Shown here: one piece after another, positions 1 to 35,464 of the stretch
Position numbering within the stretch: position 1 is the stretch's first letter
Layout: every line of letters begins with the position of its first letter
Origin: a virus
IMG/VR virus record: IMGVR_UViG_3300010885_040662
Location: 1 to 35,464 of that record
Direction: 5' to 3' (one strand)
Length of the DNA stretch: 35,464 nucleotides
The notes under the pieces: generated by a model
Database searches by the model: none
What the model saw: the letters and a program-made list of their open reading frames with translations, nothing else
Told to the model about the DNA's origin: nothing
Program-made: the position numbers and the translations under genes

Positions 1-182
1 CTGGGTCGCTAGTGCCTGATGCTAGTGCTAATAAAGGTTCGGTGGTTTCAACTTTGCTAAGCCTTACTGCTGGTCAGGTAGTTTGTGCAGCCTTAGTCTC
101 CACTGGAGGAACTCCTGCTACGGTGTACTCCTATGACGCTACCCGTCATTACCTGACCCTAGAGTTTGTGAGCGTAGCGTAA
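1..182 (+). CDS. C-terminal end of a structural (tail or fibre-like) protein, partial
   Basis: An open frame enters from the left edge and ends at TAA 180-182; the codons run in register from base 3. The visible 59 residues are rich in Ser, Thr, Val, Ala and Gly and end in TLEFVSVA, which looks like a beta-rich tail or appendage protein, but no domain can be named from this fragment. Its stop overlaps the endolysin start (TAATG), so the two genes are translationally coupled and belong to one late operon. The position just before the lysis genes is usual for a minor tail or receptor-binding protein. Function is an inference from position and composition. Confidence 0.6.
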   Translation, partial: GSLVPDASANKGSVVSTLLSLTAGQVVCAALVSTGGTPATVYSYDATRHYLTLEFVSVA

Positions 183-838
183 TGACCGATGTAAGAAGCA
201 ACATTGTCGCATGGGCCAAGTGGGGCGCTGCCAACCACAACCTCTTTGTGTACACCGAGGGTGGACAGCGCATGAACTGCGTCAAGAACGGTGGCGCTCG
301 ACCTATTTACGGCGACTGCTCAGCCTTTGTAACTGCTTGCTACGCATGGGCAGGGGCACCAGACCCCAACGGGCTGGGCTACAACGGCACGGGATACACC
401 GGCACCCTCCTTTCGCACGGTGTTGCCATCTCTAAGGAGCAGGCTACAGGTGGCGATGTAATCGTTTATGGCTCTGGTACGGGGGATCACACGGCTTTGG
501 TGATTGAGGGCGGTAGAGACCCACTCACGGTGTCTCACGGGCAACAGGGTGACCCTTCCATCATGCGGGTCAGCCAAGATGGTCGTCAGCCTCAGAGGTT
601 TCTTCGTTTTGACACAACCAAGGGTAGTCACCCAACTCAGCCTCAGGCCAAGCACCGCACTACTATTCAGCAGGGTGCTCACAACGCGGATGTTGTGTAC
701 CTTCAGCAGCGTCTTGGCCTTCCTGCTGATGGACTTTTTGGGCCTCAGACTTCTAATGCTGTTCGAGCTTTTCAAGCTAGTCACGGTTTAACTGTTGACG
801 GTGTGGCTGGCCCTGGAACATGGCAGGCGCTGGGTTGA
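182..838 (+). CDS. Endolysin: NlpC/P60 or CHAP-like cysteine peptidase with C-terminal peptidoglycan-binding domain
   Basis: The 218-residue protein has two domains. Residues 1-125 look like a papain-fold peptidoglycan hydrolase: the nucleophile is probably C46 in YGDCSAFVTACYAW, the base H103 in GDHTALVIEGG, and H119 in VSHGQQGD may be the third residue. Residues 155-218 form a PG_binding_1 repeat (QQGAHNADVVYLQQRLGL then DGLFGPQTSNAVRAFQ and DGVAGPGTWQAL). No signal peptide is visible, so release would need a holin. The two small membrane proteins that follow directly fit that role. It cleaves host cell-wall peptide at the end of infection. The ATG overlaps the previous stop. NlpC/P60 versus CHAP cannot be separated by eye, but a lytic cysteine peptidase is very likely. 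Confidence 0.9.
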   Translation: MTDVRSNIVAWAKWGAANHNLFVYTEGGQRMNCVKNGGARPIYGDCSAFVTACYAWAGAPDPNGLGYNGTGYTGTLLSHGVAISKEQATGGDVIVYGSGTGDHTALVIEGGRDPLTVSHGQQGDPSIMRVSQDGRQPQRFLRFDTTKGSHPTQPQAKHRTTIQQGAHNADVVYLQQRLGLPADGLFGPQTSNAVRAFQASHGLTVDGVAGPGTWQALG

Positions 839-839
839 G

Positions 840-1145
840 ATGCTTGCTTCGTTTTGGAATACAACTAATTTAGCCAACTGGGGAACTATTGTTGGTGGAA
901 TAGCAGTTATTGTTGGTGCGGTATCTTTTGGGTGGCGCAGATTCTTGCGTCACTTGCGGCAAGAAATGTTGCCGGTAACTAACGCTGTCACTAGGAACGG
1001 TGGCTCGTCTATGGCCGATGCGGTTTACCGTATTGAATCTACTCAGAAGCACATCCATGTTCAATTGGACAAGATGGAAAACAAGTTGGACAGCACTAGC
1101 AAAGAACTAAACCAGCACATCGGCTGGCACAAAGGGAAAAAATAA
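840..1145 (+). CDS. Small membrane protein with C-terminal coiled coil, holin candidate
   Basis: Start taken at ATG 840, one base after the endolysin stop; an in-frame start at 795 exists but lies inside the endolysin. The 101-residue protein has one membrane segment near residues 13-32 (WGTIVGGIAVIVGAVSFGW), then a basic stretch (RRFLRHLR) and a heptad-like helix (IESTQKHIHVQLDKMENKLDSTSKELNQHI). This resembles the single-TM, coiled-coil proteins that follow lysin genes in many actinophages and are annotated as holins (DUF2746-like). Its stop overlaps the next start (TAATG). Holin function is inferred from position and architecture; it could instead be an auxiliary lysis or membrane-anchoring protein. 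Confidence 0.7.
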   Translation: MLASFWNTTNLANWGTIVGGIAVIVGAVSFGWRRFLRHLRQEMLPVTNAVTRNGGSSMADAVYRIESTQKHIHVQLDKMENKLDSTSKELNQHIGWHKGKK

Positions 1146-1525
1146 TGTGGGCTTCCATCTTTTGGCTTTCGTTCCTCGGTTGCGTCGGGATGGCAGTTCA
1201 GGACTCCGTAGGAACCTTCTTAGTACGCGCAATCAACACCAACCGCCCGGCTCTGGCGGGCCTTATGGATGTGGCTGGGGATGTAGCAAAAATTGTGATT
1301 CTTTCCATAAGCGCAAGCGACCTAACCCATAACTATGGGTGGCACGGATACCTTGGCATCCTGCCTATCCTTGTAACGGCTTACTTTGTGACTTACCATG
1401 CCACTGTAGCGGTATCAGGCATGGAGCACCCAGAAGAAGCTGCTGAAGATGATGAGCGAGATAACCGAATTAAGTCTTTAGAGACTCAAGTTGCTGCGTT
1501 AATCAAGGGTGCGGGTCGTGCCTGA
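1145..1525 (+). CDS. Multi-pass membrane protein, second holin candidate
   Basis: The 126-residue protein has roughly three hydrophobic segments: WASIFWLSFLGCVGMAVQ near the N-terminus, a weaker one around DVAKIVILSISA, and GYLGILPILVTAYFVTYHATVAV near residues 70-92. A charged tail (EEAAEDDERDNRIKSLETQVAALIKGAG) has coiled-coil character. It overlaps the upstream gene by one base and the downstream gene by eight bases, so it is part of the lysis operon. Small multi-TM proteins paired with a single-TM protein next to an endolysin commonly form a holin or holin/antiholin pair. Which of the two forms the lethal hole cannot be told from sequence. Confidence 0.7.
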   Translation: MWASIFWLSFLGCVGMAVQDSVGTFLVRAINTNRPALAGLMDVAGDVAKIVILSISASDLTHNYGWHGYLGILPILVTAYFVTYHATVAVSGMEHPEEAAEDDERDNRIKSLETQVAALIKGAGRA

Positions 1526-2009
1526 GGCAGGGGATCTTGTCTTTTGCCATTCTAAAGGTATTATTTCTCGCGCTATTCGGGTTGCTCAGCGTTTGCGCAG
1601 TACGCCTGAAGATGCTCGGTGGAATCACGTTGCTATTCTTGATCGCTTAGAAGACAACGGCTGGTACGTTATTCAGGCAGAAGCTAAGGGCGTAACTAGT
1701 AATCGAATGCTTAAAGATGTAGCTCCCGGTGGAAAAATGCAGATTGTTTCCTGTCCAGCAACCGTAAGCCGCAAAAAGATACTGGATTTTGCTCGTTCTC
1801 AGATATCGGATCCCTATGGTTTTATAACTATTTTGAGTATTGCCTTTGATTTTATACTTCCTCAGAGCATTGCTATAAGAAAATCAGGCACTTGGGTCTG
1901 TAGTGCACTGGTGGCTGGCGGTTTGTGGTACGGTGGGTATCCGAAAGCAATGACTTGGCCTGACCTATATCAGGTTACGCCAGCAGACCTATACGGTGCC
2001 CTTGGGTAA
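1518..2009 (+). CDS. Permuted NlpC/P60 (YiiX-like) cysteine hydrolase
   Basis: The predicted 163 residues have the order His-then-Cys typical of circularly permuted papain-fold hydrolases (YiiX/YebB group). The N-terminus reads GDLVFCHSKGIISRAI, followed by H37 in RWNHVAIL, an acidic residue E55 in VIQAEAKG, and the probable nucleophile C128 in TWVCSALVAGGLW. Start chosen at GTG 1518 because AAGGG lies about eight bases upstream; GTG 1509 in the same frame is an alternative with poor spacing. It sits in the lysis operon, so a second wall-peptide or lipid/amide hydrolase acting with the endolysin is plausible. The family also contains enzymes with other amide or thioester substrates, so the substrate is open. 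Confidence 0.78.
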   Translation: MPEAGDLVFCHSKGIISRAIRVAQRLRSTPEDARWNHVAILDRLEDNGWYVIQAEAKGVTSNRMLKDVAPGGKMQIVSCPATVSRKKILDFARSQISDPYGFITILSIAFDFILPQSIAIRKSGTWVCSALVAGGLWYGGYPKAMTWPDLYQVTPADLYGALG

Positions 2010-2024
2010 CCGGGAAGGAGCGCC

Positions 2025-2864
2025 ATGAAGCGTGAACTTCGGACACCAACCCACGTCGTCATCCCTGACACTCAGTGTCGGCCTGGCGTACCTGACGATC
2101 ACCTTCGGTGGGCAGGGCAATACATTGTAGATGAATTTGCTGGCAAGGACAAGGTAAAGATTATTCACCTTGGTGATCATGCTGACATGCATAGCTTGTC
2201 AATGTATGACCAAGGCAAGATGTCTATGGAAGGTAGGCGTTACCGCGAAGACATTGACGCAGCTAACGCAGGCTTTGAATTGCTTAATGCTCCGCTAACT
2301 AAGTACAACAAGAGCCGATCAGCCAAGTGGTTGCCAGAACGGCACATCCTTATGGGCAATCATGAGGATCGCATTAACCGAGCTATTGAATCTGATGCCA
2401 AGCTTGAGGGTGTCATTGGTTTGCATGATCTTAACTATGCAAACCTTGGCTGGAAGGTGCACGCGTACCGCGTGCCCGTATGCATTGATGGTGTTTACTA
2501 CGCTCATTATTTCTACAACCCGATGACTGGCAAGCCTCTTGGTGGAATGGTGGACACTCGTCTTAAGACGTTGGGTCACTCATTTTCGCAAGGCCACCAG
2601 CAGACGCTATCGTATGCGCTTCGCTTTGTAGCGGGCCAGAGTCAACACGGTCTAGTTGCTGGAGCGTTCTATCTTCACGATGAAGATTACAAGGGGCCAC
2701 AAGGTAACGCACACTGGCGTGGATTGATTGTTTGCCATCAGGTTGAGAACGGTTCTTATGACCCCATGTTTGTAAGCATGGATTATTTGTGCCGCAGGTA
2801 CGAAGACATGCGCCTTGAAACATTTATGAAAAAGAAGTACCCAGAATCCAAGCGGGGATGGTAA
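2025..2864 (+). CDS. Calcineurin-like metallophosphoesterase
   Basis: The 279-residue protein carries the metallophosphoesterase signature in order: PDTQ at 14-17 (D15, with Q replacing the usual H), HLGDHAD at 48-54, GNHED at 111-115, an AHYF histidine at 161, and SQGH with H191. These are the two-metal ligands and phosphate-binding residues of the fold. A ribosome site (GGAAGGAG) precedes ATG 2025. It is the last gene before a strong terminator. Phage members act on nucleic acid ends, cyclic nucleotides or phosphoproteins; the substrate cannot be read from sequence. The DxQ variant of motif I should still bind metal through D15. Confidence 0.88.
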   Translation: MKRELRTPTHVVIPDTQCRPGVPDDHLRWAGQYIVDEFAGKDKVKIIHLGDHADMHSLSMYDQGKMSMEGRRYREDIDAANAGFELLNAPLTKYNKSRSAKWLPERHILMGNHEDRINRAIESDAKLEGVIGLHDLNYANLGWKVHAYRVPVCIDGVYYAHYFYNPMTGKPLGGMVDTRLKTLGHSFSQGHQQTLSYALRFVAGQSQHGLVAGAFYLHDEDYKGPQGNAHWRGLIVCHQVENGSYDPMFVSMDYLCRRYEDMRLETFMKKKYPESKRGW

Positions 2865-2902
2865 GATAATTTCGTCGGGTGTTTACCTCCTTTCTACCGA
2901 TA

Positions 2903-2940
2903 GCAAAGAGTCGTCCTTTCGATCAGGGCGGCTCTTTTGC
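2903..2940 (+). terminator. Intrinsic terminator after the lysis/phosphoesterase operon
   Basis: A 12-bp stem (AAAGAGTCGTCC at 2905-2916 with GGGCGGCTCTTT at 2926-2937, two G-U pairs) closes a 9-base loop and is followed by a short T-rich stretch. It lies 40 bases after the stop of the rightward phosphoesterase gene. The G-U pairs fall on the rightward transcript, which supports use in that direction. Confidence 0.75.
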
Positions 2941-2962
2941 TTTGTGGTAGAGTTAGGTTCCC

Positions 2963-3136
2963 ATGAGACTCCTATACCAATGCCCTAAGTGCCAATCGGC
3001 TTATGCCATTTTTGATGGTCATGCCTCTAGTTTTACTAACAATCGTCAGTTTTTAGAGACGCTGGCCGATCTGGACTACAGCCATAGGTGTGGCTTGGTT
3101 CCAGAGCCTTCTAAATCGCTCTCTAAGGCTTCCTAG
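2963..3136 (+). CDS. Zinc-binding microprotein, 57 aa
   Basis: ATG 2963 opens a 57-codon frame ending at TAG 3134-3136. The product begins MRLLYQCPKCQSAYAIFDGHAS and later has SHRCGLVPE; C7, C10, H41 and C43 could bind one zinc ion. A nearly identical layout (CPKC then HRC) occurs in the 40-residue protein at 7399-7521, so the frame is likely real. It lies after the terminator, its ribosome site is weak (AGTTAGG), and it converges on the leftward genes with a four-base tail-to-tail overlap. Function unknown; such treble-clef or ribbon microproteins in actinophages usually have no assigned role. Confidence 0.6.
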   Translation: MRLLYQCPKCQSAYAIFDGHASSFTNNRQFLETLADLDYSHRCGLVPEPSKSLSKAS

Positions 3137-3477
3137 CCCCCGGCGTTACGGAACGATGCCGCAAGAGTTCTTAGGGCGTCTAAGCGGCTCTGAGCGGCTC
3201 TCATGGACTCCCTTGCAGTGGTCAGGCGGGACTGAGCCAGATTGTGCTCAAGCCGTTGATGCTCAGTGGCCTCAACGGAGATGTCTTCGGCCATGGCCTC
3301 GGTTACTCGGCGCTCAGTGTCGGCTCTGGCAACTAGACGAGCCTGAGCAAATTTAACTTTAAACGCAACTTCAGCTTCAGCAGCATGAGCGCCTGCTTCT
3401 TTAACTTCGGATACTAGGTCGTCAATTTTTTTGGCTTCCCTAAGAATGGCCTCTTGAATCTGTCCAAGGTTCATCAT
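3133..3477 (-). CDS. Coiled-coil protein of unknown function
   Basis: This 114-residue protein is almost entirely helical and charged: MNLGQIQEAILREAKKIDDLVSEVKEAG followed by long Ala/Glu/Arg heptads through SRLDALRTLAASFRNAGG. No catalytic motif is visible. Two adjacent Met codons are possible starts (3477 and 3474); GGGGAGG upstream is the ribosome site. It is the last gene of the leftward early block and overlaps the stop of the upstream 39-residue protein (ATGA-type coupling). A structural or nucleic-acid-bridging role is possible, but nothing in the sequence decides it. Confidence 0.72.
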   Translation of the reverse strand: MMNLGQIQEAILREAKKIDDLVSEVKEAGAHAAEAEVAFKVKFAQARLVARADTERRVTEAMAEDISVEATEHQRLEHNLAQSRLTTARESMRAAQSRLDALRTLAASFRNAGG

Positions 3478-3593
3478 CGCTGGGCCTCCCCGTGGCAGAT
3501 GTCACAGAAGCGCTCGCCAGCCTGCGCATGGCCTAGGTCACTCTCCGGCAATAGGGCTGAACATCCTGAACAGGACCAGTCGGTGTCACTCAT
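3474..3593 (-). CDS. Double-CxxC zinc microprotein, 39 aa
   Basis: A 39-codon leftward frame begins at ATG 3593 and ends at TGA 3474-3476. The product MSDTDWSCSGCSALLP...ERFCDICHGEAQR has CSGC (8-11) and CDIC (30-33), exactly what a small zinc ribbon needs. Both ends overlap neighbours by the common ATGA pattern (with the nuclease gene upstream and the coiled-coil gene downstream), which argues strongly that it is translated. Function unknown; it resembles DksA/TraR-like or ribbon-type mini zinc fingers only in spacing of the cysteines. Confidence 0.65.
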   Translation of the reverse strand: MSDTDWSCSGCSALLPESDLGHAQAGERFCDICHGEAQR

Positions 3594-3928
3594 GCATTTA
3601 ACTCTCTTAAAATACGGCTGAATTGTTCCAGCGTCATTACAACATACGATTGTGAGGTGTGCTTGCGCTTGCGCTTAGCTACCACAACAGTGTATTCTGC
3701 ATCGGCATTGGCACGCTCACGCTCTGCTTCATCCATCCATCCGGCGAAGTCCATTGCTTTGTGGTTTTTACACTCAAGCACCCACCCGGGTAGGCCGGTA
3801 ATGTCACCTCGATCGTCTTGGCGACCAGCTCCGTATGCTCGTTCCACCCAGCGGTGGCCGGTGTCTTTGAGATACTGAACCACATTTCTTTCATATTCAC
3901 TGCCCTTAATCTTCTGAGGGTTAGTCAT
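3590..3928 (-). CDS. PD-(D/E)xK nuclease, Holliday-junction-resolvase-like
   Basis: The 112-residue protein has the compact core of archaeal-type Holliday resolvases and related restriction-fold nucleases. E13 lies in KGSEYERNVVQYL, then YGAGRQDDRGDITGLPGWVLECKN, giving D42 and the E52-x-K54 pair that hold the metal. The helix after the core (MDEAERERANADAEYTVVVAKRK) is typical. In a replication block with an ERF annealase and a RecB-like exonuclease, a junction resolvase is a good fit: it would cut branched DNA before packaging. A general single-domain endonuclease is the alternative. It overlaps the genes on both sides by a few bases. Confidence 0.8.
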   Translation of the reverse strand: MTNPQKIKGSEYERNVVQYLKDTGHRWVERAYGAGRQDDRGDITGLPGWVLECKNHKAMDFAGWMDEAERERANADAEYTVVVAKRKRKHTSQSYVVMTLEQFSRILRELNA

Positions 3929-4121
3929 TCATTAACTTCTTCTGGGTCTTGAGCGCACTGTGAATTGCTTTGTTGATAGCAATGCGAGCGTCTACGTCGT
4001 TTTGAATATACTCTTCAGTCAGTTCATCAGGATTGGGAGGCGTACTTAGGAATTGCTCAGCGTCCTGTTTGTTAATGGAAATAGTAATAGTTACTATCTC
4101 TGGTAGCTTAATTTGTTTCAT
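3921..4121 (-). CDS. Small acidic/basic hypothetical protein, 66 aa
   Basis: The product MKQIKLPEIVTITISINKQDAEQFLSTPP... has an N-terminal beta-strand-like segment followed by an acidic linker (NPDELTEEYIQNDVDARIAINKAIHSAL) and a Lys-rich end. No family is recognised. It starts four bases inside the HNH gene end and its stop overlaps the nuclease start, so it is co-translated between two nucleases. The beta strand plus helix could be a small ssDNA- or protein-binding fold, but this is only a guess. Confidence 0.6.
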   Translation of the reverse strand: MKQIKLPEIVTITISINKQDAEQFLSTPPNPDELTEEYIQNDVDARIAINKAIHSALKTQKKLMND

Positions 4122-4513
4122 ATGTGGTCATCCTCACAGTTGTTGTTGTTTGCACATGGTAGTTTACGATGCTTTGCTGCATGAAGTAACCCACGCGGGT
4201 CATCCATCCAGGGCGGCAAAGCGAAGCCGTGCGCTTTTGATTTTCTAGGGTTTGTAGTAATCCAGCTATGACAAGGGCGGCAGAGTGACAAGAACAATTC
4301 GGGTCGCAATTCGGCGTCTTTGGTTTGGCTGCGGTTGATAATTTCATGAACGTCAACCGCTCCAAGGCCACACCTTTGGCAATGTGGATGATTCCACAGT
4401 TGGGCTTCCACCAAATATCGGCGGGTTTTCATTTTGTCTTTCCGTTTCTTCGAAATTGGGCTCAGTTGTGATCGGCGCAATCCCGCAGTTCGTTTGAGGG
4501 GGCTTCTTTTCAC
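4118..4513 (-). CDS. HNH endonuclease
   Basis: Start taken at GTG 4513, preceded by AAAGGAAAAAGG. This gives 131 residues beginning VKRSPLKRTAGLRRSQLSPI, the very basic Ser/Pro-rich lead typical of phage HNH proteins. The nuclease core follows: CQRC (45-48), DVHEIINRS with H56, and LFLSLCRPCHSWIT with C78, C81 and H82. The Cys residues hold a structural zinc, H56 is the probable general base. A longer frame up to 4624 exists but lies inside the metallopeptidase. The first 161 bases overlap the 3' end of the metallopeptidase gene in another frame. Likely roles are nicking for packaging or recombination, or a free-standing homing-type enzyme. Confidence 0.8.
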   Translation of the reverse strand: MKRSPLKRTAGLRRSQLSPISKKRKDKMKTRRYLVEAQLWNHPHCQRCGLGAVDVHEIINRSQTKDAELRPELFLSLCRPCHSWITTNPRKSKAHGFALPPWMDDPRGLLHAAKHRKLPCANNNNCEDDHI

Positions 4514-4901
4514 CCTTTTTCCTTTCGTACTTAGCAGCTTCACGTCCACCACCCATAAGAGTAAGAGTTTGTCGCCACCGTTTGGTGTGATGTTGGTTGG
4601 GTACGCGTAAGTGTGCAATTTCATGAAGCAATACAGCAGTGGGTCGGTTGGTCTTTGTTAGCACACGGCTGGGTTTATCAAAGCACAACCATCCATACCA
4701 TTCGTCTTCTATGTCATTGTGCGCGTGGGCAAGAATGCCTCGCCACTCCAGGGGTGACTCGGCAGAGACACAACCCATTCCTACATAGATACCCCATATT
4801 TCGGGGTAGTCCAGCCCGAGCGCATCGGGGCGGTTAGCCCCTAAGCGCACGGGTCCCAACACTTTGTCTGTTTGCTCGCATACGTTCCCTTTTGTGGTCA
4901 T
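4353..4901 (-). CDS. Zinc metallopeptidase-like protein (HExxH)
   Basis: From ATG 4901 the product has 182 residues. The key motif is VLLHEIAHLRVPNQHH at about 90-105: H93, E94 and H97 form HExxH, and a third ligand may be H104 or H105, as in SprT-like or related minimal metallopeptidases. The segment ALGLDYPEIWGIYVGMGC then GILAHAHNDIEDEWYGWLCF precedes it. The frame is open to ATG 5063, which would overlap WhiB by 230 bases; the start at 4901 reduces this to 68. The last 54 codons run antiphase through the HNH gene, so the C-terminus may be overprinted. Role unknown; cleavage of a host or phage protein, or DNA-protein crosslink processing as in SprT, are options. Confidence 0.7.
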   Translation of the reverse strand: MTTKGNVCEQTDKVLGPVRLGANRPDALGLDYPEIWGIYVGMGCVSAESPLEWRGILAHAHNDIEDEWYGWLCFDKPSRVLTKTNRPTAVLLHEIAHLRVPNQHHTKRWRQTLTLMGGGREAAKYERKKGEKKPPQTNCGIAPITTEPNFEETERQNENPPIFGGSPTVESSTLPKVWPWSG

Positions 4902-5229
4902 TGTAAGCGCGTCTGCATGTGTCACATTCTTCTTTGCGTCGCAGATGGCGGCTGTGTGCAGCAACTGTGCCGCAAGGAGCAAGTCCTTCGGCGCTTGGTA
5001 TGGTTTTGCGCAAGCGAACACGGTCTGCTTGGGTAGTTCCACCCCAATAGCCTTTTTCATCACGAGTTAAAGCGTCTTGTAAACAAGGGTCTTTAACGGG
5101 GCAATCACTACAAGTAGCAATAGCTAATGGGTTGTAAGAATTGTCGCCAATGTCAGGGAAGAATATGTTGGTATCCATGTTTTTGCAGGCGGCAAGTTCG
5201 TACCATTTAGTTTTTGAATCTTTGCTCAT
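4834..5229 (-). CDS. whiB-like: WhiB-family [4Fe-4S] transcriptional regulator with C-terminal zinc-finger extension
   Basis: Start taken at ATG 5229, preceded by AAAGGACGG; an upstream in-frame Met at 5268 lies in the previous gene. The 131-residue protein has the WhiB pattern: C15, C40, C43 and C49 for the 4Fe-4S cluster, then the turn GYWGGTT (60-66) and a basic stretch RVRLRK. Wbl proteins bind the primary sigma factor and change promoter choice; phage copies can down-regulate host whiB genes or act on phage promoters. The extension from about residue 84 has C86, H92, H95, C102 and C105 in a Lys/Arg-rich context (RRAYNDHKRERMRANR), which looks like an added DNA-binding zinc motif. WhiB is confined to Actinobacteria and their phages, so it points to the host. 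Confidence 0.92.
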   Translation of the reverse strand: MSKDSKTKWYELAACKNMDTNIFFPDIGDNSYNPLAIATCSDCPVKDPCLQDALTRDEKGYWGGTTQADRVRLRKTIPSAEGLAPCGTVAAHSRHLRRKEECDTCRRAYNDHKRERMRANRQSVGTRALRG

Positions 5230-5240
5230 ATCCGTCCTTT

Positions 5241-5729
5241 CTAACAGACATAACCACCCCCCGCCCACGGCGAGGTTCCTTGTAAGTCTTTAAGCTTTTG
5301 AGCCATAGCAATTTGCGTAAGCACATTAGCATCTTGTGGCAGTCCGATCCCGCCAATGTTAGCCCATGTGGAGGGAAGGAACTGAAATAGTCCTCCGGCT
5401 CCTGAGCTGGAATTCACCGCCTTGGGATCGTCCCTGCTCTCGCGCCATGCAACGCAAGCAAAGAACGGGTCAAGTCCATAGGGGTTGGGCATTGTCTGTA
5501 CAGGTACTACAACTGGTACTACAGGCTCCGCTTCTGGCGCATATCGCGGAGCGACATAGCTAGGCCTGGAGGGTAGTTGTAACTGATTGACTCCGAGCTT
5601 GTGGGGGTCTCTTGCTGGGGCTCCTGACCCGTAAGCTGATCCACATACGCAAGCAATAATTCCGCTTGTCGCAATTGCAATGGATACCACTGCTTTCCGT
5701 GTTTGTATAAGTCGATAGATTCTCGACAT
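5241..5729 (-). CDS. Secreted Rpf/transglycosylase-like protein
   Basis: The 162-residue protein starts with a signal sequence: a basic n-region (MSRIYRLIQTRK) and a hydrophobic core VVSIAIATSGIIAC. The stretch IIAC (24-27) could be a lipobox; otherwise cleavage may follow AYGS-GA. A Pro/Val linker leads to a lysozyme-like domain (87-162): FFACVAWRESRDDPKAV contains the catalytic E97, followed by GAGGLFQFLPSTWANIGG and a final GGYVC. The C92/C162 pair matches the disulphide typical of resuscitation-promoting-factor domains. It would cut glycan strands outside the host membrane. Finding it in the early block rather than the lysis cassette suggests wall remodelling, host reactivation or superinfection effects. 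ATG 5729 has a GAAAGGAACTGGAAG leader. Confidence 0.85.
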   Translation of the reverse strand: MSRIYRLIQTRKAVVSIAIATSGIIACVCGSAYGSGAPARDPHKLGVNQLQLPSRPSYVAPRYAPEAEPVVPVVVPVQTMPNPYGLDPFFACVAWRESRDDPKAVNSSSGAGGLFQFLPSTWANIGGIGLPQDANVLTQIAMAQKLKDLQGTSPWAGGGYVC

Positions 5730-5872
5730 GCTTCCAGTTCCTTTCGTTCAGAACTGGTTAATCGTCGAATAGCTCGTAAGTTTTCGACCTCGGCAATCAA
5801 CCACTTCATATATTCATCTGACTGGGGGTATAGACCTAACTCCGTGCGGGCTTTTACCTCATTAAGATTCAT
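5519..5872 (-). CDS. Helical hypothetical protein overlapping the transglycosylase gene
   Basis: The frame opens at ATG 5872 after a strong GGGAGG site and runs 117 residues. The first 75 residues look genuine and helical (MNLNEVKARTELGLYPQSDEYMKWLIAEVENLRAIRRL...QLRQAELLLAYVDQL). The rest (TGQEPQQETPTSSESISYNYPP...) is low-complexity and encoded in the 211 bases that also encode the signal peptide and linker of the transglycosylase in another frame. No family recognised. Its early C-terminal half is probably free to vary, consistent with overprinting. It immediately follows the methyltransferase gene. Confidence 0.65.
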   Translation of the reverse strand: MNLNEVKARTELGLYPQSDEYMKWLIAEVENLRAIRRLTSSERKELEACRESIDLYKHGKQWYPLQLRQAELLLAYVDQLTGQEPQQETPTSSESISYNYPPGLAMSLRDMRQKRSL

Positions 5873-5875
5873 CTT

Positions 5876-6325
5876 TTACCTCCCATCCATGACCACGACC
5901 GCCGATGGGAACGGGGCCGAGTTCTTTTGATTACCGAACTTCAATCTTCCGCGCAGGAAACGAACCTGTTTGTTGATGCAGTGGTCGTGCCACCAAGCTG
6001 TGTCCGTGCGAGCGGGAACCAGGCAAACTACTACCCCTCCCCGCGACATAGTTTCCTCGGCCTTAGCTACCCACTGCTTGATCACTCGACCATAGGGAGG
6101 GTTGAGCCATACCGGGCGACCGCCAGAATCCACTGCCCAATCTCTCACCAGCGCGTCCCTGCGCTCGGGGTCCGGGTGGTCAGGCCCGTACCATTCAACG
6201 CACAGGGCTGAGGCAGCAAGAGCAGCAGCGTCCAGCACAAAGCCAAACTCAGCATCAACCAGGTCAAAGAAATCTCTTGGGGTAGTCCAAGTTGCGTCAG
6301 CCGACGAGTACATCCCGCTATTCAT
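5876..6325 (-). CDS. Phage DNA N6-adenine methyltransferase (Dam-like)
   Basis: The 149-residue protein matches the short phage N-6-adenine methyltransferase family. It has an N-terminal segment WTTPRDFFDLVDAEFGFVLDAAA (SAM-binding region), the catalytic NPPYG at 75-79 inside PVWLNPPYGRVIKQWV, then VVCLVPARTDTAWWHDHC and the closing RFLRGRLKFG. It methylates adenine in a short DNA target, probably to protect phage DNA from host nucleases or mark replication. The length is normal for this family. An eight-base overlap links it to the upstream zinc protein and AAAGGA precedes ATG 6325. Confidence 0.9.
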   Translation of the reverse strand: MNSGMYSSADATWTTPRDFFDLVDAEFGFVLDAAALAASALCVEWYGPDHPDPERRDALVRDWAVDSGGRPVWLNPPYGRVIKQWVAKAEETMSRGGVVVCLVPARTDTAWWHDHCINKQVRFLRGRLKFGNQKNSAPFPSAVVVMDGR

Positions 6326-6662
6326 CCTTTATCCTTTCTGTATCATTTACTGGCCATTCGACCAGTCGAGGTATTCCATCTAGTGCGATTGTTACTGCTT
6401 CGTATTCATCAAGTCCATTTATTTTGTGAAGATGGACTGTGCTGAATACTGTGGCTTGAAAAGCATCGCCACGTGCATCAAAAGCTAGGATTCTGTCGCC
6501 AACTTTCATGCTGTCTGCCTTTTCTTTTTGTAGCAATAGGAAAGCTTTGGTTTCACAGGTTGCACAAAATACATTGTCTGCAATACCACCACACAATTCA
6601 CATCGTTCTCGCGGTGCGGGACGAAATGAATTGTATTCTTGGTCATCTAGCCATTGGCTCAT
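6318..6662 (-). CDS. Zinc-ribbon hypothetical protein, 114 aa
   Basis: CELCGG and FCATC near residues 21-36 form a plausible zinc site (C21, C24, C33, C36) at the N-terminus of a protein that then becomes a beta-rich domain (KVGDRILAFDARGDAFQATVFSTVHLHKINGLDEYEAVTIALDGIPRLVEW). The KVGDRILA start of that domain resembles small barrel folds used for nucleic-acid or protein contacts, but no family is recognised. It overlaps the methyltransferase start by eight bases, so the two are co-translated; an accessory role in methylation is possible but unproven. Confidence 0.68.
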   Translation of the reverse strand: MSQWLDDQEYNSFRPAPRERCELCGGIADNVFCATCETKAFLLLQKEKADSMKVGDRILAFDARGDAFQATVFSTVHLHKINGLDEYEAVTIALDGIPRLVEWPVNDTERIKDE

Positions 6663-6679
6663 ATGACAAGGCTACTATC

Positions 6680-7171
6680 TTAAGACCCTGATATGCCAGC
6701 ATCATACTTTTCTGCACAAATTATGCAGATTTTGCCTTCTGGGCGCATTGTTGTAGCTTTTCTTAAACCACAAGATGGGCAATAAATTTCTGGTTTAATG
6801 TTGTTCCATCGGTCTACTTCTACTGCTCCAATAGCGGCATAAGCAGCTATGTCAGCAAACGCATCACGCAGGCTTTCGTTAGCCATAATGACTTTGCCGG
6901 TGTCAAGATATTGTTTTACTGCGCTGTGTAGGCGAGCCATTTTGTCTTGCATTCGGATAGCTACACCAATCCAAGCTGGCAGGCCGAAGGCTTCGGTCAT
7001 GCGTATGTTGGCTAGTGGGTCTTTTCCGGTGCCATAGTCCGCAGCTTTGCGAGCGTGTAATGCTTTCATAGATTCAAGCTCAGCTAAGAATGCTGGGTCT
7101 CCAGCAGATTTGTGTTCAAAGTGCATGGTTTCATATGGCCAGCCTGGTTCGCGTGTTATGTCAGGCAACAC
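6680..7171 (-). CDS. DUF1599/MazG-like nucleotide-associated domain fused to a zinc ribbon
   Basis: The start is GTG 7171. Residues around 35-110 have the pattern ALHARKAADYG, DPLANIRMTEAFG, AIRMQDKMARL, and ESLRDAFADIAAYAAIGAVEVDRW, which matches the DUF1599 (nucleotide-modification-associated domain 1) and all-alpha NTP pyrophosphohydrolase look, where E and D residues bind Mg-nucleotide. A C-terminal CPSC and CIIC pair adds a zinc ribbon. Such proteins are thought to act on nucleotide pools in phages. Next to an adenine methyltransferase this suggests nucleotide or base handling, but the substrate is not evident. The gene overlaps the upstream frame by 11 bases. Confidence 0.75.
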   Translation of the reverse strand: MLPDITREPGWPYETMHFEHKSAGDPAFLAELESMKALHARKAADYGTGKDPLANIRMTEAFGLPAWIGVAIRMQDKMARLHSAVKQYLDTGKVIMANESLRDAFADIAAYAAIGAVEVDRWNNIKPEIYCPSCGLRKATTMRPEGKICIICAEKYDAGISGS

Positions 7172-7406
7172 GCACTTCCATTTCTAAAGTTTGTAGGTAG
7201 GCAAGAGTGTCGTCTTTTGACAGAGTGCCAAGATGAAACTCGCGCACAATTGCTGTGGCTTCTGAGTCAACAATTTTGACACATTTTTTTTGCTCGTCGT
7301 GACCGACATAGCAGGGCCACCACTTTGCGTGGATCTGGCACACTGGCGCATACTTTTCTGCCAGAGCATCTTCTGCTTGGATGGATTCCATACTGAACTC
7401 ACTCAT
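7161..7406 (-). CDS. Hypothetical protein, 81 aa
   Basis: ATG 7406 is preceded by AAAGGAGCAACC. The product MSEFSMESIQAEDALAEKYAPVCQIHAKWWPCYVGHDEQKKC... has C23, H26, C32, H36 and C42, which could form a small metal site, followed by a helical tail (KDDTLAYLQTLEMEVRVA). No family recognised. Overlaps with both neighbours (8 and 11 bases) place it firmly in the early operon. Confidence 0.66.
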   Translation of the reverse strand: MSEFSMESIQAEDALAEKYAPVCQIHAKWWPCYVGHDEQKKCVKIVDSEATAIVREFHLGTLSKDDTLAYLQTLEMEVRVA

Positions 7407-7521
7407 TTGGTTGCTCCTTTGCTTCCGTCCATTTGTTTTTGTTCATTGGGCAGCGATGCCCGACTTCTTTGGCTAGTGCTTTAGTAATCAGCTCACATTT
7501 GGGGCATTTATACGTACGCAT
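7399..7521 (-). CDS. Zinc microprotein, 40 aa (CPKC...HRC type)
   Basis: ATG 7521 opens 40 codons ending at TGA 7399-7401. The product MRTYKCPKCELITKALAKEV then GHRCPMNKNKW has C6, C9, H22 and C24, the same arrangement as the 57-residue protein at 2963-3136. It overlaps the downstream gene by eight bases and the upstream gene by 14. The motif conservation and coupling support translation. Function unknown. Confidence 0.6.
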   Translation of the reverse strand: MRTYKCPKCELITKALAKEVGHRCPMNKNKWTEAKEQPNE

Positions 7522-7777
7522 ATAGTAGTCCTCTTACTTGGTCGAGTGCTTCCCGTAATTCTAATCTTAGATTAAGCGAGAAACTTACTCGCCAAGCTAG
7601 TTCATCTACTTGACAGCGATAATTCCAGTCCCTTAGGTAACGTGTTGCAAGGTGGTGCAACAATTCGTCACGGGCTTCGGGCACCGCAATCGCACACACC
7701 TGAACTGCGGCTCCCAGCAGATTGTCGTCATCTACTGGGAGCCGAGTCTGGGTTGGCAATGTTACTCGCCGTTCCAA
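7508..7777 (-). CDS. Hypothetical helical protein, 89 aa
   Basis: The apparent start is TTG 7777 just inside the end of the RHH gene; GGAAG lies close upstream. The product contains amphipathic helices (LLGAAVQVCAIAVPEARDELLHHLATRYLRDW and LAWRVSFSLNLRLELREALDQVRGLL). No motif identifies a family. It follows the small RHH protein in the same operon, so it might be a partner, but there is no direct sign. Start uncertain because TTG is the only early candidate. Confidence 0.55.
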   Translation of the reverse strand: MERRVTLPTQTRLPVDDDNLLGAAVQVCAIAVPEARDELLHHLATRYLRDWNYRCQVDELAWRVSFSLNLRLELREALDQVRGLLYAYV

Positions 7778-7917
7778 ACTTCCAGGATATTTCGAACTAT
7801 ATGTGAGCGAAATGTACCTGCAAGTTGAGCTTCTTTGTCTAACGCATCCAGAATATACGTAGGTATACGGACGGTTAGCATGGTGTCGTTGATACCGTCG
7901 TTACTAGAAGTAATCAT
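7762..7917 (-). CDS. Ribbon-helix-helix (CopG/Arc-like) DNA-binding protein
   Basis: From ATG 7917 the product has 51 residues: MITSSNDGIND then MLTVRIPTYILDALDKEAQLAG and TFRSHIVRNILEVW. This is a beta strand (MLTVRIP) followed by two helices, the canonical RHH layout, with the strand at the position that contacts DNA. An internal Met before the strand is an alternative start. The frame is open upstream to 8010 but that part lies in the SSB gene. Overlap with the SSB stop is 14 bases. It is the best candidate for a small transcription repressor in the early block. Confidence 0.72.
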   Translation of the reverse strand: MITSSNDGINDTMLTVRIPTYILDALDKEAQLAGTFRSHIVRNILEVWNGE

Positions 7918-8305
7918 TGTTATCAGCGACCGCAGCCTTGATGGTGTCGAATACATCGCCACCACGTTCACCGCGGTTGAGTGTTGCGTTGTTCCAACGC
8001 ACTGACGCACCTACATCGGTTGCTACGCACTCAATCTTACTGCGCTTAGCACCGTCTGGGGCATCCCAAGTACGCTGTTCAAGGCGACCCACAACAATGA
8101 TGCGATCGCCCTTGTTAAAGGACTCGCTGACGTGCAGAGCAAGATCACTCCACGACACGCAGTCGAAGTATGAAGTTTGCTCTCCGCCATCCCACTTGCG
8201 GTTGATTGCGATTGAGAACGAAACGTAGGGCTTCTGGGCGTTCGTATAACGAAGCTCAGGGTCCTTGGTCAAGTTCCCAACTAGGGTTACGCTACTGTCT
8301 GCCAT
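7904..8305 (-). CDS. ssb: Single-stranded DNA-binding protein (first copy)
   Basis: The 133 residues match the bacterial-type SSB OB fold: VTLVGNLTKDPELRYTNAQKPYVSFSIAINRK, then TSYFDCVSWSDLALHVSESFNKGDRIIVVGRLEQRTWDAPDGAKRSKIECVATDVGASVRW. The C-terminus is short and ends DNNDYF, a weak version of the acidic-aromatic tip that recruits partner proteins. It coats ssDNA during phage replication and recombination. It begins exactly at the stop of the ERF gene (TAATG). A second divergent SSB lies at 14560-14931. Confidence 0.93.
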   Translation of the reverse strand: MADSSVTLVGNLTKDPELRYTNAQKPYVSFSIAINRKWDGGEQTSYFDCVSWSDLALHVSESFNKGDRIIVVGRLEQRTWDAPDGAKRSKIECVATDVGASVRWNNATLNRGERGGDVFDTIKAAVADNNDYF

Positions 8306-8946
8306 TAGAAGGGTTCCTCTCCAGGCTTGTATTCAGTTGTGGAGGACTTCTCCATCAACTCATTAATCCAACTTGATGCCTCGGCACTAGTCAGTTCACG
8401 TGGACTTTTCTTCCACTTGGTTTGAGTCTCAGCACCTAAATCAAGACCTTGCTTTTCCAAAAGACCCTTGAGCATAGTGCCCTGTTTTTGTGAAATTGGC
8501 TTGTTGGGTGAGGCTTGTGGCCGTTCCTGAGGTGCACTGGGTTGCTTAGAGGCAGCGTTACCGTCGTCATCGTCGTCAGCTACAAGACCAAGGATGGCCA
8601 TGTATGAATAACGACGAGCATAAGTGATTGCACTACCCTGCCCCTGAGAATCCTGCTTGGTAAGCAACAGGCGCATACGGCTCACAAGATACTGACCGCT
8701 GGTGTGCAGTAGCCAAGTTTCCAGTGTATCGTTGTCAAGTTCATAGCCAATGTGCTGGCTTACGGCAAGACCGTGTTTGGCAAGGATAGGTGATGCTGTT
8801 TCAATTACTTGGGGAAGACCAGCGTACTTGCTTTTAAAAAACGGGTTGGTGCTGTCTTTAGGGATTGCAGTGAACTCGCCTTGGGCCTTGACTAAAGCTA
8901 TTGCTAGCTGGTCAAGAGGTTGATCCTCAAAGGAATGTATACTCAC
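8305..8946 (-). CDS. erf: ERF-family single-strand annealing protein
   Basis: Start taken at GTG 8946, with AAGGAG eight bases upstream; the frame stays open to 9012 but that lies in the neighbour. The 213-residue protein shows the ERF hallmark: LDQLAIALVKAQGEF at the N-terminus, NPFFKSKYAGLPQVIE (35-49), and GQGSAITYARRYSYMAILGLVADDDDDGN (102-130). The C-terminal part is Pro/Gln-rich, then helical (KWKKSPRELTSAEASSWINELM) and ends EEPF, an SSB-tip-like tail. ERF proteins anneal complementary strands for recombination-dependent replication and circularisation. SSB directly downstream and a RecB-like exonuclease upstream complete the module. Confidence 0.93.
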   Translation of the reverse strand: MSIHSFEDQPLDQLAIALVKAQGEFTAIPKDSTNPFFKSKYAGLPQVIETASPILAKHGLAVSQHIGYELDNDTLETWLLHTSGQYLVSRMRLLLTKQDSQGQGSAITYARRYSYMAILGLVADDDDDGNAASKQPSAPQERPQASPNKPISQKQGTMLKGLLEKQGLDLGAETQTKWKKSPRELTSAEASSWINELMEKSSTTEYKPGEEPF

Positions 8947-9230
8947 TCTGTGCTCCTTGTTAGGTTTTCGATAATGCCTTGCCACTTCACATCTTCTACG
9001 ATTGCATTCCACAAACGAGTGTCAGCTGATGCAACAATTGCTAGTGCGATGAATGCCATAAAGATAATTCCAGGCTCAACGTTGGATGCTTCTGTCAGTA
9101 CGGCTCGCAGTGCGTCTTTCAAGGTCTCAATGTCAGGCAATGAATTGCCATCGGTAATACCTACACGTAGAGCTTTGACTGCAAAGTTCGCAAGATCAAT
9201 GCCTTCATTTTTCATCTCAAATTTTTCCAT
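8943..9230 (-). CDS. Hypothetical protein between exonuclease and annealase, 95 aa
   Basis: ATG 9230 gives 95 residues (MEKFEMKNEGIDLANFAVKALRVG...). A hydrophobic stretch PGIIFMAFIALAIVASAD near the middle could be a buried helix or a weak membrane segment. No family recognised. It sits between the RecB-like exonuclease and the ERF annealase with a two-base gap and a four-base overlap, so it is probably a part of the recombination operon, perhaps an adaptor; that is inference from position only. In-frame Met codons at 9278 fall in the exonuclease gene and were not used. Confidence 0.65.
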   Translation of the reverse strand: MEKFEMKNEGIDLANFAVKALRVGITDGNSLPDIETLKDALRAVLTEASNVEPGIIFMAFIALAIVASADTRLWNAIVEDVKWQGIIENLTRSTE

Positions 9231-9232
9231 GT

Positions 9233-10084
9233 TTAACTTTCTGGCATAGGAACAATGCCGTCGCCATCGATGAAGCATCGGTCACTGTATTCGCAGTAAC
9301 CTCCGCACTTCCAATAGCGGTCGATGTTGATGTGGGTAGTATCTCCATCCACATGCGATACAAACTCACGGTCAGGCAAGAATCCCTGCCCAATTGAGGT
9401 TGCAATATTTTCGACGCGACGGAGTTCGGCTTCTGCAGCAGGACGCCACACGTCCTCAGGAATAGTCCACTCGGCAATGAAGCGTTCGTAGTCCGTAAAC
9501 CCAATGTCGCCAGCGATGCCTTGTGACACACACTCAAGAGCAATGCTTCCAATGATTACTGTCTGGCAGTCATTAGCCATAGCGTTAAGCCCTGACTGAA
9601 TAATTGCGCTGACCGCTGGGCCTTCTGGATTTTCCACTTTGCGAGCACGACGTTTAAGTCCGATTTGTTTGTCAAACTTAGTTGCACCCATGGTCTTGAG
9701 TTCATACAAGACATTGCCACCATCCCAGTCGGGGAAAACTTTAATCATGTTTCCTTCTGGAATGACTGCGTCGCAGTGGCCACTGATGAGACCGCTCAAT
9801 TTTGTAGCGGTCTCGAAAGTGGCACTGGGAAAGCGTCGGGACAATGAATCCTGGAGCCACTCATGAATACGAGTGCCTAGTCCAGTGACCCATACGCCAC
9901 CAGCGTCCATAGTGGATTCTTCTTGTGGATCTGTGGCGACGTAGGCTAGATATCGTGAGCAGTCACCTGCGCCACTGTACCTAAAGGGTGTGTCGCCAGC
10001 GGTTGGTTTACGCCCCCGCTCCTTCTCTTGTTGTGTCCACTCCCTGATCAGAGAGTCTGTTAACCGGATCTGACTCGGTTCCAT
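9233..10084 (-). CDS. RecB/Cas4-like PD-(D/E)xK exonuclease with iron-sulphur cysteines
   Basis: The 283-residue protein carries a RecB-type nuclease core: H74-E75 in GTRIHEWLQ, D105 in SGHCDAVI, and E128-x-K130 in VLYELKTMG. Four cysteines fit the Cas4/AddB-type 4Fe-4S staple: C42 in GDCSRYLAY and C260, C264 and C270 in YWKCGGYCEYSDRC. It would resect dsDNA ends to give single strands for the ERF annealase two genes downstream. ATG 10084 follows a near-perfect AAAGGAGG. The first 77 bases of the gene overlap the end of a small membrane-protein gene. Confidence 0.88.
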   Translation of the reverse strand: MEPSQIRLTDSLIREWTQQEKERGRKPTAGDTPFRYSGAGDCSRYLAYVATDPQEESTMDAGGVWVTGLGTRIHEWLQDSLSRRFPSATFETATKLSGLISGHCDAVIPEGNMIKVFPDWDGGNVLYELKTMGATKFDKQIGLKRRARKVENPEGPAVSAIIQSGLNAMANDCQTVIIGSIALECVSQGIAGDIGFTDYERFIAEWTIPEDVWRPAAEAELRRVENIATSIGQGFLPDREFVSHVDGDTTHINIDRYWKCGGYCEYSDRCFIDGDGIVPMPES

Positions 10085-10223
10085 CTGTAGCCTCCTTTGG
10101 CTGTATACTGTAGATGTATCCTAGCAGGTTATTGATTCCAATGCCAATGTTGGCAACGCCCATAGTGGCGAAAACATTAATGGCCAAGCTCAAACTAACG
10201 ATGATAAGAATTGCAATTTCCAT
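10008..10223 (-). CDS. Small single-TM membrane protein, 71 aa
   Basis: AAGGAG precedes ATG 10223. The product begins MEIAILIIVSLSLAINVFATMGVANIGIGINNLLGYIY, one or two hydrophobic segments, and ends in a polar tail (PKEATDGTESDPVNRLSDQG...). The last 77 bases lie in the exonuclease gene in another frame. Function unknown; small early membrane proteins of phages are often superinfection or host-envelope modulators, but nothing here proves it. Confidence 0.68.
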   Translation of the reverse strand: MEIAILIIVSLSLAINVFATMGVANIGIGINNLLGYIYSIQPKEATDGTESDPVNRLSDQGVDTTREGAGA

Positions 10224-10225
10224 AA

Positions 10226-10546
10226 TTACTCCTTGTTGTTGGCGGTAACCACCGATGGGGGGTTCTCGACAAGAGAGGCTGCAACCTTGGAGTCGCCTCG
10301 CCCATCGGGGTCACCATCGCTTAGTATACCAGTTGGCGGAAAATAAAACACGGTGCTCCAGCCTTCAATGTCATCAATGTGAAGATCATCTGCCTGGCAT
10401 GTGGGGCAGGGTGGGTGGTCTTCATCAAAAGCAAGATCAAAGTCTTCTTCTAAAGCGTACCAATGGCAGGTATAGCATCTAACAATGTATACCTTGGCTT
10501 TTTTATACCCTCCTGCCATTTGCATTCTGCCAGAGAGACCCTCCAT
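10226..10546 (-). CDS. Zinc-ribbon hypothetical protein, 106 aa
   Basis: CYTC and CPTC (near residues 24-27 and 47-50) give a four-cysteine zinc site: VYIVRCYTCHWYALEEDFDLAFDEDHPPCPTCQADDL. The remainder is acidic and likely flexible. The start at ATG 10546 overlaps the upstream stop (TAATG) and lies in the loop of a perfect 8-bp hairpin (10533-10558), so translation may depend on ribosomes finishing the previous gene. Internal Met codons near residues 9 and 11 are alternatives. No family recognised. Confidence 0.66.
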   Translation of the reverse strand: MEGLSGRMQMAGGYKKAKVYIVRCYTCHWYALEEDFDLAFDEDHPPCPTCQADDLHIDDIEGWSTVFYFPPTGILSDGDPDGRGDSKVAASLVENPPSVVTANNKE

Positions 10547-10558
10547 TAGAGGTCTCTC
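10533..10558 (-). promoter_or_regulatory. Stem-loop holding a start codon in its loop
   Basis: GAGAGACC at 10533-10540 and GGTCTCTC at 10551-10558 form a perfect 8-bp stem around a 10-base loop. On the leftward transcript the loop contains the TAATGG where one gene stops and the next starts. A translation gate opened by ribosomes leaving the upstream gene is a reasonable reading. The stem also encodes the end of one protein and start of the other. Confidence 0.5.
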
Positions 10559-10977
10559 ATGACAGATTGCAAAACGACAATTCTGGAGATAAGATTCGCT
10601 ATGTGATCGCGCACGACGATGTTGTCGTCCTGATGGTAGTTGGCATATTCACGACAAAGATCACTTAGCGACTGGACTAAGACCATGCTGATATCTTTGG
10701 TTGTTACAACTGGCTTGTCTTTCACGACATTGCCGTTGCGCACAATGGAGATGCCAGCAACTTTTCTGCCGTCCCATTCACTGTAGAGCTTGCGAATGAA
10801 GCCATTGCGGTTGAGATTTGAAATTTCCGCCATGAGCGTTGTCCGCTTAGTCTTTGGAAACATCTTTTGGAGCGTGGTGTATAGATCATCATCATCTGAG
10901 ATGATACTACCTTTATTGGTAAGTTCGTCCACAATCATGTTGCGAACAGAAGCTTGGTATACTGGGGTCATACCCAT
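10546..10977 (-). CDS. Putative winged-helix protein, 143 aa
   Basis: The sequence VRNMIVDELTNKGSIISDDDDLYTTLQKMFPKTKRTTLMAEISNLNRNGFIRKLYSEWDGRKVAGISIVR looks like a winged helix: helices, then a possible recognition helix (KRTTLMAEISNLNRNG) and a two-strand wing (FIRKLYS ... GISIVR). The C-terminal half is helical. It is the first gene of the compact leftward block and lies directly behind two copies of the 22-bp repeat (11017-11080), so it may be a regulator or be regulated there. GAAGGAATC precedes ATG 10977. Family not recognised; the fold is inferred. Confidence 0.6.
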   Translation of the reverse strand: MGMTPVYQASVRNMIVDELTNKGSIISDDDDLYTTLQKMFPKTKRTTLMAEISNLNRNGFIRKLYSEWDGRKVAGISIVRNGNVVKDKPVVTTKDISMVLVQSLSDLCREYANYHQDDNIVVRDHIANLISRIVVLQSVMRDL

Positions 10978-11016
10978 GATTCCTTCTTTCTGTGGTTTTG
11001 GTGTCGGTGTTCGTTT

Positions 11017-11038
11017 AAGGCAACTATGTCCTCAGGAA
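11017..11038 (-). repeat. 22-bp intergenic repeat, copy 1
   Basis: Contains the core GGCAACTATGTCC shared by all four copies, followed by TCAGGAA and preceded by TTAA. It lies 40 bases upstream of the leftward start at 10977. Copy 3 has the same TTAA flank and a similar 35-base distance to its gene. Operator or leader element is the best guess. Confidence 0.8.
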
Positions 11039-11058
11039 CGTATATGCTTTTTGTTATG

Positions 11059-11080
11059 TAGGCAACTATGTCCTGAGGAA
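11059..11080 (-). repeat. 22-bp intergenic repeat, copy 2
   Basis: Same 13-base core GGCAACTATGTCC, followed by TGAGGAA. It is 42 bases from copy 1, in the same orientation and close to four helical turns away, so bound proteins would sit on one DNA face. Both precede the winged-helix-like gene at 10546-10977. Confidence 0.8.
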
Positions 11081-11106
11081 TTAACCTCCGTTGGAAACCT
11101 AGTTAG

Positions 11107-11136
11107 CAGGCCACCCAGGGAGTGATGGGTGACCTG
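11107..11136 (-). terminator. Possible terminator or 3' hairpin after the amidotransferase gene
   Basis: CAGGCCACCC (11107-11116) and GGGTGACCTG (11127-11136) pair over ten positions; the single mismatch becomes a G-U pair on the leftward transcript, so the structure suits that strand. It follows the stop at 11153. No good U-run follows, so termination efficiency is doubtful. Confidence 0.45.
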
Positions 11137-11152
11137 CAACCAGGGCGAGGGA

Positions 11153-12085
11153 CTAGAAAGCCTCCTCTAATGAAGCATCTGTCAAGGAGACAATCTGACA
11201 GGTGCATTCAAACTCTGCGCAAACGAAGCAGACGTAGCAGAAACTGCACTCGTCTTCGCCTTCGATAATCATCTGACCGCAGTCACCGCACTTCCAGCCG
11301 ATATTGAAGCCGTCTTCGTCGATGATTTCAACGGGTACTGGCAGATCTGCGTATGATTCGTCCCAAAAGGTGTCCTCTCGGGGCGTGCCATACATCTGCT
11401 TTTCCCATGCGGTGGCTTCTTTGTCGCTGTCGTAGTAATAGCCATCACCCCAAGCAGGGCTAGCGCCGTAATGTGTTGCTAGTTGCGTGTTGGTGGCTAC
11501 TGGCTTGTAGAAGCAGGAACTATTGGAGTACCAGTGATCGCCAATCCACTCGCCACGCTTCTCACCAATGATGGAGAGAGGCTCTAAGCCATGCTGAGCA
11601 GTGAGCAGAACCAGCTTGTTGCTGGAACCAGTCCAGGTCTCAAGAATGCCTGCGAGGTTAGGGTCTTGGAAGCCCCGAGCACCGCCCATGCGTGGCAAAA
11701 TGTCGTTGGCAAAGAAGCCTGAGTCTGATCGTGGGTCATCCTTGGCCATGTTTACAGACAAGATGCCGTTATGAAACAACACCGAGTGCTCGTCTTTGCC
11801 GACTTGCCATGGGTGGCAGTTATCAACTGTGGACTTGCCATGCGTTGTGATGCGGGCGTGGTACGCACTGGCTAGTACGTAGTCGCCATGCAACTCAAGC
11901 ATGTCTAGGTATGAATCAATGGCATCAGTTGCGTTCATTGAGCGGTACGTGATGAGTTCACGGTCTTTGTCAGTCAGGCCAATCACGATACCCCAGCCGA
12001 AGCCGTCCGGATTTGACCAACTGCCAGTTTCCAACTCGCTGTACGATGGGGCTGATGATCCTCTAGTTGCTATGATTACACACAT
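11153..12085 (-). CDS. Class II glutamine amidotransferase (GAT-II, Ntn hydrolase) with C-terminal Cys-rich zinc motif
   Basis: The 310-residue protein starts MCVIIA, so after Met removal C2 becomes the N-terminal nucleophile. Further GAT-II signatures are SNPDGFGWGI (24-33), YHARITTHG (75-83), CHPW (90-93) and FHNG (104-107), which form the glutaminase pocket that releases ammonia from glutamine. The C-terminus has eight cysteines from C266 to C296 (CGDC, CSFC, CFVC, CTC), likely two zinc sites. It overlaps the amidoligase stop by ten bases, so the two are co-translated. GAT-II proteins paired with amidoligases have been proposed from genome context to make or recycle amide or isopeptide modifications. 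The target is unknown. Confidence 0.87.
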   Translation of the reverse strand: MCVIIATRGSSAPSYSELETGSWSNPDGFGWGIVIGLTDKDRELITYRSMNATDAIDSYLDMLELHGDYVLASAYHARITTHGKSTVDNCHPWQVGKDEHSVLFHNGILSVNMAKDDPRSDSGFFANDILPRMGGARGFQDPNLAGILETWTGSSNKLVLLTAQHGLEPLSIIGEKRGEWIGDHWYSNSSCFYKPVATNTQLATHYGASPAWGDGYYYDSDKEATAWEKQMYGTPREDTFWDESYADLPVPVEIIDEDGFNIGWKCGDCGQMIIEGEDECSFCYVCFVCAEFECTCQIVSLTDASLEEAF

Positions 12086-13395
12086 TCTTTGTCTCCTTTT
12101 GCGACGTTGTCGTAGCGATAGTTATCTTGGATGGTTCTTCCGACCTTGAAACGATTGCCCTCAAAGATGTATGAGGCATTCGGATAGGTGGTCTTGTTTT
12201 CGATGACCCACTCTTTGATGCTGTCCCACGATGATGCACCGAGGACGATGTCGCGAGTGGTCATTGTGGCTGTATACTGAGTAAGTGCATGCACCAACTC
12301 GATAGCGCCCAGTACTCTGGCACCAGCAAGCGACGAGCGGAACGTACGAACCTCAACAGTTGCTGAGTTCCAGAAGTTCACTGCGTCCGAGTGGCTACCA
12401 CTGCGTTGGCCGATAGCTTTCTTGACTGCACCGCCCTGACGGAGGCCGTCAAAGGATGCGTAGCTAGCGTCACGTCCGCAGAACTCGACCATGCCAGGCT
12501 GATTGCTGGCGATGATGTAAGCGAAGCGACCAATGTGGCCCTGCGAGTTGAACGCTCGCCTATCCATGTGGACGTGCAAGCCAGTGGAACTACGCTCCCA
12601 AGCTTTGCCACCCATGCTGGATATCGTGGCGAGTGCGTCGGCGAGTTGGTCACCGAGTGCCTGCCATGATGCCAGTGTGCGTGGGTGACTAACAAGTTCG
12701 ACACCCCAACTCAATGAGCCGTCGTGCTTGGCATAGTATGCCTCTGTGCCGCCGTTCATTGTGTCTAAGAAGCGTTCTGCAATCTCGCTTGGCGAGTATG
12801 CGCCAGTTGCTTCGACTTCTAACTCAACGCCGAAGTATGGTTCAGCAACTGTGAACGCTGGTGCACCCGACTTTGCGTCGCTAGGGACAGAGAAGAAGAT
12901 TGCACGAGGCTTGTAGCTGTAGTCGTGGATTACGCCATCGTCTTCTTCTTGGTCTTGGCAGTTGTTGCAGTACTCGCCATCGCCGTCGTCGTGCGAAAGC
13001 ACAGTGTCGCAACTGTTGCACCAGTAATAACTATCACTGAAGCAACCACCGCATAGTATTTCGTTGTGTACGTTATGCATTCCGGCCCAGTTGTCGTCGA
13101 AGATCACATCACACGCTTCGCATGTGTAGGTATTGTGGTCACAACCCTCGCAGTATCTGCTGAACTCGATCGAGTATGGTCCATGATGTGCTTGCACCAT
13201 TTCATCTTCTGGGAAGTGCTCGTCGCAACCTGTGCATGAGTACAGCAATGCTTCTGCTGAATCCATAGGCTTCATGTCACGCAATGGACCACGTCGTAAG
13301 CTGAAGACCTCCCATTGGTTCATTTCCCATGGGTCGTCGTTTGGCACAACAGTTGTTATGTGCAGTAAGCCTGCACCTCGCATTTCAATAGGCAT
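12076..13395 (-). CDS. Amidoligase-like enzyme (COOH-NH2 ligase fold) with three N-terminal zinc ribbons
   Basis: The 439-residue protein has six CxxC pairs between residues 54 and 146 (C54/57, 82/85, 92/95, 115/118, 126/129, 143/146), enough for three ribbons. An acidic linker follows, then an amidoligase-like domain: YFGVELEVE (187-193), KHDGSLSWGVELVSHP (223-238), TGLHVHMDRR (271-280) and TVEVRTFRSSL (346-356). These conserved E, D, H and R residues match the glutamine-synthetase-related amidoligase family (PF12224-like). It would join a carboxylate to an amine using ATP; the ribbons may dock a protein or nucleic acid. GAGGGAGTAG precedes ATG 13395 and a 22-bp repeat lies 35 bases upstream. 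The downstream gene is a GAT-II partner. Confidence 0.85.
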   Translation of the reverse strand: MPIEMRGAGLLHITTVVPNDDPWEMNQWEVFSLRRGPLRDMKPMDSAEALLYSCTGCDEHFPEDEMVQAHHGPYSIEFSRYCEGCDHNTYTCEACDVIFDDNWAGMHNVHNEILCGGCFSDSYYWCNSCDTVLSHDDGDGEYCNNCQDQEEDDGVIHDYSYKPRAIFFSVPSDAKSGAPAFTVAEPYFGVELEVEATGAYSPSEIAERFLDTMNGGTEAYYAKHDGSLSWGVELVSHPRTLASWQALGDQLADALATISSMGGKAWERSSTGLHVHMDRRAFNSQGHIGRFAYIIASNQPGMVEFCGRDASYASFDGLRQGGAVKKAIGQRSGSHSDAVNFWNSATVEVRTFRSSLAGARVLGAIELVHALTQYTATMTTRDIVLGASSWDSIKEWVIENKTTYPNASYIFEGNRFKVGRTIQDNYRYDNVAKGDKECV

Positions 13396-13429
13396 TTCTA
13401 CTCCCTCTTTCTTTGTATGGTTTGTGTTT

Positions 13430-13451
13430 AAGGCAACTATGTCCTCAGGAA
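13430..13451 (-). repeat. 22-bp intergenic repeat, copy 3
   Basis: Same core GGCAACTATGTCC with TTAA on one side and TCAGGAA on the other; it matches copy 1 over at least the 24-base stretch including TTAA. It lies in the probable leader of the amidoligase/GAT-II operon, between a candidate promoter at 13594-13621 and the start at 13395. Confidence 0.8.
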
Positions 13452-13565
13452 TCGTCTACTTTCCCGATGGTTTGCTGATCATCCGATTGTGGTGACCAGC
13501 ACGGCTGTCGTCACGACTGACCAGACGGTTGCAAGCAACCACCTGTGCCAGGCGTGTTGACAGAA

Positions 13566-13577
13566 CGCACGTGCGTA
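13566..13577. repeat. 12-bp perfect palindrome ACGCACGTGCGT
   Basis: A perfect inverted repeat centred between 13571 and 13572, located just downstream of the candidate leftward promoter, where a dimeric regulator would block transcription. Could be chance; noted for its position. Confidence 0.4.
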
Positions 13578-13593
13578 ATACCCACCGATGGCG

Positions 13594-13621
13594 GATATAC
13601 TTTCAAACGTTAGGTGTACAA
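13594..13621 (-). promoter_or_regulatory. Candidate leftward promoter for the amidoligase operon
   Basis: On the leftward strand TTGTAC (13616-13621) and TATATC (13594-13599) are separated by 16 bases, a reasonable sigma-70-type pair. Transcription would start near 13587 and give a leader of about 190 bases containing the palindrome and repeat copy 3. It overlaps no coding sequence; the gene at 13631 ends just upstream. Based on hexamer similarity only. Confidence 0.4.
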
Positions 13622-13630
13622 GGTAAGTTG

Positions 13631-13819
13631 TCACAAACGGTTGTTCCACGCGTTGATGATGTTGGCGATGATGCCACCAATCGCTGAGGCACCTAACGCG
13701 TAAGCGAGGGTGACTAGCGGATTGGCAGTATCTGCCCCCATGATTAGCACGGTGAAGAAACCTAGTAGGCAGTATGCAACTACTAGGTTTTTTGCTTCAC
13801 GCTCACGTTTGCGCGTCAT
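13631..13819 (-). CDS. Small membrane protein with two TM helices, 62 aa
   Basis: After a basic lead (MTRKREREAK) come two hydrophobic segments: NLVVAYCLLGFFTVLIMGA and VTLAYALGASAIGGIIANIINAW. The start ATG 13819 overlaps the previous stop (ATGA). Hairpin-like two-TM proteins of this size occur in phage early regions with unknown roles; an envelope or superinfection function is only a possibility. Confidence 0.66.
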   Translation of the reverse strand: MTRKREREAKNLVVAYCLLGFFTVLIMGADTANPLVTLAYALGASAIGGIIANIINAWNNRL

Positions 13820-14040
13820 GCTGGGATCCAGGCGTCGTCTGTGTCTGAGTCACTGAAGTCCCACTCAAGAGTTGGCTCAGCGATTGCGATGAATAGATCT
13901 TCCGTACGATTCATTGCTTCCTGCACGGTTTTTTCAGCCATGATCGTCTCGTCATTGATCAGAAGCTCGTAGGCTTCGTCAAGAGCGAGTTGGATCAGCT
14001 CGATTTTGAGCAGGTGGTTTTGCTTTGAGTAATCACTCAT
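13816..14040 (-). CDS. Acidic helical hypothetical protein, 74 aa
   Basis: Start taken at ATG 14040 with AAGGAGACAAC directly upstream; the open frame extends to 14187 but that part lies within the SLOG-protein gene. The product MSDYSKQNHLLKIELIQLALDEAYELL...TVQEAMNRTEDLFIAIAEPTLEWDFSDSDTDDAWIPA is helical and strongly acidic at its end. No family recognised. The acidic, DNA-mimic-like tail is notable but short. Stop overlaps the next start. Confidence 0.65.
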   Translation of the reverse strand: MSDYSKQNHLLKIELIQLALDEAYELLINDETIMAEKTVQEAMNRTEDLFIAIAEPTLEWDFSDSDTDDAWIPA

Positions 14041-14078
14041 GTTGTCTCCTTGTTCATTGTTGCCAGGATTTCTGGCGG

Positions 14079-14471
14079 TTATTTGTTTGTTCCGTGGTGC
14101 ATGTGCTTCCATGGAATGTTGCGCTCGATTGCTACATCGATCATGTGTGCAGTGCCTGAGGTGAGTTCCCAGTTGTTGGTAAAGCACGCCACGCCGTCTG
14201 GTTCGCAGTCAGCGAGTTCTTCGTTGCGGATGAAGCCAGCACGTTTGCCGTGTCGGTCCCATTCTGCAGGTAGGACAGTTAGTTCAACGTTGTATCCGTC
14301 TGAACCGCGCATTGTCGTCCAAGCGTTTGCTATGGCATCAACGCCTTTTGCGCCACCTGTGAAGATGTGCAGGTCGGGATGTTTCGCTAGTACACCGTCA
14401 AGCCATTTGAAGATTGATTGCCCGTATTCGGGTTTGATGTTGCGTGAACCGCTGACAACTAACTTGAACAT
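14079..14471 (-). CDS. SLOG-fold (DUF2493/YspA-like) nucleotide-binding protein
   Basis: Start at ATG 14471 after CAAGGGAGAAAC gives 130 residues. The Rossmann-like signature is clear: FKLVVSGSRNI at the N-terminus, then HIFTGGAKGVDAIANAW in the middle (the nucleotide-binding glycine turn), and LPAEWDRHGKRAGFIRNEELADCEPDG towards the end. This is the cpYpsA/YspA branch of the SLOG superfamily (DUF2493), thought to bind nucleotide-derived ligands and sometimes found near NAD+/ADP-ribose or conflict systems. In phages its role is unknown. A stem-loop of the covarying family sits 36 bases upstream of the start. Confidence 0.85.
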   Translation of the reverse strand: MFKLVVSGSRNIKPEYGQSIFKWLDGVLAKHPDLHIFTGGAKGVDAIANAWTTMRGSDGYNVELTVLPAEWDRHGKRAGFIRNEELADCEPDGVACFTNNWELTSGTAHMIDVAIERNIPWKHMHHGTNK

Positions 14472-14506
14472 GTTTCTCCCTTGATAGACGTTTCTACTTA
14501 TGGATG

Positions 14507-14560
14507 GCGACCCGCACCGTGAGGGGGTCACTTGTTACCCCCCTCACGGCTGTGGGTTGC
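14507..14560 (-). promoter_or_regulatory. Covarying leader stem-loop C (before SLOG gene, after second SSB gene)
   Basis: Core stem CCGTGAGGGGG (14517-14527) with CCCCCTCACGG (14539-14549), one bulged C at 14538, then T-A closing the octamer loop CACTTGTT (14529-14536). The stem extends outward from 14507 to 14560 with two G-T pairs. Same architecture, bulge and loop as stem-loop A, with different stem bases. No U-run follows on the leftward side, so it is not a standard terminator. Confidence 0.65.
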
Positions 14561-14931
14561 TATACCAGCTCGTCCTCGATTGCGTGAGCGTCTTCGGACT
14601 TGCTGTATACGGGCAGGATGGATGCCCCGAATGAATCAGCGATCAGGGCGATTGCCTTGCGCTTGATGCCATCCTTCTCATAGGACGAGATTTCGATACG
14701 TCCTGATGCGATGACGTGGTCGCCCTTCTTCACCATGCTAGCAATCTGCTCAGCCAGGCTTTTGAAGGTCTTGACGTCCCACCAAGTGGTCTCTTCGACC
14801 CACGCACCATTGGCGTTCTTGGTGTTGCGGTTGACCGCGATTGACAGTGACAGAACTGCCACGCCACTCGCGCTGTACCGCAGAACTGGGTCTTGCCCAA
14901 TCCTGCCTGTAATCGTATGAGCGTTAGTCAC
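14560..14931 (-). CDS. ssb2: Single-stranded DNA-binding protein (second, divergent copy)
   Basis: Start at GTG 14931 after AAAAAGGGAGAAAAC gives 123 residues. The OB fold is plain: HTITGRIGQDPVLRYSASGVAVLSLSIAVNRNTKN, then TTWWDVKTFKSLAEQIASMVKKGDHVIASGRIEISSYEKDGIKRKAIALIADSFGASI. The tail ends DAHAIEDELV, lacking the usual DDDIPF tip. It is clearly different from the SSB at 7904-8305 and stands alone with its own structured leader instead of in the recombination operon. It may act at a different time, or compete with host SSB interactions because its tip is unusual. Confidence 0.9.
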   Translation of the reverse strand: MTNAHTITGRIGQDPVLRYSASGVAVLSLSIAVNRNTKNANGAWVEETTWWDVKTFKSLAEQIASMVKKGDHVIASGRIEISSYEKDGIKRKAIALIADSFGASILPVYSKSEDAHAIEDELV

Positions 14932-14971
14932 TCGTTTTCTCCCTTTTTCTTTACCTCCTAGGTCTCTCCTA

Positions 14972-15028
14972 GTAGGTCTTGCGCCCAACGGGGCTCACTT
15001 GTTAGCCCCCGTTGGGTGTAAGATTTAC
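14972..15028 (-). promoter_or_regulatory. Covarying leader stem-loop A (before second SSB gene)
   Basis: Core stem CCCAACGGGGCT (14984-14995) with AGCCCCCGTTGGG (15004-15016), one bulged C, loop CACTTGTT. Flanks GTAGGTCTTGCG and TGTAAGATTTAC extend the pairing by a further twelve positions if G-T pairs are allowed. Flanks are nearly identical in stem-loop B while the core stem differs by compensating pairs. It lies between two leftward genes, 53 bases before GTG 14931. Confidence 0.7.
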
Positions 15029-15034
15029 GTTTCG

Positions 15035-15304
15035 TCAACCGTTTTTGGGGGTGAGCCAACCGTCGATGATTTCCCAGTTACCTCCAACGAACACACCGTC
15101 CAGGTTGGCACCATCTAGGTTGGCACCGCGGAGGTCTGCACCGGTTAGGTAGGCATTGCTTAGGTTGGCATCGGGCAGGTTGGCACCGATCAGGCTGGCA
15201 CCGGTCAGGTTGGTCCAGTCCAGGTTGGCCTTGGTCAGGTCGGCTCCGAGCAGCAATGCATTGCTCAGGTCGGCATCCTGGAGATCTACGTATTCGTCAG
15301 TCAT
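15035..15304 (-). CDS. Pentapeptide-repeat protein
   Basis: The 89 residues contain about twelve A(D/N)Lxx-type repeats: [32 protein letters not shown]..., ending with a short cap ([20 protein letters not shown]). Such repeats form a right-handed quadrilateral beta helix; some members mimic DNA and bind gyrase, others have no known partner. At this length the helix has roughly three coils. The DNA shows matching 15-bp periodicity around GGTTGGCACC, which could vary by slippage. It has its own leader with stem-loop B and an AAAGGGAGAAAATA ribosome site. A gyrase- or DNA-protein-mimic role is possible but not shown. Confidence 0.85.
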
Positions 15305-15343
15305 TATTTTCTCCCTTTCATTTCTCCTACTTGGTCTCTCCTA

Positions 15344-15398
15344 GTAGGTCTTGCGACCGATGGGGTCACTTATGACCCCCATCGGGTGTAAGATTTAC
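15344..15398 (-). promoter_or_regulatory. Covarying leader stem-loop B (before pentapeptide gene)
   Basis: Core stem CCGATGGGGTCA (15357-15368) with TGACCCCCATCGG (15373-15385), one bulged C, loop CTTA. Flanks GGTCTCTCCTAGTAGGTC and GTGTAAGATTTACGTTT match those of stem-loop A. Relative to A, four stem positions change as pairs (A-T to G-C, C-G to T-A, C-G to T-A, T-A to C-G), so the fold rather than the sequence is preserved. It lies 53 bases before ATG 15304, the same distance as A from its gene. Confidence 0.7.
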
Positions 15399-15405
15399 GT
15401 TTGCC

Positions 15406-15427
15406 TAGGCAACTATGTCCCTAGGAA
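15406..15427 (-). repeat. 22-bp intergenic repeat, copy 4
   Basis: Same core GGCAACTATGTCC; here the flanks become a symmetric CCTAGG on both sides, so this copy is the most palindromic. It lies next to stem-loop B, about 100 bases upstream of the pentapeptide gene. Confidence 0.78.
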
Positions 15428-15471
15428 TCGCTATTCCCCCTCGCCCTCCCCGGACAGCGGTGAAGCTCTAA

Positions 15472-15506
15472 GCCCGAGGTAAGGCTCTCTACTACACGGG
15501 CTACCT
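15472..15506 (+). other. Possible H-type pseudoknot
   Basis: GCCCG (15472-15476) pairs with CGGGC (15497-15501), and AGGTA (15477-15481) pairs with TACCT (15502-15506), in the crossing order of a coaxial H-type pseudoknot on either strand. Each stem is only five pairs, so chance is a real alternative. Confidence 0.3.
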
Positions 15507-15514
15507 ATCACCCC

Positions 15515-15578
15515 GGGAACTTCGAGGAAATAAATAAACCCGTACTTGTTAGGGTTTATTTATTTCATTGAAGTTCCC
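15515..15578. promoter_or_regulatory. Long stem-loop D with the shared loop motif
   Basis: A perfect 15-bp inner stem (GAAATAAATAAACCC at 15527-15541 with its complement at 15552-15566) closes the loop GTACTTGTTA; a 9-bp outer stem (GGGAACTTC 15515-15523 with GAAGTTCCC 15570-15578) follows across a 3-base internal loop. The ACTTGTT loop is shared with stem-loops A and C although the stem is AT-rich and unrelated. Confidence 0.7.
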
Positions 15579-15681
15579 CCGCCGACGCGAACGAAGTGAG
15601 CTTGGAGGCGGAAGGGAGAGCATGAAGGAACCCGTAGGGTGCGATTGGCAGTTCGATTTTTGGGGTGGAACACACCAAAAA

Positions 15682-15711
15682 AAAGGTGGGGTGCGTGAGC
15701 ACCCCACCTTT
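15682..15711 (-). terminator. Strong intrinsic terminator for the leftward gene at 15730-16404
   Basis: A perfect 13-bp stem (AAAGGTGGGGTGC / GCACCCCACCTTT) with a 4-base loop is followed, on the leftward transcript, by a run of eight U (A run 15677-15684). It lies 19 bases after the stop of the leftward gene. This is the clearest terminator in the window. Confidence 0.88.
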
Positions 15712-15729
15712 CTTTCATTTGCAGTAAAA

Positions 15730-16404
15730 CTAACCTTGGCAGAACCCGCAGTTGGACCGATGGCTCAACTCAGCCGCTTGCCGCGCCAACTTGGTTGGAG
15801 CCTTCACGAAATGCGGCCCGAAAACTGGCACCACCTTCCTCGAGCGGATCCTCCCGTTCCGAGGCCTCCTCGGTTCCGTGTAGTCGCTGGTCTCGTGCGC
15901 CTGCTCCGCGCCCATCTCGTGGATTGCGTCCAGCGCCAAGTTGACGAGAGCCGACTGGAGAGTGTGAGTCACCTGCACCCTGTAAACTCCCCACGTGCTC
16001 CACTCCTCGACTTCAAACGACTCCAGGAGGTTCTCATCCAAACCCAACGTGACCGCCTCATTCCAGTCTCTCCGGGTGACTGCGACTGGCCACGGTGACG
16101 AGTGCCACCAGACCATGATCACCGAGGGATGGAGGGCCTCGTTCATCTCTGGGATCCTGGACTTCAAGCCAATCTTGCCACCTTCCTGCTCTGGAACGAA
16201 GGAGACCGATGAATCATCGTATCCATCAACCAACGTAGGAACCCGACCATGGTACTCATCAATCGTGAGTTCACCTGCACGAATGCTATCACTGGTCTTG
16301 TCGTACTCAGCTCGGTCGATGTAGCCTCGGCCCTGATCACTTTCACTTATTAGCGACCACCAAACGCTTCCGTCTAGCAGATCTACACTGTTATCGTACG
16401 GCAT
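15730..16404 (-). CDS. Hypothetical protein, first leftward early gene, 224 aa
   Basis: Start taken at ATG 16404, seven bases after GAAAGGGAGA; ATG 16410 is too close to that site. The product begins MPYDNSVDLLDGSVWWSLISES and contains RVPTLVDGYDDSSVSFVPEQEGG, VIMVWWHSSPWPVAVTRRDW and WSTWGVYRVQVTHTLQSALVNLALDAIHEMG, an alpha/beta pattern rich in Trp. The end is basic (RRPRNGRIRSRKV) with a final CGFC. No family recognised. It is the first leftward gene next to the control region, is monocistronic with its own strong terminator, and is therefore probably expressed very early. A host-directed function is plausible but unproven. Confidence 0.72.
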   Translation of the reverse strand: MPYDNSVDLLDGSVWWSLISESDQGRGYIDRAEYDKTSDSIRAGELTIDEYHGRVPTLVDGYDDSSVSFVPEQEGGKIGLKSRIPEMNEALHPSVIMVWWHSSPWPVAVTRRDWNEAVTLGLDENLLESFEVEEWSTWGVYRVQVTHTLQSALVNLALDAIHEMGAEQAHETSDYTEPRRPRNGRIRSRKVVPVFGPHFVKAPTKLARQAAELSHRSNCGFCQG

Positions 16405-16531
16405 TTTCATTCTCCCTTTCAACCGCGCGACGTTCACACGGTCCCAAACCCGAGACAGGCGCCAGTCACCTTCTTGCCTCGCGTGAGGAGTTAGCGATGG
16501 CTATCGGAACAAGGAGAAAAGTTATAGGCAC

Positions 16532-16559
16532 CCGTAAAGCCCGCTCGCGGGGTTTACGG
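16532..16559. repeat. Stem-loop 1 of the pre-terL array
   Basis: CCGTAAAGCCCGC (16532-16544) pairs with GCGGGGTTTACGG (16547-16559) over 12 of 13 positions, forming a tight hairpin. First of the array. Confidence 0.6.
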
Positions 16560-16604
16560 TTCAGTAGTGCCGAGACTTTTGCTGCTTGTGGCGCGCGGGC
16601 AAGA

Positions 16605-16655
16605 TGTAATAGAGTGTTGCCCCGCTTCGGTTGGCGGGGCTTACAGTCTATTACA
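16605..16655. repeat. Stem-loop 2 with GCCCCGC/GCGGGGC core
   Basis: TGTAATAGA (16605-16613) pairs with TCTATTACA (16647-16655) outside, and GCCCCGC (16619-16625) with GCGGGGC (16634-16640) inside, loop TTCGGTTG. The inner 22 bases recur exactly at 16675-16696. Confidence 0.7.
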
Positions 16656-16660
16656 CCAAT

Positions 16661-16729
16661 CCGTACGGCATGTAGCCCCGCTTCGGTTGGCGGGGCGTAC
16701 AGACCGTAGGATTTGACAAGCCTGTACGG
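16661..16729. repeat. Stem-loop 3, second copy of the GC hairpin
   Basis: The inner hairpin 16675-16696 is identical to that in stem-loop 2, again with TTCGGTTG as loop. TGTA/GTACA extends it and CCGTAC (16661-16666) can pair with GTACGG (16724-16729). Different outer stems around the same inner hairpin suggest a reused module. Confidence 0.65.
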
Positions 16730-16777
16730 TGTTGGGACTGTGTGTGGAAAACACAGCGTATTCAAAGAACTTAAGCG

Positions 16778-16829
16778 CCTTGGCCAGCGTATTTCCAGCG
16801 TATTTCTGGAAATGCGCTAGGGGCCAAGG
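16778..16829. repeat. Stem-loop 4, 21-bp stem
   Basis: CCTTGGCC (16778-16785), AGCGT and ATTTCCAG pair with CTGGAAAT (16806-16813), GCGCT and GGCCAAGG (16822-16829), with one G-U and a 3-base bulge; loop CGTATTT. One of the longest stems in the window. Confidence 0.75.
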
Positions 16830-16914
16830 TAAGAGAGGAGCAGCATGTAAGCGGAGGTGCGCCGCAGGCAAGGGATGGTATTAGAGGCGCGAAGCGGCAT
16901 ATATGTATTGGCTT

Positions 16915-16955
16915 CGGAGCGGAGCGACATCGCATTGACTACGGAGCGGAGCGAC
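16915..16955. repeat. Direct repeat CGGAGCGGAGCGAC, two copies
   Basis: The 14-base unit occurs at 16915-16928 and 16942-16955, 27 bases apart. Each is followed by (C)ATCG. Tandem iteron-like spacing inside the structured region; only two copies, so iteron function is a guess. Confidence 0.55.
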
Positions 16956-16961
16956 CCATCG

Positions 16962-17000
16962 TCTCGTATCGCGGGGCGCACAGCCCCGTTCGATACGAGA
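16962..17000. repeat. Stem-loop 5, 16-bp stem
   Basis: TCTCGTATCG (16962-16971) pairs perfectly with CGATACGAGA (16991-17000); CGGGGC (16972-16977) with GCCCCG (16983-16988); loop GCACA and a 2-base TT bulge. No run of T follows, so not a typical terminator. Confidence 0.78.
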
Positions 17001-17027
17001 GAACAAGAGCGTGTAACACGTTGCTAT

Positions 17028-17070
17028 CAGTACCGCTCGGTGCTGGATGGGTGCAGTTCCCATCCTGCAC
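17028..17070. repeat. Adjacent and mutually exclusive hairpins
   Basis: CAGTACCG/CGGTGCTG forms a hairpin at 17028-17045. GGATGGG (17045-17051) with CCCATCC (17059-17065) forms the next, while GTGCAG (17051-17056) with CTGCAC (17065-17070) forms an alternative that excludes it. A two-state RNA switch is possible. Confidence 0.5.
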
Positions 17071-17092
17071 TGCGAGGGGGAGAAGTAGTTAT

Positions 17093-17191
17093 GCCAGTAT
17101 CACCTCATTCATCCTGCTTACTGGCTCATTGTCACGCGATAGCACCAAGTACTGTGCGAACACGCGCAGTACAATCACGCAACGCGTGATT
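17093..17191. repeat. Three closing hairpins of the array
   Basis: GCCAGTA/TACTGGC at 17093-17125 (7 bp), GTACTGTGCG/CGCGCAGTAC at 17149-17172 (9 of 10 pairs, loop AACA), and AATCACGC/GCGTGATT at 17173-17191 (8 bp, loop AAC). The last two abut directly. Confidence 0.65.
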
Positions 17192-17263
17192 CTGTAGTGT
17201 GTGACCGTAACATCAAGAGGTTGGCTGACCGGGGGTCTGCCCAGGGGGGGTATGTAGTTATTA

Positions 17264-17488
17264 GTGAGTATCACTGACACACCGATAGTTCATTCCGGGT
17301 TCGAAATGAGGTTCAGCTGCAACGTCAAGTTTCTTCTGGTCAGTGCTAGGCTTCTATTAAAGAGAGAAGGCAAGTGCTTAAGAGGTCAAGTTCGATTACC
17401 CCATCAGGAGATACAGGAAAAGTTTAAATGTCTGTACTGTCTTTCCGAGTATAGGGCGAGTCTAGTACACACTTTGTTCCACCAGTAG
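17264..17488 (+). CDS. Doubtful small ORF with C2H2-like end, 74 aa
   Basis: A GTG at 17264 opens 74 codons ending at TAG. Most of it has no coding feel, but the C-terminus KCLYCLSEYRASLVHTLFH has the spacing C-x2-C-x9-H-x3-H of a minimal zinc finger, and this phage carries many zinc microproteins. AGTTATTAGTGAG offers no good ribosome site. It lies in the less-structured part of the pre-terL gap. Probably spurious; listed because the motif is suggestive. Confidence 0.2.
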   Translation: MSITDTPIVHSGFEMRFSCNVKFLLVSARLLLKREGKCLRGQVRLPHQEIQEKFKCLYCLSEYRASLVHTLFHQ

Positions 17489-17611
17489 CAAACCCCTGTA
17501 TATTACCCCTCTTCTATTAACTCCTAGTTTGGTAGTAAATAGACACCCCTATTATACAAGGGGATTCCATTGACCGCATTGGTATACTCTTAGTCTGATA
17601 GGATAAAAAAC

Positions 17612-19504
17612 GTGGCTGTTCTCCCTGCACAGAAGGCTAAGTACTTCAAACTTCGTAATGAGGGCTTCTCTATGGCCAAAGCCGCTACTGCCGCAGGGTT
17701 TTCTGTATCCACTGCCAAGCGTCTTGAGCAAACCATAGGGGATTTGGTTACTAGCGAGCGGGCTAGAGCTATTACTCAGGATGAACTCCCCGGCCCTAAG
17801 AAATATGATGACCTGTGCCCTGAAGCCAAGAGGGCTTTAGAGGACTTTGGGTACTTCCAGCAAAGGTATTTTGGGCGCATCGCCACCCCTTGGCAGGTTG
17901 AGGCCGCCAACCGGATGATTGAGTGGCTAGATACTCCTGATAAAGAATACGCCGTAGTTAACTGCCCCCCCGGTGCTGGTAAGACTACCCTATTCTCTCA
18001 CGATATCCCCGCTTGGGTCACCTGTAGGAACCGCGAAGTCCGAGGCCTCCTTGGCAGCGCCACAATGAGCCTCGCCAAGAAGAACCTGGGCCGATTAAAG
18101 CGATCTTTTGAGCGCACTATCCCTGAACAAGGCGAGGATATAGCTGTAGCCCGTGGACTAGCAATGGACGCGGAGTCTACTTTGAGCCTTGACTTTGGAC
18201 GGTTTAAGCCCATTGACCGGGAACTCTGGTCCTCCGAAGCTTTTGTAGTTATGCAGATGGAAGGACAGGGTGCCATTTCTGAAAAGGAGCCCACTTGGTC
18301 TGCCTACGGGATGGACACCGGATTCCTTGGATCGCGGCTAGATTTCGTTATTTGGGACGACCTAGTGGATCCACGCAAGATCAGGACTTCAGAGCAGCAG
18401 GAGGCTCTACAGGACTTCTGGCAGGACGTTGGAGAGACACGCCTAGAGCCGGGGGGCCTTTTAATCCTTCAGGGGCAGCGCATCAGTAGCGACGACCTTT
18501 ACCGCTTCGCTTTAGACATGATTAAACCCATGGACGATGAAGATGAAGATGAAGAGGTCCCTGTGGAAAAAATTTCTTTAGAGGCTCCTCAGGCAGATAC
18601 CCGTAAGGATAAGAAATACCACCACATTATTTTTAAAGCTCATTATGAGGAGAACTGTGACGGAACCCAGCACAAGAAAAGCGCAAAACCGTATCCTGAA
18701 GGGTGTCTCCTTGATACCCGTCGCCTTAGCTGGAGCGACATTCAGACACTCAAAGCAAACCGTGGAGAGCGGTTTGAAGTCATTTACCAGCAGCGTGACA
18801 TTGACCCGGGCGAAGTCTTGGTGCCTAATGCGTGGATTTTTGGACACGATGAATTCCCAGGCTGCATTGATAAAAACCGTGATCGGCTTGAAATTCCCGA
18901 CGGAATCAGCGCAGCGGACTGCCTGTCAGTCGCCACCGCCGACCCCAGCCCCACCATGTTCTGGTCAGTGCAGTGGTGGCTGTATCACCCCGCCTCAGAA
19001 CAACGATTCCTAATTGACCTATCCCGCAGGAAGATGGATGCCCCCGATTTCTTGGACTATGACTATAACTCCGGAGGATTTACTGGGCTAATGGAAGACT
19101 GGCAAAATGCTTCTGAAATCCTTGGTTTTCCCATTACTACTTGGATCGTAGAAGCCAACGCCGCGGCTCGGTTCCTGCTACAATATGATCACGTTCGACG
19201 TTGGCGTGCATTGCATGGAGTAGACATTCTCCCCCATACAACCCATAGAAATAAGTCAGATAAAGATTTTGGCGTAGAAACCATCGCGCCCCACTATCGG
19301 TTTGGTAGAATAAGGCTACCGGGCAAAGGTGAAGGTAAGGCCGTCTCTATGCGTTTGATTGACGAAGTTACCCGATACCCTCATGGCCGTACAGATGACT
19401 GTGTTATGGCTCATTGGTTTTTTGAGTGGCAGTTGCCTAATATTTATAATCCAACGCCAGTCGGAAGGTCTGCCTGGCGTCCATCTTGGGTGGGGGCACG
19501 TTGA
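17612..19504 (+). CDS. terL: Terminase large subunit with N-terminal helix-turn-helix
   Basis: The 630-residue protein starts at GTG 17612. Residues 1-45 (AQKAKYFKLRNEGFSMAKAATAAGFSVSTAKRLEQ) form a helix-turn-helix like that of small terminases. The ATPase follows: Walker A CPPGAGKTT (118-126), adenine and arginine region LLGSATMSLAKKNLGRLKRSF, Walker B DFVIWDDL (about 244-251) and coupling motif LILQGQRISSDDLYRF. The nuclease domain has ATADPSPTMFWSV near 440, IVEANAAARFL and the final acidic TDDCVMAHWFF near 596-606. It pumps DNA into the head and cuts it. No separate TerS gene is visible, so the N-terminal HTH may recognise the packaging site. It opens the late operon and overlaps the portal gene by four bases. 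Confidence 0.94.
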   Translation: MAVLPAQKAKYFKLRNEGFSMAKAATAAGFSVSTAKRLEQTIGDLVTSERARAITQDELPGPKKYDDLCPEAKRALEDFGYFQQRYFGRIATPWQVEAANRMIEWLDTPDKEYAVVNCPPGAGKTTLFSHDIPAWVTCRNREVRGLLGSATMSLAKKNLGRLKRSFERTIPEQGEDIAVARGLAMDAESTLSLDFGRFKPIDRELWSSEAFVVMQMEGQGAISEKEPTWSAYGMDTGFLGSRLDFVIWDDLVDPRKIRTSEQQEALQDFWQDVGETRLEPGGLLILQGQRISSDDLYRFALDMIKPMDDEDEDEEVPVEKISLEAPQADTRKDKKYHHIIFKAHYEENCDGTQHKKSAKPYPEGCLLDTRRLSWSDIQTLKANRGERFEVIYQQRDIDPGEVLVPNAWIFGHDEFPGCIDKNRDRLEIPDGISAADCLSVATADPSPTMFWSVQWWLYHPASEQRFLIDLSRRKMDAPDFLDYDYNSGGFTGLMEDWQNASEILGFPITTWIVEANAAARFLLQYDHVRRWRALHGVDILPHTTHRNKSDKDFGVETIAPHYRFGRIRLPGKGEGKAVSMRLIDEVTRYPHGRTDDCVMAHWFFEWQLPNIYNPTPVGRSAWRPSWVGAR

Positions 19505-21351
19505 TTTCAGCAGAGCAAGTAGCACAACTTTACCACCAGCGACGGATGGAGAGACAGCCTTACTTTAACCGCATGGACGAAGTGCGTCGCCATTACAACG
19601 GTTCAGTTGTTGTCCCCCTGCCCGAACTTGACGAACTAGAAAAGCCTGCTGTAGCTAACCTTGTAGCACAAGGTATTGATCAGTTTGCTATGCGAGTAGC
19701 TTCAATTCTGCCCGACATTTCTTATCCTGCTCTTCGCCCTGGTATACAGGCATCTGAAACTAAAGCCCGTGAACGTCGTCTTGCCAACCTTGGTTGGTGG
19801 GACATGAATAAAATGGGTACAAAGCTTCGGCGTAGGGCGCGGTATTTGACTGCATACGGTTGTGCGCCTGTAACAATATCACCTGTTGGCATTGATACTA
19901 ATGACAAACGGCAGATGCCTTTTTGGCGTGCGCGTAACCCCTTGTCTGCTTTTCCTGCACCTATCATGGATCCTGACTCCATGGAACCAGATGACTGTAT
20001 TTTTGTTGATCGTCGCCCATTGTCATGGTTGCGCTTTAACTATCCAGAGCAGGCCCGTGTTTTGTTTACTGGCGATTCCCACGGAGACACGCTTTTTGAA
20101 GTTTTGGAATTTATTAATGGTGAAGAAACTGTTTTGGTTGCGCTTGGTGCTAACCGTAAAAACGATGACTTTCATCAGCAGAGCCAAGGCGTGGCTGCTC
20201 AGATTCTTCTTGAGCGTATCCCTAACCGGGCCGAGATTTGCCCCGTAGTATTCCCCGGTCGCATTACTCTTGACCGCTTGCAGGGTCAATTTGACACAAT
20301 GCTGGGCATGTACCAGCGCCAAGCTAAACTTGATGCCCTTAACACTATTGCGGTATTCCGTTCAGTGTTTCCTGACGAGTGGGTTGTAGGCCACCCCAAC
20401 ACTCCGGGCAAGCCCCGTATTGCTCAGGAAGCCGATGGCAAGATGGGTATTCGTGGTGTGGTTGAAAACGGTAACATTATGACCGTTAACCTTACTCCCG
20501 GCTCGCAGGGTGAAGCAGCAATGGACCGCATGGAACGTGCTCAGCGTCTCACCGCGGGTATTCCCGCAGAGTTTGGTGGCGAATCTCCCACTAACGTCCG
20601 CACAGCTCGCCGTGGCGAAACTGTTATGGGTAGCACCATTGACATGCCTATTCAGGAATACCAAGAAATCTTTGCTGCTTCTATGGAGGCCGAGAACCGC
20701 CGCGCTGTCAAGATTATGAAAGCGTACTACGGCAACCGTCCTTCTATGTTTGTCATGGGTGGCGATGGCAAGGTAGTCCATAATGACTATGTACCCAATG
20801 AAGCTTTTGAAACTGACCTTGGATACGTCAAGTATTCTATGCCGGGTTCAGACGCTAATGGCATGGTTGTGGCTATTGGTCAGCGTGTAGGTACTGGAAT
20901 CATGTCTCAGCAAACTGCTCGCGAAATGGATCCCGCAATTGAAGACCCAATTCGTGAGCGTGATCAAGTAGAAATTGAAACTCTTCGCAAGGCGGCTCTT
21001 GCCGGTCTTGAACAGCAAGCAACTCAGGGACAACTTGACCCGCAGGTAATTGCCCGCATTGCTCTTAAAAAGGCTGAACGTCACATGACGCTGGAAAAAG
21101 CATTGCTTGAAGTGCATAAAGAAATGCAAGCTGAACAAGCCGACCAGCACAATGACCAACAATCGCAGCAGCCCGATGAAGGCTCCGAGGCTGGAGCTGC
21201 TGCACCGGGAGGAGCATCACCAGAACAAATGCCTGGTATGGCCCCTGCGCCAGAAGCGCCTCCCGGTCAACCGCAACAAGGACAGCCACCGCAACAAGGT
21301 GGAAACAGTGTTTCTGATCTTATGGCATCGATTGCACAGCCACCGCAATGA
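19501..21351 (+). CDS. Portal protein
   Basis: Start taken at TTG 19501, which overlaps the terL stop (TTGA); this gives 616 residues. The N-terminal part (EQVAQLYHQRRMERQPYFNRMDEVRRHYNGS) and the following PAVANLVAQGIDQFAMRVASILPDISY match the portals of actinophages, as do YLTAYGCAPVTISPVG and the long helical stretch near MDRMERAQRLTAGIPAEFGGESPTNVRTARRGE. The C-terminus from about residue 555 is a Gln/Pro/Gly-rich flexible tail (PGQPQQGQPPQQGG). It forms the dodecameric DNA gate and docks TerL. Position right after terL is canonical. Assignment rests on family resemblance and context since portals lack short catalytic motifs. Confidence 0.9.
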   Translation: MISAEQVAQLYHQRRMERQPYFNRMDEVRRHYNGSVVVPLPELDELEKPAVANLVAQGIDQFAMRVASILPDISYPALRPGIQASETKARERRLANLGWWDMNKMGTKLRRRARYLTAYGCAPVTISPVGIDTNDKRQMPFWRARNPLSAFPAPIMDPDSMEPDDCIFVDRRPLSWLRFNYPEQARVLFTGDSHGDTLFEVLEFINGEETVLVALGANRKNDDFHQQSQGVAAQILLERIPNRAEICPVVFPGRITLDRLQGQFDTMLGMYQRQAKLDALNTIAVFRSVFPDEWVVGHPNTPGKPRIAQEADGKMGIRGVVENGNIMTVNLTPGSQGEAAMDRMERAQRLTAGIPAEFGGESPTNVRTARRGETVMGSTIDMPIQEYQEIFAASMEAENRRAVKIMKAYYGNRPSMFVMGGDGKVVHNDYVPNEAFETDLGYVKYSMPGSDANGMVVAIGQRVGTGIMSQQTAREMDPAIEDPIRERDQVEIETLRKAALAGLEQQATQGQLDPQVIARIALKKAERHMTLEKALLEVHKEMQAEQADQHNDQQSQQPDEGSEAGAAAPGGASPEQMPGMAPAPEAPPGQPQQGQPPQQGGNSVSDLMASIAQPPQ

Positions 21352-21542
21352 ACCTACAAGCAGAATTCTCTGGTGATTGTTGGCGATGCGAAGATGATGA
21401 AGTACAACTTCTTCCTGACCCCATGATGGAAGAATCAGTAGCCACAATGCCATTTAATCTTGACATGATTTTGATTTGCGTTGATTGCGCATCAGAACGA
21501 CTTGTAATTAACCACATAAGGAAGGTGAAAAAGAGTGCCTAG
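21348..21542 (+). CDS. Zinc microprotein, 64 aa, after portal
   Basis: ATG 21348 overlaps the portal stop (ATGA). The product MNLQAEFSGDCWRCEDDEVQLLPDP...LILICVDCASERLVINHIRK has CWRC (11-14) and CVDC (44-47), a typical four-cysteine zinc site. It ends inside the start of the next gene. A structural or assembly helper role is possible; no family recognised. Confidence 0.66.
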   Translation: MNLQAEFSGDCWRCEDDEVQLLPDPMMEESVATMPFNLDMILICVDCASERLVINHIRKVKKSA

Positions 21543-21993
21543 AACTGGACGTGGAGGAGCCCGAACCGGAACTCCAACAACTGCCTATGGAAATCGGACG
21601 GATTTAAATGCTGGTATGCCTGTTCAAACTGCTCCGGGTCAAGGTTATGGCAAAGCTGCTGAACAGCAGGTTGCGCAACGTGCAATTCCTATGGGTTCTT
21701 TACCTAAGGCTGCACCTAGTGCGCCTGTCTCTAGTGGAGCGGGTATGGGCCGAGGACAAGCAGTTGCTACAACGCCTGCACAAATGCCCGATTTGTTTGG
21801 CCCTACTCAGCGTCCTGACGAGCCTCCCACCCACGGATCTAACGTTGGTCCTGGGGCTGGGCCTGAAATTCTTGGTCTCCAGCATCAAGCAAGGGCAAGT
21901 GCTGCTGACATGATTCATGCTATGGCTAATTCACCTTATGCAACTCAAAACATTCTTGAACTTTCGCATTACATTGATCATCGCGTACAATAA
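21535..21993 (+). CDS. Low-complexity hypothetical virion protein, 152 aa
   Basis: Begins at GTG 21535 (AAGGTGAAAAAGA upstream). The first 110 residues are Gly/Pro/Ala/Thr-rich and basic at the start (MPRTGRGGARTGTPTTAYGN), probably disordered; the last 40 (LGLQHQARASAADMIHAMANSPYATQNILELSHYIDHRV) form a compact helical end. The next gene has a matching-looking helical piece, so the two may work together. Late-operon position between portal and giant virion protein suggests a head-associated protein. Confidence 0.7.
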   Translation: MPRTGRGGARTGTPTTAYGNRTDLNAGMPVQTAPGQGYGKAAEQQVAQRAIPMGSLPKAAPSAPVSSGAGMGRGQAVATTPAQMPDLFGPTQRPDEPPTHGSNVGPGAGPEILGLQHQARASAADMIHAMANSPYATQNILELSHYIDHRVQ

Positions 21994-22241
21994 TGGGTGA
22001 AACTCCAGAGATGTGCGAAGCTTTAGATCAGGTGTTGCAATTATCTACACGCGCTCGCCGTGATCCTAACTGGGCGCTTGCTCTTGCGCACGCGTCTCAT
22101 ACTCTGGGTGCAACTCCGCATGATGTTGTTACTACTATGGATTTTTTAGACATGCACAAACAAATGGCTGAATTTTCGCAAGACAGATTACTATCTCACG
22201 CTTCACACCCTTACCGTAACGCAGAGGAACCGAATGTCTAA
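21993..22241 (+). CDS. Small helical hypothetical protein, 82 aa
   Basis: ATG 21993 overlaps the previous stop by one base (TAATG). The product MGETPEMCEALDQVLQLSTRARRDPNWALALAHASHTLGATPHDVVTTMDFLDMHKQMAEFSQDRLLSHASHP is helical and His-rich at its end. No motif recognised. It ends eight bases inside the start of the giant gene, so the genes are coupled. Probably a virion or assembly protein of the head. Confidence 0.68.
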   Translation: MGETPEMCEALDQVLQLSTRARRDPNWALALAHASHTLGATPHDVVTTMDFLDMHKQMAEFSQDRLLSHASHPYRNAEEPNV

Positions 22242-25200
22242 CACGGCTACACCAGCTTCTACTACTCCACCAACTGCCAAGCCACCACAGCCAAATGCAT
22301 GGGGTGATGCAGTATCTCTTGATGCATGGGGTCAGCCTGTTCAACAACAGCAAACTCAAACGGTTAATTTACAAAAAGGTCAGCAGACCGAAAAAATCTA
22401 TCCCCATTCGGCTGGACATGATGCAGGTAGCCCTTGGAATTTGTTGTCTGGACTTGGCCATGGATTGGTTAATGGCGTAGAAGGCATTGGTCATTCTTTA
22501 TGGCACAATCCCTTTACTGAAGGCAGCATATTCCGTAGCACATGGGATATGGGATATGGCACTGTTGCACATAGTCTGCGCACGGTTTCAGATATTGCTG
22601 ATGGCCATTGGAAAACTGCAGGTCAAGATTTTATGCAGGCAATACCTTTGTACATGCCAATTAATCATATTGCACGAGCCTTTACTCAAACAATGCATGA
22701 CAAGGGTTTGTTTTATGCCCTTGGCCAAGTGGGTGGTTCTCTTATCCCTGCTATTGCGGCAGGAGTTTTAACGGGTGGCGCTGGAGCTGAAGCTGGTATT
22801 GAAGCTGTAGCCGCTGAAGAAGCTACAACTGTCGGAGCCACTGAAGCTGGAGCTGCTGAAGCTGCTGCGGAAACTGCCGCTATTCCTAAAACTGGAATGC
22901 TTGGCACTAGAGGTATTAGAGATGTTGCGGCTAAATTTAAAGATGCACAAGGTTTTCAAAAAGCTGGTGTAGCAATTCGTGCGCCTTTCCGTCCGCTGAG
23001 TTTTGCTATGAGACAGCAAATGAAAATAATGAGCAACCCAAGTAATCTTGCTTTTCAAGTTGCTGCTCCTTTAACTTTTGATAAATCCACTTGGGATAAA
23101 ACAGCTGATGCAGCAGGATGGATTAACCCATACACGGGTAAAGCTTCTCAACAAAGTCTTGGTGGATTAATTCCTGGTATCCAAAACAGTAAATTTGAAA
23201 CCAAAGCAGTTGATTTTCTTGTTGGGTTAGTTTCACCTTTGCCGCTTGCTACGGCTGGTGGAATTGTTGGAGATGCTCGATCAGCATATGGTTTGTCAGG
23301 CAAATTGGGTGGCGATGGATTGCGCATCCCTCTTACCCAAAAAAGAATTGGTTTTGCTGGTACGGCTCTGACCGATCCTGAAAAAGTTGATCAGATGTAT
23401 CGTCAATACCCACGCATTCGTCGCACTTTTCAACAAATGACAACTATGACCGCAACACAGATTAAAGCCGAAAGCCCAGAATTGTCTGGTTTAGCTCTTG
23501 AACTAGGTGCTGCAAAAACCGTAGATGAAGTTAAGCAAGTTTTTAAGAGTGCTGTTCAAGATAACAATCGCGCCATTGACATGATGTCTGGCCAAATACC
23601 TTCTTTTACTGTTTTTGCACCTTTTCGGGTTATGCTCCGAGGCGCAGCTTTAGGCAAAGAATTAGAGCGTGAACGTGTATTGGTTGGCATTCGTGATGCT
23701 GAAGCCGAAGCAATGGGAATGCGATACATGGATCCCGCTCATCGCGAAGGACTTGTTGATGATGCTGGCATGCCCAATGTTGATATGCGTTCTCAAGCAG
23801 GCCAAGACTTTAATGAAATTCAAGATCGCAATATTGAAACAACTGCGCTAAGAACTAAAGACTGGCAAATTCGTGTTTTGCGTAAAATTTCTCGTACTTT
23901 TACGCGCACTTCAACAGCTTTCGTAAAAGACGAAGGTCAATTTTCTCGTAATCATATTCAAATTGGCGACCCTATGAGTGTTGACTCAATAGCCAACCTA
24001 ATGCGAGGTTCTAAAGCTTCTGAGCTTGAAGTAGAACAAATGACGGAATCGCTTCTTTCTAATCCTGATCCCGCGCACTGGATCAACACTATTAATGGGG
24101 CTTTAACCCAAACGGTCCTAGATCAAATTTTGCGCACCGTTGATTACAGCATTGCTCCTCAAGTAGTTATGGCAATGAAGCCAAAACTTATAGAAGGTTT
24201 TAATCGGATCCTTAATCCAGGCAACATCCATGCAGGAGAAAACGGAGTTTTTGTAGTTCATGCAAACGCTGATAAAGCAGGAAAGGATTCTCAATTAGCT
24301 TTTAGTGATGGAACACCTGCGGCTAAAGCTGCAGCAACTGATTCTGATGAAGTGTCTGGCATTCGTTTGCCAGAAGTTCGTTTGCTTAACCGCATGATTA
24401 AACAGACTTCTAAAGAAATGCGTTGGGCTATTAGGGATGCTAAGGATCCCGGTAGCGAACTGGAAATTTTGACTAGTATGCCGGGTATGCTTTTACAGGG
24501 CAGCCAAATGCAAACAGACCTTGTTGCTCTTCGAACTCGGGTCTTTCAAGATTTTAAGAAAAAAGTCAGCAATTTTGCTGAAAACGCAAAAGAAAATTAC
24601 GAACTGGCTAAGCAATCCAAATCAGCTCTTATTGAAGACCACACGGTAAATCGTGGTGTTAGTAAATTAATTCACAAACTTCCTGCTGATCATCCTTTGG
24701 TTCAAGAATATCATGAATATAAACGAAAAGAAGCAGCGTTTACTTCAAATGCTCGTCGTCTTGCAGAACTTGAAGAATTAGAACGTTTGCAAGGTGCTGA
24801 AAAAGGCTCGTTGCGATTTATTGATAGATCCCGTGCGCGCATTGAAGCTGCTGGCAAAGCTGCTGAAGATGCGGTAAAGAAATCCCACAATGACGCACCT
24901 TGGTCTGACGAATCATTTCCTGATGAAATAGCTGGCAACATTTATGTAGCTGGTGAAGAAGCTAGAGAACTTGAACACAACAAAATTTTTGGTGAAGCTT
25001 ACCCTCACGAATCCAAAAAAGTTACATCTGAGTCTGCTAAAAATTGGGCTGCTGAAATAGATGGGAAAAACGCTCGCCAAAAACATTTGTACAGATTGGA
25101 AAGCATTAAAAAGCGCATTAAGGATGCTGGCGAAAAAGCAGAAAATGCAGAACGTGATCGACAAGGTCTTGGTGCAGAAACAGACAGCAGTTTGGATCAC

Positions 25201-28200
25201 GCTGATGCTTTGCATAGTATTCAAGAAGCAGGAATAGCTGCTAGAGAAGCAATGCACACTCGGTTATTTAAAAAAGAAAACCGAGAAACATTTAAACTTC
25301 AGCATGATAGTCCAGATGATTTGGAAAATATTTTTGGACAGTTTGATCGTGCTGCAGAAGAAAGTGCAAATGCTGTACAGGCTGCAGCTGAAAAATCAAC
25401 ACGCAAGCGTTTTGATTACGCTAATCAAGCAATAGACATTCGTGATGGTAAAATCCGTGTTGTAGGTGATGCAGCAGAAAAACGCGCAAAGAAAATGGTA
25501 TTTCAATACCATGGAAAAGTTTTGCGTGATCAAATTAATAGCGCACTTGATGAAGTGCATCAACAAGAAGAAACAGTTGCATCTCAAGAAATAAAAATTG
25601 CTGAGGCTGCGTTACATCATTGGGACAGGCTTAACAAAACATTTAAAGAAATGACTTACCGTTTAGAGTCAGAAGGCAAAACTATTAATGAAGTTTTGCA
25701 TGAATTTTTGCAAAGTCATGAATACAGAGATTGCGTACATTTGGTTTCAAAACAAAATGAAATTGTAAAAAGTTTTGCTAGCCAAAATGTTTCTAAAATG
25801 GCAAGTTTGGAAGAATTCATTGCCGAGCAAAGCAAGCCAGTGAGTAATGAAGAAATTGCTCAAATAGAACAATCTCAGAGGAATCAGGAACTTGCTATGG
25901 CCCTGGGTAAGATTCGAGCTAGCAAACAATTCATGCGTCATTTGGATAACATGGTGCACGAGATGTTTAGCCCCGAAACGTTTGAAGCATACGGCGATAA
26001 ATTTGCTCACGTAGACTGGACATTAGAAAACGTTCAAACACACGAGCTTATTAGTTTGCTTAAAGAACATGGTGAACTTGATGCTGCACGCAATGAAGCG
26101 CGTAGAGACATTGATCAAGCTACTGAAAATGGAAGATTCCGAGCTGAACGACGTGCACAACGCAACTCTTTGTCTAAGCTTGCTCGATTTGTCAGTACAA
26201 AAGCCACTCCAGAAGAACAAGATGCCATCTTAGTCAAGTTGGGAAGGCAGTATGGAGTTGACGTTCGTTACGCTACTGGCAAGCAAGTTGGAGCAGATTT
26301 GCTTGATGAAATCATTAACAACAAACTGCTTAAACCATTAGCTCTTTCTACTTTTGGATGGGCTGAACGTGTTTCATTATCAGAGCTTTTTCTTAATGCT
26401 GCTCGTGTTGGGCCAGCAAACATTCTTAGATCGTTTTCGGATGCACACGCAGCTAAGCGTGCTTGGAAATTAGATCAAGGTGAAATGGGTCATTTGCATG
26501 CAGCTGTTACATCTGTTTTGTTGGGTTTCCACAATGGTGGATTTCGTTCTCATGACCGTCAACTTCTTTGGGAAGATGCACTTGATCTTATTTTTGCCAA
26601 TGAAGGCCACATTGCGCACCCAGGAGTATCCGCTATACATGGCCTTTTAAGTGATTCAGCAGATAGCCAGTATCATCAAGCTGCTTCTGCAGAACAAAGG
26701 CCAGGTGAACCCGGTGGCATTGGTGGTGGAATAACCACTAACGGTTTTACCGGCATGGATGCATCTAACAAAAGGTGGGCAACAGAACTGGCACATCGCA
26801 TTATGCGCAAAAGCAATTCGCTTATTGCTCCTAAAGTTGCCAAAATTTTAAGTGACAACTGGGACAAAATTATTCAAGACCTTTCTGAAGAAGGTGTTGA
26901 AAATACTTTGCGATATACTATTGAGCCTTTAGTAGAAGCTGAAATTCGTAAGTTGCCTAAAGCTGAACTTGCGCGTTATGATCGTTCACGGTTTGTAAGT
27001 ATGGGCGCTAGACCTGGTGCTGACCCAATTCAAGACTGGGCACGAGTAGCTACTTCGTCTATTTGGCATACCATTGCTCGTCCTTTTGAAGCTTTCGCTC
27101 CAGATCAAAAAGCCTTTGCTAAATCATGGGCTGAAGAATTTCATCAGGATGCAAATATTAAAAATCTTATTAAGGGTTTTGGTAGCTATGACCCCCACTC
27201 TGGATTAAGAGGTGGACTTGGGGTAGAAGAACATTTAAGGTCAGCTAAAGAGGGAGCGTTTGATGTTAAACATCCTACGGAAGATACTCCAGAAAAAAAC
27301 ACCTTTTATTTTCCGCACAAGTTTTTGCTTGATGCCATTAACAACAAGTCTTACCTAGATGAAACTATTCTTAAGGGTCCAGGTTACTTTGGTGATTACG
27401 GCGTTGGCCGTAAGCGGTGGATTCCATATGCACCAACTAACTTGCCAGCAAGGGAAACAGTTGCTTTTGACGCAAACAAAAAGTCTTTGCAACGAGCAGC
27501 AGAAATTGGTCACCGTAGATTTTTCGGGCCTTTAGTTAATTACCTTTCTCGTGACCCAATTTTTCTGCACGAATACCATCGCGAAATGGGTATCTTGCGT
27601 TCTGGTGGCAAAATTGCAGGCGTAGGTGCAGACACTTCAACAATAGCTGCAAATCATTTTAAAGACGACCCTAATCACAGGGTATCTGTTTTTAATACTG
27701 GCACACACGTAAACCAACAACTTGCTGTTGAAGACCTTGGTTATGAGTTAGACGACAGCATTCAAAAAATTAAGGATGGGGATTTAACAACTCATTTTGA
27801 TCAATACAGGCTAGAAGACCACATTGAAAAAATGCAAAAAGCTTTGTCGCTTGCAGAAAAAACCACTGGTCCTGGCAAATTGCTAGTTAGTCGCAATGCA
27901 AATGGTGAGCTTACAGGCATTGCGTATGTACGTCACTATAGCCCTGAAGACAAATTTACATATCGTGAACAAGCTCCAAGAGCATTTAGTTCAAATCGCG
28001 ATGTTCACCATGTCGAAAGTTTGGGGCATTTAGGCGGACCTAGTGGTGCATCTGAATCTTTAATGCACGTAGCTGCACGACAAGCAAATCATACTGGTGC
28101 TGATTTAACTTTTCATCAAGGTGAAGATGCTGCTTCGTTTTTTAATAATTTTCACAACAGGTACATAGGCGATCATGTTGATATGCAAGGCATGCCGGTT

Positions 28201-30282
28201 CATAACATTACACATGCAACTTTGAAAGATTTGTCTAAACCCATTAATTATGATGACCTTGCTTTAATTCCTTCAAAGATGACGCATGAACATGCATCAC
28301 AAATTGCTCAAACACGAGCCATGTATCACATGATTCAGTTTGTGCATAACCCGCAAGAAAAAACTATGTATGATCAGCTTTTCCGCATCATTGCACCGTT
28401 TTACTTTGCTCAGAATCAAGCGTTAAAGCGTGTACTGCGCACCATAGGTGAAAACCCAGGTGCGTTGCCTTACTACATCCAATCGTCACTTGGATTTAAT
28501 GACATGATGACTGCTGCTGCGGACCAAAACGGTTTTGTGCATTGGATGATGCCAGGATCATTTTTGGCTGGTGGTTTAATTGGCAATACTATTTCACAAT
28601 ATTGGGACCTTAAAACGGGGGCTTTGCCTATAGGTCTTAACATGATGCCTACTTCATTGGCAACAGTGGATCCTGCGGCTGAAGTAACTAGTGCACACTC
28701 AATGGGCTTGTGGAGTTTAATTATGCCTAAATTTGGACCCATTGTTGGTATAGCAGATCACATTGTTCGTGGCGCAATCAACATGTACAATCCAAAGTTT
28801 CGAGTCAGCAAACAATCCAAAATGATGGACACGGTTGAAGGTCCGTTTATGCCTTCTGCGCCTTTGTGGATGCAACTTGTTCCGTCAGCGTTTTTGCAAG
28901 GGTTAATTCAAAGCGCAATTGGGTTTGGGGACGTTATTGCAGGTAAGCAACCTTCAGATATTTTGAATGGCAAGTTTGCTCAAGTAGACATTGAAGCACA
29001 AAAAACTATTGTTCACAACCGTTTAGAATATGAATACAACCGTCTTAGAAGCGACCCAGCTTATTGGCAAGGTGTAATGAAAACTGAAGCCACTCCTGGG
29101 GGCCAAGCAGAAATGAAAATGATGAAGTTAGGCAAATTAGCTTTTGCCGAACGTAGTGCTTGGGCAGATGCATCAGATGCAACTGTTAAATGGATGCGAA
29201 CTCATGCAGATGATTTTACAAAAGCTCACACTGCTGCTGCTGCTGGGTTGTTTTTCTTGAAATCTATTGTTGGTTGGCTTACTCCTACCAGCGAATCTCT
29301 TGCTCATTATGGAGTGGACTGGAATCAAGTGTATTTGGGATATCAAAAGAAATATGGTACAGATCAACTTGCTGATTTCTTTTTGCCTTTTCAAAAGTTT
29401 TGTCAAGATCATCCGGGTGAATTACCCTATGTAACAAGAACCAGCACAACGCCTCAAACAATGGCATTTATGCCTTCAGCTACATATCCATCGCTTAGCT
29501 CTATTGAGCCTTGGATTGACAAAAATGTTGGTATTGTATTGGCTAATCCAGGACCTGCTAGATATCTTATTGACTCTCGTTTAACTAACCGCAACGATCC
29601 CAACAATGCGTACTCATCACACATGGGACAAGTTTTGGGAGCTTTAAAACTAAAGTCAAGGTTTGGACCGCAAGATTTTACTGAACAAATGATGATCAGT
29701 CTTGGTGACGGTGCACGAGACATGTTCCTTCAGCCTCAACTGGATTACATGAAAGCAAACAACTTTTCTAAAACTGACATTTGGACACAAGAATATAGAT
29801 GGCTAAAATCATACGGTAATGCTAACCCTGCTTTTATAGAAAGCTATGGGGCAACTACGATTGACAACAATGCTGATCGGGTCATTAACGACATACCCAA
29901 CATGCTTAACAGGCCAGAACTAAAACAAGCTTTTGACAGTGGAACCAATGCTTACAACACAAGTGGATCTTTGTCATCATCTCTGATGCATACTGTTGAT
30001 GGGTTTGAAGCTCTTGGAAAGAGTATTATGGGTAATAGCGCATTGCTTGAATCCCCACATGAAATTTCTGTAAATGGTATGGGCATAACTATGGGTTATT
30101 TGTACAAAGCTTGGCAGGATTATCAAAAATTTGTTATGAGTAGTCCTAATCAAGCTTCAGCTGCACGTAAACAATGGCAAGCAATGATAGACCTAATGGT
30201 TATTAAAACTGCCACAGATCCTAACAACACAGCTTCTTCTCCGTATTTCAACTTGCTCATCCTATTTAAGACTGCGAAGTAA
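22234..30282 (+). CDS. Giant virion-associated protein, 2682 aa
   Basis: The longest gene of the window. The N-terminus is Pro/Gln/Thr-rich and disordered (to about 50), then a Gly-rich hydrophobic stretch (YALGQVGGSLIPAIAAGVLTGGAGAEAG, about 160-190) with an Ala/Glu-rich tail. Residues about 770-1360 are strongly charged and helical or coiled-coil. Segments at about 1726-1740 (GRKRWIPYAPTNLP) and 2045-2095 (YDQLFRIIAPFYFAQNQALKRVLRTIGENPGALPYYIQ) resemble the large polyvalent-protein-associated domains (LPD38-like) of phage and plasmid giant proteins. The rest lacks motifs I can name. Placement between portal and capsid genes argues for an internal, ejected protein rather than a tape measure. 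Base composition looks AT-richer than the capsid gene. vRNA-polymerase motifs were looked for and not found. Confidence 0.8.
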   Translation: MSNTATPASTTPPTAKPPQPNAWGDAVSLDAWGQPVQQQQTQTVNLQKGQQTEKIYPHSAGHDAGSPWNLLSGLGHGLVNGVEGIGHSLWHNPFTEGSIFRSTWDMGYGTVAHSLRTVSDIADGHWKTAGQDFMQAIPLYMPINHIARAFTQTMHDKGLFYALGQVGGSLIPAIAAGVLTGGAGAEAGIEAVAAEEATTVGATEAGAAEAAAETAAIPKTGMLGTRGIRDVAAKFKDAQGFQKAGVAIRAPFRPLSFAMRQQMKIMSNPSNLAFQVAAPLTFDKSTWDKTADAAGWINPYTGKASQQSLGGLIPGIQNSKFETKAVDFLVGLVSPLPLATAGGIVGDARSAYGLSGKLGGDGLRIPLTQKRIGFAGTALTDPEKVDQMYRQYPRIRRTFQQMTTMTATQIKAESPELSGLALELGAAKTVDEVKQVFKSAVQDNNRAIDMMSGQIPSFTVFAPFRVMLRGAALGKELERERVLVGIRDAEAEAMGMRYMDPAHREGLVDDAGMPNVDMRSQAGQDFNEIQDRNIETTALRTKDWQIRVLRKISRTFTRTSTAFVKDEGQFSRNHIQIGDPMSVDSIANLMRGSKASELEVEQMTESLLSNPDPAHWINTINGALTQTVLDQILRTVDYSIAPQVVMAMKPKLIEGFNRILNPGNIHAGENGVFVVHANADKAGKDSQLAFSDGTPAAKAAATDSDEVSGIRLPEVRLLNRMIKQTSKEMRWAIRDAKDPGSELEILTSMPGMLLQGSQMQTDLVALRTRVFQDFKKKVSNFAENAKENYELAKQSKSALIEDHTVNRGVSKLIHKLPADHPLVQEYHEYKRKEAAFTSNARRLAELEELERLQGAEKGSLRFIDRSRARIEAAGKAAEDAVKKSHNDAPWSDESFPDEIAGNIYVAGEEARELEHNKIFGEAYPHESKKVTSESAKNWAAEIDGKNARQKHLYRLESIKKRIKDAGEKAENAERDRQGLGAETDSSLDHADALHSIQEAGIAAREAMHTRLFKKENRETFKLQHDSPDDLENIFGQFDRAAEESANAVQAAAEKSTRKRFDYANQAIDIRDGKIRVVGDAAEKRAKKMVFQYHGKVLRDQINSALDEVHQQEETVASQEIKIAEAALHHWDRLNKTFKEMTYRLESEGKTINEVLHEFLQSHEYRDCVHLVSKQNEIVKSFASQNVSKMASLEEFIAEQSKPVSNEEIAQIEQSQRNQELAMALGKIRASKQFMRHLDNMVHEMFSPETFEAYGDKFAHVDWTLENVQTHELISLLKEHGELDAARNEARRDIDQATENGRFRAERRAQRNSLSKLARFVSTKATPEEQDAILVKLGRQYGVDVRYATGKQVGADLLDEIINNKLLKPLALSTFGWAERVSLSELFLNAARVGPANILRSFSDAHAAKRAWKLDQGEMGHLHAAVTSVLLGFHNGGFRSHDRQLLWEDALDLIFANEGHIAHPGVSAIHGLLSDSADSQYHQAASAEQRPGEPGGIGGGITTNGFTGMDASNKRWATELAHRIMRKSNSLIAPKVAKILSDNWDKIIQDLSEEGVENTLRYTIEPLVEAEIRKLPKAELARYDRSRFVSMGARPGADPIQDWARVATSSIWHTIARPFEAFAPDQKAFAKSWAEEFHQDANIKNLIKGFGSYDPHSGLRGGLGVEEHLRSAKEGAFDVKHPTEDTPEKNTFYFPHKFLLDAINNKSYLDETILKGPGYFGDYGVGRKRWIPYAPTNLPARETVAFDANKKSLQRAAEIGHRRFFGPLVNYLSRDPIFLHEYHREMGILRSGGKIAGVGADTSTIAANHFKDDPNHRVSVFNTGTHVNQQLAVEDLGYELDDSIQKIKDGDLTTHFDQYRLEDHIEKMQKALSLAEKTTGPGKLLVSRNANGELTGIAYVRHYSPEDKFTYREQAPRAFSSNRDVHHVESLGHLGGPSGASESLMHVAARQANHTGADLTFHQGEDAASFFNNFHNRYIGDHVDMQGMPVHNITHATLKDLSKPINYDDLALIPSKMTHEHASQIAQTRAMYHMIQFVHNPQEKTMYDQLFRIIAPFYFAQNQALKRVLRTIGENPGALPYYIQSSLGFNDMMTAAADQNGFVHWMMPGSFLAGGLIGNTISQYWDLKTGALPIGLNMMPTSLATVDPAAEVTSAHSMGLWSLIMPKFGPIVGIADHIVRGAINMYNPKFRVSKQSKMMDTVEGPFMPSAPLWMQLVPSAFLQGLIQSAIGFGDVIAGKQPSDILNGKFAQVDIEAQKTIVHNRLEYEYNRLRSDPAYWQGVMKTEATPGGQAEMKMMKLGKLAFAERSAWADASDATVKWMRTHADDFTKAHTAAAAGLFFLKSIVGWLTPTSESLAHYGVDWNQVYLGYQKKYGTDQLADFFLPFQKFCQDHPGELPYVTRTSTTPQTMAFMPSATYPSLSSIEPWIDKNVGIVLANPGPARYLIDSRLTNRNDPNNAYSSHMGQVLGALKLKSRFGPQDFTEQMMISLGDGARDMFLQPQLDYMKANNFSKTDIWTQEYRWLKSYGNANPAFIESYGATTIDNNADRVINDIPNMLNRPELKQAFDSGTNAYNTSGSLSSSLMHTVDGFEALGKSIMGNSALLESPHEISVNGMGITMGYLYKAWQDYQKFVMSSPNQASAARKQWQAMIDLMVIKTATDPNNTASSPYFNLLILFKTAK

Positions 30283-30284
30283 TT

Positions 30285-30977
30285 ATGACTGACACTATGC
30301 CTACTGAACAACCAATGCCACCTGAAGGGGAAAATCCAGCAGCTCCGCAGGATCCCATGTCTGCGCCGCCTGACGCGGCAGCAATGGGTGGCAATGAAAC
30401 AATGCCTGCTGCTCCTATGGGTGGGCCGCCATCTGCTGAAGGTGGCACACCACCTGTAAGCGGTATGCCTGAAGGGGCTGAACAAGACCCTGAAATTGCT
30501 GCTCACATGCCTATTGCAGAAGTTATTGTCAATTTGGCTCATGATTATATGATTCCCATGTCAGAAGAATCATTGACCGAATGGGTACACCATATGGTCC
30601 AGGAGAAAGCTACACCGGAAGAAGCTGAAAAAACTTTTAAACCTTACGCTCAGCAAATTGCTGCAGCTTTGTATCCTAATTTTGCAGAGCAAATTAAAAA
30701 AGGTGTTCCAGTTAAAACTTTAGTTACCCCTTATTCAGAAGTAGCCAAAAGCATGCTTGGTAACGATGCTCAACCTGATTTTCAGCAACCTCAATGGTCC
30801 GCTGCTCTGGATGGAGGCCGTGATGCTGATGGTAAACCTGCTCCTATGGCTATGCAGGATTGGAAAAAGCACATTGCTACTCATCCTTCGTTTGGTTACA
30901 AAGACACTGATCACGCAAAAGCAAAAATGCACGCAGTAATGGAACATCTCAAAGGAAGTTTTGGAGGAAATGAATAA
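30285..30977 (+). CDS. Probable internal or tail-associated virion protein, 230 aa
   Basis: Starts two bases after the giant gene. The N-terminal 75 residues are Pro/Met/Ala-rich and disordered. From about 80 there is a helical domain (AEVIVNLAHDYMIPMSEESLTEWVHHMVQEKATPEEAEKTFKPYAQQIAAALYPNFAEQIKKGVPVKTLVTPYSEVAKSMLG). The C-terminus (MAMQDWKKHIATHPSFGYKDTDHAKAKMHAVMEHLKGSFG) has a THPSFGY element I believe occurs in tail-associated proteins of actinophages. Stop overlaps the next start by one base. Likely in complex with the giant protein and the next gene product. Confidence 0.7.
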   Translation: MTDTMPTEQPMPPEGENPAAPQDPMSAPPDAAAMGGNETMPAAPMGGPPSAEGGTPPVSGMPEGAEQDPEIAAHMPIAEVIVNLAHDYMIPMSEESLTEWVHHMVQEKATPEEAEKTFKPYAQQIAAALYPNFAEQIKKGVPVKTLVTPYSEVAKSMLGNDAQPDFQQPQWSAALDGGRDADGKPAPMAMQDWKKHIATHPSFGYKDTDHAKAKMHAVMEHLKGSFGGNE

Positions 30978-32455
30978 TGGCTACGCCTACTTTCAACTCT
31001 GACGGCAGACAAATTGACCCAGCTACTGGTCTACCGATGCCAGGCCCAGCTATACCTGGGGGAGGTGCTTTACCCCCGTTAATGACGCCCGATCCAACGA
31101 CAGTGGCGGAACAGACAGCAGCTGGAGTTTTAGCTGGTGGTTTTGGCAATAGTGTTAAGACTATTCAATTGGGCAAAGAATTTGTTGGGTTATTTAACGT
31201 TATTAATCCTGCTACTAATCAACCGTATGGTCCTCGTGATCAAATTCCAATTCCAGAAGTTTTGGCCGCTGCTCATAATATGTCTTCTACAGACAAACAA
31301 GGGCTTGTTTCGCGCATGTCAGGTCCTTACATTAATCAGTATCAAAACGTAGACAATTCAGGCAACGTTCCAATTGGAGTTTTTGATCGCGCCGTAAGTC
31401 AGATGCTTACGGATGCAAAAGGTGTTAATGGCGGTGGAAATTTAACTACATATTGGTCTGTTGCGGGACGCAATGCGCGAACTCAATTTATTGGTACTAC
31501 TAAAGTTCAAAGACGTCAGCAACAACTTGCTGAGTCTCAATATGGTTTGCAAGTTCGACAAGCGACTGTTGCTCAAGAAGAAACTGCATATAATGCAGGT
31601 AATACTGATATAGTCAATTGGGGCCTTACCGATCTTCGCGATAGTATTTACGTTATGGCAATGCAAGGGTATTCAGGGCCTACTATTGAAGCTTGGATTA
31701 AAACAACGCCTCAATATAAAGATGCTTTTCAAGGTCTTGATGAATACCGTAAGCAATATGACTCTGCTTTTAGCGAACAACAATATTTAAGTCTCAAAGC
31801 AAATATTATGACTACTGGTCAAAACCTAGGCATTGATCCCAGTTTGCTAACTAATGCAAGCGTAGGTAAGTTGATAGCTGGTGGTGTATCTGCTGATGAA
31901 TTTAAGGCTCGCATTGTTGATGGTTACAATGTGATCAAAAATGCTGACGCTACAGTTAAGCGAGAACTTATGCTCCAGCATGGTATGACTGAAAAAGATA
32001 TGCTTAATGCTGCCTTTGACCCCAAATACAGTCATGTTAAATTAGGTCGTTCTGCTGAACAAGCCATGATTGGCGGTTACAGTAAAGAAGTTGGCCTTGG
32101 ATCACTTGGTAAATACGGTTCTATGCAGTTGGCTCGTAAGATTGTATCTAGTGCTGACGCCACTCGTGCTGGTTTGCCTGGAGATTATACAAGAGCAAAT
32201 CTTGAAAACGCTATTCAAATGGCCAGTAAAGACAAGGGTCTGATGACCAATGCTCCTGGAACCATAGGACAACCCTCTGTAAACCAATCTCAGCTCATTG
32301 GTAGCCAAATTGCAGGATACCAAGGCACTGAGATGGTATCCGCTCAGAAGGCCGTACAGAAGGCACAGCAGGCACGTATGGCTCCTTTCCAGAAGGGTGG
32401 AGGCTTTACTGAAACCGCTAAGGGCGTTATTGGCGTAGGAAGTGCACGACAGTAG
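30977..32455 (+). CDS. Probable internal or tail-associated virion protein, 492 aa
   Basis: ATG 30977 overlaps the previous stop. N-terminal 50 residues are Pro/Gly-rich; then an alpha-helical body containing a long helix near 165-215 (GRNARTQFIGTTKVQRRQQQLAESQYGLQVRQATVAQEE). A segment TPQYKDAFQGLDEYRKQYDSAFSEQQYLSLKANIM and KLIAGGVSADEFKARIVDGYNVIKNADATVKRELML follows at about 245-350; this helical pattern is common in tail-tip or lysozyme-associated proteins of actinophages. The C-terminus (FTETAKGVIGVGSARQ) is basic and Gly-rich. No catalytic residues recognised. It is last in the block before a noncoding leader and the head genes. Confidence 0.72.
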   Translation: MATPTFNSDGRQIDPATGLPMPGPAIPGGGALPPLMTPDPTTVAEQTAAGVLAGGFGNSVKTIQLGKEFVGLFNVINPATNQPYGPRDQIPIPEVLAAAHNMSSTDKQGLVSRMSGPYINQYQNVDNSGNVPIGVFDRAVSQMLTDAKGVNGGGNLTTYWSVAGRNARTQFIGTTKVQRRQQQLAESQYGLQVRQATVAQEETAYNAGNTDIVNWGLTDLRDSIYVMAMQGYSGPTIEAWIKTTPQYKDAFQGLDEYRKQYDSAFSEQQYLSLKANIMTTGQNLGIDPSLLTNASVGKLIAGGVSADEFKARIVDGYNVIKNADATVKRELMLQHGMTEKDMLNAAFDPKYSHVKLGRSAEQAMIGGYSKEVGLGSLGKYGSMQLARKIVSSADATRAGLPGDYTRANLENAIQMASKDKGLMTNAPGTIGQPSVNQSQLIGSQIAGYQGTEMVSAQKAVQKAQQARMAPFQKGGGFTETAKGVIGVGSARQ

Positions 32456-32464
32456 CAAATTTGT

Positions 32465-32624
32465 GGTAGGATATATATATAGGCGGTTGGCCCTCCACGG
32501 GAGGTGAGCTAGCTCCCGACCCGGCTCAGGGATGCACAATCTGAGTTGCGTAGTGAGTGCGTCAGAATTAACTTCCCGTATCCAACCCCTCCGGTGGGTA
32601 TGCGTAACCGAAGGAGCGAAAGCT
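32465..32624 (+). promoter_or_regulatory. Structured leader with possible internal late promoter upstream of scaffold
   Basis: TGGTAGGAT at 32464-32472 fits an extended -10 (TGN plus TAGGAT), without a clear -35. Downstream, GGAGG (32500-32504) can pair with CCTCC (32492-32496), while CGGGAG (32498-32503) can pair with CTCCCG (32513-32518); the two are mutually exclusive. A 10-bp palindrome GAGCTAGCTC (32507-32516) lies inside. A ribosome site GAAGGAG is 8 bases before ATG 32625. Extra transcripts for scaffold and capsid would make sense here. Confidence 0.45.
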
Positions 32625-33119
32625 ATGAGTAATTCCGATTTCGACTTTGAGTTGGATGAAGTAGAAGATGTAGATACTAGGGCACTTGACCCAAATATCC
32701 GCAAGCAGCTTCGCCAAGCAAAGAAGTTACAGGCAGAACGCGATTCCGCGTTTGCTGAACTAGAGTCCTTTAAGCGTGATGTAACATTCACGAAGTTGGG
32801 GATTTCCGAAGATGGAATTGGTCGCCTGTTTCGTAAGGCTTATGATGGAGATGTCACTCCCGAAGCGGTTCTTGCAGCCGCTGAAGAATATGGGATTATC
32901 TCTCGTCAGCAGTCAAATGAGCGGGATGCAAACTCGGATACTGACGCTGAACTCCGGCAACTCACACGAGTACAAGGAGCCACTGTTGGGAGTTCAGGAT
33001 CTAATCCTGTAGCCCCTGAGCAGAGGATGGCAGCAGGTCTGGCAGATGCCAGCACGCCCGAGCAAGTCATGGCTTTCATGAAGGAAATGCGTTCGGAATA
33101 TCCCGAACTCGGTTTCTGA
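32625..33119 (+). CDS. Scaffolding protein
   Basis: Start at ATG 32625, preceded by GAAGGAG; the open frame extends upstream to 32532 but through the structured leader. The 164 residues are typical of head scaffolds: an acidic lead (FDFELDEVEDVDT), a coiled coil (IRKQLRQAKKLQAERDSAFAELESFKRD), a LGISEDGIGRLFRKAYDGDVTPEAVLAAAEEYGI helical region, a Gln/Ser-rich linker and the end PEQVMAFMKEMRSEYPELGF. It directly precedes the major capsid gene, the normal order. It should direct capsid assembly and then leave or be cut. Confidence 0.85.
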   Translation: MSNSDFDFELDEVEDVDTRALDPNIRKQLRQAKKLQAERDSAFAELESFKRDVTFTKLGISEDGIGRLFRKAYDGDVTPEAVLAAAEEYGIISRQQSNERDANSDTDAELRQLTRVQGATVGSSGSNPVAPEQRMAAGLADASTPEQVMAFMKEMRSEYPELGF

Positions 33120-33175
33120 TCTTCGGTAACGCTTACTAGTCGGTTTTAAAACTCTAACTAGGAGCAAAACTTATT

Positions 33176-34453
33176 ATGGCTTACGCCGATGGAATGACCC
33201 AGTCAGGTTCACTTGACTTCTCTAAGGCAGCTTATGACCGGATGGCGTACTTCGCCCTTCGTCCTGAGCTTTACTTCGACCAAGCGGCTGATGTTCAGCC
33301 TACCGCGCAGTCAATGCCTGGTACCTCGGTCACCTTTACTATTGTTAACGACCTCAGCATTGCCGCTGCTCCCATTACGGAAGCCACGGACGTTTCGGCT
33401 GTGTCCCTTTCGGACAGCACCGTCACCCTGAGCCTCGCTGAGTATGGTAACGCCGTTATCACAACCGCTAAGCTGCGTGGAACCTCTTTTGTGGAGATTG
33501 ACCCCATTGTTGCTAACGTGGTTGGTTACAACGCTGGTGTGTCTCTTGACTCAGTTGCTCGTAACGCCCTTGGTGCTGGTACGCAGGTTGCTTACGCTGG
33601 TTCGGCTACTAGCCGCATTACCGTTGCTGCTACTGACTACCTCACTGCTGCTGACATTCGTAAGGCTCGTGCCCGTCTGCGTTCGCAGAACGTGCCTACC
33701 TTTGGTGGAATGTACGTTTCATACATTCACCCAGATGCGGTCTACGACATCCAGACGGAAGGCGGCGGTTCATCTGCAGCCAACTGGCGTGACCCGCACA
33801 TCTACTCGCAGCCAGGTGAAATCTGGAGCGGTGAACTGGGAGCCTTTGAAGGTGTCCGTTTCATCGAGACCCCCCGTGCCCTTACTTACGTAGGCGCTGG
33901 TGTTGCTGGTACGACTGTTACCTACACGCTGGTTAAGACTTACCTCACCACGGGTACCACTGGTATCCCCGACGGTACGCTTCTTGCAACCTACTCGGGT
34001 GGTACTCCTGAGCTAAACCAGGTCCTGACTCCTTCAAGTCTGCTTCTGCCTGCTGGTACGTTTGTTGCCGGTCTTGCTGGACAGACTGTTAACGGTGTCA
34101 CAATTCCTGCCTCTAACGTCCTGCTTCAGTCTTCTGTTGCCTTTACAACTACTAACGTCACTGCTACCACCGCAACTGCTTCGGCTGATGCGGTCAACGT
34201 GTACGGTACGCTGGTGCTTGGTCGTCAGGCGCTTGCTAAGGCTCACTCTATCGCGGACGGTAACGGCCCAGTGCCTCACATCGTTCCCGGTCCTGTGACT
34301 GACCACCTTCGTCGGTACGTCCCAATGGGTTGGTACTGGTTGGGTGGTTACGGTGTCTTCCGTCAGGCTTCGGTCTACCGCATTGAATCTAGTGCACGCC
34401 TCCAGGCTGACGTTAATACCACCTTTGAGCCTCCGATTGACTTGGGCGAGTAA
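33176..34453 (+). CDS. Major capsid protein, N4-gp56 family, with an internal insertion
   Basis: The 425-residue protein starts at ATG 33176 after TAGGAG. Features of the N4 gp56-type HK97-fold capsid protein: AYFALRPELYFDQAADVQPT at the N-terminus, PGTSVTFTIVNDLSIAAAPITEATDVSAVSLS, TLSLAEYGNAVITTAKLRG, DIRKARARLRSQNVPTFGGMYVSYIHPDAVYDIQ, GAFEGVRFIETPRA and the closing VYGTLVLGRQALAKAHSI ... WYWLGGYGVFRQASVYRIESSAR. Between about residues 235 and 337 is a roughly 100-residue Thr/Val/Gly-rich beta insertion that splits the last part of the fold. It may be displayed on the outside of the capsid. Codons here look GC-richer than in the giant gene. Confidence 0.93.
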   Translation: MAYADGMTQSGSLDFSKAAYDRMAYFALRPELYFDQAADVQPTAQSMPGTSVTFTIVNDLSIAAAPITEATDVSAVSLSDSTVTLSLAEYGNAVITTAKLRGTSFVEIDPIVANVVGYNAGVSLDSVARNALGAGTQVAYAGSATSRITVAATDYLTAADIRKARARLRSQNVPTFGGMYVSYIHPDAVYDIQTEGGGSSAANWRDPHIYSQPGEIWSGELGAFEGVRFIETPRALTYVGAGVAGTTVTYTLVKTYLTTGTTGIPDGTLLATYSGGTPELNQVLTPSSLLLPAGTFVAGLAGQTVNGVTIPASNVLLQSSVAFTTTNVTATTATASADAVNVYGTLVLGRQALAKAHSIADGNGPVPHIVPGPVTDHLRRYVPMGWYWLGGYGVFRQASVYRIESSARLQADVNTTFEPPIDLGE

Positions 34454-34487
34454 CTAACCCAAATCATTACTAACTGATAGGAACCAC

Positions 34488-34655
34488 ATGAGCTGGCCAA
34501 CATTCTGTAAGCATTGCTTAAGCAAGGACATTCAAGTCGGAATACACGAAATACTGTGTCTTGCTTGCGGATGCCTTACAGATGCGGCTGGCCATGCGGT
34601 CCCTCTTAGTACGCAGTACACATCGGATGAAGTTCGGACGGAGATTAAGAAGTGA
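34488..34655 (+). CDS. Zinc microprotein, 55 aa, after the capsid gene
   Basis: ATG 34488 follows GATAGGAACCAC. The product MSWPTFCKHCLSKDIQVGIHEILCLACGCLTDAAGH... has CKHC (7-10) and CLAC (24-27), forming a zinc ribbon. Its TGA overlaps the GTG of the next gene. No family recognised; present in the head operon, hence a head-assembly or regulatory role is possible. Too short for typical ORF calling, but overlap and motif support it. Confidence 0.6.
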   Translation: MSWPTFCKHCLSKDIQVGIHEILCLACGCLTDAAGHAVPLSTQYTSDEVRTEIKK

Positions 34656-34831
34656 CCATTCCTACTGGAAGAGGCGAAGTACGTGGGCCTGAAGCTGCTG
34701 ATGTAGCTGGTAACCCACTTCCTTCCCGCCCAAGGCGAGCACAGGCTAACGACGCTAAGGCAATCCCTAGCATTGTTTCTAGCAATGAGCGCGCACACTT
34801 GGGTCTTGTTAACATGAAGGCAGGCAAGTAA
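34652..34831 (+). CDS. Small basic hypothetical protein, 59 aa
   Basis: The frame opens at GTG 34652 inside the previous gene's end and stops at TAA 34829-34831, overlapping the next ATG. The product (VTIPTGRGEVRGPEAADVAGNPLPSRPRRAQANDAKAIPSIVSSNERAHLGLVNMKAGK) is Pro/Arg-rich and appears disordered. Coupled overlaps on both sides make translation likely. Function unknown. Confidence 0.58.
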   Translation: MTIPTGRGEVRGPEAADVAGNPLPSRPRRAQANDAKAIPSIVSSNERAHLGLVNMKAGK

Positions 34832-35103
34832 TGGCAGCCGGACGGACAGCATCTGAAAGCGAGCTTCGTGGTCGCCTTCCTGAGGGATTTCACTTGAGCC
34901 CCAATAGTTCTATTGGTTCTGGTGGTGGGTTGCGTGGCATGGAAGCTAACACAAACGTGTTTAAGGGCATGAAGATGGATGCTCAGTGTGGTACTTGGTG
35001 CGAATCTCGTGACATTGCTACCTCTGAGTACCCTGCCAAGGATATCCGCCGTGAGCGCCCCACTGAGAGCGCCGGTCTTATGCGTGATGGTGGCATCTAC
35101 TAA
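34831..35103 (+). CDS. Hypothetical head-operon protein, 90 aa
   Basis: ATG 34831 overlaps the upstream stop and the TAA overlaps the next ATG at 35103. The 90 residues (MAAGRTASESELRGRLPEGFHLSPNSSIGSGGGLRGMEANTNVFKGMKMDAQCGTWCESRDIATSEYPA...) contain a CGTWC pair and Gly/Ser-rich linkers. No family recognised. Located just after the capsid gene, where head-completion or decoration proteins usually lie. Confidence 0.65.
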   Translation: MAAGRTASESELRGRLPEGFHLSPNSSIGSGGGLRGMEANTNVFKGMKMDAQCGTWCESRDIATSEYPAKDIRRERPTESAGLMRDGGIY

Positions 35104-35464
35104 TGCCCCGTGTTGATGGCCCTTTAACTCTTGCTGCTGAAAATAGGGCTAAGAGCGTTAACGACATGCATGCACACCACGATGCTGTGATTAAGTCTGC
35201 TGCTTCCTACGACATTGGCAATGGTCATGTTCGTAGTGGTGGTGGTTCTGAGTTTCGTGGCTTTTCCAAGTCACAAATTGCAAGTATGTCTGATGGGCAT
35301 GGTTCCGGCATCTACACTTTTGCAAAAGGTAGTGCATTGAGGGAAAATGGCATCATGGCAGGCACCTTAACAGGACCCAATGGCTCGCATTTGAACGCCG
35401 ATTCTGTTAAACGGATTGCTAAGGGTACCGAACTTACCCGTGGAGAACTTAGAAACATTCGTGA
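35103..35464 (+). CDS. Hypothetical head-operon protein, N-terminal part
   Basis: ATG 35103 starts in the stop of the previous gene; the frame is open to the right edge (about 120 residues seen). The visible part MPRVDGPLTLAAENRAKSVNDMHAHHDAVIKSAASYDIGNGHVRSGGGSEFRGFSKSQIASMSDGHGSGIYTFAKGS... is polar and His-rich. No motif recognised. Could be a tail-completion or minor head protein, by position only. Confidence 0.6.
   Translation, partial: MPRVDGPLTLAAENRAKSVNDMHAHHDAVIKSAASYDIGNGHVRSGGGSEFRGFSKSQIASMSDGHGSGIYTFAKGSALRENGIMAGTLTGPNGSHLNADSVKRIAKGTELTRGELRNIR

Follow-up and report, generated by a model that had tools for sequence, protein, structure and literature searches.

A hairpin array beside a conserved element in the probable genome-end region of a freshwater podovirus-like phage

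The non-coding DNA between the early and late genes of this phage contains an unbroken run of hairpins (16527-17191) and, directly 3' of it, a short element that is conserved in a group of uncultured relatives (17224-17296). The array, a striking structured element, is specific to this lineage and has a putative function. We interpret the region as a whole as the place where this podovirus-like freshwater phage, which probably infects actinobacteria, has its genome ends (the packaging junction) and controls its replication. The array would be a lineage-specific structured cis element within it, and we give this interpretation an even chance of being right. A packaging or terminus role is proposed because the family-conserved element lies beside the array, at the place where the terminal repeat of syntenic cultured phages ends, and because the contig ends of relatives pile up there; position, conservation and contig ends thus speak for the role, though it is unproven. 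The window analysed is the whole of an IMG/VR virus record, a linear sequence of 35,464 bases, and the label 'freshwater' is an assumption based on the usual origin of such IMG data sets.

The rightward late operon opens with terL, the gene for the terminase large subunit (17612..19504, + strand; phrog_38, 5e-50), which is followed by the genes for the portal, a 2682-aa protein of unknown kind (22234-30282, + strand) and the major capsid protein. The 2682-aa protein has no match in Pfam, PHROG or PDB, and large proteins of weak similarity are present in the relatives. On the left side the genes run leftward and include those for SSB, an ERF recombinase and a Cas4-like nuclease, and the junction between these early genes and terL is non-coding, as in the packaging regions of the cluster BF type. 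The array is flanked on its left by an orphan gene (15730..16437, - strand) with a probable ATG near 16412 behind AAAGGGAGA, for which a homologue search returned no relatives, and which is closed by an intrinsic-terminator-like hairpin found by terminator search (15682..15711). Another strong hairpin, of 16 pairs, lies near this stem at 15525-15568, in the gap that separates two leftward genes (15304 and 15730). Further left, a gene pair (11153-13395, - strand), one member of which is weakly amidoligase-like, also occurs at other positions in the related loci L027, L036 and L055, and is possibly a mobile module. TerL and the capsid protein are distantly related to those of Streptomyces podoviruses of the subfamily Beephvirinae. 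An actinobacterial host is probable, and agrees with the LexA-like boxes of the relatives, CGAACNNNNGTTC, which we take to match actinobacterial LexA.

The array comprises about 12 stem-loops in succession, mostly two-tiered and with hardly any spacers. Folding gives a three-tier H1 (16527..16571), built of GGCAC/GTGCC, CCGTAAA/TTTACGG and CCCG/CGGG, followed by H2 (16605..16655), whose outer stem TGTAATAGA/TCTATTACA encloses a 22-base inner hairpin, and by H3 (16658..16713), in which the same inner hairpin sits within a different self-complementary outer stem, AATCC.TACGG/CCGTAGGATT. The two copies of the inner hairpin, GCCCCGCTTCGGTTGGCGGGGC (16619..16640 and 16675..16696), are exact 22-mers, as the original prediction had it; between H2 and H3 the two outer-stem arms have changed together, and the inner hairpin has stayed the same. 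The longest stem, of 9 + 13 pairs, is in H5 (16778..16829). Further along lie H7 (16962..17000), where TCTCGTATCG/CGATACGAGA encloses CGGGGC/GCCCCG, H9 (17033..17077), H10 (17093-17125), H11 (17149-17172) and H12 (17173-17191). The 14-base direct repeat described earlier, CGGAGCGGAGCGAC, is present on the + strand at 16915..16928 and 16942..16955, and no believable gene was found in the array region, again in line with that description.

The density of hairpins, which the original prediction had also pointed out, is far beyond chance: the 0.68 kb contain six stems of at least 9 Watson-Crick pairs, where shuffled sequences have 0.38 on average and never more than 2. The remaining 34.8 kb of the record hold 34 such stems, and lone strong hairpins occur near 7.7, 9.7, 13.7, 14.5, 14.9 and 15.5 kb, with no such run elsewhere in the record. 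The array folds as a whole with a z of -7.9 on either strand, and locally, with the pairing span limited to 70 nt, with a z of -14.7, whereas the equivalent stretches of 14 relatives and two cultured phages give local values of +1.3 to -4.6 at the same span. By a related measure applied to both, the array scores -7.1, and a phage tRNA cassette between -0.2 and -2.5.

This very strong folding also speaks for the array being, as had been suggested, the gene of a new structured RNA, in this case a large and ornate non-coding one (about 670 nt, similar to GOLLD or ROOL) that lies by chance beside a packaging site. The unbroken hairpins with possible domain-closing pairs, the constant inner hairpin of H2 and H3 with outer-stem arms changed in pairs, and the documented precedent of large phage RNAs of the ornate kind (PMC12286853) point the same way. 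Against it, the Rfam search that had been proposed gave no relevant match at curated or permissive thresholds, and the array does not match the Rfam covariance models of GOLLD and ROOL. The strand-neutral stems contain 112 Watson-Crick pairs, 3 GT, 4 AC and 6 others, so that the wobbles show no strand preference; their rarity and lack of strand bias mildly favour DNA palindromes or a young structure, the numbers being small. Long-range pairing beyond the local hairpins brings a modest gain: of 60 permutations per strand, 6 did as well on the + strand and 1 on the - strand. The supposed RNA is not bounded by a clear promoter or terminator, and array homologues that would allow covariation analysis were not found in the database searches. 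We regard such an RNA gene as possible, well short of an even chance. That the array encodes an undescribed large ornate RNA, made by a freshwater actinophage and perhaps connected with packaging or with the processing of the genome ends, is put forward as a doubtful claim; the connection is suggested because the array abuts the proposed terminase site.

Several known types of structured or repeated element were considered for the array and rejected. An array of tRNA or tmRNA genes was ruled out since no tRNA genes were found, and a cluster of intrinsic terminators since no GC stem followed by a T-tract occurs within 16527-17191. Hairpin promoters of the N4 virion-RNA-polymerase type were considered in view of the 2682-aa protein, which lacks matches in the protein databases named above; the stems of the array are far longer than N4 promoters, which counts against this. 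Integron attC sites and group II introns, which were judged on sequence and on the outcome of the Rfam search, are unsupported.

Searches of phages, plasmids, IMG/VR and GTDB yielded no homologue of the array. Their sole match, a coincidence of 22-24 bp in a Paenarthrobacter contig, falls within an apparently coding stretch. The closest relative (TerL 82% identical) lacks the array, and when the loci of the relatives were compared by local folding none had it at the corresponding place. Absence from all relatives compared would fit a passive array, one in which mobile palindromes or errors of replication had built up hairpin-prone or palindromic sequence in hypervariable non-coding DNA, as would the near-duplicate H2/H3 units, the 14-base repeat and the near-perfect stems, which suggest youth. 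However, twelve distinct well-formed hairpins end to end would be costly to keep in a compact phage genome, and the coupled changes in the H2 and H3 arms suggest selection on pairing, which makes a passive origin decidedly unlikely in our view.

The original prediction held that related phages lacking structure at this place would speak against it. That is what we found for the array, but not for the element adjacent to it, and although the array does occupy the interval that had been singled out, the part that says most about function is found just beyond it. The element, about 70 bp long (TGACCGGGnGTGTGCC-GAGGnGGG...TATCAC...CTCATT, + strand), begins 33 bases past the last hairpin and is proposed to be the genome terminus or terminase site. 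Its parts follow in the order TGACCGGGnGTGTGCC, GAGG, a G run, a spacer, TATCAC and then, at a fixed distance, CTCATT. Collecting relatives by TerL alignment gave about 25 related contigs, and the element could be aligned with fixed spacing in 20 related loci upstream of terL, down to a TerL identity of about 51% (L029) and at distances to terL of 270-2980 bp, while the rest of the relatives' intergenic DNA is unalignable to that of this phage. A near-exact search of IMG/VR with the consensus returned five contigs, each with this TerL; a TerL search of the GTDB genomes for prophage relatives returned none. Two further loci, L012 and L013, in whose fetched DNA no family TerL was detectable, contain GGGGGTCTGCC-AGGGGGGG(G)T, which resembles the window motif and may do so by chance.

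The surroundings of the element in the relatives hold features of their own. A stretch like GGTCCGGCCTAGTGGACATAG.AGGCTGTTACCC..CAACGGGGATCA is common to L020, L023, L027 and L031 between the element and terL; it looks conserved and is possibly structured, and ARAGORN found no tRNA in it. In L021, L023 and L005, AACGAGCGAAGCGAGGCG, which includes the mini-hairpin sequence GCGAAGC, lies about 140-220 bp downstream of the element and was found nowhere else in these loci. Roughly 1.8 kb upstream of the element, L021 also carries a Type II hammerhead ribozyme (L021:2738-2799, - strand; 48.8 bits, above the Rfam gathering score). The parS-like sequences TGTTCCACGTGGAACA or TGTTCCACGTGAAACA are present in L002, L003 and L007.

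Perfect DnaA boxes number 15 in the 43 kb around the element in the relatives and 0 in the other 215 kb, and LexA-like matches 29 against 3, the latter count being somewhat inflated by overlapping matches, and some of the loci overlapping or being near-duplicates. Boxes of these kinds (DnaA, LexA-like palindromes) cluster near the element in L017, L004, L007, L023, L024, L034, L035 and L038. In the nearest relative, L007, three LexA-like boxes and a short repeat lie where the array would be. The window itself has neither a DnaA box (TTATCCACA) nor a LexA-like box. The site of the array is thus rich in cis elements across the group, and the array itself is confined to this phage. A replication origin, another of the functions first suggested, therefore has indirect backing from the clustered DnaA boxes of the relatives and none from boxes in this phage. 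The cumulative GC skew that had been proposed as a check does reach its minimum here, but divergent transcription alone would give it.

The LexA-like palindromes at this place in the relatives, together with the position of the array exactly between the divergent units, could also indicate transcription control, in which the array would supply operators and weak terminators that keep the early (leftward) and late (rightward) units insulated from each other. The stems of the array are not followed by T-tracts, their sequences all differ save one pair, so that they are not repeated operators, and their density is far above what such a role would need; we therefore think this explanation unlikely.

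Contig ends give a further indication of the role of the region. In seven relatives a contig ends 59-312 bp upstream of the element, against about 0.8 expected, for a 320-bp interval that was picked after inspection of the data and at a place where strain variation could also break assemblies. One of them, the 41.9-kb contig L025, starts at a point 59 bp upstream of the element and has non-coding DNA at its other end; no terminal repetition was found in it, nor any overlap of the two ends. Such breaks, and the fact that hairpins and repeats assemble poorly, might be taken to mean that the array is an assembly artefact or the contig a chimera, the other outcome that the original prediction had named as counting against it. 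This was not borne out and we consider it very improbable, since both flanks have counterparts on the single contig L007, on the left the Cas4-like nuclease (60%), ERF (57%) and a further leftward gene and on the right TerL (80-82%) and portal (85%), and since the element joins the array without a break. A chimera was rejected on the same grounds.

Inside the array, about 168 bp upstream of the element, lies a partial copy of the element's post-cut half, AGGGGGAGAAGTAGTTATGCCAGTATCACCTCATT (GTAGTTAT..GTATCACCTCATT; 17075..17113, + strand). None of 1000 shuffles gave a copy as good, nor did any other 900-bp stretch of the genome. Speculatively, this copy is a candidate for the left end of a terminal repeat, which would then span about 17085-17253 and leave most of the array just outside; we offer this as a lead only, as the relatives do not generally have an upstream duplication of the element.

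In the packaging and replication-control interpretation that we prefer, late genes would run rightward from terL and early genes leftward, with the ends of the virion DNA between them. The terminase would recognise the element on concatemeric DNA and cut near GGGGGGGTATG, and the genome would be left with short direct terminal repeats like those of the syntenic cluster BF phages. The array would probably act as DNA, its hairpins being extruded or single-stranded while ends are formed or replication starts, and would take the position of the DnaA boxes and LexA-like palindromes of the relatives. The earlier suggestion of a packaging region next to terL thus gains support for the region, from the element, the end of the BF repeat and the contig ends, but these arguments, like those for an origin, concern the neighbourhood of the array and not the array itself, for which any function is putative. 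The element provides a sequence tag by which the probable genome ends could be recognised throughout a group of uncultured freshwater phages. If the array is functional, then either a phage can swap the usual protein-binding repeats of its genome end for a chain of hairpins, or this one carries a new large RNA.

Among known RNA systems, GOLLD and ROOL are comparable in their heavy structure and their location in phage non-coding DNA. They measure about 580-800 nt, a range that includes the array, and GOLLD comes partly from lakes. They differ in that the array has no Rfam match and no tRNA nearby, and is known from sequence alone. The pRNA of phi29 is also a structured non-coding sequence near a genome end, like the array, but it is about 174 nt long and belongs to a protein-primed phage, and again the array has no Rfam counterpart.

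The uncultured relatives, which include L007 (IMGVR 3300009151_000197), L004 (IMGVR 3300027734_000010) and about 20 more, share TerL (42-82% identical), the portal and the giant protein; most have the element and none the hairpin array, many carrying DnaA and LexA-like boxes instead. Among cultured phages the comparison is with the Beephvirinae, placed in the literature as actinobacteriophage cluster BF (PMC9753666, PMC13097060). FlowerPower and its kin are reported to have 253-bp direct terminal repeats (PMC9753666), and a further podovirus of the cluster 265-bp terminal repeats (PMC13097060). Comparing the ends of four deposited genomes, Immanuel3, FlowerPower, Stella and Dennebes, we found exact terminal repeats of 275, 253, 263 and 254 bp, which start with GTCCC at the left and at the right end in CCGGGG(G)TTGTTAA...GGGGG(G)AGTG, followed by AGTCCC, about 350-400 bp before terL; in a fifth phage, Abafar, the deposited repeat ends elsewhere. 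In FlowerPower terL is followed by the genes for endolysin, portal, a large protein and capsid and then by leftward early genes that include a Cas4-family nuclease, and there is a tRNA cassette, which this phage lacks. The BF phages have no hairpin array at their corresponding stretch, their TerL and major capsid protein are weakly related to those of this phage (TerL only about 22% identical), and a profile of the element found no match at the BF termini. They are nevertheless syntenic with it (terL, portal, giant protein, major capsid protein, leftward early genes), with divergent early and late units and a non-coding end region. The sequence ACCGGGGGTCTGCCCAGGGGGGGTATG of this phage lies at the same distance from terL (about 380 bp), and in the same layout, as the G-rich BF end motif, a resemblance of position and architecture rather than a demonstrated homology.
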